Of a DNA stretch of 64,000 bases, positions 1 through 64,000 are shown piece by piece. Origin of the DNA: Lachnospiraceae bacterium (GTDB taxonomy: Bacteria; Bacillota; Clostridia; Lachnospirales; Lachnospiraceae); contig JAILAF010000013.1 of assembly GCA_024681775.1 (NCBI GenBank), forward strand, positions 1-64,000. The letters are read 5' to 3'. Positions within the stretch are counted from its first letter, which is position 1. Every line of letters starts with the position of its first letter. The translations under genes were made by a program, and so were the position numbers. The notes under the pieces were generated by a model. That model worked only from the letters and a program-made list of their open reading frames with translations. It had not been told where the DNA came from and ran no database searches.

Positions 1-1119
1 CTGAAACTGAAATCCTACGGGAAATGGTTTGCCCTCTCCGGAAGTGTGCTCATGGGGGTAGGGCTGCTGCTCATCCGGACTTCCTATCTGCAGCTTCTGG
101 GATCTTCCAACCCCGGCAAGGTGGAAGCTGCTATTCCCACGGCCTTTTATCTGTATGTGGTGTTTACGGCGATACTTTTCCTGACATCAGCGGCGTTTGC
201 GTTGCTGCTTCCCAAGCCGCCCGCAGACAGTCGATGCGAGATGGAGGCCGGGTATAAGCTGTTTTTGATGTTCCTGCCCTTTGCCATGCTTTGTTTCGTC
301 TTTTCCTACCTGCCGCTCTACGGATGGCGCTATGCCTTTTTTGAGTACACGGCAGGAAGTGACCTCAGCATGGATAAGTTCGTGGGATTCCACTGGTTCA
401 CCACACTGCTTTCCAATGAGGCGACCAGAGCGGATATTCTCCGCGTTCTGCGCAATACTCTGGCCATGAGCGGTCTGGGAATCCTCACCGGCTGGCTGCC
501 CATCGCCTTTGCCATTTTTCTCAATGAGATCAAAAATTCCCGTTTCCGCCGGATCATCCAGACGGTGACCACCATCCCCAATTTCATTTCCTGGGTTCTG
601 GTGTATGCCATCGCCCTGGCAATATTTTCCACCGACGGATTCATCAATACCATGACCGGCGGTGATGTGAACTATCTGATGAACTCGTCTCATATGTGGC
701 TGAAGATGTTACTCTGGGGCACCTGGAAGGGCATCGGATGGAGTGCCATCATCTATATCGCCGGGATCTCCGGCATCGACCAACAGCTCTATGAAGCGGC
801 CACGGTGGACGGAGCAGGAAGGTTTCAAAGGATGTGGCATATCACGGTCCCGGGACTTCTGCCGACTTACTTTGTCATGCTGCTCATGTCCATTGCAGGC
901 ATTCTCAGCAACGGAATGGATCAGTACCTGGTCTTTTCCAATGCCAGAAACAAGGAGACCATTGAGGTCCTGGACCTTTATGTGTACAACCTGGGTATCC
1001 AGAACGGCATCATCCCCCTTTCCACCGTAGTGGGTATGGTGAAATCCATCGTCAGTGTGATCCTGCTCTTCGGGGCCAACCGGTTCTCCAAGGCGGTCCG
1101 CGGAGAGTCCATCGTATAG
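1..1119 (+). CDS. Carbohydrate ABC transporter permease (LplB-like), 5' end truncated by window
   Basis: Frame open from base 1; multi-TM protein with inner-membrane permease EAA-like motif (YEAATVDGAGRFQRMWHITVPGL); followed by second permease and binding protein. Confidence 0.85.
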   Translation: MKLKSYGKWFALSGSVLMGVGLLLIRTSYLQLLGSSNPGKVEAAIPTAFYLYVVFTAILFLTSAAFALLLPKPPADSRCEMEAGYKLFLMFLPFAMLCFVFSYLPLYGWRYAFFEYTAGSDLSMDKFVGFHWFTTLLSNEATRADILRVLRNTLAMSGLGILTGWLPIAFAIFLNEIKNSRFRRIIQTVTTIPNFISWVLVYAIALAIFSTDGFINTMTGGDVNYLMNSSHMWLKMLLWGTWKGIGWSAIIYIAGISGIDQQLYEAATVDGAGRFQRMWHITVPGLLPTYFVMLLMSIAGILSNGMDQYLVFSNARNKETIEVLDLYVYNLGIQNGIIPLSTVVGMVKSIVSVILLFGANRFSKAVRGESIV

Positions 1120-1128
1120 GAGGAAACT

Positions 1129-2094
1129 ATGGAAGCATCGAAAAGAACTCCAAAGCCCGGGCCCGGGAAAAAAACAGCGGCCGGAATGGGAGTGGTGGGC
1201 CGGAAAACGCCGGGAGATGTGATCTTTGATCTCATCAACCATTGCTTCTTTGGCATTTTTTCCCTTCTGTGCGCCTTCCCGTTTTACTTTCTGTTCATCA
1301 ACACCATTTCCGACAATGATCTGGTGCAGAAGGGACAGATCAAACTGCTCCCCCGGGGGATCAATCTCAGCAACTATCTGGCCATGCTCAATGTGTCCGA
1401 TCTGGGACAGGCCTTTCTGGTGACCATCGCCAGGACGGTTCTGGGCACGGGCCTCATGGTGGCAGCCTCCGGACTGGTGGGGTACCTGGTCACCAAGAAG
1501 GAGATGTGGCACAGAAAATTCTGGTACCGTTTTCTGGTGATCACCATGTACTTTAACGCGGGCACCATTCCCTGGTACCTGAACATGTCCATGCTGGGGC
1601 TCACCAACCATTTTGCGGCATATATCATTCCCGCTGTGGTGGCGCCCTATAACATCATTCTGGTGAAGACCTACATCGAGTCCATCCCTTCGGAGCTGGA
1701 GGAGAGTGCGCTCATCGACGGAGCGGGCTTCTTTACCGTTTTTACCCGGATCATCTGGCCGCTGTGTAAACCCATCCTCGCCACCATCGCTATTTTCGGC
1801 GCGGTGGGCCACTGGAATTCCTACACGGATTCCCTCATTCTGATGCAGAGCGCTCCGGAGCTGAAGACGGTGCAGCATCGTCTGTTCGAGTATCTGAATC
1901 AGACCACGAATCTGGCCTCCGTCATGAGCTCGGGCGGCGGTATGCTGGCTTCGGCAGTGGCGCGGCAGGCCATGAATGCCAAGGTTTTGAAATATACCAT
2001 CTCCATGGTGACAGTGATTCCCATCCTCGTGGTGTATCCCTTCATGAACCGGTATTTTGAGAAAGGGATCATGCTGGGAGCCGTGAAGGGATGA
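1129..2094 (+). CDS. Carbohydrate ABC transporter permease (YtcP/AraQ-like)
   Basis: EAA-like loop ELEESALIDGAGFFTVFTRIIWPLCKPILATIAIF; ends FEKGIMLGAVKG typical of this family. Confidence 0.88.
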   Translation: MEASKRTPKPGPGKKTAAGMGVVGRKTPGDVIFDLINHCFFGIFSLLCAFPFYFLFINTISDNDLVQKGQIKLLPRGINLSNYLAMLNVSDLGQAFLVTIARTVLGTGLMVAASGLVGYLVTKKEMWHRKFWYRFLVITMYFNAGTIPWYLNMSMLGLTNHFAAYIIPAVVAPYNIILVKTYIESIPSELEESALIDGAGFFTVFTRIIWPLCKPILATIAIFGAVGHWNSYTDSLILMQSAPELKTVQHRLFEYLNQTTNLASVMSSGGGMLASAVARQAMNAKVLKYTISMVTVIPILVVYPFMNRYFEKGIMLGAVKG

Positions 2095-2148
2095 TCGAAA
2101 GAAAAAAGGATCCGGCACACGGATCCGTATATCGCAGGGAGGTTTTTT

Positions 2149-3912
2149 ATGAAAAAAAGTAAGATCGCCGGAAGACTGACTGCACTGATGCTCAGCGCAG
2201 CGGTGAGCATTTCGGCACTGACCGGATGCGGGAGTGAGGTGCCCGCAGGAAGCGAAACGGCAGCGGGAGCGGAATCGGGAGAAGCCCCCATCACCCTCAC
2301 CGTATTCAGTCAACTGGCCAATTTCAGCGGCCCTGTCGGGGGCTGGGGCGGACAGCTCATGCTGGATAAATTCAATGTGATCCTGAACATCGTTCCCGAT
2401 ACCAACGGTGCGATCCAGACCCGGATGGAGCAGGGCGATCTGGGCGATATCGTGGTCTTTGGAAGCGACGGTGCCAACTATACGGACAGTATCCGAAACG
2501 GCCTGCTGCTGGACTGGAATGAGGACGATATCCTCTCCGATTACGGCCCTTACATCAAAGAGCATTTTGCCAAGGCGCTGGAGAAAAATGCCGGGATCGT
2601 TCCCCTGGATGAGGATGGTAACCCGCTGACGGAGCCCGGGGTCGTACACGGCTTCGGTCACAATATCGGTAATTCCGACCGGGATGGCATCGATTCCATT
2701 CTCTACACCTGGGATCTGCGCTGGGATCTCTATCAGCAGCTGGGATATCCCGAGGTGAACGAGCTGGAGGATTTCATTCCGCTGTTTGAGGCGATGAAGG
2801 AAATCTGCCCGGAGGATGAAAACGGCAAGCCCACCTATGCTTTTTACCTCTGGCCCGACTGGGACGGAAACATGGTGATGTATGTAAAGTCCATGGCTTC
2901 CGCTTATTACGGATATGATGAGTTTGGCATCGGACTCTATGATACCGAGACCGGAGCATTTTATGACTGCCTGGACAAAAACGGCCCCTATGTCAGATGC
3001 CTGCGTTTCCTGAACAAGCTCTATCAGAAGGGGCTCATTGATCCCGACTCCATGACCTCCACCTATGACATCATGACGGAGAAGATGAAGGCGGGCGGCG
3101 TGTTCTGTTCCATATTTAATTACGCCGGCAGCGATGTGTATAATACGGAGCAGCACATTCAGGAGAACAAGCTGATGCTCAGCTTTAATCCCAAGCAGGG
3201 ACACCCGATCGTCTATGGTCTTTCTCCTTTGGGAGGGAACCGGATCTGGACCATCGGAGCAAAAACAGAGTATCCGGAGCTGTGCATGGAGATCATCAAC
3301 TATCTGGCTACGCCGGAGGGCGCCATGACCATGTGGTACGGTCCCAGGGGCGTATGCTGGGATTACGATACGGATGGGAATACTGTATTTACCGCTCTCG
3401 GAAAGTCCGCAAACCTGGATCCCAAGGGGACATCCATGGAATCCGCAGGATACAGCGGCACCTACCAGGACGGCATCATTCAGATCAACAACACCACCTG
3501 GTCCGAAAAGGCCATCAATCCGGACAGCAACGGTGAAGCTTTTGACAGCAAGCTCTGGAAGAGTGAGATCTCGGATCCGGTGAACGAGGTGGAAAAGGCC
3601 TGGAGAGAGTATTCCGGCAGTATCAGCGAGTTTGACTATATCAGCAATCATGTGGATTACCGAATGAGCCCCGGATCCACCTATTCCGAGGGAAAGCGCT
3701 CGGATGACCTGGAGATCCGCTGGAATGAGGTGACTACCAATTGTATCGTTCCGGGTAGCTGGAATGCGATCTACGCATCCTCGGATGAGGAGTTTGAAAG
3801 CGTCCTGAACAACATGATCGGTCAGGCCAAGGCACACGGTTATGACGAGTGTGTCAAGTGGTGCAAGTCGGAAGCGGCGCTCCGGAAGGCCGCAGAAGAC
3901 GCCTTGAAGTGA
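2149..3912 (+). CDS. Extracellular solute-binding lipoprotein of carbohydrate ABC transporter
   Basis: Signal peptide with lipobox (ALTGCGSE); adjacent to two permeases; RBS gggaggt. Confidence 0.85.
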   Translation: MKKSKIAGRLTALMLSAAVSISALTGCGSEVPAGSETAAGAESGEAPITLTVFSQLANFSGPVGGWGGQLMLDKFNVILNIVPDTNGAIQTRMEQGDLGDIVVFGSDGANYTDSIRNGLLLDWNEDDILSDYGPYIKEHFAKALEKNAGIVPLDEDGNPLTEPGVVHGFGHNIGNSDRDGIDSILYTWDLRWDLYQQLGYPEVNELEDFIPLFEAMKEICPEDENGKPTYAFYLWPDWDGNMVMYVKSMASAYYGYDEFGIGLYDTETGAFYDCLDKNGPYVRCLRFLNKLYQKGLIDPDSMTSTYDIMTEKMKAGGVFCSIFNYAGSDVYNTEQHIQENKLMLSFNPKQGHPIVYGLSPLGGNRIWTIGAKTEYPELCMEIINYLATPEGAMTMWYGPRGVCWDYDTDGNTVFTALGKSANLDPKGTSMESAGYSGTYQDGIIQINNTTWSEKAINPDSNGEAFDSKLWKSEISDPVNEVEKAWREYSGSISEFDYISNHVDYRMSPGSTYSEGKRSDDLEIRWNEVTTNCIVPGSWNAIYASSDEEFESVLNNMIGQAKAHGYDECVKWCKSEAALRKAAEDALK

Positions 3913-4104
3913 TTCGAAAACAGTAAGGGCCGCTCCCCTAAGGAACGGTCCTTACATATAGGAGATACCGGAAAACTACGGGAAACGGCTTTGGAGTTGA
4001 CGGCTGTTTTCTTTGCGATATACTATTTTTTATGAGCAAAAAATACGCGCTCCGGCCTGCTCTTTGGGAAGTCCCGGAACGGTATATGCAAAGGAAACTT
4101 CCTG

Positions 4105-5496
4105 ATGAAACTGATCCACGAAGCCTCCGAATTTCGGAAGGCAAAACTCAATTCCACCAGGGTCATCACCCTGGGCTTTCTCGGAGCGATCCTCATCGGT
4201 GCGCTCCTTCTCATGCTCCCCATTGCAACGGTCCCCGGGGAGGAGACGGATTTCCTGACAGCACTTTTTACCGCCACCACATCCATCTGTGTGACAGGTC
4301 TGGTGGTGGTGGATACCTACGCCCACTGGACCTTCTTCGGGCAGCTCCTGATCCTGATCCTGGTGCAGATCGGCGGCTTCGGTGTCATCACCCTGTATTC
4401 CATGGGCATGCTGGCACTGGGGAAGCGCTTTTCCTTACGGACCAGGCTCCTTATCATGGATTATTACAATCTGGATTCCATCGAAGGACTTCTTTCCTTT
4501 ATGATTCGGGTGGTGAAGGGCACCCTCATCGCAGAAGGCATCGGCGCCCTTCTCTACTGTTTTTGCTTTATCCCCCGCTTCGGATTTTTTAAGGGGCTCT
4601 GGGCTGCGATCTTTAACGCCGTCTCCGCCTTCTGTAACGCGGGGATGGATGTGATGGGCCCCGACTCCCTGATCTATTATCAGAAAAATATCCCTGTCAA
4701 TGTCATCACCATGGTCCTCATCGTCCTGGGCGGACTGGGATATGTGGTATGGTTCGATATGGCAGCAGGCCTGCGCAGCTGCAGGGAGAAGGGCTTCGGG
4801 CCCCGGATCTTTTTGAGGCGTCTCTCCGAGCAGACGAAGCTGGTGCTGATCCTGACAGCGGTGTTTCTGGTCTCCGGGACGGTGCTGGTGGCCCTCTTTG
4901 AATGGAACAATCCTGCCACCATCGGGAACCTGGATACGGGGTCCAAGATCCTGGCCAGCCTCTTTCAGTCCGTGACCTTCCGGACGGCGGGCTTTGCCAC
5001 GGTGCCCCAGGAGGGGCTTACCACTCCTACCGTCATTGCAGGATGCCTGTACATGCTCATCGGCGGCTCCCCCGTGGGCACTGCCGGCGGTATCAAGACG
5101 GTGACCTTCTTTGTGGTCTTCCTGAACATCTATTCCTTCATCAAGGACCGGGATGAGATGGTGGTCTTCGGCAGGAGCATCTCGCCGAAACTGATCAACA
5201 AGGCCAATGCCATCGTGACCTTTAACGTGGGATTGACGCTGATCCTGGTGCTGGCCCTCATCTATGCGGAACAGGTACCTGCCGCATCGGCGGCCTATGA
5301 GATGTTCAGTGCAACGGGCACCGTGGGGCTTTCCAGAGGACTCACATCCTCCCTGCACACGGCGGGGCGGATCCTGGTGATGATCGGCATGTATGCCGGG
5401 CGCATCGGCCCTATTTCCATGGCACTCTTTTTCAGTACTGCGCGGCCGGATCAAAACAGTATCCGCCATGCGAAGGGACATTTTATTGTGGGTTGA
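4105..5496 (+). CDS. TrkH/KtrB family potassium uptake membrane subunit
   Basis: TSICVTGL, FNAVSAFCNAGMD, GGSPVGTAGGIKT filter-like motifs; next gene is TrkA/KtrA. Confidence 0.92.
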   Translation: MKLIHEASEFRKAKLNSTRVITLGFLGAILIGALLLMLPIATVPGEETDFLTALFTATTSICVTGLVVVDTYAHWTFFGQLLILILVQIGGFGVITLYSMGMLALGKRFSLRTRLLIMDYYNLDSIEGLLSFMIRVVKGTLIAEGIGALLYCFCFIPRFGFFKGLWAAIFNAVSAFCNAGMDVMGPDSLIYYQKNIPVNVITMVLIVLGGLGYVVWFDMAAGLRSCREKGFGPRIFLRRLSEQTKLVLILTAVFLVSGTVLVALFEWNNPATIGNLDTGSKILASLFQSVTFRTAGFATVPQEGLTTPTVIAGCLYMLIGGSPVGTAGGIKTVTFFVVFLNIYSFIKDRDEMVVFGRSISPKLINKANAIVTFNVGLTLILVLALIYAEQVPAASAAYEMFSATGTVGLSRGLTSSLHTAGRILVMIGMYAGRIGPISMALFFSTARPDQNSIRHAKGHFIVG

Positions 5497-5519
5497 TCCC
5501 GTGAGGGTAAGGAGGAGAT

Positions 5520-6161
5520 ATGAAATCATTTGTGATCTTTGGTATGGGGAAATTCGGTCAGGCCGTTGCGGACCGCCTCATTGAGGGCGGCGCCGATGTG
5601 ATGGTGGTGGACAATGACGAGGAAGTCATCAACCAGTATTCCGCCAAAGCCACCGCAGCCATCCTGGCTGATCTGACAGACCCGTCAGCGATCAAGGCGC
5701 TGGGCATTGCGGATATGGACTGCGCCGTGGTGGCCATGGCCATGAGTCTGGAAGCCAGCATCATGTGCGTTATGGTGTCCAAGGAGTGTGGCATCCCTTA
5801 CGTCACTGCCAAGGCAGGCAGCGACCGTATGGGGAAGGTGTTAAAGCGCATCGGCGCGGATCAGGTGATCTTCCCCGAGGAGGAGAGCGGCGTCCGCACC
5901 GCCCGTCAGCTGCTGTCCAGCAATTTCCTGGAGTTTTTCGACATCAATGAGGATCTGGCCATCGTGGAGATGCTTCCTAAGCCGGAGTGGGTAGGCAAAT
6001 CCCTCATAGAGCTGAAGCTCCGCCAGTCGTGCGGCGCCAATGTCATCGCCCTGCGGGACGGCGTCATCGAGGAGTATGTGGATCCCAACAGGCCCCTGGA
6101 TAAGGACGTGCCCCTGGTCATCATGGTTCACAGGAAAAATCTGTCTAAATTAGACAAATAA
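5520..6161 (+). CDS. TrkA/KtrA family potassium uptake regulatory protein (RCK)
   Basis: N-terminal Rossmann motif VIFGMGKFGQAVADRL plus RCK_C domain. Confidence 0.92.
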   Translation: MKSFVIFGMGKFGQAVADRLIEGGADVMVVDNDEEVINQYSAKATAAILADLTDPSAIKALGIADMDCAVVAMAMSLEASIMCVMVSKECGIPYVTAKAGSDRMGKVLKRIGADQVIFPEEESGVRTARQLLSSNFLEFFDINEDLAIVEMLPKPEWVGKSLIELKLRQSCGANVIALRDGVIEEYVDPNRPLDKDVPLVIMVHRKNLSKLDK

Positions 6162-6336
6162 ATCCTAAAATAATCAGAAAAAGGGGGGAGGGATTCGTAT
6201 TAAATTTTCTTAAAATCCGACAAATTCAAGATTTTGGGAGTATAATCGGACATAACAACTAAATACGGAAAAGTTCTAAGCATTCTTAAACGAATGAAAT
6301 CCCCTCGCGGGAAAAAAACAGCAATGGAGGAATGTC

Positions 6337-7998
6337 ATGAAGAACGGAAAAATCAGGCTGTCAGCTGCGCAGCTCCTCATCGGGTTTGTCCCGATGATCA
6401 TCATCGGGATCATCCTCAGTGTGATCAGCGGGAGCAGCATTTCATCGAGATTGAAGGACCAGACCTACGAAAAGCTCCAGGTGAGTGTCCGGGCCCTTCA
6501 AAAGTACTATCAGTACGATCTGGATCTGGGAAACGAACCCGAATATGAGCACGATTATGTGGATCTGTTCAAGTCAGAAGGTGTTGAGATGACGATCTTT
6601 AAAGGCAATACTCGTCTCATGACCTCTGCATTGAACGCGCAGGGTCAGCGAAATGAGGGTACCCAGATGGATCCCAAGATCTGGGAGGCAATGCAGAAGA
6701 AGCAGGATTACAGTGCTTCCGGTGTTGTTATCGGGGGCCAGAAATATTATGTGTTCTATAGCCCGCTCTACGACGAAAACGGAAATGTCTGGGGTGCTGC
6801 ATGGGCAGGTGAGAGCGAAGCTGACGTACAGTCTGCCATCCGTGCCGTGATTCTGAACAGCGCGGTGATCTGCGTGGTGAGCATGATCGTCTTCGGCGTA
6901 TTGATCTTCCTGATCTCCGGTAAGATCACAAAGTCCATCTCCGGGATCCTGGAGGAACTGCAGCTCCTGGCTGCCAGCGACCTGACCAGCACCAGAGAAA
7001 TCAAGTCCAATGTCTATGATATCGCCGAGATCTCCAAATGCGCCGCACAGGCAAGAGACCATGTGAAGAGCGTGGTGGGCCAGATCGGAGAGGATTCCCA
7101 GAAGGTGAACGGCGCCATGAGCGATATCTCCTCCGAGGTGAGCAACGCCAACGAGACCACGGAGACCGTGGCCAATGCAGTGGAGGAAATGTCCAAGGCT
7201 TCCATGACCCTGGCAGAGTCCGTTCAGGATATCGCAGTGGCCATCCAGTCCATGGGCGACAATATCGATGAGATCAGTTCCCTCTCCGGAGACGCGGTGG
7301 ATACCGCACTGGGTGTGGGCGATGAGGCTACCAGAGCTTCCGCAGAGCTGGACAACCTGATCAAGGCCAACGAGTCCACCATCCGTACCACCGATGCCAT
7401 CGTGGAGGGGATCAACAAGTCCGCTGAGGCAGTCAGCAAGATTGACATCGCTGCTTCCTCTATCCGGGATATCGCATCCCAGACCAGTCTGCTGTCCCTG
7501 AATGCCTCCATTGAGGCGGCCAGAGCAGGAGAGGCCGGCAGAGGTTTTGCCGTGGTGGCAGAGGAGATCGGTAAGCTGGCACAGCAGTCCAGCGAGTCCT
7601 CCGAGGAGATCCAGTCCATCATCGCGGATATCCTCGCAGCATCCGAGAACAATACCAAGTCCGCAAACGTGATCAAGGAATCCGTGGGCGAAGAGGGCAA
7701 GGCTCTGGGCAAGGTGGTGGAATCCTTCCAGACCGTTCTGGACGGAGCAAAGTCCACCGCAGATGCCATCAGCACCATTCAGACCAAGACCGAATCCCTG
7801 AACAGTTCCAAGGCCAATGTGGTAGACAGTATCTCCACTCTGTCCAGCATCTCCGAGGAGAATGCGGCATCCTGCCAGGAGACCAACGCTTCCATGGATC
7901 TCATGAGCAATACCATCTCCGAGATCAATCAGCAGGCTTCCGATACCACGGCCATTGCGGATGCATTGGATAAGATTGTGGGAACCTTTAAGATCTGA
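6337..7998 (+). CDS. Methyl-accepting chemotaxis protein
   Basis: N-terminal TM/cache-like region, second TM, signalling hairpin [40 protein letters not shown]. Confidence 0.95.
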
Positions 7999-8110
7999 TA
8001 TAACCAGGGTCAAAAGTCAAAAATGCGAGTTATTTTTCGCCCATCCGAAAAGATTTTGAATAAAGTGCTTGCAATTTGTTTTTCGGCGTGCTATGATATT
8101 CAAGTCGTTT

Positions 8111-8185
8111 CGGGGTGTGGCTCAGCTTGGTTAGAGCGCCGTCTTAGGGAGGCGGAGGTCGCGAGTTCGAATCCCGCCACTCCGA
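8111..8185 (+). tRNA. tRNA-Pro (anticodon AGG)
   Basis: Cloverleaf: acceptor CGGGGTG/CACTCCG, D-arm GCTC/GAGC, anticodon stem CCGTC/GGCGG with loop TTAGGGA, T-loop TTCGAAT; CCA not encoded. Confidence 0.9.
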
Positions 8186-8189
8186 CACA

Positions 8190-8222
8190 AAAGGGTCCGA
8201 TTTCCTTCGGACCCTTTTTTTC
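8190..8222 (+). terminator. Rho-independent terminator after tRNA-Pro
   Basis: GGGTCCGA-tttcc-TTCGGACCC followed by T7. Confidence 0.88.
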
Positions 8223-8280
8223 TACTTTTCCATGTAAGCGTTTTCATTCGCCCGGTTACGCGGTTTCGAAAGGAGTTGCC

Positions 8281-9090
8281 ATGAAGATCAGTTTTTGCTA
8301 TCCGGAAGGCAGGACCAAAGCCCTCACCTTCAGCTATGACGACGGCAAGGAGCAGGACAGGCGCCTGGTGAAGATCTTTAACAGGTACGGCCTGAAGGCA
8401 ACCTTTAACTTAAACTACGGCCTTCTGGGAAAGAAGCCCAGACTCACCGCAGAGCAGCTGAAGGGCCTCTATGATGGCCATGAGGTGGCTACCCACGGCC
8501 TGACCCATCCCACCATTGCCAGATGCCCCAACGAGGCAGTGCTGGAGGAGATCCTGGAGGACCGGAAAGGGTTGGAGCGTCTCTTCGGGCAGATCGTGCG
8601 GGGGCATGCCTATCCCAACGGCTCCTACGATGAGCGGATCAAGCAGATCCTGGCGATGGCGGGGATCTTCTACGCACGCACGGTGCATTCCACCGGCAGC
8701 TTCGAGCTGCCTGCGGATCTCATGGAGTGGAATCCCACCTGCCATCATAATGATCCTAAGCTGGCAGAGTACGGGAAAATGCTGGTGGAGGACAAAAAGA
8801 GCCAGTACCTGCGGCTGTTGTATGTATGGGGCCACAGTTATGAATTTGACGTGTGTGACAACTGGAACGTGATCGAGGACTTCTGCGAGGCGGTCTCCGG
8901 CAGAGAGGACATCTGGTATGCCACCAACATGGAGATCGCAGGGTATCTGCATGCGGTGCAGATGCTGGCATTTTCCGCGGACCTGTCCCTGGTCTACAAT
9001 CCCACGGCGGAGGACCTGTGGGTCGCGGTCAGGGATTGGAGCAATGTGCTGCGGATCCCCGCGGGAGAAACCATCCGTACCGGGATCTGA
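8281..9090 (+). CDS. Polysaccharide deacetylase family protein
   Basis: TFSYDDGKEQD, EVATHGLTHPTI, and GHAYPNGSYDE motifs of the NodB fold; RBS aaaggag; the longer ORF from 8023 reads through the tRNA. Confidence 0.85.
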   Translation: MKISFCYPEGRTKALTFSYDDGKEQDRRLVKIFNRYGLKATFNLNYGLLGKKPRLTAEQLKGLYDGHEVATHGLTHPTIARCPNEAVLEEILEDRKGLERLFGQIVRGHAYPNGSYDERIKQILAMAGIFYARTVHSTGSFELPADLMEWNPTCHHNDPKLAEYGKMLVEDKKSQYLRLLYVWGHSYEFDVCDNWNVIEDFCEAVSGREDIWYATNMEIAGYLHAVQMLAFSADLSLVYNPTAEDLWVAVRDWSNVLRIPAGETIRTGI

Positions 9091-9124
9091 CGGGCTGACC
9101 GGGCGGGAACCATCAAAGGAATCA

Positions 9125-9180
9125 AAAACGGACGAGAAGGGAATTTTGATATGATTCCCTTTTCGTCCGTTTTGTTTTTG
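9125..9180. terminator. Stem-loop/terminator between convergent genes
   Basis: AAAACGGACGAgAAGGGAAT ... ATTCCCTTtTCGTCCGTTTT inverted repeat. Confidence 0.75.
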
Positions 9181-9212
9181 TCCGTTTTCCCCTTACGGTG
9201 CTCACCCGACGC

Positions 9213-10568
9213 TCAGGAGACCGCATTTTCCTCTTCCGGGTCCGGGGTCTGCACCTTCCGCAGCCGCTTTGCCATGCTGATGATCAGAGGGATCACCATG
9301 ACGGTCCAGGCGATGGGCTCTGCCCAGATGATTCCCATGTAATGGAGTACGGGGGTCAGCAGGAAGGCCACCAGGACCTTGCACAGGAGCTCCAAAAAGC
9401 TGGATGCCACAGGGGTCACATGGTCCCCCAGTCCCTGGAGACCGTTGCGGAGGATGGTGATGGTGGGTACCAGCATGTAGAAGATGGTATCCACCTTCTG
9501 ATACAGGACGGCGGTATAGAGGATCTCCGGATCCTTCGTGCCGGAGATGGCCGTGATGAGGGAGGGTGCGATGGTATAGCTCATGAGCAGGTCCACGAGA
9601 GCCCAGAGATAGGACAGGAGCAGCGCATCCCGCAGGCCCTTCCGGATCCGGTCCAGTCGTCCCGCACCGTAATTTTGTCCGCAGTAGGTGGCCATGGTGG
9701 CCCCCAGAACGGAGAAGGGCATCATATACAGGTTCGTCAGCTTCCGGGTGGCGGTGTGTGCCACGATGATGGGGGTTTCGAAGGAGTTGATGGCAGTCTG
9801 CAGGGCGACGGTGCCGAAGGCCACCAGACTGCTCATAAGCCCCATGGAGAGGCCGCCGCCGACCAGCTGGGAAGCCATCTCCCTGTCCGGGATCATTTCC
9901 CGTGGGGTGAATACAAACATGGGATAGCGGATCCGCAGATAGAGAAAGCACAGGGCCGCAGAGATGGCCTGGGCCAGAACGGTCGCCAAAGCGGCGCCCC
10001 GGACCCCGTAACGGAGAGGCCCCACAAAGAGCAGATCCAGCCCCACGTTCAGCACGGCGGAGAGGATGAGGAAGAGCAAAGGGGTCAGAGAATCCCCCAC
10101 AGCCCTTAAGTTGGAGGCGAGCACATTGTACAGGACACAGAAGATCAGTCCTGCCAGCAGGGTGCCTAAGTATGCGGAAGCATCGGGCCGGAGGGCGTCG
10201 GAGACATTCAGGATGTCCAGCAGGACATGCAGTCCCAGAAGGGACGGCAGCGTCATGACGAGGGCTGCTACGGTGCCCAGCAGGAGCCCGGAGGCAAAGC
10301 ACCGGCGCACCAGATCCCGGCGGTTCATGCCGAAGTACCTGGCGGTCAGGATGGAAAATCCACCGGCGAGACCGATGAGAAAACCGCTGAAAAGCTCATG
10401 GAGGGTGCTGACGCTGCCCACCGCGGCCAGGGCGTCCGTTCCGAGCATGGAGCCGACGATGCGGGTGTCCGTCAGATTGTAGGCCAGCTGGAAGAGCCTT
10501 CCGATGAGCACTGGGATCGCAAATTTTAACATGACCAGGGCGGGAGAGCCCTTGGTGAGATCGTTCAT
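9213..10568 (-). CDS. MATE family efflux transporter
   Basis: 12-TM protein beginning MNDLTKGSPALVMLKFAIPVLIGRLFQLAYNLTDTRIVGSMLG. Confidence 0.93.
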   Translation of the reverse strand: MNDLTKGSPALVMLKFAIPVLIGRLFQLAYNLTDTRIVGSMLGTDALAAVGSVSTLHELFSGFLIGLAGGFSILTARYFGMNRRDLVRRCFASGLLLGTVAALVMTLPSLLGLHVLLDILNVSDALRPDASAYLGTLLAGLIFCVLYNVLASNLRAVGDSLTPLLFLILSAVLNVGLDLLFVGPLRYGVRGAALATVLAQAISAALCFLYLRIRYPMFVFTPREMIPDREMASQLVGGGLSMGLMSSLVAFGTVALQTAINSFETPIIVAHTATRKLTNLYMMPFSVLGATMATYCGQNYGAGRLDRIRKGLRDALLLSYLWALVDLLMSYTIAPSLITAISGTKDPEILYTAVLYQKVDTIFYMLVPTITILRNGLQGLGDHVTPVASSFLELLCKVLVAFLLTPVLHYMGIIWAEPIAWTVMVIPLIISMAKRLRKVQTPDPEEENAVS

Positions 10569-10596
10569 GGAGTTCCTTTCTTAATGCACATAACGA

Positions 10597-10770
10597 TACT
10601 AGTGCTGCGATTCTTAAATAACTGGACCGAATGCTTGCCTGCTTGCCCGATAGCACGTCCCCGAAAGCCTCAGCGTAGCCCGCTACGCCTACGTTTTCGG
10701 AAACGCACTCTCAAGCAAGCATTCGTCGCATTAGTCCAGTTATTTTTGCGATCGCCGCACTAGCGAGTAT
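10597..10770. repeat. Long imperfect palindromic element in divergent intergenic region
   Basis: CTAGTGC..GCGAT..AAATAACTGGAC..CGAATGCTTGC..TTG on the left is mirrored on the right; central GCGTAG-ccc-GCTACGC hairpin. Confidence 0.8.
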
Positions 10771-10871
10771 AAATATGCGGAAAACAATCGTCAAGGAAAT
10801 TTCTTGTGTATATTTATGCGTTAATGTGCTAAAATGGTAACGCACGAAAAATGTTTCTTTAAGGAGGAGTT

Positions 10872-12401
10872 ATGGGAATTCAACTGGTTTTGGGAATTGT
10901 GATCTTGCTGTACCTGGCCATGATGATCCTCATCGGTGTGGTCTTTTCCAAGGGAAATGACGACGCAGGGGATTTCTATCTGGGCGGGCGTAAGCTGGGA
11001 CCTCTGGTGGCTGCCATGAGCGCCGAGGCTTCCGACATGAGCAGCTGGCTGCTGCTGGGCATCCCCGGCGTGGCTTATCTCTCCGGTCTGGCGGATGCGT
11101 CCTGGACCATCATCGGTCTGGCCATCGGCACCTATCTGAACTGGCTCTTTGTGGCGGCAAAGCTGCGCAGATACACCGCGAAGCTGGGCTCCATCACGCT
11201 GCCGGAGTATTTTGCCGCCAGATACAAGGATCGGAAGAATGTGATCACCCTGGTGTCCGCCGTTGTGATCGTGATCTTCTTCATCCCCTATGTGGCTTCC
11301 GGGTTTGCTGCCTGCGGCAAGCTCTTTAATACGCTCTTCGGCATTGACTACCTCTTTGCCATGATCGTCAGTGCCATCATCATCGCGCTGTACTGCTCCC
11401 TGGGCGGTTTTAAGGCCGTCTGTATGACGGACCTGGTCCAGAGCATTGCCATGAGCGTCTCCCTGGTGGTGGTCATTGTCTTCGGTGTCCACACCGCAGG
11501 AGGATTCAACGCAGTCATTGACAATGCAAAATCCCTTCCCGGCTTTCTGTCCATGGTGCAGACCCATGTGGCGAGTACGGGAGAAGCGGCGCCTTACGGC
11601 ATCCTTACCATCTGCTCCACTCTCGCATGGGGCTTCGGTTACTTCGGTATGCCGCATATTCTGGTGCGTTTTATGGCCATCGAGGATGAGAAAAAGATCG
11701 GCCTCTCCAGAAGAGTGGCTTCCATCTGGGTGGTATTTGCCATGTTTGTTGCGCTCTTCATCGGCTTTATCGGCCTCGCCATGAGCAACGGCGGCTTCAT
11801 TGAGAAGCTGGAGGGCAGCGGCAATGCGGAGCGCGTCATCATCCACATTTCCAATCTCATGAGCACCCATGGCATTTTTGCAGCCATCATCGCCGGCGTC
11901 ATCCTGTCCGGTATCCTGGCAGCTACCATGTCCACCGCGGACTCCCAGCTCCTGGCATCCGCATCCGCCATTTCCGCGGATCTGATCCAGAGCTTCGGCG
12001 GCAAAAAGCTGAAGGATGAGACCCAGGTCAAGGTGGCCAAGATCGCCGTGGTCGTCATCTCCATCCTGGCCATCGTCATTGCAAGAGATCCGGATTCTTC
12101 CGTGTTCAAGATCGTGTCCTTCGCCTGGGCAGGCTTTGGTGCTGCCTTCGGCCCCGTGGTGTTGCTGAGCCTCTTCTGGTCCCGTTCCAATCTGAAGGGT
12201 GCCATGGCCGGCATGATCACCGGCGGCGTGATGATCTTCGTATGGAAGTTCGGCATCTCCAAGCTGGGCGGCGCTTTCGCCATCTATGAGCTGCTTCCCG
12301 CATTTGTGCTGGCCCTCATCGTGAATGTGGTGGTGAGCCTCCTCACCGCAGCCCCCGATCAGGAGACTGTGGATACCTTTAACGAGGTCACGAAGGGCTG
12401 A
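10872..12401 (+). CDS. putP: Sodium/proline symporter
   Basis: SSS family; DFYLGGRKLGPLVAAMSAEASDMSSWLLLGIPGVAYLSGL; RBS aaggagg. Confidence 0.92.
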   Translation: MGIQLVLGIVILLYLAMMILIGVVFSKGNDDAGDFYLGGRKLGPLVAAMSAEASDMSSWLLLGIPGVAYLSGLADASWTIIGLAIGTYLNWLFVAAKLRRYTAKLGSITLPEYFAARYKDRKNVITLVSAVVIVIFFIPYVASGFAACGKLFNTLFGIDYLFAMIVSAIIIALYCSLGGFKAVCMTDLVQSIAMSVSLVVVIVFGVHTAGGFNAVIDNAKSLPGFLSMVQTHVASTGEAAPYGILTICSTLAWGFGYFGMPHILVRFMAIEDEKKIGLSRRVASIWVVFAMFVALFIGFIGLAMSNGGFIEKLEGSGNAERVIIHISNLMSTHGIFAAIIAGVILSGILAATMSTADSQLLASASAISADLIQSFGGKKLKDETQVKVAKIAVVVISILAIVIARDPDSSVFKIVSFAWAGFGAAFGPVVLLSLFWSRSNLKGAMAGMITGGVMIFVWKFGISKLGGAFAIYELLPAFVLALIVNVVVSLLTAAPDQETVDTFNEVTKG

Positions 12402-12581
12402 TGAAAGCCGGCGTAAAAATCTCTGTCAAATGAGGGATTTTGCGGTATAATGTACGGCAGAAAGCCGGAAAGAAAAACAGAAAGAAAATACAAAAGAGTT
12501 GTTTGAGTCCGATTTTTTGTGCACATTATAGTGCATACTCATATCATGAAACGTGTGAACAGGTCACCGGGAGGATATGAG

Positions 12582-12998
12582 ATGAGAGGAAATGCGATCG
12601 GATATCAGACAAAACGAAAAGAGACCATCCTTCGGCTTTTGCTGGCGGCAGCACTGATCATCATCGGCGCTCTGGCCGTCAGCATCACTACCTCGGCTCT
12701 GGCAGGGAGAACGGACGGATATGCACTGGACAGCCTGCGCGCGTGCAGCGCAGCTGTGGGCAGACCCGTCCGGGAAGCCCTCCGGGAGGCGGGGTACGGA
12801 AATGCCGGTGTGATGGTCTCTTATACTTATGAAGAAGGAAACGGCCGTCTGTATGTGCAGGTCCATCATGACAGGATCGGGGACCTGACGGAGGACGAGA
12901 TCGGTCGTTTGGAGGAAAGCGTACGGGAGGTGGCAGTCTGTGCCGCCTTCGGCGAGGAGGAAGGAATGCCTGTATCCGTGGAACTGTCCGGGCTTTGA
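12582..12998 (+). CDS. Hypothetical protein with N-terminal TM helix
   Basis: ORF with good start context; one hydrophobic segment. Confidence 0.6.
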   Translation: MRGNAIGYQTKRKETILRLLLAAALIIIGALAVSITTSALAGRTDGYALDSLRACSAAVGRPVREALREAGYGNAGVMVSYTYEEGNGRLYVQVHHDRIGDLTEDEIGRLEESVREVAVCAAFGEEEGMPVSVELSGL

Positions 12999-13100
12999 TC
13001 CCCCGCTCCTGCGCTCCTCCCGATCAAACCGGATCGGTGCGGATCAGAGACGCTACGCTGCGCGCCAATTCCCGATTCTCATCACGGAGGACAAAAGAAA

Positions 13101-13706
13101 ATGCAGGAAAAAAGAGGGCTGCCTCAGGCAGGAGAGATCTACAGGCATTTCAAAGGAAACCTGTACCGCATCGTAACGGTGGCGGAGCATACCGAGACGG
13201 GAGAGCAGCTGGTCATCTATCAGGCCCTGTACGGCGAGATGAAGGTCTACGCCAGGCCCTTACAGATGTTCCTGTCCCCCACGGACAGGGAAAAATACCC
13301 GGACGCGCAGCAGGCTTACCGGTTTGAGAAGGTGGAGGGACCCGGCGTGGTCCTGCCGGGAGCAGCGCCGTCCGCAGCAGGGCAGGCAGCAGCCCCGGGC
13401 ACGTCTTTTGGAGGAGCTGCCGCAGGAAACGGCACAGGCGCGGGAAGCGGCGCAGACGCGGGCGGGGATCCTTCGGCCAAAGCCGGGCCGGATCCCCTGG
13501 TACTGGAGTTCCTGGACGAAGCTTCCTCGGAGAAGCGCCTGGAGATCCTGACCCGGATCAGACCCGTCATGACGAAGGAGATGTTGCGGGTCCTGGCGTT
13601 TTCCCTGGATCTGGAGATTCCGGAGGACCTGCAGGCTGCTTTTGACATCATTCAGAGCAGTGTGGAAACGAGATGGAAATTTGAGGGCGGTCAGCGCCTG
13701 AGATAG
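13101..13706 (+). CDS. DUF1653 domain-containing protein with low-complexity Ala/Gly linker
   Basis: GEIYRHFKGNLYRIVTVAEHTETGEQLVIYQALYGEMKVYARPLQMFL is a DUF1653 signature. Confidence 0.85.
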   Translation: MQEKRGLPQAGEIYRHFKGNLYRIVTVAEHTETGEQLVIYQALYGEMKVYARPLQMFLSPTDREKYPDAQQAYRFEKVEGPGVVLPGAAPSAAGQAAAPGTSFGGAAAGNGTGAGSGADAGGDPSAKAGPDPLVLEFLDEASSEKRLEILTRIRPVMTKEMLRVLAFSLDLEIPEDLQAAFDIIQSSVETRWKFEGGQRLR

Positions 13707-13769
13707 CCGTGAGTGCGTTTGCCGGAGGCGATGCGGCTGTCCCGGAGCACCTCCCGGAAAGGAGCCCCT

Positions 13770-14723
13770 ATGGCATATGCATTGGACGGTAAAATGGTGA
13801 TCGGCGTATCCTCCCGCGCCCTTTTTGATCTGACGGTGGAGAACCGGATCTTTGAGGAGCAGGGACTGGATGCCTATCAGGAGTATCAGATCACGCACGA
13901 GAACGAGGTCCTGGGGAAGGGCCCCGGTTTTTCCCTCATCAAGAATCTTCTGGCCTTAAACGAGCTCCTGCCGGAGGAGCGGCCGGTGGAAGTCATCATC
14001 ATGTCCCGGAACAGCACCAACACTTCCTTGCGGGTCTTTAACTCCATCAAGCATTACGGACTGGACATCACCCGCGCGGTGCTGGTGAGCGGCGCACAGC
14101 TTTCTCCCTACCTGAAGGCTTTCCGCACGGATCTGTTCCTGTCCGCCTATGAGGATGATGTGCAAAATGCCATCGACAGCGGTATCGCAGCGGGCATCAT
14201 CTGCACGGATCATATCTATGAAGAGCGGGAGGATGGCAGCATCCGCATCGCCTTCGACGGGGACGCGGTGATCTTTGACGATTCCTCGGAACTGGTGTAT
14301 AAACAAGGAGGGCTCAAGGCCTTCGAGGAAAACGAGGCCAGAAATGCGGACACACCCCTGGAGGAAGGCCCTTTTGCGGGATTCCTGCGGAAGCTCTCCG
14401 CCATCCAGGAGAAGCTGGGTCCCGACAACTGCCCCATCCGTACCGCGCTGGTCACCAGCAGAAATGCCCCCGCCCACGAGCGGGTCATCAAGACCCTGCG
14501 GGCCTGGAACGTACGGCTGGACGAAGCGCTTTTTCTGGGCGGCATCGAGAAGAAAGATTTTCTCAAAGCTTTCGGCGCCCAGATCTTTTTCGACGATCAA
14601 TCCGTTCACACCCTTCCCGCGTCGGAAGAGGTGCCTTCCGCCAGAGTTCCTTACCGGGGCGGCGCCCTGGGAGGGGAGGACGGCGGGGAAACGGCGGTGA
14701 ACGGTCCGGGAGACACGCCATGA
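13770..14723 (+). CDS. 5'-nucleotidase (cytosolic 5'-nucleotidase 1-like family)
   Basis: VIGVSSRALFDL, EVIIMSRNSTNTSLRVFNSIKHYGLDITRAVLVSG, FDGDAVIFDD, LFLGGIEKKDFLKAFGAQIFFDDQ. Confidence 0.85.
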   Translation: MAYALDGKMVIGVSSRALFDLTVENRIFEEQGLDAYQEYQITHENEVLGKGPGFSLIKNLLALNELLPEERPVEVIIMSRNSTNTSLRVFNSIKHYGLDITRAVLVSGAQLSPYLKAFRTDLFLSAYEDDVQNAIDSGIAAGIICTDHIYEEREDGSIRIAFDGDAVIFDDSSELVYKQGGLKAFEENEARNADTPLEEGPFAGFLRKLSAIQEKLGPDNCPIRTALVTSRNAPAHERVIKTLRAWNVRLDEALFLGGIEKKDFLKAFGAQIFFDDQSVHTLPASEEVPSARVPYRGGALGGEDGGETAVNGPGDTP

Positions 14724-15823
14724 GCACCCAAAACCATTCTATTTCGGAAGAAACCCTTGGAAGGCTGCTGATCTGGTATGATGCATTCCACAGGGACCTG
14801 CCCTGGCGCAGGGATCCGTCCCCCTACCATGTCTGGATCTCCGAGATCATGCTGCAACAGACCAGGGTGGAGGCGGTAAAGCCCTACTATGCCCGTTTTC
14901 TGCGATCGCTCCCGGACATCCCGGCCCTGGCGCATTGCCCCGAGGAGCAGCTCTTAAAGCTCTGGGAGGGACTGGGGTATTACAATCGCGTGCGAAACCT
15001 GCAAAAGGCTGCCATCGTCCTGTGTGAGGAATACGGCGGCGCGCTGCCCGACACCTATGAAGCACTGTTAAAGCTTCCCGGCATCGGCGCTTATACCGCC
15101 GGCGCCATCGCATCCATCTGCTTTGGCAGGCCTGTCCCCGCCGTGGACGGGAATGTGCTGCGGATCCTTTCCAGGCTCCGGGCGGATGAACGCCTGATCT
15201 CCGAGGAGAAGGTGCGGGAAGCGGTGCGGGGAGAGCTCCTTGCGGTCATGCCGAAGGACAGCCCCGGAGACCTGAATCAGGCCATGATGGAGCTGGGCGC
15301 CACCGTCTGCGTGCCCAACGGCGCCCCTGCCTGCGGGGAGTGCCCCTGGCGGGAGGAGTGCAGAGCACATCTCCTGGGAGCGGAAGGGGTGTACCCTCGA
15401 AAGGGAGCCAAAGCCGGACGCAAGACAGAAGACCTCACGGTGCTGGTCCTGCAGGATGCGGATCGCATCGCCCTGCACAAACGCCCTGCAAAAGGACTCC
15501 TGGCGGGGCTCTATGAGCTGCCGAATCTGCCGGGGCATCTGTCCGGGGAGGAAGTCCGCTCGTACCTGGATTCCCAGGGGCTGAAGGTCGTGCGGATCAC
15601 ACGGCTTCCGGAGGCAAAGCATATCTTTACCCATAAGGAATGGCACATGATCGGATACCGGGTCCGGGTGGATGAGCTGGAGCGGGGCCCGAAGGGCACG
15701 GACAGCTGCGCGTGGATCTACGTGGCTCCGGAGGAGACGCTCTCCGGGTATCCCATCCCTTCCGCATTTGAAAGCTACGCCGGTGCCTTCGGGCTGCGGC
15801 GCAGAGCACATTCCGAAAAATAG
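14720..15823 (+). CDS. mutY: A/G-specific adenine glycosylase
   Basis: HhH motif LPGIGAYTAGAIASICFGRPVPAVDGNVLRILSRL; ACGECPWREEC cluster; C-terminal NUDIX-like domain. Confidence 0.95.
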   Translation: MSTQNHSISEETLGRLLIWYDAFHRDLPWRRDPSPYHVWISEIMLQQTRVEAVKPYYARFLRSLPDIPALAHCPEEQLLKLWEGLGYYNRVRNLQKAAIVLCEEYGGALPDTYEALLKLPGIGAYTAGAIASICFGRPVPAVDGNVLRILSRLRADERLISEEKVREAVRGELLAVMPKDSPGDLNQAMMELGATVCVPNGAPACGECPWREECRAHLLGAEGVYPRKGAKAGRKTEDLTVLVLQDADRIALHKRPAKGLLAGLYELPNLPGHLSGEEVRSYLDSQGLKVVRITRLPEAKHIFTHKEWHMIGYRVRVDELERGPKGTDSCAWIYVAPEETLSGYPIPSAFESYAGAFGLRRRAHSEK

Positions 15824-15845
15824 TGATAGAATAGGGGAACACAGA

Positions 15846-16874
15846 ATGAAACTGCTGACCATCGCCATTCCCTGCTTTAATTCCGAAAATTATATGCGCA
15901 GGTGCGTGGATTCCCTCCTGCCCGGGGGGAACGACCTGGAGATCCTCATCGTGGATGACGGATCCTACAAGGATCACACCTGGGATATCGCCAGGGAGTA
16001 TGAGAAAAATTATCCGGGCATGGTCCGGGCTATCCATCAGGAGAACAAGGGCCATGGCGGCGCCGTGAACACGGGACTGCAAAATGCGCAGGGCCTGTAC
16101 TTTAAGGTGGTGGACAGCGATGACTGGCTGAAGACCGAGGACCTGATCACCGTGATGGACATGCTCCGGTCCGTGGTGGGCGGCAATCGGATCCTGGATG
16201 CCCTCATATGCAACTATGTGTATGAGAAGCAGGGAGAGAAGAAAAAGAAAGTGATCCAGTACCGGAGAATGTTCCCGGTGGGAGAGATCTTTGAATGGAG
16301 CGAGATCAGACAGCTGCCCCAGGGGCATTACATGCTGATGCACTCCCTGATCTACCGGACTCAGCTCCTGCGGGAATGCGGCCTGCGACTGCCGGAGCAC
16401 ACCTTCTACGTGGACAATCTCTTCGCCTTTGAGCCCCTTCCCCATGTCCGCACCCTGATGTATCTGGACCTGAATCTGTACCGGTATTTCATCGGCAGGG
16501 AGGATCAGTCCGTCAACGAAGGATTCATGTGCAAACACATGGATCAGCAGCTGCGGGTGAACCGCAGGATGATCGATTACATGGTAGAAAACCGGGGGAA
16601 GATCGTGCAAAACAGGAAGCTCCGCCGGTACATGATCAACTATCTGGAGATCGTGACGGCCGTGTCATCCATCCTGCTGATCCTGACGGATACCTCGGAG
16701 AGCCTGCAGGAGAAAACGGATCTGTGGCATTATATCAAGAAAAAGGATCTGCGGCTGTATCTGATCATGCGGAATTCCCTACTGGGGAACGGCACCAACC
16801 TCCCCGGCAGGGGCGGCAGAAAGCTCTCTGCGGAAGCTTACAAGCTGGCGCAGAAATATTATGGTTTTAACTAA
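15846..16874 (+). CDS. Glycosyltransferase family 2
   Basis: TIAIPCFNSENYMRRCVDSLL, LEILIVDDGSYKD, KVVDSDDW. Confidence 0.92.
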   Translation: MKLLTIAIPCFNSENYMRRCVDSLLPGGNDLEILIVDDGSYKDHTWDIAREYEKNYPGMVRAIHQENKGHGGAVNTGLQNAQGLYFKVVDSDDWLKTEDLITVMDMLRSVVGGNRILDALICNYVYEKQGEKKKKVIQYRRMFPVGEIFEWSEIRQLPQGHYMLMHSLIYRTQLLRECGLRLPEHTFYVDNLFAFEPLPHVRTLMYLDLNLYRYFIGREDQSVNEGFMCKHMDQQLRVNRRMIDYMVENRGKIVQNRKLRRYMINYLEIVTAVSSILLILTDTSESLQEKTDLWHYIKKKDLRLYLIMRNSLLGNGTNLPGRGGRKLSAEAYKLAQKYYGFN

Positions 16875-16910
16875 GAAAAAAGCCCTCTTTCGAGGGCTTT
16901 TTTCTTAGTT
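16869..16910. terminator. Bidirectional terminator between convergent genes
   Basis: Perfect 19-bp arms AACTAAGAAAAAAGCCCTC-tttc-GAGGGCTTTTTTCTTAGTT. Confidence 0.92.
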
Positions 16911-16917
16911 ATAGTCC

Positions 16918-17610
16918 TTATGCCGCCTGCGCTCTTCTCTGTCCGATGAGACCCAGCAGATCCAGCACATAGATGAAGTAGTACATGGTCCCTGCGAAGA
17001 GGAAAGCGGAGATCACATCGAAGACCGAATGCTGCTTTAAGAGCACGGTGCTGGCCACGATGGAGTAGGAGATGAGCATGAAGAGGATCCGAATGATTTT
17101 CTTTTTCTTCAGACGCTCTGCGTTCTTTACCGCATACCAGACCCCCAGGGAATTGTAGGTATGGATGCTGGGCCAGAGGTTGGTGGAGGTGTCTCTGCTG
17201 TAGAGATTCCGCACCAGTCTGTCACAGATGCCGCTGCCGGTGATCACGGGCCGCAGATCGTGTCCGTTGGGCCACAGAGTGGATATCAGCAAAAAGAGCG
17301 TCATGCCGGTGACCAGGAACAGGTAGAGCCTGCGAAAGGACTCGTAGTCACGGAAGAGGAAGTACAGGCTCGCCACCGCCACATACCCGAACCAGAAGAG
17401 GTAGGGGATGATAAAATACTTACAGAAGGGGATCTTGTCATCCCAGGGGGTGTGGATCAGATACTCGATCTGCGCCGGCCGGTTCTCCAGGTAATGGAAC
17501 CAGAGGAGATAGATAAGCATGTACACCAGGATCGGCACCATACGCTTTGCGTAGGTGCCGATCCCGTTTTGGTTAGGATTGGAATTGTCTTCGGTAATCA
17601 TATTTCTCAT
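16918..17610 (-). CDS. Membrane phosphatase PAP2-like protein
   Basis: Multi-TM; NLWPSIHTYNSLGVWYA and LLKQHSVFDVISAFLFA match PAP2 SxxHT and HxxxD motifs. Confidence 0.8.
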   Translation of the reverse strand: MRNMITEDNSNPNQNGIGTYAKRMVPILVYMLIYLLWFHYLENRPAQIEYLIHTPWDDKIPFCKYFIIPYLFWFGYVAVASLYFLFRDYESFRRLYLFLVTGMTLFLLISTLWPNGHDLRPVITGSGICDRLVRNLYSRDTSTNLWPSIHTYNSLGVWYAVKNAERLKKKKIIRILFMLISYSIVASTVLLKQHSVFDVISAFLFAGTMYYFIYVLDLLGLIGQRRAQAA

Positions 17611-19499
17611 GCAAGGACTTCTCCGATGAGGTCGATGAGGTGCTCCTCATTCATCTTCTTACACATGGCAACCAGTTGCTCCAGGGTGACGCCATGGAGC
17701 TGGTTCTTCTGCCCGCGGACGGTGATGCTGACGGTGCGAGCCTCCTTCTCCTGATCGCCGATGACCAGGATGTAGGGATCTCTCATGTTGCGATAGTACT
17801 TGATCTTCTCGTTCATGTTTTTGTCCGCATAGTCGGCCTCTACACGGATGCCTGCTGCGGTGAGGAGATCCTCCACTTCCTTCGCATAGTCGTTATGCTC
17901 GGGACGGATGGGAACGATACCCACCTGGTAAGGGCTGAGCCAGAAGGGGAAGGCGCCCTTGAAGTTCTCGATGATGATACCGATGAAGCGCTCCAGGGAG
18001 CCGTAGATGGCTCTGTGGATGACCACGGGCATCTGCATGTTGCCTTCCGCATCCTGATAGGTCAGGCCGAAGTTATGAGGCAGCTGGAAGTCCAGCTGGA
18101 TGGTGCCGCACTGCCACTCTCTGCCCAGAGCGTCCTTGATCTGCAGGTCGATCTTGGGGCCGTAGAAAGCGCCGTCGCCTTCGTTGATCTCGTAGCCGCC
18201 CTCGCCGTACTTCTGATCCAGGATCTTCTTCAGGGAAGCCTCCGCTCTGTTCCAGACCTCGATGTCTCCCATGAAGTCATCGGGACGGGTGGAGAACTCC
18301 GCGCGGTAGGTGACGCCGAAGGTCTTGTAGATCTCGTCTGCGATGGCCATGATATCGGCGATCTCGCTCTCGATCTGGGACTCCATTACGAAGGTATGAT
18401 CATCGTCCTGACGGAACTCCTGTACGCGGAAGAGGCCGTTCATCTGACCGGACTTCTCCTTGCGGTGGAGCACATCATACTCGCTGTAGCGGATGGGCAG
18501 TTCCTTGTAGGAGTGGATGGTGCGCTTGTAGGTGATCATGGCATTGGGGCAGTTCATGGGCTTTGCAGCCATGGTATCATCGCTCTCCCGCAGGTAAAGG
18601 GGCTCTCTTGCGGTGATCTTTACTGCCGCCTGCTGCGCAGCCTCGTCATCCAGTCCCTCCAGGGAGGAGACGACACCGTCTACCTCGGCATCGGCCTTGA
18701 CATAGCCGTTTGCGCCGGGAACGATGAACATATTGTTCACATAGTGTGCCCAGTGACCGGAGATCAGCCAGAGCTTCTTGTTGTTGATCAGGGGCGCGGA
18801 GATCTCCTGATAGCCGTGCTTTTCCTGAATCTCTCTGGAGAACTTCAGCAGCGTCTGGTACATCTTCCAGCCTCTGGGAAGCCAGTAAGGCATGCCGGGA
18901 GCGGTCTCATTGAAGAGGAAGAGCTCCTGCTTTGCACCCAGCTTCTTGTGATCTCTCTCCAGCGCTTCCTGGATCATCGCCAGATGGCTCTTCAGCTCGT
19001 CTCTGGTAGGGAAAGCATAGACATAGATACGGGTCAGGGAGTCGCGCTTCTCATCGCCTCTCCAGTAAGCACTGGAGGAGGACTTGATCTGGAAGGATGC
19101 GGAGAGTAGCTCCTGGGAATTCTCCACGTGAGGTCCGCGGCACAGATCCACGAAATCCTCGCCGGTGTAGTAGACGGTCAGCAGCTCGTCCTCGGGGAGA
19201 TCATTGATGAGTTCCACCTTGAAACGCTGATCAGCGAAGAGCTTCAGGGCATCTGCGCGGGAGATCTCTTCTCTGCGCCAGGCCTCCTTGCGCTTTAAGA
19301 TCTCTGTCATCTTAGTCTCGATAGTTTTATAATCCTCCTCGGTGATGGCACGAGGGAGCAAAAAATCATAATAAAATCCGTCTGCGATCTGAGGGCCGAT
19401 GGCCAGCTGTGTCTCGGTACCGAAGATCTCCACAACGGCTTTGGCCAGCACATGGGCCAGGGAATGTCTGTACAGGGACAAAAATTCTTCTCTTTCCAT
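17607..19499 (-). CDS. thrS: Threonine--tRNA ligase (no N-terminal TGS domain)
   Basis: HSLAHVLAKAV and CRGPH editing motifs; class II motifs; KPMNCPNAMI; strong RBS (aaggaga) just upstream of the ATG. Confidence 0.94.
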   Translation of the reverse strand: MEREEFLSLYRHSLAHVLAKAVVEIFGTETQLAIGPQIADGFYYDFLLPRAITEEDYKTIETKMTEILKRKEAWRREEISRADALKLFADQRFKVELINDLPEDELLTVYYTGEDFVDLCRGPHVENSQELLSASFQIKSSSSAYWRGDEKRDSLTRIYVYAFPTRDELKSHLAMIQEALERDHKKLGAKQELFLFNETAPGMPYWLPRGWKMYQTLLKFSREIQEKHGYQEISAPLINNKKLWLISGHWAHYVNNMFIVPGANGYVKADAEVDGVVSSLEGLDDEAAQQAAVKITAREPLYLRESDDTMAAKPMNCPNAMITYKRTIHSYKELPIRYSEYDVLHRKEKSGQMNGLFRVQEFRQDDDHTFVMESQIESEIADIMAIADEIYKTFGVTYRAEFSTRPDDFMGDIEVWNRAEASLKKILDQKYGEGGYEINEGDGAFYGPKIDLQIKDALGREWQCGTIQLDFQLPHNFGLTYQDAEGNMQMPVVIHRAIYGSLERFIGIIIENFKGAFPFWLSPYQVGIVPIRPEHNDYAKEVEDLLTAAGIRVEADYADKNMNEKIKYYRNMRDPYILVIGDQEKEARTVSITVRGQKNQLHGVTLEQLVAMCKKMNEEHLIDLIGEVLA

Positions 19500-19705
19500 A
19501 ACTGTTCTCCTTCTGAATATTTCATTCCTTCATAGAAAGGATGATCCTTCTATATTTATCACAAAAACGGCATTTAAGCAATGGCTGCGGGGGAAAATGA
19601 CGGTTTTTTGAGGAAATGGGGTGAAGCGGAGGGGAAAATATGCTATCATTACCTGTAAGTGTGCGGATGCTTTCGGAGGAAGGCGGCGCACCATCGGAGG
19701 AAGAC

Positions 19706-21526
19706 ATGAAAAAGAAGACTGCTTTGCTGTTACTCACCTGTCTGGTGCTCCTGGTTCCGGGCTGCGGCGGTCCCCGGGAAGAGCCTCCGTCCATCGATCC
19801 CGGGTATGTGGCACCGGAAAAGGAAGAGTCGGCTGCACCGGAGCAGGAACCGGGCGTGGTTGCGGATCCCGCAGGCAGTGGTGAATCCCAGACGCCTGAG
19901 GATGCGGGTGCTGCTGCGGAAGAGCCTGTTCCGAAGGCAAAATACCTTTTCGTGGGAGAGATCGATGAGGAACATGATTTTTCCGACAATATCGTCAGAA
20001 ACAACGGGACCCATTTCGTCCAGGTAAACGATACGGTGATCTTCCGTGCTTACGGACCGGATGCGCTGGATTCCCCTGCCCTCCACGGAGAGTTTATGAG
20101 CTACGGCAGGCAGGAGCCGGATTATGACTATCTGCAGGACTCCACCCTCTGGAGCTATCAGCCGGATACGGATACCCTAAAGATGCTCTGCGAGGACGAC
20201 GGAACGGGGAAGCTCTACTATGCGGACGGCTGGATCTGGTCCGAAGGAATGGACGAGGACTGGAACGACCTGCAGGTCTACCGCATCGATCCCGCCACGG
20301 GCAGGCGTGAGAATCTTTCCTACGGTTCCTTAAGTACCGTGACGGAGAGCGGGATCGGGCTGATCCAGAAAAACGGAGCGGATGAAAACGGTGATTACCG
20401 CATTTCCTACAGTTTGTGTGACCGCACGGGGAAGCTGATGCCGCTTGATTTCGGGGATTACAAATCGCCTTATTTCTATGCAGCGAGCGGTGATTACCTG
20501 ATCTTCCTAAACCAGGACTATGAGAGTGAGGACTATCCCATCCTGGCGGTGAATGCCCGGGGGATCGGGGATGTGGTCCTTTTGGGAACGCTGAAGCAGG
20601 ATGAGGACATGTTCTATGCTTGGCCCTCCATCGATCAGGTGGTGGCGGAGGGCGACATGCTCTATCTGGTCATCGCCTATTACGGCGGCAGCGGCGGCTT
20701 CTGGCAGGGCGGCTTTATCGCCCAGGCGGATGCAAGGAATCCCGGCTCCATGCAGAAGCTGGTGGATGACGGGTCGGATCCCGAGTCGGATTATGCCGGT
20801 GCCTCCTCTATCTGGCTGGAGGACGGAAAGCTGCAGATCGGTACGAAGATTCCCGAGTCTGCAACCTACAGTGCTTACGACGGCGGGATCCTGCAGGCGG
20901 ATGCTTCCGGTGCTTATCAGAAAACGGGCATCGAACTGTGCGGGACCTATCCGGAAGGATCTCCCGTATCCGAGCAGGTAGAGGAGATTGCCTACCTGCA
21001 GGGCGGGTATTTTGCTGTGGTCAACAGAGTCTTAAGCGACCCGTCCCAGTCGGTGGGCTGGAGAGCAGCTTATCACAGACTGGATACCCGGTATGAATAT
21101 GTGCGCCCCGACGGAACGGTGAAGGTGCTGACGGAGGTGGAGCGGAAGGCAATCCTTCCTGCCTGCGTGGCCCTTGACGGCAGCGGCAGCGGACTGTACT
21201 TCCAGCCCGTACACTTCTCCGGAGACGGGGAGGAGGACATGGAGGTCTATTATTCCGAGGATTACTTCCTGGCGGAGACTGCCGGAACGGATGTGGTGGC
21301 GGATTACGAAAGTGCCATGTTTGATGATCAGCCGGTGATGTTCCCGCTGGAGAAATTGAAGGAATTTGCGGCTCTGAAGGTGATCACGGATCCGGAGAAG
21401 GATGAATACGGAGACGGATATTCCGTCTATGCCTTCGGGGAGGAGAGCCTCTCGGGGCAGATCTTCATCCTGCATTTTAACGCAGAGGGGAAACTTACCA
21501 TGATCTTCCCGGATTATGCGGGCTGA
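19706..21526 (+). CDS. Putative lipoprotein, probable beta-propeller-like repeats
   Basis: Signal peptide and lipobox (LVPGCGG); repeated acidic/aromatic strand-like segments. Confidence 0.6.
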   Translation: MKKKTALLLLTCLVLLVPGCGGPREEPPSIDPGYVAPEKEESAAPEQEPGVVADPAGSGESQTPEDAGAAAEEPVPKAKYLFVGEIDEEHDFSDNIVRNNGTHFVQVNDTVIFRAYGPDALDSPALHGEFMSYGRQEPDYDYLQDSTLWSYQPDTDTLKMLCEDDGTGKLYYADGWIWSEGMDEDWNDLQVYRIDPATGRRENLSYGSLSTVTESGIGLIQKNGADENGDYRISYSLCDRTGKLMPLDFGDYKSPYFYAASGDYLIFLNQDYESEDYPILAVNARGIGDVVLLGTLKQDEDMFYAWPSIDQVVAEGDMLYLVIAYYGGSGGFWQGGFIAQADARNPGSMQKLVDDGSDPESDYAGASSIWLEDGKLQIGTKIPESATYSAYDGGILQADASGAYQKTGIELCGTYPEGSPVSEQVEEIAYLQGGYFAVVNRVLSDPSQSVGWRAAYHRLDTRYEYVRPDGTVKVLTEVERKAILPACVALDGSGSGLYFQPVHFSGDGEEDMEVYYSEDYFLAETAGTDVVADYESAMFDDQPVMFPLEKLKEFAALKVITDPEKDEYGDGYSVYAFGEESLSGQIFILHFNAEGKLTMIFPDYAG

Positions 21527-21641
21527 TCATAAAGGAGTTTGATGCTTCTGAAAATATTCTTCTTCAGATGGTGGTATTTCTTGGGTAAGAGAATAATCTA
21601 CACAATATAATCAGATTTGTATGCGAAGCAGGAGGAAAAAT

Positions 21642-22073
21642 ATGGCAACCTATGACGAGGATGTAAGAGAAGAGAAAGAGGAAATGACAGAGGAGACTCC
21701 CAAGGAGTATATGGAGCGGAAGAGATGGCTGCTCTTCGGACTGCCCTGGACCTTCACGAAGTATTTTCTGCGGCCGGATATGCTCACCATCCGCACCGGC
21801 TTTTTCAAGATCGAGGAGAACGACTGCTACATGTACAAGGTGCAGGACGTAAAGCTCACCGCCACCTTCATGGAGCGGCTTGCAGGCCTGTCCACCATCA
21901 CCTGCTTCACCGGTGATACCACGGATCCCACTCTGGAGCTGAAGCACATCAGGAAGGGCAGAGAGATCAAAAACTATCTGCTGAAGGAGTCGGAGGCTGC
22001 AAGGATCCGCCGCAGAACCGTGAACATGCTGGATATCGGAACGGGCGACTTTTCGGATCTGGACAATCTGTAA
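21642..22073 (+). CDS. PH domain-containing protein (bacterial PH)
   Basis: LRPDMLTIRTGFFKIEENDCYMYKVQDVKLTATFMERLAGLSTITCFTGDTTDPTLELKHI. Confidence 0.75.
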   Translation: MATYDEDVREEKEEMTEETPKEYMERKRWLLFGLPWTFTKYFLRPDMLTIRTGFFKIEENDCYMYKVQDVKLTATFMERLAGLSTITCFTGDTTDPTLELKHIRKGREIKNYLLKESEAARIRRRTVNMLDIGTGDFSDLDNL

Positions 22074-22080
22074 TGCATCG

Positions 22081-22105
22081 GGCGGGGAGCTTCCCCGCCT
22101 GTTTT
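22081..22105 (+). terminator. Rho-independent terminator
   Basis: GGCGGGGAgcTTCCCCGCC followed by TGTTTTC. Confidence 0.7.
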
Positions 22106-22213
22106 CATACGGACGCAGTGGTCTGCCGGGCAATACAAAACATCGCGCCATCAGTTTGGCATACTTGAGTGCGATGCGGCGATGAAAAGGGATACGGCGG
22201 ACACGGAGGGATT

Positions 22214-23515
22214 ATGACGGAATCGGAAAGTTTGGAATATCTGGAAGAATTGGGGAAAACCGGCATCGTGCCCGGACTGGACCGGATCCGGGAGCTCTTA
22301 AGGCGCCTGGCGAATCCCCAGGAGCAGCTGCGCTTTGTGCATTTCGCGGGGACCAACGGCAAGGGCAGCACCTTAAACTACGTGGGCTCCGTGTTGGAAT
22401 GCGCAGGATATAAGGTAGGCTACTATACCTCCCCTGCGGTGGTGCATCCCAGGGAGATCATCCGTGTGGGAAAGCGGAAGATCACGAAGGATGCCATCTG
22501 CCGCGGCATGGAGCGGATCCGGGAATGTAACGAAGCCATGAAGGCGGAAGGCTCGGGCTCAGTGTCCCGCTTTGAAGCGGAGACCGCGCTGGCCTTTCTC
22601 TACTTCCTGGAAGCGGGTTGTGACATGGTCATGCTGGAATGCGGCATGGGCGGAGAACAGGATGCCACCAATGTGATCACGGCGCCGCAGGTCAGTGTCA
22701 TCACCTCCATCAGCTACGATCATATGAAATTCCTGGGGAATACCCTGGGAGAAATCGCAGCACAGAAGGCCGGTATCATGCGTCCCGGAATTCCCACAGT
22801 GACCTGTGCCCAGCACCCGGAAGCCATGGCGGTGCTGCGGCAGCGGGCGGAAAGCTGTGGCGCGCCCCTGGTGGTTGCGGATGTGGCGGATGCCCGGGGG
22901 GTAAAATACGGCCTGCAAAAACAGCGTTTTTCCTACGGATCCTATAAAAATCTGGAGATCAGCGTCCCTGGGGCGGTGCAGATCACAAATGCCGTGCTGG
23001 CGGTGGCTGTGGTGGAGACCTTAACGGGCAGCGGACTCGTCATCTCCGAGAATGCCCTTCGAAAGGGGCTCCTGCAGATGACCTGGCCGGGGCGCTTTAC
23101 GGTCATCGGGAAGAAGCCACTGTTTATCGTGGATGGTGCCCACAACGAGGACGCAGCTTTGCAGCTGGCAAAATCCCTGGATTTGTATTTTACAAATAAA
23201 AGAATCCTCTTTATAATGGGAATACTGAAAGACAAGGAAGTCCGCAGGATCGCGGAGATCACGGCTCCTTACGCCGATCAGATCTTCACGGTAAAGACCC
23301 CGGACAACCCCAGAGCCATGGATGCCCTGGAGCTGGCAAGGGTGGTGTCGGAATACAACCCGCGGGTGACTGCCACGGACTCCGTGGAGGAAGCGGCAGA
23401 GCTGGCAAGGCTCATGGCAGCCCCGGAGGATGTGATCGTCGCCTTCGGCTCTCTGTCCTTCCTGGGGAGACTCATGAAGGCAGAGGAAGAACGAAAGCCG
23501 GGCGGAAAGAAATAA
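22214..23515 (+). CDS. folC: Folylpolyglutamate synthase/dihydrofolate synthase
   Basis: FAGTNGKGST P-loop; YYTSPAVVHPREIIRV; VDGAHNEDA. Confidence 0.93.
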   Translation: MTESESLEYLEELGKTGIVPGLDRIRELLRRLANPQEQLRFVHFAGTNGKGSTLNYVGSVLECAGYKVGYYTSPAVVHPREIIRVGKRKITKDAICRGMERIRECNEAMKAEGSGSVSRFEAETALAFLYFLEAGCDMVMLECGMGGEQDATNVITAPQVSVITSISYDHMKFLGNTLGEIAAQKAGIMRPGIPTVTCAQHPEAMAVLRQRAESCGAPLVVADVADARGVKYGLQKQRFSYGSYKNLEISVPGAVQITNAVLAVAVVETLTGSGLVISENALRKGLLQMTWPGRFTVIGKKPLFIVDGAHNEDAALQLAKSLDLYFTNKRILFIMGILKDKEVRRIAEITAPYADQIFTVKTPDNPRAMDALELARVVSEYNPRVTATDSVEEAAELARLMAAPEDVIVAFGSLSFLGRLMKAEEERKPGGKK

Positions 23516-23554
23516 GTGTCGCAGATCCGCCGAAGAGACAGGAAGTGTAAGAAC

Positions 23555-24109
23555 ATGAATCAGGATAAGATCAAACAGGGAATTGCATTACTGCTGGAGG
23601 GGATCGGAGAGGATCCATCCAGAGAGGGACTCCTGGAGACACCGGAGCGCATCGCCCGGATGTATGAGGAGATCTGCGCGGGATATACCGCATCTGCCGG
23701 GGAGCATCTGAGCCATACCTTTACCTCGGACCATACCGGCATCGTGCTGGAGCGGGACATCCCCTTTTATTCCATGTGCGAGCATCACATGATGCCCTTC
23801 TTCGGGAAGGTGCACATCGCCTACATCCCCAAGGGGAAGGTGGTGGGGATCAGCAAGCTGGCCAGGACCGTGGAGGTCTATGCCAGACGCCTGCAGATCC
23901 AGGAGCAGATGACGGCGCAGATCGCGGATGCCATCATGGAGCACCTGCAGCCCGCGGGCGTGATGATCTACGTGGAGGCAGAGCATCTGTGCATGTCCAT
24001 GCGGGGCGTGCAAAAGCCCGGAACGGTCACCGCCACCATGGCGGTGCGGGGGTGCTTTGAAGGGGATCAGCAGCTGCAGCAGACCTTCTGGCAGATGTTG
24101 AAAGGTTGA
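23555..24109 (+). CDS. folE: GTP cyclohydrolase I
   Basis: RDIPFYSMCEHHMMPFFGKVHIAYIPKGKVVGISKLAR. Confidence 0.97.
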   Translation: MNQDKIKQGIALLLEGIGEDPSREGLLETPERIARMYEEICAGYTASAGEHLSHTFTSDHTGIVLERDIPFYSMCEHHMMPFFGKVHIAYIPKGKVVGISKLARTVEVYARRLQIQEQMTAQIADAIMEHLQPAGVMIYVEAEHLCMSMRGVQKPGTVTATMAVRGCFEGDQQLQQTFWQMLKG

Positions 24110-24143
24110 GTTTCTGACAGATCAGTCATTTTCGGAGGGGAGT

Positions 24144-24977
24144 ATGCGGATCGGGAACAGAGATTTTGACTTTGCGGATCATACCTACCTTATGGGCATC
24201 CTGAACGTGACGCCCGATTCCTTTTCCGACGGCGGTAGCTATGCGGACACGGAAGAGGCGCTTCTGCGCGTTTTTGTGATGGAAAAAGAAGGGATGGACA
24301 TCTTGGATATCGGCGGAGAATCCACCCGCCCCGGCGCTTCCTTTGTATCCGAGGAGGAGGAGCTCGGGCGGGTGCTTCCTGTTATAGAGGCATTGCGGAA
24401 GGTATCCGACATCCCACTCTCCGTGGATACCAGAAGAGCACGGGTGGCAGAGGCTGCCCTGGATGCGGGTGCGGATCTCATCAACGACGTGTCCGGTCTG
24501 GAGGATCCCGGGATGGCGCCACTCATCGCGGAGCGCGGCGTTCCCTACGTCCTCATGGATCCTTCCTTTCAGGGGGACGGACCGGAGGAAGGTTCCGGAA
24601 AAAGGGTCCTTGCATCCATGATGGCTCTGGCCGAAAAAGCGGAAAGAGCAGGGATCCTGCGGGAGCAGCTGATCCTGGATCCGGGCATCGGCTTCCACGG
24701 CAGCGGAAAGGTGGATCTGGACATCGTCAGGGAACTGCCTGCCATCTGCAGTGCAGGATACCCGGTGCTGGTAGGGGGGAGCCGGAAGTCCTTCCTGGGG
24801 AAGCTTTATGCGGAACGCATGGGAAGAGAAACGGATGCAAAGGAGAGAGTCGGCGGTACGGTAGCGCTGACCTTTGCCGCAACCCTTGCGGGGGCGGGAA
24901 TCATCCGGGTCCATGATATCTGGGACAATGTGCAGGGCGTCGCACTGGCGGAAGGAATGATGAGGAGGCCGGTATGA
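24144..24977 (+). CDS. folP: Dihydropteroate synthase
   Basis: LMGILNVTPDSFSDGG; LDIGGESTRPGA. Confidence 0.97.
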   Translation: MRIGNRDFDFADHTYLMGILNVTPDSFSDGGSYADTEEALLRVFVMEKEGMDILDIGGESTRPGASFVSEEEELGRVLPVIEALRKVSDIPLSVDTRRARVAEAALDAGADLINDVSGLEDPGMAPLIAERGVPYVLMDPSFQGDGPEEGSGKRVLASMMALAEKAERAGILREQLILDPGIGFHGSGKVDLDIVRELPAICSAGYPVLVGGSRKSFLGKLYAERMGRETDAKERVGGTVALTFAATLAGAGIIRVHDIWDNVQGVALAEGMMRRPV

Positions 24978-25807
24978 AGGATGGAATGGGGATCATCAAA
25001 ATCCAGGGATTAAAGGTCTACGCGTATCACGGCGTGCTGCCGGAGGAACAGGCCCAGGGCCAGACCTTTGTACTGAATCTGGAAATGGAGCAGAATATCG
25101 AAGCTGCGGCGCGGACGGACGATCTGGAGAAAACCACGGATTACGGCAGAGCAGCAGTGCTGGTTTCGGACTGGATGACGGAGCACACCAGCAAGCTCAT
25201 CGAGACGGTGGCAGCAGGCCTTTGCAGGATGCTGCTGGAGACCTTCCCTCTGCTGCAGCGGGTGACGGTGGAGGTGCAAAAGCCCAGAGCGCCCATTCCT
25301 CTGGAATTTGAAACGGTATCCGTGACGGCATCCATGGGCAGGCACAGAGCTTATCTGTCCATCGGTTCCAATCTGGGGGACAGCAGAGCCCTCCTGGAGG
25401 AAGCGGTGGAAAAGCTGGGCAGAGCCTCTCACACGAAGGTGGTGAAGGTGTCGGACCTCATCGTGACGAAGCCCTACGGTGGCGTGGAGCAGCCGGACTT
25501 CCTGAACGGTGCGGTGGAGATCTCCACCATCCTGTCTCCCACGGAGCTTCTGGATTTCCTCCATGAGATCGAGCAGGAAGCGGGGAGAGAGCGGCTGGTG
25601 CACTGGGGCCCCAGAACCCTGGATCTGGACATCCTTTTCTACGACGACCTGGTGCTGCGGACGAAGGACCTGACCATTCCCCATGCGGATCTCCACAATC
25701 GCAGTTTTGTGCTGAATCCCATGATGGAGCTGGATCCCGGCTTCCGGCATCCGGTGCTGGGCAGGACCATTGCGGAGTTAAAGGGCGCGCTGGATGCAAA
25801 GCATTGA
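24974..25807 (+). CDS. folK: Bifunctional dihydroneopterin aldolase/HPPK
   Basis: N-terminal FolB domain (GLKVYAYHGVLPEEQAQGQTFVLNLEM) fused to FolK (YLSIGSNLGDSRALLEEAV; WGPRTLDLDILFYDD). Confidence 0.93.
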   Translation: MKDGMGIIKIQGLKVYAYHGVLPEEQAQGQTFVLNLEMEQNIEAAARTDDLEKTTDYGRAAVLVSDWMTEHTSKLIETVAAGLCRMLLETFPLLQRVTVEVQKPRAPIPLEFETVSVTASMGRHRAYLSIGSNLGDSRALLEEAVEKLGRASHTKVVKVSDLIVTKPYGGVEQPDFLNGAVEISTILSPTELLDFLHEIEQEAGRERLVHWGPRTLDLDILFYDDLVLRTKDLTIPHADLHNRSFVLNPMMELDPGFRHPVLGRTIAELKGALDAKH

Positions 25808-25830
25808 AAAAGCATGTGGGAGCGGTCCTT

Positions 25831-26376
25831 TTAGGTTTCGCCCCCTTGCGGGAACAGGCTTTTCGGGAGAGCCTTCAGCAGAAAATGAGAACAGAGTCCC
25901 ACAAAGAGTCCGGTGAGGACTCCTGCCACGATGAGATAGGGCAGATAGGACAGCGGCGCGATGGAAGCGGTCAGGAGGCATGCGATGAGGAGCTGCCCCA
26001 GGTTGTGGGACAGGCCGCCGAAGGCGCTGATGAGAGGGAGCGCTCTTCCGCGTAACATGCGGCCGAGCAGGAGCTCTGTCAGCAGACAAAAAGTCCCTCC
26101 CGCCAGAGAGTAGAGGAGGCTTACGGCCTGACCGAAGAGAAGGGCGGACAAAAGGATCCTTACCAGGAGCACCAGTGCGGTGTTCTTTCCGTTGGTCTTC
26201 TGCAGCAGCAGGAGGGTCACGATATTGGCGAGGCCCGGCTTCATCCCGGGAATGGGGAGCAGCGGCGGCAGCAGGCTTTCAAAGCCGTAGACCGCCAGGG
26301 CCACGGCTGCAAAGAGCGACAGTTTTGTCAGTTTTTGCACGGAAGATGATTTCATGAGTTCCTCTATTTGGCGCAA
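25831..26376 (-). CDS. Gx transporter family protein (heptaprenyl diphosphate synthase component I-like)
   Basis: PGMKPGLANIVTLLLL motif; multi-TM; next to NusG-II domain protein. Confidence 0.82.
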   Translation of the reverse strand: MRQIEELMKSSSVQKLTKLSLFAAVALAVYGFESLLPPLLPIPGMKPGLANIVTLLLLQKTNGKNTALVLLVRILLSALLFGQAVSLLYSLAGGTFCLLTELLLGRMLRGRALPLISAFGGLSHNLGQLLIACLLTASIAPLSYLPYLIVAGVLTGLFVGLCSHFLLKALPKSLFPQGGET

Positions 26377-26458
26377 TCGATGGCGCTCTTATGGATCCGT
26401 TTCGCGCCTCAATAAGCATCGCATGAAAAAATGCGTTTGCTTTTATTCATGCTCAGTA

Positions 26459-26890
26459 TCAGTAGGAGATGGCGTCGATGCCGGCACTGTCTGCCGGAAC
26501 ATTCTTGTAACGGATCACCAGACGGTTGGGCAGACAGACAATCGGTAAATGGGTTCCGGGGATGGCGGAGCTGCGCATGCAGATCTTATCCGGGCAGCTG
26601 GCCTCCAGAACCTCTACTTTTTCTTTGCTGATGCGGAGGAGATTGTAGCCGCCGCCTGCCGCATCGATCCGCAGTACGTAGGGCTCCTTAACGGCAGAAA
26701 GATCGATGACCAGATCCTCCGCACCTTCCGAGGAGATGACGGCCAGCAGGGCACTCTTACCTGCAGCGGTGCGCTCCGCAAGCCCGATCCATACCAGTGA
26801 CCCGAGGCACAGGATTAGAAGCACTGCCGAGAGCAGGAACACAAGGGTATTCGGTTTTGGATTCCGGGAATCCTGATCTGTTTTTTTCAT
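26459..26890 (-). CDS. NusG domain II-containing membrane-anchored protein
   Basis: Single TM then KVEVLEASCPDKICMRSSAIPGTHLPIVCLPNRLVI signature. Confidence 0.85.
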   Translation of the reverse strand: MKKTDQDSRNPKPNTLVFLLSAVLLILCLGSLVWIGLAERTAAGKSALLAVISSEGAEDLVIDLSAVKEPYVLRIDAAGGGYNLLRISKEKVEVLEASCPDKICMRSSAIPGTHLPIVCLPNRLVIRYKNVPADSAGIDAISY

Positions 26891-27005
26891 ATCCGATCCG
26901 TTTACACCCCTTTCTTTCATAGGCTTTATTATGCGCCACCAGTGAACAAATGACAACTCATGCCCGGGGAGAAGGTACCGGGCTGCGATGACGGGGAGGA
27001 GAACT

Positions 27006-28058
27006 ATGAACAATTTCAGATCTGTTTTTCCTTTCCGTTTGTGCCTTGGTGCGGTTTTGTGCGCTGCACTTCTGACGGGCTGTGCAGGGTCCTCCGACCC
27101 TTACGGAATGGGTACCGGTGCGCAGCGCTTTTCCGGGGCCCATCTGTGTATGGGGACCGTCTTCTCCGCAGACCTTACCACCACGGCGACAGATCCCATA
27201 ACGGACCTGACAAAGATGGGAAATGCCTTAGAACAGACCATCTCCTACCGGATCGAAACTTCGGAGATCGCGGCCATCAATGCTTCTGCGGGAGATCCGG
27301 AGGGGTACCTCCTGAGTGACGAGCTGGCGGAGATCCTGGAAAAGGCTCTGGAGATCAGCGAAAAAAGCGGCGGCGCTTTTGACCCGACCCTGGGGGCCCT
27401 GACCACCCTCTGGAAGCTGGATGAGGGAGCTGCGGATCCGGAGCATTACCTCCTGCCTACAGCAGCGGAGGTCGAGCAGGCAAGGGCTCTGTGCGGCTAT
27501 GAAAAGGTGCGTCTGGAGGGAGGCCGCATTTATCTGCCCGCCGGTATGCGGCTGGACCTGGGTGCCATCGGCAAGGGGATCTACCTGAACAGGGCAAAAC
27601 TCCTGCTGGAAGGCTCGGATACCCGCGGGACCATCAGCGCCGGAGGCAGCATCCTGACGCTGGGGCAAAAGGGAGAGGCGCCGGAGAGCGTTCCCTGGAA
27701 AATCGGGATCATAAATCCGTTGGATCCGGACACGCTTTGCGGTATGATAGAAGCCAGGGGCGGCATGTGCATTTCCACCTCCGGAGATTATGAGCGCTAT
27801 CTGGAGCGGGATGGGGTGCGATTTCATCACATCCTGGATCCGGACACCGGGTATCCGGTGCGCGGCCCCTACGGGAGCGTGACCATCCTCTGTGCGGACG
27901 GACTTTTGTCCGATGCCCTGTCCACCGCCTGTTACGTGATCGCTGCCGAGGATCCGGACAGAGCGATCCGGTTGGCCCGCGATTATGATGCGAAGATCCT
28001 TTTGATCGACCGGGAAGGGCATACGGCGGGAGACCTGGAGCTTCTGAAGCGCCCGTAA
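27006..28058 (+). CDS. apbE: FAD:protein FMN transferase
   Basis: Lipoprotein signal (LTGCAG); GGAFDPTLGALTTLW; LDLGAIGKGI; HHILDPDTGYPV. Confidence 0.94.
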   Translation: MNNFRSVFPFRLCLGAVLCAALLTGCAGSSDPYGMGTGAQRFSGAHLCMGTVFSADLTTTATDPITDLTKMGNALEQTISYRIETSEIAAINASAGDPEGYLLSDELAEILEKALEISEKSGGAFDPTLGALTTLWKLDEGAADPEHYLLPTAAEVEQARALCGYEKVRLEGGRIYLPAGMRLDLGAIGKGIYLNRAKLLLEGSDTRGTISAGGSILTLGQKGEAPESVPWKIGIINPLDPDTLCGMIEARGGMCISTSGDYERYLERDGVRFHHILDPDTGYPVRGPYGSVTILCADGLLSDALSTACYVIAAEDPDRAIRLARDYDAKILLIDREGHTAGDLELLKRP

Positions 28059-28169
28059 GCGGGGATGAACAAAACGAAAGATGAGAAATCCTCCGGGCCG
28101 CTGTATGTTCGGATCGGGAAAGACCGGACAGGGAAAACAGAACCGGAAAGATGAAACGGGGAGCAAATC

Positions 28170-28505
28170 ATGAAGAAAAAAGAATGTGAACAACTAACCT
28201 GCAGCCAGGTTGCGGAGGCGATGCCTCCCGAGGAGGAACTGACGGATCTGGCGGATTTTTTCCGGGTCTTCGGTGATGTCACCAGGATCCGCATTCTCTA
28301 CGCACTTCTGTGCAAGGAGATGTGCGTGCAGGAGATTGCGGATACCCTGGGGATGTCCCAGTCCGCCATTTCCCATCAGCTCAGAGTCTTAAAGCAGCTG
28401 GACCTGGTAAAGCGCAGGCGGGACGGGAAGACCATCTACTACTCCCCCGCCGATACCCACATCATCACCATCCTGAATACCGGGATCGAGCACATCGAAG
28501 AGTGA
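28170..28505 (+). CDS. ArsR/SmtB family metalloregulator
   Basis: wHTH: FRVFGDVTRIRILYALLCKEMCVQEIADTLGMSQSAISHQLRVLKQLDLVKRRRDGKTIYYS. Confidence 0.93.
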   Translation: MKKKECEQLTCSQVAEAMPPEEELTDLADFFRVFGDVTRIRILYALLCKEMCVQEIADTLGMSQSAISHQLRVLKQLDLVKRRRDGKTIYYSPADTHIITILNTGIEHIEE

Positions 28506-28550
28506 TCCGGCCCATCCGGGATCCGGCAGGCAAAAATCCAGTGATACAGG

Positions 28551-28588
28551 AAACGGCCCTTCTCCCCATGCGGGAGAGGGCCGTTTTT
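28551..28588. terminator. Terminator between convergent genes
   Basis: AAACGGCCCTTCTCC-ccatgc-GGGAGAGGGCCGTTTTT. Confidence 0.85.
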
Positions 28589-28620
28589 CATGGTAAGCAT
28601 AGCGCAGACGATCGGGTGAG

Positions 28621-29679
28621 TTACTCCGTCACCAGCTCGGATGCCGCATCCTTCGCCGCGTCAAAGACACCGTAGGAGCCGGTGCCCAGGGGGCTGTGAT
28701 AGGTGTATCCTTCCGTGAAGAAATCCTTGAAATACAGGTATCTGGAGGTCAGGTTCAGGTTGGTATAGACGCCGGAAGCGATGACCCGGGGATCGGAGCC
28801 GTCGGAGCGCATCACCGACAGATGCGGGTCGTCTCCCATGGTCTGGTAATAGATATAGCCGTAACCTACGTTGTACTCCGAGATCCGCTCCTCCGACAGG
28901 ATCTCCACCACGCCCGTGGAGAAGGAGTAACGCCGCAGCTGGTAGTCATTCCGCAGATCCAGGTAGTAGACATATCCGCCCTCCACGATGGGGTACCACA
29001 TATCCTCCTCCAGTACCAGGGAAGAGGAATTGGTGGCGGGATTTAAGCTGTAGAGGTAATGATCGTTCACGGTACCGTTGTAATAGATCCGGTCCCCGGA
29101 GACCGAGGCGGGATTGATGGTGTAATCCGCCAGCTTCAGCTCCTCGGTTTTGTCCGTCTGGATCCGGAAGAAGGTGAGGTTCTCGTCGTCGTCATAGCCC
29201 ATGAGGAAGAGGGTATCGTTCAGAAGCTGACCGTAGACCACCACATTCCGCACCAGACTGGAGGCTTTGTTGCCGTCAGTGTGGGAGCGGATGAAGGCGT
29301 AGGGGACGCGGACACTGCCCAGTCCCTGATTGCCGGAGACCCCTTTCTGGAAGTAGTAGATGTAATTGCCGGCGGCCAGGATGTTCACCGCCTGTGCATC
29401 CGACACCTTTGTCATTTCCGTCTCGTCCACGTTCATGGAGTAAAGACTGTCTCCCGCGAAGGAATTGGCAAAATACACCTTGCCGTCGCACTCGGCAAAG
29501 AGACCGCCGTTATTGATATTGCCCGCCAGATTGCCCACGGTGCCGTCCGGATTGTGGGGGACCGACTCAGCTCTGTGCGAGAAGATGGTGGTCAGCACGC
29601 CGACCGCCAGAACCAGGACGATCACGATGCTCAGGATCACTTTTTGGGTTTTGCTCAGAGTGGTTTTGTTTTCTGCCAT
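28621..29679 (-). CDS. DUF5050-like membrane-anchored beta-propeller protein
   Basis: N-terminal TM then repeated KVYFAN/YIYYFQ/RIYYNG/YVYYLD/YIYYQT strands. Confidence 0.75.
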   Translation of the reverse strand: MAENKTTLSKTQKVILSIVIVLVLAVGVLTTIFSHRAESVPHNPDGTVGNLAGNINNGGLFAECDGKVYFANSFAGDSLYSMNVDETEMTKVSDAQAVNILAAGNYIYYFQKGVSGNQGLGSVRVPYAFIRSHTDGNKASSLVRNVVVYGQLLNDTLFLMGYDDDENLTFFRIQTDKTEELKLADYTINPASVSGDRIYYNGTVNDHYLYSLNPATNSSSLVLEEDMWYPIVEGGYVYYLDLRNDYQLRRYSFSTGVVEILSEERISEYNVGYGYIYYQTMGDDPHLSVMRSDGSDPRVIASGVYTNLNLTSRYLYFKDFFTEGYTYHSPLGTGSYGVFDAAKDAASELVTE

Positions 29680-29845
29680 GATGTCACCTCAGAAAGCCCG
29701 ATTTTCCTAGGCTTTTCTGCTTTTAGTATACCTTCCTTTTTCCTTGCTATCAAGGCGGTTTTGGATTAAAATCAAGAGTGGAATTTTTTTATCCCGCGGC
29801 AGAGACGGCAGGTAAGGGCCTCCCGCGGAAGTGGAGATACGGAAC

Positions 29846-30970
29846 ATGGATTTACTGGAGATCAGGCAGCAGATCGATGCTGTGGACAGACAGCTCATCG
29901 CCCTTTTCGAGGAGCGGATGAAGCTCTGCCACGATGTGGCGGAGTACAAGATTGAGACAGGAAAAAAGATCTTTGACAGGCAGCGGGAGCAGGAGAAGAT
30001 CGCTGCCGTCAGACAGATGGCGGGAGATGATTTTAATGCCATGGGGGCCCAGGAGCTGTTGGAACTCCTCATGTCCCTGAGCCGCAAGATGCAATACCGG
30101 ATGCTCTCAGAGCACGGCACCGCCGGGAAGCTTCCCTTCATCGCAGTGGATGCGCTGGATACGGAGCACGCCAGAGTGGTGTTCCAGGGAGCGGAGGGAG
30201 CCTATTCCCAGATCGCTACCAGGAAGTTCTTCGGGGAGGGCGTCAATGCCTTTCACGTGGACACCTTCCGGGATGCTATGCGGGCCATCGAGGAGGGCAG
30301 CGCAGACTATGCGGTGCTTCCCATCGAGAATTCCACGGCAGGCATCATCCGGGAGAATTACGAGCTCCTGGTGGAGTTTGAACACTACATCGTGGGGGAG
30401 ATTACCATCCCCATCGAGCATTGCCTCCTGGTGGTGCCCGGGACGAAGGAGGAGCAGATCCGCTCTATCTATTCCCACCCCCAGAGCCTGATGCAGTCTG
30501 CCCAGTTCCTGAATGCGCGGAACTGGCAGCAGATCAGTATGCAGAACAATGCTTTCGCCGCCCGGAAGGTGGCGGAGGATAAGGATCCTTCCCAGGCTGC
30601 CATCGCCAGCGATCTGGCAGGCCAGACCTACGGGCTGGAGGTGCTCCGCAGGGGCATCAACCAGAGCGATACCAATTCCACCCGTTTCATTGTGGTGACG
30701 AACCAGAAGATCTTCTGCAGAAATGCCTCCAGGATCACCGTGTGCTTTGAGGTGCCCCATGAAAGCGGCTCTTTGTACCATATGCTGAGCCACTTTATCT
30801 TCAACCACCTGAATCTGTGCAGGATCGAGAGCTGCCCCGTCTCGGAGCGGGACTGGGAGTACCGGTTCTTTGTGGACTTTGACGGCAACCTGGCTGACAG
30901 CGCTGTCAAAAATGCGATCCGGGGGCTCCGCGAGGAGACCAGGAGTCTGACGATCCTGGGGAACTACTGA
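29846..30970 (+). CDS. pheA: Bifunctional chorismate mutase/prephenate dehydratase
   Basis: LLEIRQQIDAVDRQLIALFEERM; VVFQGAEGAYSQIATRKFFG; ESCPVSERDWEYRFFVDFDGN. Confidence 0.94.
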   Translation: MDLLEIRQQIDAVDRQLIALFEERMKLCHDVAEYKIETGKKIFDRQREQEKIAAVRQMAGDDFNAMGAQELLELLMSLSRKMQYRMLSEHGTAGKLPFIAVDALDTEHARVVFQGAEGAYSQIATRKFFGEGVNAFHVDTFRDAMRAIEEGSADYAVLPIENSTAGIIRENYELLVEFEHYIVGEITIPIEHCLLVVPGTKEEQIRSIYSHPQSLMQSAQFLNARNWQQISMQNNAFAARKVAEDKDPSQAAIASDLAGQTYGLEVLRRGINQSDTNSTRFIVVTNQKIFCRNASRITVCFEVPHESGSLYHMLSHFIFNHLNLCRIESCPVSERDWEYRFFVDFDGNLADSAVKNAIRGLREETRSLTILGNY

Positions 30971-31045
30971 GTCATAAAAACGTTGATTTTTTGACAGTGC
31001 TTATAGAGGAGCAAAGCGAGTCTATAGGCACGCTTGAGGAAATCT

Positions 31046-32365
31046 ATGATACTCGATGAACTGATCCTATACACAAGCTTGCAAAAGGATCCTCTGCCGG
31101 AGATGCTTGCGCCCCTGATGGAGACGGATGCTTCCGGGGCGTCTGTCCTGCGGCGGGATCTGCCTGCGGAAAGCCTGCGGAGCAAACTTTTTTCCCTGCT
31201 CCGTATCCTGTCTGAGGCTGCGGGTACTTATGGCTTCCATGGCAATCTCTGGCATTGTTACCTGGTGAATCTCCTGGTAAACGATGAGAACTCCTTTTCT
31301 ATATCCTGCGAGGGGAGAGGCGCCGTGGAGGGGACGGTGAACGACCTGGCGCTCCACGACATGGGCATTTTGCAGTGTCTCTTTTCCCTGGATCTGGCGG
31401 AAAGCGCGGAACGGGCGAAGGTACCGGAGCTGGGACTCATCCTGGATTACCATCCGACGCAGATCGAGTCCCACAGCTACAATTCCAGGATCCGGGAAGT
31501 ACTCTGTGACCTGGCCGGCGCCCTGGGGAATGTGAAGGATCCCGGCACCATGAAGGCGCTGCTGGAGGATTTTTACAGGCGCTTCGGCGTGGGCAGGTTC
31601 GGCCTGCACAAGTCCTTCCGTATCGTGTCCGGCGAGGAGGGACCTAAGATCGTTCCCATCCTGAACATCAAGCATGTGAAGCTCGCCGATCTGGTGGGAT
31701 ATGAGAGCGCCAAGCAGAAGCTGACGGAGAATACCGATGCCTTCGTGGAGGGGAGAAAGGCCAATAACTGCCTGCTTTTCGGCGATGCGGGCACCGGCAA
31801 ATCCTCCTGCATCAAGGCCATCGCCAATGAATATTTTGAACGGGGCCTTCGGGTCATCGAGATCTACAAGCATCAGTTCCGGGATCTGCAGGCGGTGATC
31901 GCTGCCATCAAGAACCGGAATTACCGGTTTGTGATCTACATGGACGACCTGAGCTTCGAGGACTTTGAGACGGAGTACAAGTACCTGAAGGCAGTCATCG
32001 AGGGCGGCCTGGAAAAGCGGCCGGAGAATGTGCTGATCTATGCCACCTCCAACCGCAGACACCTGATCCGGGAGAATTTCTCGGACCGGGATGATGATGA
32101 CAAGACGGGTACCGACACCGTCCAGGAGAAGCTCTCCCTGTCCTTCCGTTTCGGCGTCACCATCTATTTCGGGAAACCGGACAAGAACGAATATCTGGAG
32201 ATCGTAAAGACTCTGGCACAGCGGGAGCACACCCTTTTGCCGGAGGAGGAATTGATTGCGGAGGCCCTTCGCTGGGAGCTGTCTCACGGCGGACGTTCCG
32301 GCAGGACCGCCCAGCAGTTTATAGACCACCTGCTAAGCATTACAGGAGAAGACAATGGCCAATAA
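31046..32365 (+). CDS. DUF815 family AAA ATPase
   Basis: Walker A LLFGDAGTGKSSCIKA; VIYMDDLSFE; ATSNRRHLIRENFSDRD. Confidence 0.9.
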   Translation: MILDELILYTSLQKDPLPEMLAPLMETDASGASVLRRDLPAESLRSKLFSLLRILSEAAGTYGFHGNLWHCYLVNLLVNDENSFSISCEGRGAVEGTVNDLALHDMGILQCLFSLDLAESAERAKVPELGLILDYHPTQIESHSYNSRIREVLCDLAGALGNVKDPGTMKALLEDFYRRFGVGRFGLHKSFRIVSGEEGPKIVPILNIKHVKLADLVGYESAKQKLTENTDAFVEGRKANNCLLFGDAGTGKSSCIKAIANEYFERGLRVIEIYKHQFRDLQAVIAAIKNRNYRFVIYMDDLSFEDFETEYKYLKAVIEGGLEKRPENVLIYATSNRRHLIRENFSDRDDDDKTGTDTVQEKLSLSFRFGVTIYFGKPDKNEYLEIVKTLAQREHTLLPEEELIAEALRWELSHGGRSGRTAQQFIDHLLSITGEDNGQ

Positions 32366-33899
32366 AACCTTTGCTGCCATTGATGTGGGCAGCTTTGAAC
32401 TGATGCTCCGGATCTATGAATTCTCCGGGAAGGGAGAAGCCAGAGAGATCGATACGCTGGTGAAGCGCCTTGCCCTGGGGAATGACACCTATGCCAGCGG
32501 CAAGATCAGCAACGAAAAGGTGGACGAGCTCTGCAGAGTTCTGCGGGACTTTTCCTCCATCATGAAATCCTATAAGGTATCCTCCTACAAAGCCTATGGT
32601 ACCAGTGCCATCCGGGAGAGCAAGAACTACACCGTCCTGCTGGACCAGATCGAGCAGCGCACCGGCATCCGGGTGGAGCTCTTAAGCAACTCCGAGCAGC
32701 GCTATCTGGATTACAAATCCGTGGCCTACAAGGGGGCCGTTTTTAACAGAGTCATCGAGGAGAGCAGCGCCATCCTGGACATCGGCGGCGGCAGCATTCA
32801 GATCTCCCTCTTTGACAAGGATACCCTGGTCTCCACGCAAAACCTGCGCCTCGGCGTACTGCGGATCCAGGAGAGACTCCGGGACTTCCATGCGGACCTG
32901 GCCCGGATGGATGCCCTCATCGACGAGATGGTGTCCGCACAGCTTTCCACCTACAAAAAGCTCTACCTCCACGGCAAGAACGTGAAAAATATCATCATCG
33001 TGGACGATTACATTTCCCCGCTGATGGTCAGGGGCGCCACGGACCGGAAGTTCGGGGCGGAGATGGACCGGGACGAGTTCCGGAGACTCCGGAAGATCCT
33101 CACCTCCCACAGCGAGTACCAGACCGCCATGTCCATGGAGATCCCGGAGGAGAAGATCCCGCTGCTCCTCATCAGCGTGGTGCTGACGGACCGCATTGCG
33201 GAGATGATGGATTCCAAGTCCATCTGGGCGCCGGGCGTCACCCTCTGTGACGGTATCGCCTATGAGTACATGGAGGAAAAACATCTCCTTTCCGAGCGAC
33301 ACGACTTCGAGAAGGATATCATCGCCTGTGCCTTCAACATCAGCAAGCGTTATATGGGATCCCGCTCCAGAGCGGAGACCCTGCGGACCATCGCAGGCAC
33401 CATTTTTGAGAGCACGAAATCCCTCCACGGTCTGGGAAAACGGGAACGCCTCTATCTGGATATCGCCACCATCCTGCACGATTGCGGCAGGTACATCTCT
33501 CTCACCAATCTGGGGGAGCGTTCCTACGACATCGTCATGAACACCGAGATCATCGGCCTGAGCCATCAGGAGCGGGAGATCGTGGCAAATATCATCAAGT
33601 TCAATCACAGCGAGTTCGTCTATTACGCCCCCGGCGGGGACAACGGCGGACTGGACCGGGAGAGCTACCTGGTGGTGGCGAAGCTCACCGCCATCCTGCG
33701 GCTGGCCAACACCCTGGACCGGAGTCACAAGAAAAAGATGGTGGAGGTCAAGGCCAGTCTGAAGGAGAATGAGCTGATCCTTTCGGTGGACACGCCGGAC
33801 CATATGCTGCTGGAGCAGGCGTATTTTGACGAGACCGCGGACTTCTTCCAGGAAGTCTACAGCGTGCGGCCTGTTTTGAAATTGCGGAAAACCTTGTAA
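32355..33899 (+). CDS. ppx: Ppx/GppA-type exopolyphosphatase with C-terminal HD domain
   Basis: FAAIDVGSFELMLRIYE; ILDIGGGSIQISLF; HD region LHDCGRYISLTNLGERSYDIV. Confidence 0.9.
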   Translation: MANKTFAAIDVGSFELMLRIYEFSGKGEAREIDTLVKRLALGNDTYASGKISNEKVDELCRVLRDFSSIMKSYKVSSYKAYGTSAIRESKNYTVLLDQIEQRTGIRVELLSNSEQRYLDYKSVAYKGAVFNRVIEESSAILDIGGGSIQISLFDKDTLVSTQNLRLGVLRIQERLRDFHADLARMDALIDEMVSAQLSTYKKLYLHGKNVKNIIIVDDYISPLMVRGATDRKFGAEMDRDEFRRLRKILTSHSEYQTAMSMEIPEEKIPLLLISVVLTDRIAEMMDSKSIWAPGVTLCDGIAYEYMEEKHLLSERHDFEKDIIACAFNISKRYMGSRSRAETLRTIAGTIFESTKSLHGLGKRERLYLDIATILHDCGRYISLTNLGERSYDIVMNTEIIGLSHQEREIVANIIKFNHSEFVYYAPGGDNGGLDRESYLVVAKLTAILRLANTLDRSHKKKMVEVKASLKENELILSVDTPDHMLLEQAYFDETADFFQEVYSVRPVLKLRKTL

Positions 33900-33914
33900 A
33901 CGAGAGAGAAGACT

Positions 33915-36083
33915 ATGAGCAGGACAAAGAAGACCGTTACCGGAGAGATCGATTTTCGCGATCCCGTCTATTACACAAACAGAGAGCTGAGCTGGGTGGA
34001 ATTCGACAGGCGTGTCCTGGGAGAGGCCAAGGATCCCGGGAACCGCTTGATGGAGCGTTTCAAATTCCTCAGCATCGTCTCCTCCAATCTGGACGAATTC
34101 GTCATGGTCCGCGTGGGCTCCCTCCACGATATGGCGGAGGCAGGGCTATCCTCCAGGGACATTTCCGGCATGACGCCGAAGGAGCAGCTCCGGGCAGTTT
34201 CCGCGGAAGTTCAGGCCCTGGTGGAGGATCAATACGCCATTTTTAACGACATGCTCCTTCCCGCACTGGAAAAGGAGAAGATCATTCTGATCCGCTCCTT
34301 AAGCGAGCTGACGGAGGAAGAGGAGAAGTTTTGCGACGCCTATTTTGAGTCCAATGTCTATCCCGTTCTGACCCCCATGGCGGTGGACTCCTCCAGACCC
34401 TTCCCCCTGATCCGGAACCGGTCCTTAAATATCGGCGCACTGGTGAAAAAGAAAAGCGATGCCGGTGAACAGGACTTCGTCACCGTGCAGGTACCGGACG
34501 TGATCCCCAGACTGGTGGAGCTTCCGAAGGGCGCAGGCGGTACCCGCAGGCTCATTTTGCTGGAGCAGATCATCCTGCGGAACATTCAGAGCCTGTTCCT
34601 GAATTATGAGATCGTCACGGCCCATTTTTACCGCATTACCAGAAACGGCGACATGACCATCGACGAGGATGAGACGGAGGATCTGCTGAAGGAGATCGAA
34701 AAGCAGGTCAAGATGCGCCAGCGGGGCGAAGCCATCCGCCTGGAGGTGGACTCCGGCATGGACAGACGCCTCATGAGCCTGCTGCAAAAGGAGCTGGGCA
34801 TTGAAAAATCCGAGATCTTCCGGGTGAAGGGTCCGCTGGACCTCACCGTATGTATGAAGCTCTACGGCCTGGAGGGATGCGACCGCCTCCGGGATCCCAG
34901 ACACGATCCCCAGCCGGTACCCAGGCTGCCGGAGGGCTGCGATATCTTCGCCCAGATCCGGCAGGGAGACATCCTGATGCACCATCCCTACCAGTCCTTT
35001 GAGCCGGTGGTGGACTTCATCAAGCAGGCCGCAGCGGATCCGGACGTGCTGGCCATCAAGCAGACCCTGTACCGCGTCAGCGGTCATTCTCCCATCATTG
35101 CCGCTTTGGCCATGGCTGCGGAGAACGGTAAGCAGGTGACGGTGCTGGTGGAGCTGAAGGCCCGCTTTGACGAGGAGCACAATATCGTCTGGGCCAGAAT
35201 GCTGGAGAAGGCGGGCTGTCACGTGATCTACGGCCTCATGGGCTTAAAGACCCACAGCAAGATCACCCTGGTGGTTCGGAAGGAAGAGGCGGGGATTCGC
35301 CGCTATGTCCATCTGGGCACTGGTAACTACAACGATTCCACCGCGAAGCTTTATACGGATCTGGGACTCCTGACCTGTTCCGAAGCCATCGGCGAGGATG
35401 CCACCGCAGTCTTTAACATGCTCAGCGGCTATTCCGAGCCCAAGCTCTGGAACCGTCTGATCCTGGCCCCTCTGTGGATGAAGGAGCGGTTCCTGTATCT
35501 CATCGGCAGGGAAAAACAGCATGCCCTGCAGGGCAGAAGAGGTCTGATCAAGGCCAAGATGAATTCCCTCTGCGATCCGGACATCATCGCCGCGCTGTAC
35601 GAAGCAAGTGCCGCCGGCGTGGAGATCCATCTGGTGGTCCGGGGTATCTGCTGTCTGCAGACCGGGATCCCCGGGGTCAGTGAGAACATCCACGTGCGTT
35701 CCATCGTGGGCGCCTTCCTGGAGCACAGCAGGATCTTTTATTTCCTGAACGATGAGAATCCGGAGATCTTCTGCGGCAGTGCGGACTGGATGAGCCGGAA
35801 CCTGGACAGACGCGTGGAGATCATTTTCCCCATCGAGGATGAGAAGCTCCGCAGTGAGGTGCTCCATGTGCTGGATCTGGAGCTGGAGGACAACCGTAAG
35901 GCGGCAGAACTCCTGCCCCTGGGAAGGGAATACCGCAAGGTCTCCAGAGGCAGAAAAGCCATCTCCTCCCAGGAGATCTTCTGCAGGGAGGCGGAGGCCG
36001 CAGCAAAAGCGGCAGGAAAGAAGAGCCCCCAGGAGACCCGCACCTTCGTACCCATGACATCAGAGGGGGCGGACAGAAGATGA
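33915..36083 (+). CDS. ppk1: Polyphosphate kinase 1
   Basis: YTNRELSWVEFDRRVLGEA; HHPYQSFEPVVDFIKQAAADPDVLAIKQTLYRVSG; YVHLGTGNYNDSTAKLYTDLGLLT. Confidence 0.97.
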   Translation: MSRTKKTVTGEIDFRDPVYYTNRELSWVEFDRRVLGEAKDPGNRLMERFKFLSIVSSNLDEFVMVRVGSLHDMAEAGLSSRDISGMTPKEQLRAVSAEVQALVEDQYAIFNDMLLPALEKEKIILIRSLSELTEEEEKFCDAYFESNVYPVLTPMAVDSSRPFPLIRNRSLNIGALVKKKSDAGEQDFVTVQVPDVIPRLVELPKGAGGTRRLILLEQIILRNIQSLFLNYEIVTAHFYRITRNGDMTIDEDETEDLLKEIEKQVKMRQRGEAIRLEVDSGMDRRLMSLLQKELGIEKSEIFRVKGPLDLTVCMKLYGLEGCDRLRDPRHDPQPVPRLPEGCDIFAQIRQGDILMHHPYQSFEPVVDFIKQAAADPDVLAIKQTLYRVSGHSPIIAALAMAAENGKQVTVLVELKARFDEEHNIVWARMLEKAGCHVIYGLMGLKTHSKITLVVRKEEAGIRRYVHLGTGNYNDSTAKLYTDLGLLTCSEAIGEDATAVFNMLSGYSEPKLWNRLILAPLWMKERFLYLIGREKQHALQGRRGLIKAKMNSLCDPDIIAALYEASAAGVEIHLVVRGICCLQTGIPGVSENIHVRSIVGAFLEHSRIFYFLNDENPEIFCGSADWMSRNLDRRVEIIFPIEDEKLRSEVLHVLDLELEDNRKAAELLPLGREYRKVSRGRKAISSQEIFCREAEAAAKAAGKKSPQETRTFVPMTSEGADRR

Positions 36084-36673
36084 AGAAACTGATCCTTGCA
36101 TCCTCCTCCCCCAGGAGGAGGGAACTCTTAGGGCAGATCGGACTGGAGTTCGAGATCCGGACCGCAGATGTGGACGAACATGTAGCGGCATCTTCGCCGG
36201 AGGAGCTGGTGCGGAAGCTTTCTCACCTGAAGGCCTCCGCCATAAGGCCGGAGGCGGGGGAAGCTCCTGTCACGGTCCTGGGAGCGGATACCATCGTTGC
36301 CGTGGACGGCACCGTTTTGGGAAAGCCCGCAGATCCGGAGGATGCCAAAAGAATGCTAAGGCTCTTGCAGGGAAGGAGCCATGAGGTCTATACGGGTGTG
36401 ACGCTTCTGTCATATCTGACGGACGGGAGCTGTACCTGCAACACCTTTGCAGAGGAGACCAAAGTCTTTTTCGCCCCCATGACGGAGGCGGAGATCGAGA
36501 CGTACGTGGCCACGGGGGATCCCCTGGACAAGGCAGGGGCCTACGGGATCCAGGGATTCTGTGCCAGGTACATCACCCACATCGAGGGGGATTACAACAA
36601 TGTGGTGGGACTGCCCGTGGGCAGAGTCTACCGGGAACTGAAAAAAGAGAGGGCTTGGGATGCTGAATTTTGA
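36080..36673 (+). CDS. maf: Maf family nucleoside triphosphate pyrophosphatase
   Basis: LILASSSPRRRELLGQIGLEFEI; GADTIVAVDG; DKAGAYGIQGF. Confidence 0.95.
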   Translation: MKKLILASSSPRRRELLGQIGLEFEIRTADVDEHVAASSPEELVRKLSHLKASAIRPEAGEAPVTVLGADTIVAVDGTVLGKPADPEDAKRMLRLLQGRSHEVYTGVTLLSYLTDGSCTCNTFAEETKVFFAPMTEAEIETYVATGDPLDKAGAYGIQGFCARYITHIEGDYNNVVGLPVGRVYRELKKERAWDAEF

Positions 36674-36923
36674 CAGAGCGGTATTGGAAGCTTTTTTGGA
36701 GAACCAGGGACAGCTTTTTTCTCCCAATGTGGCAGAGACCCTGGAGGAAGCGGACGATTTCCTGACGGAGGTCATGGCCGTTGTGGCAGACTCCGCCGAG
36801 GAGGTCATCGCGTATTTTGAAGAGGAAGGTGTGGATCTGGAAGGCCTGACGGGGAAGGAACTTCTGGATGCCGATGAGGTATTTGCCGTGGGAGACGGAC
36901 GGTACCTGATCGTGGAAAGCTGA
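36660..36923 (+). CDS. Hypothetical acidic small protein
   Basis: Overlaps maf by 14 nt and abuts next start; intact ORF. Confidence 0.6.
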   Translation: MLNFDRAVLEAFLENQGQLFSPNVAETLEEADDFLTEVMAVVADSAEEVIAYFEEEGVDLEGLTGKELLDADEVFAVGDGRYLIVES

Positions 36924-38272
36924 TGAAGAACAGAGAAAAAGACGCAAAACAGAAAGACGAAAAGAAAGAATACAGGCGGAAGAAGGCCTCGGAAGGGTCT
37001 TCTTCCCGTACCATCCGCTGGGACAAGCTGGATAATACGGCCAATCTCTTTCCGGTCATCGCGGGGGAGGGGCTGACCAATGTGTACCGGATCAGTGTGA
37101 CCCTGACGGAGGAGATCGTGCCGGAGCGGCTGCAGGAAGCACTGGACATCATCCTGCCGAAGTTCGACGGGTTCAATGTGCGCCTCCGCAAGGGCGTCTT
37201 CTGGTACTATTTTGAGGAGAACGGCAAGCCGGCACCCAGGGTGGAGGAGGAGACCCTCTTCCCCTGCCGTTTTATCCGGGCCAACAAAAACCACAGCTAT
37301 CTCTTCCGGGTATCCTACTATGAATGCAGGATCAATCTGGAGGTATTCCACGTCCTGACGGACGGTATGGGAGGCTTAAACTTTATCCGGGAGCTCACCT
37401 ATCAATACCTGCGGCTGTCCCATCCGGAGCTGCGGGGAGATGAGGGAGACAGACTCACCGCCGGCACTTCCTTAAATCTGGAGGACAGCTTCCTGCGGAA
37501 TTTCAAGGAGGCTAAGCCCAGCGGATTCAACCGGGAGAAGGCTTTTCTCATCAAGGGCGAGACCCTGGATCCCGGCGAGTTCGGCATGATCCACGGCTAT
37601 CTTCCCATTGCGCAGTTAAAGGAGCGAACCCACGCCCTGGGGGTCTCCATCAACGAGTATCTGGTGGCGGTATTTGCCTGGAGCATCTACCGGGAAGCGG
37701 CGGGAGGCAAGATCCCGGAGCGTCCCATCCGGATCGCCGTGCCCGTGAATCTGCGGCCTTACTACGATTCCGTTACCACCAAGAATTTCTTCGTGGTGGT
37801 CTCCGCCACCTTTATGCCGGAGAAGCAGGATGTGACCTTTGAAGAGGTGCTGGAAGCAGTGAAGACATCCCTGCGGTCCCAGATCAACAAGGAGAATCTG
37901 GAGAATCTCTTCTCCTACAGCGTCTCCAACCAGAAGAACCTCTTCCTGCGGCCCATTCCGCTGCCCCTCAAGGGCATCGCCATGCGGATCGTTTACAACT
38001 GGTCCGCCACCGCCAATACCACCACTATGACCAATGTGGGAAATGTGCAGGTGGAGGATGCCTACAAGCCCTACATCAGGCGCTTTCATGCCTGCATCGC
38101 CATGTCCAAGGGCCAGAGTCTGAAGGGAACCATCTGCTCCTATGACGGCACTCTGGTATTTACCTTCAGCACCATCCTTTCCGACACGGCTGTCGAGAAA
38201 GGCTTCTTCAGAAAAATAGCGGAGGACGGCATTGACGTCACCGTGGAAACCAATGGAGTGTTCTATGAATAA
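36923..38272 (+). CDS. Condensation/alcohol acetyltransferase-like protein
   Basis: HxxxDG-type motif (FHVLTDGMGGLNFI) and overall acyltransferase fold-like pattern. Confidence 0.7.
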   Translation: MKNREKDAKQKDEKKEYRRKKASEGSSSRTIRWDKLDNTANLFPVIAGEGLTNVYRISVTLTEEIVPERLQEALDIILPKFDGFNVRLRKGVFWYYFEENGKPAPRVEEETLFPCRFIRANKNHSYLFRVSYYECRINLEVFHVLTDGMGGLNFIRELTYQYLRLSHPELRGDEGDRLTAGTSLNLEDSFLRNFKEAKPSGFNREKAFLIKGETLDPGEFGMIHGYLPIAQLKERTHALGVSINEYLVAVFAWSIYREAAGGKIPERPIRIAVPVNLRPYYDSVTTKNFFVVVSATFMPEKQDVTFEEVLEAVKTSLRSQINKENLENLFSYSVSNQKNLFLRPIPLPLKGIAMRIVYNWSATANTTTMTNVGNVQVEDAYKPYIRRFHACIAMSKGQSLKGTICSYDGTLVFTFSTILSDTAVEKGFFRKIAEDGIDVTVETNGVFYE

Positions 38273-38933
38273 ATGTCCCATTTGCAAGGTCCGCATTGCG
38301 GACCCGACGGAAAAATGTCCTCTTTGCAGTTTTGTGGTGGAGCATGACGGAGAGCAGGGCAGACCCATGTACCCCAACGCCCGGGTGGCCATGCGCAAGA
38401 CGCTCCTGTTTGAGCGCCTGGTGCTCTTTTTGTCCATCGTTGCGGTGGCAGGTCTGGTGATGGCCCATGTCTTTTCCGGTACCCCTTCCCTGGCCTGGGT
38501 ATTTGTGATCTCCCTGATCCTTTTATATGCAAATGTGATCCTGCAGATGACCATCACTGGCCGCATCGGTTACCAGTCCAAGACGGTATGGCTCTCCTTT
38601 ATCTCCATCGCCGTGCTGGTGGCCATCGATGCGTTGACGGGATACCACGGATGGGCCATGGACTATGTGTTCCCTTCCGGCATCCTGTTCATCAATCTGG
38701 GGATCCTGATCCTCATGGTGGTCAATAAACGGAACTGGCAGAGCTACATGATGATGCAGATCCTGATGATCCTCTTAAGCCTGCTGGACCTGATCCTGTA
38801 TATGACAGGGGTCCTGAATGACCTGCATCTGCCCGTCATCGCCTTTACCGTCAGCGTGCTCCTCTTCCTGGGAACCGTGATCCTGGGCGGCAGCAGGGCA
38901 AGGGCGGAGCTGACCAGGAGATTTCACGTATGA
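38265..38933 (+). CDS. Zinc-ribbon membrane protein (DUF6320-like)
   Basis: N-terminal CPICKVRIADPTEKCPLC followed by several TM helices; overlaps previous ORF. Confidence 0.7.
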   Translation: MNKCPICKVRIADPTEKCPLCSFVVEHDGEQGRPMYPNARVAMRKTLLFERLVLFLSIVAVAGLVMAHVFSGTPSLAWVFVISLILLYANVILQMTITGRIGYQSKTVWLSFISIAVLVAIDALTGYHGWAMDYVFPSGILFINLGILILMVVNKRNWQSYMMMQILMILLSLLDLILYMTGVLNDLHLPVIAFTVSVLLFLGTVILGGSRARAELTRRFHV

Positions 38934-40045
38934 TCTTTCCCTGGGTAAAACATTTTCACACAATCTATGGGGAAAAAGAGGAGAGCGCGGAGGCGTCACC
39001 GGACCGCAGCGATACAGAGGCAGAGTCCGGCAGCACCTTCCCGGAGCCTGCGGAGGAAGCGGACGAGGGGGCATCCTCCCCTGCCTCCGAAAGCGGCATC
39101 AGTGCAATGGGGCGCGTGGCCGCCAACCTGCTCTCTCACCTGAACAATGACATGGCCATCGGCCGCAGGATCAAAAGCGGCGAGCTGCGCAAACGTCTGG
39201 TGGAGCCGGAGTGGACGGTACCGGAGCCCTTTAACATGACCACCTTTACCAGGGAGCATTATTCCATGAAGCTCCTGACCAGGAAGGCGGATCCGCGGAC
39301 TGACATGGCGATCCTGCAGCTCCATGGCGGCGGATACCAGGGCCCTGTACGGAATGCCTACTATGTGCTGGCGGGACTCTACAATGAGGTGAGCCGCGGC
39401 ATGAGCGTCCTGACGCCGGATTACCGGGTGGCGCCGGAGGATCCCTATCCCGCGGCGCTGGAGGATGCGGCAGATGCCTATGCCTTCCTGCTGGAGCGGG
39501 GTTATACGGGAGATCAGATCATTGTGGGCGGCGATTCCGCAGGCGGAGGCCTTGCCCTCGCCCTGACCATGTATCTGCGGGATCATGACCAGCCACTGCC
39601 CAGAGGCATCATCGCCATGAGTCCCTGGACGGACCTGACTGCCGGCGGCCCCTCCTATGAGTCCAATTACGAGAAGGATATCGTCTTCGGCAATACGAAA
39701 GAAAGCCTGATCTACTTAAACGAATACGCCGCGGGAATGGACAAAACGAACCCGTACATCTCCCCGGCTTTCGGCTCCTTTGAAGATTTTCCGCCGGTGC
39801 TTTTGCAGGTGGGATCTGAGGAGATGCTCCTGTCCGATTCCCAGACCGTGGCAGCAAAGCTCAGGGCCTGCGGCAGGAAAGTGCGCCTCTCCGTATACGA
39901 AGGGATGTTCCACGATTTTCAGCTGGCGTACCTGATGCTTCCCGAGTCCAGGAGAGCCTGGACGGAGGTGGGACGCTTTATCGAGATCCTCATGAAAGAT
40001 GACAGAGCTGACGATATAAAGAATGAAGAGAGCGCATTCGTCTGA
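38930..40045 (+). CDS. Alpha/beta hydrolase (HSL-type esterase)
   Basis: LHGGGYQGP oxyanion motif; VGGDSAGGGLAL nucleophile elbow. Confidence 0.9.
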   Translation: MIFPWVKHFHTIYGEKEESAEASPDRSDTEAESGSTFPEPAEEADEGASSPASESGISAMGRVAANLLSHLNNDMAIGRRIKSGELRKRLVEPEWTVPEPFNMTTFTREHYSMKLLTRKADPRTDMAILQLHGGGYQGPVRNAYYVLAGLYNEVSRGMSVLTPDYRVAPEDPYPAALEDAADAYAFLLERGYTGDQIIVGGDSAGGGLALALTMYLRDHDQPLPRGIIAMSPWTDLTAGGPSYESNYEKDIVFGNTKESLIYLNEYAAGMDKTNPYISPAFGSFEDFPPVLLQVGSEEMLLSDSQTVAAKLRACGRKVRLSVYEGMFHDFQLAYLMLPESRRAWTEVGRFIEILMKDDRADDIKNEESAFV

Positions 40046-40160
40046 GTTTTCTTTGAATGTAAATATACAGAAAATTCGGCAAATCGCGTGACATTTCAGC
40101 CGACCTATACTATAATACCCGTAAGAGAAGGGGAAAATGCATTTTCAGAGGAGGTACATT

Positions 40161-40448
40161 ATGAGATGCAAGAGAGCGCCGCTGGAAGCAGAAGTAGTGA
40201 AGTACGAAGTCGGAAAGGGAATGGAAGACGGCTTTGAACTCTTTTCCGATGTGGTGACCAAGGGCTGGATCGTTACTGACAATCTGATCCGCATCACCCG
40301 TCCCGACGGTTCCATCGTCAGCCCCTATATATCCAACCGCAGAGGCAGGACCTTTATCGGCGAGGGAGATTATCTGGTGATCGATGATGACGGCACCAAG
40401 CATGTCTGCGGCGCAGACAAGATCTTCGGCCGCTATGTGGAGATCTGA
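40161..40448 (+). CDS. Hypothetical protein
   Basis: RBS gaggagg; intact 95-aa ORF followed by terminator. Confidence 0.6.
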   Translation: MRCKRAPLEAEVVKYEVGKGMEDGFELFSDVVTKGWIVTDNLIRITRPDGSIVSPYISNRRGRTFIGEGDYLVIDDDGTKHVCGADKIFGRYVEI

Positions 40449-40460
40449 AGATACGATAGC

Positions 40461-40499
40461 AATACCTGCAGGAGAGATCCTGCAGGTATTCTTTTTTTG
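40461..40499 (+). terminator. Rho-independent terminator
   Basis: AATACCTGCAGGAgagaTCCTGCAGGTATT then T-run. Confidence 0.9.
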
Positions 40500-40516
40500 A
40501 GACAGGCATTCCAAGG

Positions 40517-40553
40517 AAAAAGAGCTTCCTTCCATTGCGGAAGGAAGCTCTTT
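40517..40553 (-). terminator. Rho-independent terminator for ABC-F gene
   Basis: AAAGAGCTTCCTTCC-attg-GGAAGGAAGCTCTTT. Confidence 0.85.
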
Positions 40554-40584
40554 GACATTTGTGTCGGAACAGTGCAAGGGTGGA

Positions 40585-42222
40585 TCAATCCTCGTCGTCC
40601 TCGCGGTTCGCGGTGAAGACAGTGCGCTTTCTGGCCATCTCGTCGCTTGCCAGATAATCGTCATAGGTGGTCATCTTGTCCACGATGCTGCCATCGGGCA
40701 GAATCTCGATGATGCGGTTTGCGGTGGTCTGCACGAACTGGTGGTCATGGCAGGAGAAGAGTGCCACACCGGGGAACTTGATGAGACCGTTGTTCAGAGC
40801 GGTGATGGACTCCATGTCCAGGTGGTTGGTGGGCTCGTCCAGGATCAGGCAGTTGGCACCGCTGATCATCATCTTGGACAGGAGACAGCGGACTTTCTCA
40901 CCACCGGAGAGGATGCGGACACGCTTCACACCGTCCTCGCCGGCGAAGAGCATTCTGCCCAGGAAGCCTCTGACATAGGTGGCGTCCTTCACGGGAGAGT
41001 AGCCCGTGAGCCAGTCGGCGATGGTCAGATCGTTGTCGAACTCCGCCGTATTGTCCTTGGGGAAGTAAGCCTGAGAGGTGGTAACACCCCATTTGTAGGT
41101 GCCCTCATCCGGCTCCATCTCCCCTGCAAGGATCTGGAAGAGGGTGGTCTTTGCCAGTTCCTGGGAGCCGACAAATGCGATCTTGTCATCGTGGTTCATG
41201 GTAAAGGAGATGTCGTTTAAGATCTTCTCCCCGTTGATGGTCTTGGACAGGTGCTCTACCATCAGGACCTCGTTGCCGATCTCGCGGTCCGGCTTAAAGT
41301 CGATGTAGGGGTACTTACGGCTGGAGGGACGGATGTCATCCAGCTCGATCTTCTCCAGAGCGCGCTTACGGGAGGTAGCCTGCTTGGATTTGGAAGCGTT
41401 GGCGGAGAAACGGGAGATGAATTCCTGCAGCTCCTTGATCTTTTCTTCTTTCTTCTTGTTGGCTTCCTTCATCTGACGGATCATCAGCTGGCTGGACTCG
41501 TACCAGAAGTCGTAGTTGCCGGCGTAGAGCTGGATCTTGCCGTAGTCGATGTCCGCGATCTGGGTGCAGACCTTGTTCAGGAAATAACGGTCGTGGGACA
41601 CTACGATGACCGTATTGTTAAAATCGATGAGGAACTCCTCCAGCCAGGCGATGGCATCCAGATCCAGGTGGTTGGTGGGCTCGTCCAGCAGCAGGATGTC
41701 GGGGTTGCCGAAGAGGGCTCTGGCCAGCAGCACCTTCACCTTCAGGGAGCCGTCCAGATCCTTCATCAGGGAGTAGTGATAATCGGTGGCAATACCCAGG
41801 CCGTTTAAGAGCGTAGCAGCGTTCGACTCGGCCTCCCAGCCGTCCATCTCGGCGAATTCCGCCTCCAGCTCGCTGGCCTTGATGCCGTCCTCGTCGGTGA
41901 AATCCTCCTTGGCGTAGATGGCATCCTTTTCTTTCATGATCTCGTACAGGCGCTGATTGCCCATGATGACGGTATCCATGACGGTGTACTCGTCATATTT
42001 GAAGTGATCCTGTTCCAGCACGGAGAGGCGCTGCCCGGGGGTGATGACGATCTCGCCCCTGGTGGTATCCAGATCTCCGGAGAGGATCTTCAGGAAGGTG
42101 GACTTGCCGGCGCCGTTGGCACCGATGAGGCCGTAGCAGTTCCCTTCCGTGAACTTGATATTGACATCCTCGAAGAGGGCTTTCTTGCCCACACGATAGG
42201 TTACGTTGTTCGCACTGATCAT
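40585..42222 (-). CDS. ABC-F family ATPase (YkpA/YbiT-like)
   Basis: Two ABC cassettes: LIGANGAGKSTFLKILSG, LLLDEPTNHLDLDAIAWLE, and LSGGEKVRCLLSKMMISGANCLILDEPTNHLDMES. Confidence 0.95.
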   Translation of the reverse strand: MISANNVTYRVGKKALFEDVNIKFTEGNCYGLIGANGAGKSTFLKILSGDLDTTRGEIVITPGQRLSVLEQDHFKYDEYTVMDTVIMGNQRLYEIMKEKDAIYAKEDFTDEDGIKASELEAEFAEMDGWEAESNAATLLNGLGIATDYHYSLMKDLDGSLKVKVLLARALFGNPDILLLDEPTNHLDLDAIAWLEEFLIDFNNTVIVVSHDRYFLNKVCTQIADIDYGKIQLYAGNYDFWYESSQLMIRQMKEANKKKEEKIKELQEFISRFSANASKSKQATSRKRALEKIELDDIRPSSRKYPYIDFKPDREIGNEVLMVEHLSKTINGEKILNDISFTMNHDDKIAFVGSQELAKTTLFQILAGEMEPDEGTYKWGVTTSQAYFPKDNTAEFDNDLTIADWLTGYSPVKDATYVRGFLGRMLFAGEDGVKRVRILSGGEKVRCLLSKMMISGANCLILDEPTNHLDMESITALNNGLIKFPGVALFSCHDHQFVQTTANRIIEILPDGSIVDKMTTYDDYLASDEMARKRTVFTANREDDED

Positions 42223-42406
42223 TGAAAAAACCTCCGATAAGACAAAAACAAAATATAGATATCAAAAAACACGCATCCACCATTGTACTTGATACTGTGC
42301 ATTAATTCAATAAGAAATGTCCGGCGGAGGGCTTTTCCCGGAAATCCCCTGTTTTCGTTTTGGTTTTTGACAAGCGCGTTTTCCGGGAATCCACAGACCA
42401 CGGAAA

Positions 42407-42420
42407 TGTAAGCGGTTACA
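42407..42420. promoter_or_regulatory. cre-like catabolite-responsive element upstream of ppdK
   Basis: TGTAAGCGGTTACA, near match to TGWAARCGYTWNCW. Confidence 0.6.
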
Positions 42421-42559
42421 ATGATTTTTGTGCAAAATTTAAGAAAAAAGTACTACCACTTTTACATATATCTGTTATAATTTTAACGTTGTGAAAAAAA
42501 GTAGTTCCAATAGTAGTTTTTTCGAAGAAAGTTTTTTAGAAGAAAAAGGAGAGAGACAC

Positions 42560-45199
42560 ATGAGCAAGAAATGGGTGTACCTGTTTACCGAAGGTAACGC
42601 AACCATGCGTGAGCTTCTGGGCGGCAAGGGTGCCAACCTGGCAGAGATGACCAACATCGGCCTTCCCGTTCCCCAGGGCTTTACCATCACCACCGAGGCC
42701 TGCACGCAGTACTACGAGGATGGCCGTAAGATCAACGACGAGATCATGAGCCAGACCATGGAGTACGTTAAGAAGATCGAGGACCTGAACGGCAAGAAGT
42801 TCGGCGATCTGAAGAATCCTCTGCTTGTTTCCGTTCGTTCCGGAGCGAGAGCTTCCATGCCCGGTATGATGGACACCATTCTGAACCTCGGACTGAACGA
42901 TGAGGTCGTTGCTGCAATGATCGCAGGCAACCCTGATCCCAAGTTTGAGCGTTTCGTATATGATTCCTACAGAAGATTCATCCAGATGTTCTCCGACGTC
43001 GTTATGGAGGTCGGTAAGAAGTACTTCGAGCAGCTCATCGACAAGATGAAGGAGCAGAAGGGTGTTCAGTTCGATGTCGATCTGACCGCTGCTGATCTGA
43101 AGGAGCTGGCTGAGCAGTTCAAGGCTGAGTACAAGAAGCAGCTGGGCAAGGATTTCCCTTCCGATCCCGTAGAGCAGCTGAAGCTGGCTATCGAGGCAGT
43201 GTTCCGCAGCTGGGACAACCCTCGTGCAAATGTCTATCGTCGTGACAACGATATCCCTTACTCCTGGGGTACCGCAGTCAACGTTATGCCCATGGTATTC
43301 GGTAACCTGAACAACGAGTCCGGTACCGGCGTGGCATTCACCCGTGATCCCGCTACCGGCGAGAAGAAGCTGATGGGCGAGTTCCTGATCAACGCACAGG
43401 GCGAGGACGTGGTCGCAGGCGTTCGTACTCCCATGCCCATCGCACAGATGGAGAAGGAGTTCCCCGAGGCTTACGCAGAGTTCATCAAGGTTTGCGAGAC
43501 TCTGGAGAATCACTATCACGACATGCAGGATATGGAGTTCACCGTTGAGAACAAGAAGCTCTACATGCTGCAGTGCCGTAACGGTAAGAGAACCGCTCAG
43601 GCAGCTCTGAAGATCGCTTGTGACCTGGTTGATGAGGGCCACAAGACCGAGCAGGAAGCAGTTGCCATGATCGATCCCCGTAACCTGGACACCCTGCTTC
43701 ACCCTCAGTTCGATGCAGCAGCTCTGAAGGCAGCTACTCCTCTGGGCAAGGGCCTTGGCGCATCTCCCGGCGCTGCTACCGGTAAGGTAGTCTTCACCGC
43801 TGAGGATGCAGAGGTTTGGGCAGCAAAGGGCGAGAAGGTCGTTCTGGTCCGTCTGGAGACCTCTCCCGAGGACATCACCGGTATGAAGGTTGCTCAGGGT
43901 ATCCTGACCGTCCGCGGCGGTATGACCTCTCACGCAGCCGTTGTTGCTCGTGGTATGGGCAGCTGCTGTGTATCCGGTTGCGGCGACATCGCTATGGATG
44001 AGGAGAACAAGAAGTTCACTCTGGCAGGCAAGACCTTCCAGGAGGGCGACTGGATCTCCATCGACGGAACCACCGGTAATATCTACGAAGGCCAGATCGC
44101 TACCGTGGATGCTACCATCGCAGGTGAGTTCGGCCGTGTTATGGCATGGGCTGACAAGTATCGCAGACTGAAGGTCCGCACCAATGCAGATACTCCCGCT
44201 GATGCAAAGAAGGCTCGTGAGCTGGGTGCTGAGGGTATCGGCCTCTGCCGTACCGAGCACATGTTCTTCGAGGCTGACAGAATCGCAGCATTCCGCGAGA
44301 TGATCTGCGCTGATACCGTAGAAGAGAGAGAGAAGGCTCTGGACAAGATCCTTCCTTACCAGCAGGGCGACTTCAAGGCTCTGTACGAGGCTCTGGAAGG
44401 CAACCCTGTTACCATCCGTTTCCTGGATCCCCCGCTTCATGAGTTCGTTCCCACCGAGGAAGCTGACATCGAGAAGCTGGCTAAGGCACAGGGCAAGTCC
44501 GTTGAGACCATCAAGAACATCATCTCCGGCCTGCACGAGTTCAACCCTATGATGGGTCACAGAGGATGCCGTCTGGCAGTTACCTATCCTGAGATCGCAA
44601 AGATGCAGACCAAGGCTGTCATCCGCGCTGCCATCGAGGTTCAGAAGGCACACGCTGACTGGAACGTTAAGCCCGAGATCATGATTCCCCTTGTATGCGA
44701 AGTCAAGGAGCTGAAGTACGTTAAGAAGGTGGTTGTTGAGACCGCTGATGCCGAGATCGCTGCTGCAGGCGTTAAGCTTGAGTACGAAGTAGGTACCATG
44801 ATCGAGATCCCCAGAGCAGCTCTGACTGCTGACGAGATCGCTGCTGAGGCAGACTTCTTCTGCTTCGGTACCAACGATCTGACCCAGATGACCTTCGGTT
44901 TCTCCCGCGACGATGCAGGCAAGTTCCTGAGCGCTTACTACGATGCGAAGATCTTCGAGAACGATCCTTTCGCAAAGCTGGATCAGACCGGTGTCGGCAA
45001 GCTGATGGAGATGAGCCTGAAGCTGGGCAAGCCCGTCAATCCCAAGCTGCATGTTGGTATCTGCGGCGAGCACGGCGGAGATCCTTCTTCCGTTGAGTTC
45101 TGCCATCGTATCGGCCTTGACTATGTCTCCTGTTCTCCTTTCCGCGTGCCTATCGCAAGACTGGCTGCTGCACAGGCTGCTATCGCAGAGGCTAAATAA
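42560..45199 (+). CDS. ppdK: Pyruvate, phosphate dikinase
   Basis: WVYLFTEGNATMRELLGGKGANLAEMTNIGLPVPQGFTITTEAC; GGMTSHAAVVARGMGSCCVSG. Confidence 0.98.
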   Translation: MSKKWVYLFTEGNATMRELLGGKGANLAEMTNIGLPVPQGFTITTEACTQYYEDGRKINDEIMSQTMEYVKKIEDLNGKKFGDLKNPLLVSVRSGARASMPGMMDTILNLGLNDEVVAAMIAGNPDPKFERFVYDSYRRFIQMFSDVVMEVGKKYFEQLIDKMKEQKGVQFDVDLTAADLKELAEQFKAEYKKQLGKDFPSDPVEQLKLAIEAVFRSWDNPRANVYRRDNDIPYSWGTAVNVMPMVFGNLNNESGTGVAFTRDPATGEKKLMGEFLINAQGEDVVAGVRTPMPIAQMEKEFPEAYAEFIKVCETLENHYHDMQDMEFTVENKKLYMLQCRNGKRTAQAALKIACDLVDEGHKTEQEAVAMIDPRNLDTLLHPQFDAAALKAATPLGKGLGASPGAATGKVVFTAEDAEVWAAKGEKVVLVRLETSPEDITGMKVAQGILTVRGGMTSHAAVVARGMGSCCVSGCGDIAMDEENKKFTLAGKTFQEGDWISIDGTTGNIYEGQIATVDATIAGEFGRVMAWADKYRRLKVRTNADTPADAKKARELGAEGIGLCRTEHMFFEADRIAAFREMICADTVEEREKALDKILPYQQGDFKALYEALEGNPVTIRFLDPPLHEFVPTEEADIEKLAKAQGKSVETIKNIISGLHEFNPMMGHRGCRLAVTYPEIAKMQTKAVIRAAIEVQKAHADWNVKPEIMIPLVCEVKELKYVKKVVVETADAEIAAAGVKLEYEVGTMIEIPRAALTADEIAAEADFFCFGTNDLTQMTFGFSRDDAGKFLSAYYDAKIFENDPFAKLDQTGVGKLMEMSLKLGKPVNPKLHVGICGEHGGDPSSVEFCHRIGLDYVSCSPFRVPIARLAAAQAAIAEAK

Positions 45200-45221
45200 G
45201 AAATACCTGATGTACTATAAG

Positions 45222-45250
45222 GCAGGGAGCCCATATGGGCTCCCTGTTTT
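45222..45250 (+). terminator. Rho-independent terminator after ppdK
   Basis: GCAGGGAGCCCATATGGGCTCCCTGTTTT. Confidence 0.9.
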
Positions 45251-45297
45251 CATGTGCAATGATTTGGCATTTTTGGTATGCAATTGCGTTTATTCGT

Positions 45298-47091
45298 TTA
45301 CTTCAAATAAAAACGTACGTATTTTCCGTCCCGGACTTCGGTATAGCCGAAGTCGTTTTCGATGTACTGCATGATCCAGTTATCAGGGTCCTCCATAAGC
45401 TGTCCGTACCAGCAGTCCACCACGATTACGTCGGGGCGTTTCTCGGGGTAATCCTCCCAGTAGGTCAGGAGCCTTTCGTCATAGCTGGTGGGATCCACAA
45501 TGGAGAAGTGGCAGATCTCCGCATCCGTGAACATGTAAGGGGTGGTACCGGGGGAGAAGACCATGTTCGTTACGATGAGGACTTTTGCATCCTGCGGAAT
45601 GGTATTTCGGAAGTCCTCATAATTGCTGTTGTAGATGTAGGCGCACATGTAATCCCCCAGGACGTAGGCAGCGGGCCCGTGCTTCATGATGCCTGCCACC
45701 TGGGTGATGTCGTTGCCTCTGCCGCCCCGCAGAGTAAATCCCTTGCCGAAAATGCACAGGAAAACAAAACAGATGAGCAGGAGACGGATCAGAGCACTCC
45801 CTGAGGATCCGAACTGCTCCCGCAGGGCCATTACCGCCAGGATGATCCCGAAGAGGGATCCCAGCATAGCGTGGGGAACGGCGTAGGGGAAGGTCAGGTC
45901 ACTCATGTACAAAACCGCCAGCAGTGTCAGAACGGCAGAAAGAAGTCCGAAGGTCAGGTACTTCTTTTTTTCTCCTGCGTAAGGCCTCAGGATCAGGGAG
46001 AGCAGGAGAGGAGCAAAGAGGTGAATCTGAGGAAGTTCAAATCCCCTGCGCAGGATGGCCCAGTAAACAAACTGGATCATTAAGGTGGCAATCATAGTAA
46101 GGAGCGACAGGAGAGTGATGAGCTGTCCTTTGGTCAGAAGGGAGGGGAGAGAAATCTTCCTTCTTTTTTTGCTGATGGCGGAGGCTAAAGCAAAGATAAC
46201 GCCGGAACACAGCACGGAAAGGAGCAGCAGCAAGCATTCCCATCCGAAGCCCTGCAGCAAGGTGAGGAGCCTTGCTCCCATGGGCAGGGCCAGATCATGG
46301 GTGAGATCAAAGGTAACGATGCGGGGGAGGTTTCGCAGGAATTCATCCGGGCTTACCTGGGAGAAGATCAGCAATGCCCAGACCGCAGCACACAGGGCGC
46401 AGGCACCACAGAATCGTAAGGGATTCCGAATGGCATTTTTCGGTTGCTCATCTTTTTTGCCCCGCAGGCAGAGATAAATCAGTGCGAGGGGGAAGACCAG
46501 GATGGCGGAAGGGTAGGAGAGGATTTCCAATGCCATGCATATGCCGGCAAGCCAAATCCATAAGGGCTTTCCCGCAGCTTTCGGATGGGTCTCATACTCC
46601 AGAAAGCAGACGGTGAGGCCGGTCCAGAACCAGACCTGGAGATTACCGAATTCCGGGATCTGGATCAGCTTCGGAACGATGTTGAAATAGAGAAGGGCGA
46701 TGAGGACGGCTTCTTCTTTTTCCAGGAAGCGGGCGGTGACCAGAAAGAGCCACCACGACAGTCCCAGCTGGATCAGGGTGGTGATCACACGGAGATAGAG
46801 GACTACGCCGGTATAGGTGCCCAGCAGGGAGTGATAGATCCACATCAGCGCCGTCACGAGATAGGCGGAGGTCTGGTGGGGCTCCCACATCGCTCCGAAC
46901 CAGGCATCTCCCGTGAGATGCCGGTAGCCCATGACGATCTGGTATTCCTCGTCCATGCTGTAGTCCACAAAGATGACCTTGATGGCAGCAAGGATCGTGC
47001 CCAGAAGGAGCAGGACATGGAGGAACTTCTGCAGTTTTGCGTACCCGGAAGCGGCGCCCTTTACGGAAACGCCGGAGATATTTTTGCCCAT
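45298..47091 (-). CDS. Multi-TM glycosyltransferase-like membrane protein (ArnT/PMT-like)
   Basis: Many TM helices; VDYSMDEEYQIVMGYRHLTGDAWFGAMWEPHQTSAYLVTAL resembles GT-C first loop. Confidence 0.65.
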   Translation of the reverse strand: MGKNISGVSVKGAASGYAKLQKFLHVLLLLGTILAAIKVIFVDYSMDEEYQIVMGYRHLTGDAWFGAMWEPHQTSAYLVTALMWIYHSLLGTYTGVVLYLRVITTLIQLGLSWWLFLVTARFLEKEEAVLIALLYFNIVPKLIQIPEFGNLQVWFWTGLTVCFLEYETHPKAAGKPLWIWLAGICMALEILSYPSAILVFPLALIYLCLRGKKDEQPKNAIRNPLRFCGACALCAAVWALLIFSQVSPDEFLRNLPRIVTFDLTHDLALPMGARLLTLLQGFGWECLLLLLSVLCSGVIFALASAISKKRRKISLPSLLTKGQLITLLSLLTMIATLMIQFVYWAILRRGFELPQIHLFAPLLLSLILRPYAGEKKKYLTFGLLSAVLTLLAVLYMSDLTFPYAVPHAMLGSLFGIILAVMALREQFGSSGSALIRLLLICFVFLCIFGKGFTLRGGRGNDITQVAGIMKHGPAAYVLGDYMCAYIYNSNYEDFRNTIPQDAKVLIVTNMVFSPGTTPYMFTDAEICHFSIVDPTSYDERLLTYWEDYPEKRPDVIVVDCWYGQLMEDPDNWIMQYIENDFGYTEVRDGKYVRFYLK

Positions 47092-47310
47092 GTGCTGTAT
47101 GCCTTTGTGCCTGCCGGAGCGTCCGTTCGGATGCCGGCTTTCCTATGAGTAATCCTGTTTATTCTATTACAAAGCGGAGATCGGCGCAACTCGCAGCGGG
47201 TGCGCCGAAGAAACGTTCCAGACCGCTCAGCCGCTTTTCCGACCGTTTAGCCATAACGCATTGACGTTCCCCTACCGGATATCGGATGATCGTGGAAAGG
47301 AGGTACGCCT

Positions 47311-49341
47311 ATGAAGAAGAAAATGAGAAGAATCCAGGCAGCTCTGCTGGGACTGGTAACGGCAGTCTCCATGATGCCATCTGGTGTTGTATATGCTGCG
47401 GATTCCAACCGCACGGTGGTGGCAGATGCCAACGCAACGAACGGCGATGTGACCGTTACGGCGGACAATGTAACCCCGACGGTAAGGTACAACGGTGATG
47501 CCATTGGCGTTCTGGCAAGGGCCCAGGACGGCAAAACAGCTACCGCAACGGTGCAGGATATCAATGTCAATATCCCCGGCGCCACCTGGCAGTATGGCGT
47601 GAAGGCATATTCGGGTGACAACTATGATTCCTATACTGCAGGGACTATTGTGGTAAACTGCGGAAATGTCACCTGCGCAGGGGACGAAGGCATCGACGCA
47701 TCTGCTCAGTATGACGGAAGCAGTACGACTGTCCATGCCGGCGGAGACGTGCAGGCAACGCTCGTCGGTGTTTATGTAGGAACCAATGACGCCTCCGAAG
47801 CGAAGGTGATCGTTGACGGAGACGTTAATGTGACCGTGGGAGTAAACGGCGAGAGAAGTGGTGTAATCGTCAATAGCAGGGAGGACGGGAATGCATCCGT
47901 AGAGATTCACGGGGATGTGACTACCGTGGATGGTGCAGGGGTCAACATCCGTGGCAGATATGATGGCAATGATGTGCTGGTGACCGGGACCGTATCCGGC
48001 ACCAGAGGCATCGTGACGGATGTCGCTTACTATGATACGCCCGGAACCAACAAACTGACGGTCTGGAAGGTGACTGCTACCAGCGGCAGCGTGGATGACC
48101 TGTTTGTCGAACAGGTGGGCTTCCACGATTATGACGCAGACGATATCACTCCTGCAAACACCAATTATATCGTCCGCCATACCGCGGATCTGGTTCCCCT
48201 GGCTGCTAACGGAGCGGCGCTGGCTACCAGCCACGGGTACTCCGTTGCAAAGGAAGGGGATGTGATCCGCATCACGGCCACGGCCGGTAAGACCGTTGTG
48301 AAAGCATACAATGCTGGGACGGAGATCACTACGAGAGATGCGCAGGGCTATTGGTGCCTGACGGTTCCCCGCGGTGGTGGGATCAGCCTGACAGCGGATA
48401 TTTCCGATGCGCCGGCTCCGGATCCTGATCCCGATCCGAATCCCGACCCGAATCCCGATCCTGATCCTGATCCGGCTCCGGATCCTGACCCTGATCCGAA
48501 TCCTGACCCTGACCCGAATCCAGATCCTGCACCGGACCCTGAGGGCGTCAGCGGCTTTGTAACCCGCCTGTATCATGTCTTCCTGGATCGTGCGCCCGAG
48601 CAGGAGGAAGTGGATGCATGGGTAGCTCTCATCACCTCCGGACAGAAGACTGCAGGAGAGGTGGCTGCGGGATTCATCTTCAGCCCTGAGTTCATCAACC
48701 GAAATATGTGTAACTCCCACTTCCTGGATTACCTCTACCTGGGGCTCTTTAACAGGGCAGCGGACGAGACTGGAAAGGATGGATGGACATTCTATCTGGA
48801 CGAAGGCTGGTCCAGAGAGATGGTGGCGCAGGGCTTCCTCATGAGCCCGGAATTCTTCAACCTGTGCGAAGCTTATGCGGTGAATCCCGGAACCGGTCTG
48901 GCAAATGTTCCCGAACTGGGCACCATCCAGACGGACCATTGCACCATTGCAGGATGCCCTAATGACGCGCCTGTTAAGATCATGGTCGTCAGCCTGTATG
49001 ACACCGTCTTTGGACGTGTGCCGTCGCAGGATGAGGTGGACTTCTGGGTGAACCACATGGCAGCGCATACGCCGGGTGTCACCGCACGTGTTATGGTAAA
49101 TACCTTCCTGAACGGAGAGGAGTATAGCAACCTGAACAGGAACAACACCGAGTACATCACTGACCTGTATCATGCCATCTTTAACCGCGATGCGGACGAG
49201 GGCGGATTAAGCGACTGGCTGAACCGTCTTGAGAACCTGGGCTGGACCAGAGAGCAGGTACTCAATGGCTTTACCGGCTCTCCCGAGTTCATCGACCAGT
49301 GCCATCATGCAGGCATCGAGATCGGCGGAGAGATCCAGTAA
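47311..49341 (+). CDS. Secreted DUF4214 domain protein with PDPNPDP linker
   Basis: Signal peptide; N-terminal repetitive beta-rich region; linker; repeats such as FVTRLYHVFLDRAPEQEEVDAWV and LYHAIFNRDADEGGLSDWLNRL. Confidence 0.85.
   Translation: MKKKMRRIQAALLGLVTAVSMMPSGVVYAADSNRTVVADANATNGDVTVTADNVTPTVRYNGDAIGVLARAQDGKTATATVQDINVNIPGATWQYGVKAYSGDNYDSYTAGTIVVNCGNVTCAGDEGIDASAQYDGSSTTVHAGGDVQATLVGVYVGTNDASEAKVIVDGDVNVTVGVNGERSGVIVNSREDGNASVEIHGDVTTVDGAGVNIRGRYDGNDVLVTGTVSGTRGIVTDVAYYDTPGTNKLTVWKVTATSGSVDDLFVEQVGFHDYDADDITPANTNYIVRHTADLVPLAANGAALATSHGYSVAKEGDVIRITATAGKTVVKAYNAGTEITTRDAQGYWCLTVPRGGGISLTADISDAPAPDPDPDPNPDPNPDPDPDPAPDPDPDPNPDPDPNPDPAPDPEGVSGFVTRLYHVFLDRAPEQEEVDAWVALITSGQKTAGEVAAGFIFSPEFINRNMCNSHFLDYLYLGLFNRAADETGKDGWTFYLDEGWSREMVAQGFLMSPEFFNLCEAYAVNPGTGLANVPELGTIQTDHCTIAGCPNDAPVKIMVVSLYDTVFGRVPSQDEVDFWVNHMAAHTPGVTARVMVNTFLNGEEYSNLNRNNTEYITDLYHAIFNRDADEGGLSDWLNRLENLGWTREQVLNGFTGSPEFIDQCHHAGIEIGGEIQ
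48415..48543 (+). repeat. In-frame Pro-Asp/Asn-Pro repeat (GATCCTGATCCGAATCC units)
   Basis: Tandem hexamer-like DNA repeat encoding PDPDPNPDP. Confidence 0.9.
48889..49340 (+). repeat. DUF4214 3' module, copy A (paralogous to 52311-52760)
   Basis: Near-identical DNA blocks at constant offset of 3422 bp. Confidence 0.93.
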
Positions 49342-49379
49342 TCGAAACAATTCGCCAAAGCAAGAGATAGGTAGAAAGA

Positions 49380-49414
49380 AAGCTCCGGCAGATCTGTGAT
49401 CTGCCGGAGCTTTT
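49380..49414. terminator. Terminator after DUF4214 gene A
   Basis: AAGCTCCGGCAGATctgtgATCTGCCGGAGCTTTT. Confidence 0.85.
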
Positions 49415-49443
49415 GACATCATCATGAAAGAATAGGCATTGTG

Positions 49444-50379
49444 TTATACGGATTCCGGAATATGGTATCCGGCCTCAGTCATTTTTTTCTCCAATTCGGA
49501 AATGGAGATGTCCAATTTGGAGGCTCCTTTTTCAAGAGAAAGATCCCCGTCTTGAATCAGTGAAAAAATGGTAGACTCTCTTCCTGCTGCAAAGGAAATC
49601 TCCTTCTCATTTTGAATATGCAGTTCTTCGTTATATTCTTCCAGGATCATATCGGTTGCCTCCGCTCGGTGGGTATTTAAGATGTCCGCCAGCACATCCT
49701 CGCTGATGCATTCGTCGATGGCTTCATTTGCAGCGTCTTCCAGACTCATTCCTGCCTTCGTTTTGGTCCGGATCTTGTCGATCAGAATGGCATAGCCCTT
49801 CAGTTCCTTGCACTTTTCCATCAGTTCCGCATTGTGACCGTAATTGATATTGATCAGGGTGGTGACGCAATCCAGTGCGGGGGTTCCCTTGCAGGAGCCG
49901 GAAAAAGCATCGCTCATCCGTAACTCCCGTCTGTCCTCTTCCTTGTCATCGCCGTTGAAGAAAACGATGAACTGAGGAGTCGGAAGGGGGATCTTTCTGC
50001 TGCTGTACAGGTCCGTGTGATCCCCGAACAGTTTCTGATAGAGCTTCGAGAGATACAGGAAACCTCGCAGCGGGATGTTGGGATTGACGGTGCTCTGTTG
50101 CTCGTACAGGTTGAGGGAAGATGCAATCAAAAACGAGAGATCATTTTTCATGCCCATGTAGATAAAGTTCTCGATGGTGTTGATCTCGATGGCATCCGGA
50201 TCGTCGTAATCCGTCCCGTTGATGGCGTTGTAAAGGGACAGGAGAGCTTTTTTATCGTTGAACAGGAATTTGAACAATCTGTCCTTGTATTGCCTGTTTA
50301 CATTCGGGTCGCTGACCTGCACGGCCTCCTGTGCGGCGCTTGCCGTGGTTTTAACTTCAGGTGCAATGTTGGATTTCAA
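49444..50379 (-). CDS. Rpn family recombination-promoting nuclease/putative transposase
   Basis: NRQYKDRLFKFLFNDKKALLSLYNAINGTDYDDPDAIEINTIENFIYMGMKNDLSFLI; family-typical start. Confidence 0.88.
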   Translation of the reverse strand: MKSNIAPEVKTTASAAQEAVQVSDPNVNRQYKDRLFKFLFNDKKALLSLYNAINGTDYDDPDAIEINTIENFIYMGMKNDLSFLIASSLNLYEQQSTVNPNIPLRGFLYLSKLYQKLFGDHTDLYSSRKIPLPTPQFIVFFNGDDKEEDRRELRMSDAFSGSCKGTPALDCVTTLININYGHNAELMEKCKELKGYAILIDKIRTKTKAGMSLEDAANEAIDECISEDVLADILNTHRAEATDMILEEYNEELHIQNEKEISFAAGRESTIFSLIQDGDLSLEKGASKLDISISELEKKMTEAGYHIPESV

Positions 50380-50804
50380 TATAGATTTCTCCTTTCATTA
50401 TAGGCGTGTAATGACTGTAACTTCAAGGAAAATCTATGTCTTTATTCTATGATTCATGCGAATATACCTCCCCAAACAGATTCCCCAAATATCCCGGAAG
50501 GCAAGAAAGTTAGCGTACAAATTCTCAAAACTGTTAAAGATCGTGAACGTGGTCAAGGGTGATGCTCATGATTGGAAAATGTGGCCGAAACGGCCGGATG
50601 CCTTTGGGCATATTTGATTGGTATCGAATACTATAACATCCCCAGCGTTAGAGGTAAAGAAAAAATGAAAGATGATAAGAGATACGCATATCAGTTGAAG
50701 GAAATATCTTTACTTTGTTATACTATATACAGTTCATTTACATATTTATACAATCATTGGTTGTTACAGGTATTTTTCGATAATCGCGGAAGACATTCTT
50801 GTAA

Positions 50805-50892
50805 GGCTTAACCGGATCCCCTGAGTTCATCGAACAGTGCCATTACGCCGGGATTGAGGAAGGCGGTGATAAATCAAATAATTATCGTTGAG
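50805..50892 (+). pseudogene. Remnant of a DUF4214 C-terminal tail
   Basis: Frame after a stop reads GLTGSPEFIEQCHYAGIEEGGDKSNNYR*, matching NGFTGSPEFIDQCHHAGIEIGGEIQ at the end of gene A. Confidence 0.85.
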
Positions 50893-50924
50893 TCGACAAT
50901 GTATTGTTTGAGAAAGGGGATCAC

Positions 50925-52769
50925 ATGAGAAAAACAGTTTTCAATGCACTGGCATCATTGGTTTTGGTACTATGTTGTATTCCTGTTTTGGGGATCAAGG
51001 CGAAGGCAGTATCTCCGGACACGACCTGGCAGGATAATTACAACTATGAACTCAGGGAAGGAAGTATTTACCTGAAATCCTACAAAGAAACTGCTCCCGG
51101 GGGCGATATAGTGATTCCGGCCACTGCTACAGTGGGCGGGGTGACCTATGGCACAGTGATCGAATCTGAGGGCAGATATTATGAGACGGAAGATGATTGG
51201 GGATATGTTTTTTTCTTCCCGGTAGATAATATTGCTTCTGTAACTACGGAAGATGGTGTCAAAGCGACATGCTTAAATTATTTGTTTTATAACAGTATAC
51301 AGTTTAACGGCTATTATAATGAAGTTGTTCCAAATGCAACGCTGGAATCACTTCATTTAGAAAGTCTTGATACAAGTGATCTGACAGCAATGCAAAGTGC
51401 TTTTGCACATTGCGCTAACTTGACATCACTTGATTTAAGCAGATGGGATACCGGGAATGTTGTAGATATGAATGCTACCTTTCATGGATGCAAAGCCCTC
51501 AGCGACTTGAAGATAAGTGAGTGGGATACTTCCAATTGTGAGAGCATGGGATTGATGTTCGATGGTTGTCGTTCACTGGAACGTATAGATTTATCTCATT
51601 GGGATATCACGAAAGTAACCAATATGAATGCTATGTTCGGTGATTGCGCTCGCTTGGTGGAGCTGAATCTACGTAATTTTCAGACGGATGTTGTTCGTGA
51701 TGTCAGCTTAATGTTTTGGGCTTGCTATGAGCTTGAAAAGGTGAACCTTTCCGGATTTGATCTTTCGAATGTGCAATATTTCGAGGACATGTTCGAGGCT
51801 TGCAATTCTTTGAAAGAAATCCGTACTCCCATGAATACTCCCGTTTCTATTACGCTTCCCAAGACATTTTATGATGGAAACGGAAATAGTTATACGGAAT
51901 TACCGATGAACAATCCCTCGTCAATGCGATTGACCGATCAAAGTAATCCCGAACCGGACAATGAAGCTGTTAACGACTTTGTGTCACGTCTCTATCATGT
52001 GTTCCTTGATCGTGAGCCTGAGCAGGAGGAAGTAGAAGGATGGGCATCTCTCATCGTCTCCGGACAGAAAACTGCCGGTGAGGCAGCTGCAGGCTTCATC
52101 TTCAGCCCCGAGTTCACCAACCGGAATATGTGTAACTCCCACTTCCTGGATTACCTGTACCTGGGTCTCTTTGACAGGGCTGCAGACGATACCGGAAAGG
52201 AAGGCTGGACCCTTCTGATCGATGAGGGCTACTCCAGAGAAAAAGTGGTGCAGGGATTCCTGACAAGCCCTGAATTCATTGACCTCTGTGCAAAATTTGG
52301 CGTGAACTGCGGAACCGGTCTGGCAAATGTTCCCGAACTGGGCACCATCCAGACGGACCATTGCACCATTGCAGGATGCCCTAATGATGCGCCTGTTAAG
52401 ATCATGGTCGTCAGCCTGTATGACACCGTCTTTGGACGTGTGCCGTCGCAGGATGAGGTGGACTTCTGGGTGAACCACATGGCAAATCACACTCCCGGTG
52501 TCACTGCCCGCGTGATGGTAAACACCTTCCTGAACGGAGAGGAGTATAGCAACCTGAACAGGAACAACACCGAGTACATCACTGACCTGTATCATGCCAT
52601 CTTTAACCGCGATGCGGACGAGGGCGGATTAAGCGACTGGCTGAACCGTCTCGAAAACCTGGGCTGGACCAGAGAGCAGGTACTCAATGGCTTTACCGCT
52701 TCTGCCGAGTTTATCGACCAGTGCCACCATGCCGGCATCGAGATCGGTGGAGAAATCGAGACACAGTGA
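50925..52769 (+). CDS. Secreted DUF285-like (BspA-type) protein with C-terminal DUF4214 repeats
   Basis: Signal peptide; LTSLDLSRWDTGNVVDMNATFHGCKALSDLKISEWDTSN repeats; C-terminus near-identical to gene A. Confidence 0.87.
   Translation: MRKTVFNALASLVLVLCCIPVLGIKAKAVSPDTTWQDNYNYELREGSIYLKSYKETAPGGDIVIPATATVGGVTYGTVIESEGRYYETEDDWGYVFFFPVDNIASVTTEDGVKATCLNYLFYNSIQFNGYYNEVVPNATLESLHLESLDTSDLTAMQSAFAHCANLTSLDLSRWDTGNVVDMNATFHGCKALSDLKISEWDTSNCESMGLMFDGCRSLERIDLSHWDITKVTNMNAMFGDCARLVELNLRNFQTDVVRDVSLMFWACYELEKVNLSGFDLSNVQYFEDMFEACNSLKEIRTPMNTPVSITLPKTFYDGNGNSYTELPMNNPSSMRLTDQSNPEPDNEAVNDFVSRLYHVFLDREPEQEEVEGWASLIVSGQKTAGEAAAGFIFSPEFTNRNMCNSHFLDYLYLGLFDRAADDTGKEGWTLLIDEGYSREKVVQGFLTSPEFIDLCAKFGVNCGTGLANVPELGTIQTDHCTIAGCPNDAPVKIMVVSLYDTVFGRVPSQDEVDFWVNHMANHTPGVTARVMVNTFLNGEEYSNLNRNNTEYITDLYHAIFNRDADEGGLSDWLNRLENLGWTREQVLNGFTASAEFIDQCHHAGIEIGGEIETQ
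52311..52760 (+). repeat. DUF4214 3' module, copy B
   Basis: Near-identical blocks to 48889-49340. Confidence 0.93.
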
Positions 52770-52805
52770 TGCCGGGATTCCGGCCGAGAATACTGAAATA
52801 ATGCA

Positions 52806-52848
52806 AAAAAGCTCCGGCAGATTCTCAAATCTGCCGGAACTTTTTTGC
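52806..52848. terminator. Terminator after DUF4214 gene B
   Basis: AAAAGCTCCGGCAGATtctcaaATCTGCCGGAACTTTTTT, same stem as copy A terminator. Confidence 0.88.
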
Positions 52849-52909
52849 AAATGCTCGAAAAAATGTCTTGCAAAATGCACTTTAATGCGTCAATATTTTA
52901 CCATACCAA

Positions 52910-52971
52910 AGTGACATGCCGCTCCGGCGCAGAATAGAGTCTTGCGCAGGAGACGGGTAAGGGGAGGATAG
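52910..52971 (+). promoter_or_regulatory. Structured leader upstream of nhaC (candidate ion-responsive riboswitch)
   Basis: CTCC-g-GCGCA-gaatagagtct-TGCGC-a-GGAG stem followed by ACGGGTAAGGGGAGG that includes the RBS. Confidence 0.4.
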
Positions 52972-52975
52972 GAAT

Positions 52976-54514
52976 ATGGAATTTGCAAATTCATTCTGGT
53001 CACTGTTGCCGCCGCTGGTGGCAATCCTGCTGGCGCTCATCACCAAGGAGGTGTATTCATCCCTCTTCGTTGGCATCTGCGTGGGCGGGTTGCTGTACGC
53101 AGGATTTAACGTGCGTCTGGCCATGGAGCATATCTTCGTGGACGGCATGATCGGTCAGCTGTCCGACAGCTGGAATGTGGGCATCCTGATCTTCCTGGTG
53201 GTGCTGGGCTGTATGGTCATGCTCATGAACCGCGCAGGAGGCTCTGCGGCCTTCGGTAAATGGGCCGTTACCCATGTGAAGACGAAGGCGGGAGCTCAGG
53301 TGGCCACCATCGTCCTGGGCATGCTGATCTTTATCGACGATTATTTCAACTGCCTCACCGTGGGTTCCGTGATGCGTCCCGTGACGGACAAGCACGGGAT
53401 CTCCAGGGAAAAGCTGGCCTATCTCATCGACGCTACCGCAGCGCCCGTCTGTATCATCGCTCCCATTTCTTCCTGGGCTGCTGCTGTGACCGGGTTTGTG
53501 GACGGCGCCAACGGACTGTCCCTTTTCATCAGAGCCATCCCTTACAATTTCTATGCGCTGCTGACCCTGGTCATGATGTTCGCCATCACCTATATGAAGT
53601 TTGATTACGGCTCCATGCGTCTGGCAGAGCTGAACCGGCAGGCACAGATCAAGAGCAGGCTGAAGGAAGAGCCCGCTGCACTGACCGGTGCGGAAGATCA
53701 GCCCAATCCCCCCGTGTCCGATAAGGGTAAGGTTTCCCATCTGGTTTTCCCCATTGCGACTCTGATCATCTGCTGTGTCATCGGCATGATCTACACCGGC
53801 GGATTTTTCGAGGGCGCGGGATTTATCGAGGCTTTCTCCAATTCCGACGCTTCCGTGGGACTGGTGTACGGCTCCGTGGTGGCGCTGATCCTGACGGTCA
53901 TTTACTATCTCATCACGAAGGTCCTGACCTTCAACGAGTGTATGAACGCCCTTCCCGAGGGCTTTAAGAGCATGGTCCCCGCCATTCTGGTGCTGACCTT
54001 TGCATGGACCCTGAAGGCTATGACGGACTCTCTGGGCGCAGCGGAGTACGTGGGCGGTGTGGTTGCAAATGTAGCAGACAATCACGCCCTCATGAGCCTG
54101 CTTCCTTCCCTGGTATTCCTGGTAGGTGTGTTCCTTGCCTTTGCAACCGGTACCTCCTGGGGAACCTTCGGTATCCTCATCCCCATCGTCGTCAATGTCT
54201 TCGGCGGGGATGTGAACAACGAGCTGATGATCATCGCCATCTCTGCCTGCATGGCAGGAGCCGTCTGCGGAGACCACTGCTCCCCCATTTCCGACACCAC
54301 CATCATGGCTTCCGCGGGAGCGGACTGCAACCACATCCGCCATGTCAGCACCCAGCTGCCTTATGCATTTACGGTTGCTGCGGTATCCCTTGTGGCCTAT
54401 ATCGTTTCCGGCTTTGTGCGGAACTGGCTGGTGTGCCTGCTCATCGGCATTGCGCTGATGGTGGGAACGCTCTTTGTATTGAAAGCTATGACGCAAAACA
54501 AAGAAGTAGAGTAA
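52976..54514 (+). CDS. Na+/H+ antiporter NhaC family
   Basis: Multi-TM; FIDDYFNCLTVGSVMRPVTDKHGISREKLAYLIDATAAPVCIIAPISSWAA; GDHCSPISDTTIMASAGA. Confidence 0.93.
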   Translation: MEFANSFWSLLPPLVAILLALITKEVYSSLFVGICVGGLLYAGFNVRLAMEHIFVDGMIGQLSDSWNVGILIFLVVLGCMVMLMNRAGGSAAFGKWAVTHVKTKAGAQVATIVLGMLIFIDDYFNCLTVGSVMRPVTDKHGISREKLAYLIDATAAPVCIIAPISSWAAAVTGFVDGANGLSLFIRAIPYNFYALLTLVMMFAITYMKFDYGSMRLAELNRQAQIKSRLKEEPAALTGAEDQPNPPVSDKGKVSHLVFPIATLIICCVIGMIYTGGFFEGAGFIEAFSNSDASVGLVYGSVVALILTVIYYLITKVLTFNECMNALPEGFKSMVPAILVLTFAWTLKAMTDSLGAAEYVGGVVANVADNHALMSLLPSLVFLVGVFLAFATGTSWGTFGILIPIVVNVFGGDVNNELMIIAISACMAGAVCGDHCSPISDTTIMASAGADCNHIRHVSTQLPYAFTVAAVSLVAYIVSGFVRNWLVCLLIGIALMVGTLFVLKAMTQNKEVE

Positions 54515-54612
54515 CCGGATCTTCCCACGTTGCGAAACGTACTGTTGCTTTTCTACCCAAAGGAAATATAATAAAAGCAGAAGGTACGTTCAATCGCATA
54601 TCATCAGGAAAC

Positions 54613-54650
54613 AAAGGCGTTTCATCTCTCGCGGATGGAACGCCTTTTTG
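54613..54650 (+). terminator. Terminator (or attenuator) between nhaC and next CDS
   Basis: AAAGGCGTTtCATC-tctcgcg-GATGgAACGCCTTTTT. Confidence 0.75.
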
Positions 54651-54668
54651 CATTTGAAAAGGGGGGGT

Positions 54669-57245
54669 ATGATTATGGCTGCTTTTGACAGGATCTTGAG
54701 CGGGATTCCGGAGATGGATGCGGCACTTGATAACATCCGGCTGGGAGACAATGTGGTATGGCGGGTTTCGGATCTGGAGCAGTTCAAACTCTTCATGGAG
54801 CCCTATCTGCGGCAGGCCATCGCAGACGGGCGCAACATCATCTATTTCCGTTTTGCCAGTCATGAGCCTCTGGTGGAGGACTGCCCGGAGATCAAAACCG
54901 TGGAGGTGCCATTGTCCCACCGCTTCGAAACCTTCACTGTAGACATTCACAACGTCATCGAGCAGGAGGGAAAGGACGCCTTCTATGTTTTTGACTGCCT
55001 TTCCGAGCTGCAGGCTGCCTGGGCTACGGACCTTATGATGGGAAACTTTTTCCGGGTGACCTGTCCCTTCCTCTTTGTGCTGGATACCGTGGCGTTTTTT
55101 CCCATCATCCGCGGAAAGCACTCGGTCCATTCCATCGACAAGATCCTGAATACCACACAGCTTTTCTTTGATGTCTATGCGGATAAAAATACGGTCTATG
55201 TCCGCCCGGAGAAGGTGTGGAACCGCACCTCCGATACCATGTTCCTGCCCCATACCTACGATCCCGAGACAGGGGCCTTCCGTCCCATTCTGGACGGGGT
55301 ACGATCCAGCCGTTTTTACCAGACCCTTGGAGCAGCGCAGCGCTCTGCCGAGGAGCAGTATTCCGATTCCTGGGACCGCTTTTTCAACCGTACAAAAATG
55401 CTGCGGGAAAGCGGCGCGGATGTGACGGAAGACTGCCACAGGATGTGCAATATCATGATGACCCGGGACGACAAAATGCGGGGGATGGTAAAGAAGCATT
55501 TTGCGCCGGAGGATTATTTTGCAGTGCGGGACCACATGGTGGGAACGGGAATGATCGGCGGTAAGGCATGCGGAATGCTGCTGGCCAGAGCCATCATCCG
55601 GAACAGGGAACCCGATATCGACGAGGTGCTGGAGCCCCACGATTCTTTCTATGTAGGATCCGATTTGTATTATACCTATCTGGTGGACAACGGACTCTGG
55701 GATCTGCGGGTGAGACAGCGGACGGAGGAGGGGTATTTTGCTCTGGCGGAGGAATTCGCTACCAGGATCATGGAGGGAACCTTTTCCGCGGAAATGCATG
55801 ACAGGTTTGTCGGAATCATGGAATATTACGGACAGGATCCATACATCATCCGTTCCAGCAGTATCCTGGAAGATGGTTTCGGCAATGCTTTTGCGGGAAA
55901 ATACGAGTCGGTCTTCTGTACCAACAGAGGCAACCTTGAGGAGCGAACGGCGGAATTCGAGCATGCCATCAAGGTGGTGTACGCCAGCTCCATGAGTCTC
56001 TCCGCATTGGATTACCGGAAACGGCGGGGCCTGGACAAGCGGGATGAGCAGATGGCGCTGCTCATTCAGAGGGTGTCAGGCTCCTACTATGGTTCCAACT
56101 ATATGCCCTGCGCTGCTGGCGTGGGATATTCCTTCAGTCCGTACCGGATCATGAAGGAGAGCGATCCTTCTGCAGGGATGTTGCGGCTGGTGATGGGCCT
56201 GGGAACCTCCGCAGTGGACCGGACGGAAGGCTCCTATCCAAGGATCGTGAACCTGGACATGCCGGAAAAAACCTCCTATTCCTCCTCTGCGGACAAACAT
56301 CGTTTTTCCCAGGGGAAAGCGGAAGCGATCAGTATGACGGAAAAGGTGCTGCGAAAGTTTTCTTTGGAAGAGCTGGAACAGGACCTGCCGGGCTATCTGG
56401 GGAGGATCCTGCTGGAGCATGACACGGATGCCGAGTCCAGGCTCAGCGAGATTGGCCACCCCCGAAACGTGCTCTTTATCTCCTGTAAAGGGCTCGTGGC
56501 AAACGGCATTCTCATGGAGCAAATGCGGCGGATGCTGCACACAATCCAGGAGGAATATAATTATCCTGTGGATACGGAATTTACCATCAATCTGTCAGAG
56601 GACGGTGAGTATTCCATTGATCTGCTACAGTGCAGGCCACTTCAGGTGAGGAAAGGGGAGTCGGGAACCGTGATTCCGCCGGATATCCCGAAGGAACGGA
56701 TCCTTCTGGAAAGCAGAGGGGCATCCATGGGGATGGCAAAAACGGCAGGACTGGATATCATCGTTTATGTGGATCCCATCAGATATTACAACATGCCCTA
56801 CATAGAGAAGAATCTGGTGGCAAAGCTGGTTGGTACCATCAATTGGCATTACCGTGAACAGGGGAAGCACATGATGTTGATCGTTCCCGGAAGAGTGGGG
56901 ACGACTTCACCGGAGTTGGGAGTGCCTACCGCGTTTTCGGATATCAGCGCCTATGAGGTCATCTGTGAAGTGGAGGAGTCCCGGGCGGGCTACAATCCGG
57001 AGCTGTCCTACGGCAGCCACATTTTCCAGGACCTGGTGGAAGCGCAGATTCTCTATACCGCTGTTTTTGACAGTGAGAAGACGATCCGTTTTTCCCCGGA
57101 ACTGTTGGAGGATTTCCCGGATCTTGTGCGGGAATTTGACCGGACGGGAAGACTCTCCGATATCGTTCATGTGTATGATATCAGCGCAGCCGGTGCCACG
57201 GTATATCATGATGTGGCAGAAGAGCATCTGGTGATCACCTGTTGA
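54669..57245 (+). CDS. PEP/pyruvate-binding domain-containing protein with distinct N-terminal domain
   Basis: ATP-grasp-like PPDK/PPS N-domain segments (GTGMIGGKACGMLLARAII, DPYIIRSSSILEDGFGNAFAGKYESVFC); no GGxTSHAA motif; RBS GGGGGGG. Confidence 0.8.
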   Translation: MIMAAFDRILSGIPEMDAALDNIRLGDNVVWRVSDLEQFKLFMEPYLRQAIADGRNIIYFRFASHEPLVEDCPEIKTVEVPLSHRFETFTVDIHNVIEQEGKDAFYVFDCLSELQAAWATDLMMGNFFRVTCPFLFVLDTVAFFPIIRGKHSVHSIDKILNTTQLFFDVYADKNTVYVRPEKVWNRTSDTMFLPHTYDPETGAFRPILDGVRSSRFYQTLGAAQRSAEEQYSDSWDRFFNRTKMLRESGADVTEDCHRMCNIMMTRDDKMRGMVKKHFAPEDYFAVRDHMVGTGMIGGKACGMLLARAIIRNREPDIDEVLEPHDSFYVGSDLYYTYLVDNGLWDLRVRQRTEEGYFALAEEFATRIMEGTFSAEMHDRFVGIMEYYGQDPYIIRSSSILEDGFGNAFAGKYESVFCTNRGNLEERTAEFEHAIKVVYASSMSLSALDYRKRRGLDKRDEQMALLIQRVSGSYYGSNYMPCAAGVGYSFSPYRIMKESDPSAGMLRLVMGLGTSAVDRTEGSYPRIVNLDMPEKTSYSSSADKHRFSQGKAEAISMTEKVLRKFSLEELEQDLPGYLGRILLEHDTDAESRLSEIGHPRNVLFISCKGLVANGILMEQMRRMLHTIQEEYNYPVDTEFTINLSEDGEYSIDLLQCRPLQVRKGESGTVIPPDIPKERILLESRGASMGMAKTAGLDIIVYVDPIRYYNMPYIEKNLVAKLVGTINWHYREQGKHMMLIVPGRVGTTSPELGVPTAFSDISAYEVICEVEESRAGYNPELSYGSHIFQDLVEAQILYTAVFDSEKTIRFSPELLEDFPDLVREFDRTGRLSDIVHVYDISAAGATVYHDVAEEHLVITC

Positions 57246-57312
57246 GCGGAGCCACGAGGGCAGTAGCGGTTTTTCTTTTCCGACCCGTCTTGTGATATGA
57301 CAGGTGGAATCA

Positions 57313-57343
57313 CAGATCCGGTCCGAAAGGACCGGGTCTGTTT
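57313..57343 (+). terminator. Probable Rho-independent terminator
   Basis: AGATCCGGTCCgaaaGGACCGGGTCTGTTTT. Confidence 0.7.
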
Positions 57344-57483
57344 TATTGCACAAAAAGACCCGGAAAAAACCTTTCCGTTTTTGCAAAACGGCGAGTGCGT
57401 TCCATGGATTTCTGTGCTAAACTGTAGTTTGCAGTTATTGTGCGAAAGCTGCGGATTACGCCTGCAACATGTGAGGGGAACAT

Positions 57484-58956
57484 ATGAAATACAGACCGGA
57501 TCGTGCGGAAGCATTGAATATGGCAGCGGAAGGAAGTTACGATATCCTGCCCGTCAGTTGCGAACTTCTGTCAGATTTTATCACGCCCATCGAAGCCATG
57601 CGCATCCTGAAGGGTGTGTCCACCCATTGCTATCTGCTGGAGTCTGCCGTTGCCAACGAGAAGTGGGGGCATTACACCTTCCTCGGATATGATCCGAAGC
57701 TGGAGATCACCTGCAAGGACGGGAAAATGCAGATCGGAGAGGAAGTCTTTACCACAGAGGATCCTTCCTTCCACCTGCGGGAGCTTCTGGCGGAATATCG
57801 CAGTCCCCGCTTTGAATACCTGCCTTCCTTCACCGGAGGCCTGGTAGGCTATTTTGCATTCGATTATCTGTGCTACAGCGAGCCCACGGTTCGCCGCGAT
57901 ATCTCGGACCCCGACCTGTTTAAGGATCTGGATCTGATGCTTTTTGACAAGGTCATCGCTTTTGACAATGTGCGTCAGAAGCTGATCCTCATCGCCAATA
58001 TGCGTACGGAGAATGCGGAGGATGAGTACGACCGCGCCGTGAAGGAGCTCGCCGCCATGGCAGAGCTTTTGAAAAACGGCAGAAAATCCGACGAACAGCC
58101 CGGCAGGCTCCTGGGAGAGGTGAAGCCTCTCTTTGACAGGGAAAGCTACTGCGCCATGGTGGAGAAGGGCAAGCACCACATCAAGGAAGGAGATATCTTC
58201 CAGATCGTGCTTTCCAATCAGCTTTCCGCACCCTTTGAGGGTTCGCTGTTAAACACGTACCGTGTGCTGCGCACCATCAATCCGTCCCCCTACATGTTCT
58301 ATTTTGCAGGGACGGATGTGGAGGTGGCCGGTGCTTCTCCCGAGACGCTGGTCAAGCTGGAGGACGGGTTGCTGCGCACCTTTCCGCTGGCAGGAACCCG
58401 GAAGCGCGGCGCCACGGAGGAAGAGGACCGGAAGCTGGAGGCGGAGCTCCTGGCGGACGAGAAGGAGCTGGCTGAGCACAACATGCTGGTGGACCTGGGG
58501 CGGAACGACCTGGGGAAGATCAGCGCGTTCGGCTCCGTGGAGGTGGAAAAATATCACTCCATCGAGCGCTATTCCCATGTGATGCACATCGGCTCCACCG
58601 TGAGGGGCACCATCCGCAAGGATAAGGACGCCCTGGATGCCATCGAGGCGGTACTGCCTGCAGGCACCCTCTCCGGTGCACCGAAGATCAGGGCGTGTCA
58701 GCTCATCGAGGAGCTGGAGAACAGCAGGCGCGGCATCTACGGCGGCGCCGTGGGTTATATCGACTTTACCGGCAACATGGATACCTGTATCGCCATCCGT
58801 CTGGTTTTTCAGAAGAACGGAAAAGTCTTCGTACAGAGCGGCGCAGGCATCGTGGCGGATTCCGTTCCCGAGAAGGAATATGAGGAGTGCCTGAACAAGG
58901 CAAAAGCCTCTCTTCATGCGCTGGAACTGGCTGAGGAAGAAGAGGGGGTACGGTAG
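57484..58956 (+). CDS. trpE: Anthranilate synthase component I
   Basis: GDIFQIVLSNQLSAPFEGS; GASPETLVKLEDG; FPLAGTRKRG; LPAGTLSGAPKIRACQLIEELE. Confidence 0.93.
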   Translation: MKYRPDRAEALNMAAEGSYDILPVSCELLSDFITPIEAMRILKGVSTHCYLLESAVANEKWGHYTFLGYDPKLEITCKDGKMQIGEEVFTTEDPSFHLRELLAEYRSPRFEYLPSFTGGLVGYFAFDYLCYSEPTVRRDISDPDLFKDLDLMLFDKVIAFDNVRQKLILIANMRTENAEDEYDRAVKELAAMAELLKNGRKSDEQPGRLLGEVKPLFDRESYCAMVEKGKHHIKEGDIFQIVLSNQLSAPFEGSLLNTYRVLRTINPSPYMFYFAGTDVEVAGASPETLVKLEDGLLRTFPLAGTRKRGATEEEDRKLEAELLADEKELAEHNMLVDLGRNDLGKISAFGSVEVEKYHSIERYSHVMHIGSTVRGTIRKDKDALDAIEAVLPAGTLSGAPKIRACQLIEELENSRRGIYGGAVGYIDFTGNMDTCIAIRLVFQKNGKVFVQSGAGIVADSVPEKEYEECLNKAKASLHALELAEEEEGVR

Positions 58957-58958
58957 AT

Positions 58959-59522
58959 ATGATCCTGCTGATCGATAATTATGACAGCTTTTCCTATAAC
59001 CTGTTTCAGCTCATCGGCGAGATCAATCCTGACATCCGTGTCATTCGAAACGATGAGATGACGATTTCCGAGATCCGGGCGCTGAACCCTGACCGCGTGA
59101 TCCTTTCTCCCGGCCCCGGGAGACCGGAGGATGCGGGGATCATTGTGGATGCGGTCCTGGGACTGGGCCGGGATATCCCGCTCCTGGGAGTCTGCCTGGG
59201 ACACCAGGCCATCTGCATGGCGCTGGGAGCTACCGTGACCTATGCCCGGGAATTGATGCACGGAAAGCAGTCCGTGGCGAAACTGGATACTGCCTCCCGG
59301 CTTTTTGCGGGATGTCCCGAAGAGGCGCCGGTGGCCAGGTACCACTCCCTGGCTGCGGATCCGGATACCATCCCCGATTGCCTGAAGGTGACCGCAAGGA
59401 CGGCGGACGGAGAAGTGATGGCCGTGGAGCACAGGGAGTATCCCATCTACGGCGTGCAATTCCATCCCGAATCCATCCTGACACCCGACGGGCGGCAGAT
59501 GCTGCGGAATTTTCTGAACTGA
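58959..59522 (+). CDS. trpG: Anthranilate synthase component II/aminodeoxychorismate synthase glutaminase
   Basis: LIDNYDSFSYNLFQ; LSPGPGRPEDAG; GVCLGHQAI; GVQFHPESI. Confidence 0.94.
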   Translation: MILLIDNYDSFSYNLFQLIGEINPDIRVIRNDEMTISEIRALNPDRVILSPGPGRPEDAGIIVDAVLGLGRDIPLLGVCLGHQAICMALGATVTYARELMHGKQSVAKLDTASRLFAGCPEEAPVARYHSLAADPDTIPDCLKVTARTADGEVMAVEHREYPIYGVQFHPESILTPDGRQMLRNFLN

Positions 59523-59606
59523 TTTTTGCCTCACGGATGCAACCGTGTGATCCTGCACTGCGTTTCGGCCCCGGACGGGCGGCAGATGCTGCATGAGGAA
59601 CCTGTA

Positions 59607-60071
59607 ATGAAAGAGACGACCCTCTGTTATCTGGAGCGCGACGGCGCCTATCTGATGCTGCTGCGCAACAAGAAGGAAAAGGATGTGAACGCCGGCAAAT
59701 GGATCGGCGTGGGCGGACATCTGGAAGAGGGTGAGACCCCGGAGGCATGTGCCAGACGGGAGATTGCGGAAGAGACGGGACTGGTCCCGGGGGAGATGCG
59801 TTACCGCGGCATCATCGATTTTCTCTTCCTGACAGACCGCTCCGAGGATGAGCGGATGTATCTGTATACCTCTACGGATTTTGAAGGCGAGCCTTCGGAA
59901 TGCAATGAGGGTACTTTGCGGTGGATCCCCAAGGGGGATCTGATGGATTTAAACCTCTGGGAGGGAGACCGTATTTTCCTGCGGATCCTTTTGGAGGACG
60001 GCGGATTTTTCAAGCTCCGCATGGCCTATGAGGGAGACCGGCTGGTCTCCGCTCAGGAAATGAACGATTAA
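59607..60071 (+). CDS. NUDIX hydrolase (8-oxo-dGTP diphosphatase-like)
   Basis: NUDIX box GVGGHLEEGETPEACARREIAEETGL. Confidence 0.92.
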   Translation: MKETTLCYLERDGAYLMLLRNKKEKDVNAGKWIGVGGHLEEGETPEACARREIAEETGLVPGEMRYRGIIDFLFLTDRSEDERMYLYTSTDFEGEPSECNEGTLRWIPKGDLMDLNLWEGDRIFLRILLEDGGFFKLRMAYEGDRLVSAQEMND

Positions 60072-60178
60072 CTGATTTTTGCATGATCCCTGCTGGGGGT
60101 GCCTTTTTTCCGCACGCCTTTTTGCGCCCGGTTGAGCGTATTTTTTGTCCCCGGCGGTTCGTAGATAGAGAGCGCATT

Positions 60179-61558
60179 GTGATATTTTCAGGATTTGCTT
60201 TTCTGGTACGGTTTTTGCCGTGCTTTTTACTCATATACTTTCTTACCCCTGCCAGATTCCGCAGCGGCATCCTCTTTCTGGGGAGCCTGGTCTTTTATGC
60301 CATCGGAGAACCGGCGGGGATCCTCCTGCTTCTGGGAGAGCTTCTGGTAAACCATGCCCTGTATACCCTGGGAAGACATCTGGGGAGACGCTGGCCAGGC
60401 GTCCTGGCAGCACTGCTGGATATCGCAGTGCTGGCAGGCTTTAAATATCTGCCCTTCTACGGAAACAGCCTCTTTACGCTTCTCGGGATGGATCCGGATG
60501 CGGTGCGCATCGCCATGCCGGCGGGCATCAGTTTCTTTACCTTCCGCATGATCTCTTTCTTAAGCGACGAGCATCCGACGAAACAGAAAAAACGGCGGGT
60601 GAACTTCCCGGAGTACGCTGCCTACGTGGCCTTTTTCCCGCATATGATCTCCGGCCCCGTTACGAAATACAGTGAGATGGAAGGGGGGCTTCTGAAGAAT
60701 GCCTTCTCGAAGGAGAAGGCGGAAGAGGGCGTAAAGCTCCTGGTCATCGGACTGTCTTACAAGCTGCTGCTGGGGGATCCCCTGGGCACTGTCTGGAACA
60801 GTGTGCAGACGGCCGGGACGGCGGGCCTGGGTGCGGGCGTTGCCTGGCTGGGCGCCATCGCCTATACACTGCAGATCTATTTTGATTTCTTCGGCTACTC
60901 CCTCATGGCCATCGGCCTCGGTAAAATCCTGGGGTTCCACCTGCCGGAGAACTTTAAAGAGCCCTACAGCGCCACTTCTTTTTCGGACTTCTGGCGCAGA
61001 TGGCATATCACCCTGGGCAGATGGTTCCGGGAGTACGTCTACATCCCCCTGGGAGGCTCCAGGCGCGGCGCTTTCCGCACCATCCTGAATCTGCTGATCG
61101 TTTGGGCTCTCACCGGGATCTGGCACGGAGCTACCTTAAACTTCCTGCTCTGGGGCGGCGTCTTTTTTCTGCTGCTGACCCTGGAACGCTTTGTCTACGG
61201 GAAACTGCTGAAGAAGGTGCCTCTTTTGGGACATTTCTACGTCCTGTTGCTCCTGCCGGTCACCTGGGTGATCTTTGCCCTGTCCGATCTGCCGACCCTG
61301 CAGGGGTATCTGCTGGCGATGATCGGCATGGCGCCGGGAGAGATCCTGACGGGCAATGCCGTGCTCCTGCGGATGCTCCACACCTACTGTCCCATCCTCA
61401 CGGCGGGACTGGTCTTTGCAACGCCGCTGCCCCGAAAGCTCTGGGAAAAATGGGGAAAGAAGTTCCTGATGAGCCTGGTACTGTTTGCACTGCTTTTGCT
61501 CTGCTGCCGTGAGATGACCATCGGCAGTTCCAATCCGTTTTTGTATTTCCGGTTTTAA
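60179..61558 (+). CDS. MBOAT family O-acyltransferase (AlgI/DltB-like)
   Basis: FFPHMISGPVTKYSEM; DFWRRWHITLGRWFREYVYIPLGGSRRG; WALTGIWHGATLNFLLWGG; probable GTG start. Confidence 0.93.
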   Translation: MIFSGFAFLVRFLPCFLLIYFLTPARFRSGILFLGSLVFYAIGEPAGILLLLGELLVNHALYTLGRHLGRRWPGVLAALLDIAVLAGFKYLPFYGNSLFTLLGMDPDAVRIAMPAGISFFTFRMISFLSDEHPTKQKKRRVNFPEYAAYVAFFPHMISGPVTKYSEMEGGLLKNAFSKEKAEEGVKLLVIGLSYKLLLGDPLGTVWNSVQTAGTAGLGAGVAWLGAIAYTLQIYFDFFGYSLMAIGLGKILGFHLPENFKEPYSATSFSDFWRRWHITLGRWFREYVYIPLGGSRRGAFRTILNLLIVWALTGIWHGATLNFLLWGGVFFLLLTLERFVYGKLLKKVPLLGHFYVLLLLPVTWVIFALSDLPTLQGYLLAMIGMAPGEILTGNAVLLRMLHTYCPILTAGLVFATPLPRKLWEKWGKKFLMSLVLFALLLLCCREMTIGSSNPFLYFRF

Positions 61559-61561
61559 TTG

Positions 61562-62890
61562 ATGAAGAGACAGATTGAGATGAAAAAGAAAACACATGCT
61601 CCATTTCTGACGATGGTGTCGGCTCTGGGGATTTTGAGCCTCCTGTTTGGCGGCCTTCGGACGGGCCTGATGTGGCAGAGCGGGAGCGGCGAGGATATGG
61701 TAAAAGCATATCTGCGGGATCACGCGGACCGGCCTTTTCTTTCCGATGTGCTGGAGGAGGATTTCTCCGTGGCGACATTGGAAGAGATCCTGTCGGGTGC
61801 AGATCCTTTCGTGATGCAGCAGCTGGCGGACGCGGGAGATCTGCCCGTGGGAGATCCCGGAGACCTCGGAGGAGGAGATGCATCCGGCGATCTGTCCGGA
61901 GAGGACGCAGGCGGCATACCGGAAGGAACGCCCGATGGTACCGGGGAAGGACCTTCCGGAGACGCGGCCGGAGAAGAAGCGCCCGGAGACGGTCAGGATG
62001 CAGACAGAAACGGCGATCCTGCCACCGGCATGGGGGCGGACGATGTGACGGAGCCGGAGGGCACCGGAGCAGGAGGGGAAGACCTGCCCGCAGGAGACGG
62101 TGCCGGTGACGGCGGCGACGGAGCAGGAGAGGATCCCGACCGGGCCGCGGAGCCCTGGCTGGATGAGGACGGGCTCCAGTATTCCCCCTGCACGGAGTAT
62201 GTGACCTATGAGCCTGCGGTGACGGATTCCAAGTATTACAGGGACAGAGGCCTCACCGCTCTTACCACGACCTATGAGTACAGTCAGGTCGAGGATGATT
62301 ATTTTGCGGATGCAGCCTTCATCGGGGATTCCCGGATGCTGGGGCTCCATGACTACTCCGGCTGGAAGGAAACCTCGGATTTTTACTGCGAGAACGGTTT
62401 TTCCGTATATAAATGGATGAAGGGCGAGCAGATCTCCCTCATGGCTGCTGGCGTGGCAGGCAGGGGCGAGAAGGTGGACCTGGAGACCGCCTTTTCCGAG
62501 CGCTCCTACGGAAAGGTCTACATCATGGCGGGAATGAATGACCTGGGCTACGGCGATACCGTGAAGTTTCAGGGATGGATGGGACAGCTCCTGATGATGG
62601 TGCGCAGGACCCAGCCCCGGGCGGTGATCTACCTCATCGGAAACCTCCACATCAGCCGGGAGAAGGACGATACCCAGCCGGCCATGAACAATATCAATAC
62701 CAATGATAAAAATCTGGCACTGGCGGGACTGGTGAACGGGGAGGACATCTTTTATCTGGATCCCAATCCCCTCTTTTGCGATGAGGATGGGTATCTGCAG
62801 GCGGAGATCACCTTTGACGGATACCATCTCTATGCGGCCAACTACAGCGAGCTGGCGGATTTTCTGCGGGAGCATGCAGTGGTCCGGTAA
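61562..62890 (+). CDS. SGNH/GDSL-like hydrolase with N-terminal TM and Gly/Asp-rich linker
   Basis: FIGDSRMLGLHDY; IMAGMNDLGYGD; long low-complexity G/D/E/P segment. Confidence 0.82.
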   Translation: MKRQIEMKKKTHAPFLTMVSALGILSLLFGGLRTGLMWQSGSGEDMVKAYLRDHADRPFLSDVLEEDFSVATLEEILSGADPFVMQQLADAGDLPVGDPGDLGGGDASGDLSGEDAGGIPEGTPDGTGEGPSGDAAGEEAPGDGQDADRNGDPATGMGADDVTEPEGTGAGGEDLPAGDGAGDGGDGAGEDPDRAAEPWLDEDGLQYSPCTEYVTYEPAVTDSKYYRDRGLTALTTTYEYSQVEDDYFADAAFIGDSRMLGLHDYSGWKETSDFYCENGFSVYKWMKGEQISLMAAGVAGRGEKVDLETAFSERSYGKVYIMAGMNDLGYGDTVKFQGWMGQLLMMVRRTQPRAVIYLIGNLHISREKDDTQPAMNNINTNDKNLALAGLVNGEDIFYLDPNPLFCDEDGYLQAEITFDGYHLYAANYSELADFLREHAVVR

Positions 62891-63037
62891 CCTCCCGCCC
62901 CGCACTTCCGGATCCGTCCGATTTCTTTTGGGATCCGTCCAAATCACTATTGAGAAAAATTACCCTTTAGTGGTATGATATTGCAGTAGTCTTTCGTGTT
63001 CCGATAAGATACGCAATCTATTAAGGAGGTTTGTTAC

Positions 63038-63730
63038 ATGATTTATTCTACAGAAGTAAAAGCGATGTGTCCTGTACACCAGGGCGTTCATCACGGCGCT
63101 GCTCCCATTCCTGAAGAAGCAAAATGGGTAAAGGCTAAGGAAGTAAAGGACATCTCCGGATACACCCACGGTATCGGCTGGTGTGCTCCTCAGCAGGGCT
63201 GCTGCAAGCTGAGCCTGAACGTGAAGGACGGCATCATTCAGGAAGCTCTGGTGGAGACCATCGGATGCTCCGGTATGACCCACTCCGCAGCTATGGCATC
63301 CGAGATCCTTCCCGGACTGACCGTTCTGGAAGCACTGAACACCGACCTCGTCTGCGATGCCATCAACACCGCAATGAGAGAGCTTTTCCTTCAGATCGTA
63401 TACGGCCGTACCCAGTCTGCATTTTCCGAGGGCGGACTGCAGATCGGTGCAGGTCTTGAGGACCTCGGCAAGGGCGCACGTTCCATGGTAGGTACCACCT
63501 ACGGCACCCTGGAGAAAGGCCCCAGATACCTGGAGCTGACCGACGGCTATATCACTCACCTTGCTCTGGACGAGAATGATGAGATCATCGGTTACAAGTA
63601 CATCAACTTCGGCAAGATGATGGACTTCATCAAGGCCGGCGAAGATGTTGTCAAGGCAGTGGAGAAGGCTTCCGGTCAGTATGGCCGCGTTGCTGACGCT
63701 GTAAGACTGATTGACCCTCGTAAAGAGTGA
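63038..63730 (+). CDS. Iron-sulfur cluster assembly scaffold (NifU-like) protein partner of GGGtGRT
   Basis: NifU_N-like segment VETIGCSGMTHSAAMASEILPGLTVLEAL; adjacent to GGGtGRT gene. Confidence 0.82.
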   Translation: MIYSTEVKAMCPVHQGVHHGAAPIPEEAKWVKAKEVKDISGYTHGIGWCAPQQGCCKLSLNVKDGIIQEALVETIGCSGMTHSAAMASEILPGLTVLEALNTDLVCDAINTAMRELFLQIVYGRTQSAFSEGGLQIGAGLEDLGKGARSMVGTTYGTLEKGPRYLELTDGYITHLALDENDEIIGYKYINFGKMMDFIKAGEDVVKAVEKASGQYGRVADAVRLIDPRKE

Positions 63731-63748
63731 TAAAGGGAGGATAGGAAA

Positions 63749-64000
63749 ATGGCAAAGTTTGAATCTTACGAAAGAAGAGAGCCTCAGATCCTTGCTAAGC
63801 TCGCTGAGTACGGGATCAAATCCATCGATGAGGCGGAAGCAATCACCAAGGACGCAGGTCTGGATATTTACCACCTGATCGAGGGCATTCAGCCCATCTG
63901 TTTTGAGAATGCAAAGTGGGCATACACCGTAGGTGCTGCCATCGCCATCAAGAAGGGCTGCCGTAAGGCTGCAGACGCTGCAGCTGCCATCGGCGAGGGC
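63749..64000 (+). CDS. GGGtGRT protein, truncated by window end
   Basis: MAKFESYERREPQILAKLAEYGIKSIDEAEAITKDAGLDIYHLIEGIQPICFENAKWAYTVGAAIAIKKGC; start of the GGGtGRT family. Confidence 0.8.
   Translation, partial: MAKFESYERREPQILAKLAEYGIKSIDEAEAITKDAGLDIYHLIEGIQPICFENAKWAYTVGAAIAIKKGCRKAADAAAAIGEG

Follow-up and report, generated by a model that had tools for sequence, protein, structure and literature searches.

A hairpin element inserted between a MATE transporter gene and putP in a Lachnospiraceae bacterium: a probable IS630-type MITE with a conserved core

The insertion between the MATE and symporter genes

The window, the whole stretch of 64,000 nucleotides that was analysed, comes from a gut bacterium of the Lachnospiraceae (contig JAILAF010000013.1). 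Between a gene for a MATE-family transporter and a divergent gene for a sodium:solute symporter, we identified a near-palindromic element with a body of 159 bp, or 163 bp including the TA on either side, and a GC content of 52% (Table 1). An earlier note, made from the letters alone, had described an interrupted, non-coding palindrome at 10597-10770 between MATE and putP with a GCGTAG/CTACGC hairpin at its centre. The palindrome and its central hairpin are indeed present, and Pfam confirmed the flanking genes; the outermost ATAC/GTAT, which had been counted as part of the palindrome, is host DNA that already exists in the empty site ATACTAGCGAGTAT of the sister genome G003. As RNA, 10580-10790 folds at -80.8 kcal/mol. 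The 200 dinucleotide shuffles of it gave -48.1 +/- 3.8 kcal/mol (z = -8.7), and not one of them was as stable. Within the 159 bp there is no open reading frame of at least 90 amino acids and no transposase gene, and a search for promoters inside the element gave nothing convincing. The window element matched no Rfam family: the 64-kb stretch had no match at the gathering threshold, 10500-10900 had none up to E = 5, and a scan of one relative returned a single 26-bit overlap at chance level. Elsewhere in the window lie a tRNA gene (8111-8185, plus strand) and two terminator-like hairpins (49379-49413 and 52802-52849), 3.4 kb apart, which have AAAGCTCCGGCAGAT in common.

Table 1. Position of the inserted element, its parts and the neighbouring genes in the window
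Feature	Coordinates	Strand	Basis or remark
MATE-family transporter gene	9213..10568	-	Pfam PF01554, 6e-35; start codon 31 bp from left TA
Left copy of duplicated target TA (C-TA-G)	10600..10601		G003 empty-site comparison
Left terminal inverted repeat TAGTGCTGCGATTCTTAAATAACTGGACC	10600..10628	+	21/29 identity with IS630 copy ends L090, L150
Mobile element body (probable MITE)	10602..10760		Fold, empty-site comparison, covariance model R1 (177 bits on +, 92 bits on -)
Conserved core hairpin, class I, with conserved internal loops	10634..10728	-	Minus strand is the better fold
Apical stem GCGTAG/CTACGC, segment of highest conservation	10673..10688	-	
Right terminal inverted repeat TAGTGCGGCGATCGCAAAAATAACTGGACT	10733..10762	-	One additional A relative to consensus
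Right copy of duplicated target TA	10761..10762		G003 empty-site comparison
Predicted MATE promoter, sigma-70-like, TTGACG-17-TATACT	10766..10794	-	Insertion at expected start site
Sodium:solute symporter gene (SSF/PutP-like)	10872..12401	+	Pfam PF00474, 8e-89

The genome of G003, a sister species of the same genus, keeps the MATE-putP order and lacks the element, and its flanks are 94.3% (1102 bp) and 95.1% (1242 bp) identical to those of the window. Its homologous locus is an unoccupied CTAG, the kind of empty site that the earlier note had proposed to look for: it reads AACGATACTAGCGAGTATAA, compared with AACGATAC-TA-[159 bp]-TA-GCGAGTATAA in the window, and the TA of the CTAG site is doubled by the insertion. 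The simplest reading is that the element was inserted here after the two species split, with precise loss in G003 as the alternative; G003 holds a copy of its own at another locus (L006). Among the copies with flanks, 43 of 48 lie at C-TA-G, against a background in the same DNA of 23 CTAG among 3113 NTAN. Because three copies have bases that differ between their two sides (for example TTAG/CTAG and CTAG/CTAA), the duplicated unit is taken to be TA, and a 4-bp duplication of CTAG is less likely. Sixteen of 60 copies sit exactly on a TAG stop codon according to mechanical ORF calls; since the element starts with G after the TA, its insertion regenerates the stop.

The hexamers TTGACG and TATACT of the predicted MATE promoter are also present in the empty-site sequence of G003, and the right TA of the insertion lies about 4 bases downstream of the -10 box, where the transcript is expected to start. 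Since the insertion is at the predicted start site, the leader of the MATE mRNA would consist of nearly the whole minus-strand hairpin and not of about 30 nt. We therefore predict that the MATE mRNA should begin with the element hairpin, and the MATE gene may be affected by such a leader. In operon-like settings, the better-folding strand of related copies is antisense to the genes by 30 to 10 (p = 0.002), a ratio that runs against the expectation of a helpful mRNA hairpin and suggests that the better-folding strand is costly in mRNA. The gene neighbourhoods of the copies had no consistent pattern.

Terminal repeats, transposases and copies among relatives

IS630 elements insert at TA with CTAG preferred (PMC2170065), a preference for which that paper cites Tenzen & Ohtsubo 1991. 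We found IS630-family transposase genes (PF13358) in a complete element of 1290 bp from the genus of the window (L150) and in other Lachnospiraceae (L122, L125 and L126), and all four are bounded by TAGTATA..TTAA.TAACT.GACT, the end type that matches the element described here. A metagenome-assembled genome (MAG) of the Atopobiaceae has three contigs on which the beginning of an IS630 transposase gene follows an end in exact agreement with the search pattern of the short element, and one of these ends (L090) is identical to copies of the short element at 25-26 of 29 bases. These contigs (L090, L099 and L102) show a multi-copy IS630 element at contig ends in a member of the Actinomycetota, and the near-identity of its ends with those from Lachnospiraceae may reflect recent transfer or contamination of the MAG. 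Because many of our sources are MAGs, claims that rest on a single genome, such as the Atopobiaceae, may suffer from contamination.

The left end of the window copy agrees with the IS630 ends at 21 of 29 bases, compared with 25-26 of 29 for commoner copies, and its outermost 12 bp are unlike the commonest end class. Other end classes fit other IS630 subgroups (23/29 for G647; the first 21 nt identical between L255 and L228). For copies ending in TAAGGAACTGT or TATTACTCCGGCGG (L207, L221, L225, L230, L233, L235 and L266), no matching insertion sequence was found. Two candidates for autonomous relatives, L114 2652-4035 and the 3378-bp L091 element, were discarded on finding that they contain unrelated genes.

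Given that IS630 transposase genes are bounded by matching terminal repeats, we infer that the palindrome is a miniature inverted-repeat element (MITE) that IS630 transposases mobilise in trans. As in the IS630/Tc1-mariner family, the target TA is duplicated and CTAG is preferred. The terminal inverted repeats are akin to those of IS630, the body of 159 bp is short and lacks a transposase gene, and the copies are dispersed, the last through its relatives since its own genome has one. We put the probability that it is a non-autonomous element of this kind at about 0.93. A transposase encoded elsewhere would recognise the inverted ends of about 29 bp and move the element by cut and paste into a TA within CTAG, doubling the TA. 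A search of the window's own genome for an IS630 transposase gave no match. On present evidence, this and the single copy imply that the window copy is not mobile there now; it is probably stranded, or else the assembly is incomplete.

The copy number that the earlier note had asked about came out in two ways: a search of the genome of the window (G000) found no further copy beyond the one described, and many dispersed relatives were found elsewhere. Among 40 relatives searched, one genome (G020) has the element in about ten places, and some of these copies are identical to one another at separate loci. The exact end pattern occurs in 81 stretches of public genomes, mainly MAGs of rumen Lachnospiraceae. 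Raw matches numbered 88 in G040 and 31 in G041, with both strands and fragments counted, and G040 often has copies of 75-150 bp with large internal deletions and both ends intact. A covariance model built from 12 copies found members in 79 of 397 Lachnospiraceae genomes and in 72 of 334 genera, nearly all of them 158-165 nt long. In the two large genome scans 7 candidates per genome were scored, the E-values of the model are rough, and related sequences inflate every count. A single-copy sequence with neither relatives nor covariation would have spoken against the proposal of the note; the element is single in its own genome, yet it has many relatives and clear covariation.

In viral contigs the end pattern had 0 matches, the class II core described below 0 and the class I core one, and no match was found in phages. 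L282 (IMGVR_UViG_3300012677_000087, 1-5938) is a circular mobile element of 5.9 kb with a 76-bp terminal overlap and three consecutive genes for large serine recombinases; a copy of the hairpin MITE spans its contig ends, and it is a possible vehicle for transfer between genomes. Two variants of 214 bp (L041:1627-1840 and L096:4992-5205) carry an additional stem of about 50 nt at the apex of the hairpin. In L075, L080, L081, L101 and L119, elements stand end to end with one common TA, one copy having used the terminal CTAG of its neighbour as its insertion site.

The folded core and its strand

The middle of the element falls into two classes. The class I core reads CTTGYCTR...GATNGCAC...AAAAGCCTCRRCGTAGCCCGCTACGCCTRCGTTTT...TGCACNCTCGA...ATYCTGCG, and the class II core reads CATCTGCTGCGTTGTCGTC...CCTCCGCCTTGCAG. 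Class II also occurs in two more families of the phylum and, over about 62 nt at 80-82% identity, in Streptomyces plasmids. Related elements lie at 81 places in 49 Streptomyces records, and in several of these copies the core is the centre of a palindrome of about 160 bp with very different ends, for example CTAGGGGGTGTCGTTCGGATCATG and AGACCGGCCGGCAATTGGGG. The outer arms vary between elements yet pair within each of them (0.83 for an element's own arms compared with 0.54 when arms are swapped between elements). The comparison thus points to a folded middle that has been conserved from Lachnospiraceae to Streptomyces and to ends that have changed many times, for which either end swapping or co-evolution with transposases could account.

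Covariation was examined in 35 class I members, taken in the orientation complementary to the window plus strand. Standard pairs occupy 94.1% of the cells, and compensatory changes occur at 51 of 59 pairs. The covariation score is 0.556, compared with 0.08-0.14 for slid partners, and 0 of 500 shuffles reached it. Where the plus strand seems to have a C.A/A.C mismatch, the minus strand has a conserved tandem U.G/G.U. Over sequences with less than 70% identity, A.C is commoner than G.U on the window plus strand, with 34 against 9 informative pairs (p = 0.0002), and over the stems the bias of non-standard pairs ranges from p = 0.03 to 0.0002 depending on the redundancy filter. Of the two strands, the minus strand gives the better fold in every member (81 of 81), including all 25 with less than 70% mutual identity; base composition alone reproduces 8.3 of the 17.9 kcal/mol strand difference, roughly half. 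It is shown statistically that the minus strand is the strand selected to fold, and the strong covariation comes with a strand preference. DNA folding parameters favour the same strand in 80 of 81 members, so that RNA and single-stranded DNA are not separable on this basis. The complement of the window plus strand is probably a strand-specific hairpin of one or the other; most likely the selected strand would fold as RNA when the element is transcribed.

Long palindromes are subject to correction by template switching, and matching of the arms by such switching or by gene conversion at the DNA level could produce covariation without any selected structure. In keeping with this, an element's own arms pair no worse in their outer part (0.83) than in the core (0.79). 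However, homogenisation of this kind would remove mismatched internal loops and fixed wobbles, which are conserved across end classes and phyla, and it would not lead one strand to have more G.U than A.C pairs; we regard it as unlikely. Much less probable still is that the sequence is of the REP type or terminates MATE and putP in both directions, in spite of the intergenic location and of the hairpin at 10673-10688, which has a T-run on the plus strand. REP/BIME units, which are associated with RAYT, are short hairpins of 20-40 nt without target duplication, and a 163-bp element with a TA duplication does not belong to them on either length or duplication. A terminator of the flanking genes is ruled out as well, because the genes are divergent and need no terminator between them and because the sequence is an insertion with an empty site and IS630-type ends. 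The earlier note had offered a MITE/REP-like element or a structured ncRNA. Of this, the MITE stands on the TA duplication, the empty site, the dispersed copies and the IS630 repeats, and a structured nucleic acid on the covariation and strand preference; REP falls on length, on the TA duplication and on ends of the DDE-transposase type.

It is harder to decide whether the core hairpin has its own specific function as structured RNA or as a single-stranded DNA signal, for instance as a regulatory RNA or a site where a protein binds, in which case the MITE would be a vehicle with borrowed ends and the core would not be its by-product. The loops are conserved while ends and stems diverge, the core is present with differing ends in Lachnospiraceae, two other families of the phylum and Streptomyces, the length is nearly constant at about 160 bp, and the tandem wobble pairs are conserved on one strand. 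On the other hand, there is no Rfam match and no consistent gene neighbourhood, and a selfish element could equally need a fixed structure, so that we consider this idea possible, with the odds leaning against it. The fuller version, that a core of about 60-95 nt is a strand-specific folded RNA (or single-stranded DNA) motif with its own function, spread over at least two phyla in MITEs of about 160 bp whose ends were re-matched to different transposases while loops and length stayed fixed, we hold tentatively, at a little less than even odds.

Known elements and the meaning of the family

MITEs of the IS630 type are a well-known kind of element, and RUP is one of several. The RUP of Streptococcus pneumoniae is an AT-rich non-coding repeat of 107 bp with IS630-Spn1 ends, a target duplication and a tight fold, and it has been proposed to move in trans (PMC3049150). 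It resembles the window family in its IS630-type terminal repeats, target duplication and paired-end fold. However, RUP has a high AT content and is seldom found beyond S. pneumoniae and S. mitis, whereas the window family measures about 160 bp at 52% GC and occurs in dozens of genera, with the core kept while the ends change; with 163 bp, 52% GC and a Lachnospiraceae host, the window element is set apart from RUP by description. BOX, also from S. pneumoniae, resembles the window family as an interspersed repeat whose RNA structure is strong and whose terminal repeats pair (PMC3049150), but it is a modular boxA-boxB-boxC array of variable length, and the window element has one hairpin and a fixed length. 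ERIC is likewise a palindromic MITE, and can change mRNA stability (PMC10969869); its hosts are different, and the literature examined does not describe exchangeable ends around a conserved core for it. IS630/ISY100 has the same target (TA/CTAG), TA duplication and type of end as the window element, but is autonomous, about 1.3 kb long, with a transposase gene and no hairpin core, and elements of this kind are the presumed source of transposase (PMC2170065).

The Correia element (NEMIS) of Neisseria, compared here by description, is a MITE that lies beside genes like the window element, although it contains an IHF site as well as promoters. Once transcribed it folds, and RNase III cuts or binds the RNA (PMC10969869; PMC2649163). 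By analogy, the folded core could be a double-stranded RNA on which RNase III or another widespread host factor acts, and this would limit damage to the genes that are hit. The folding results show a strand-specific, nearly continuous helix; any action of RNase III on the window element is a guess, and we consider the proposal rather more doubtful than not. The outer arms of the hairpin would track the ends of whichever IS630 subgroup is available, and selection would maintain the core of about 60-95 nt, its fixed internal loops and a total near 160 bp. No published description of this hairpin MITE family was found in the literature searched, whose partial coverage makes this weak evidence of novelty, and the family is apparently undescribed.

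In conclusion, the family is unusual in joining changing ends and a constant length to a strand-specific folded core that crosses phyla. MITEs are usually seen as decaying remnants that retain just the ends required by the transposase. Here the picture is inverted, in that the ends vary and what dozens of genera from at least two phyla have conserved is a non-coding middle. The conservation of the core, the near-constant length and the covarying stems therefore point to selection on a folded nucleic acid inside the parasite, and the sequences of the family offer a ready test system for a selected fold. The covariance model could also give a name to many unannotated intergenic repeats in gut Lachnospiraceae and Streptomyces.
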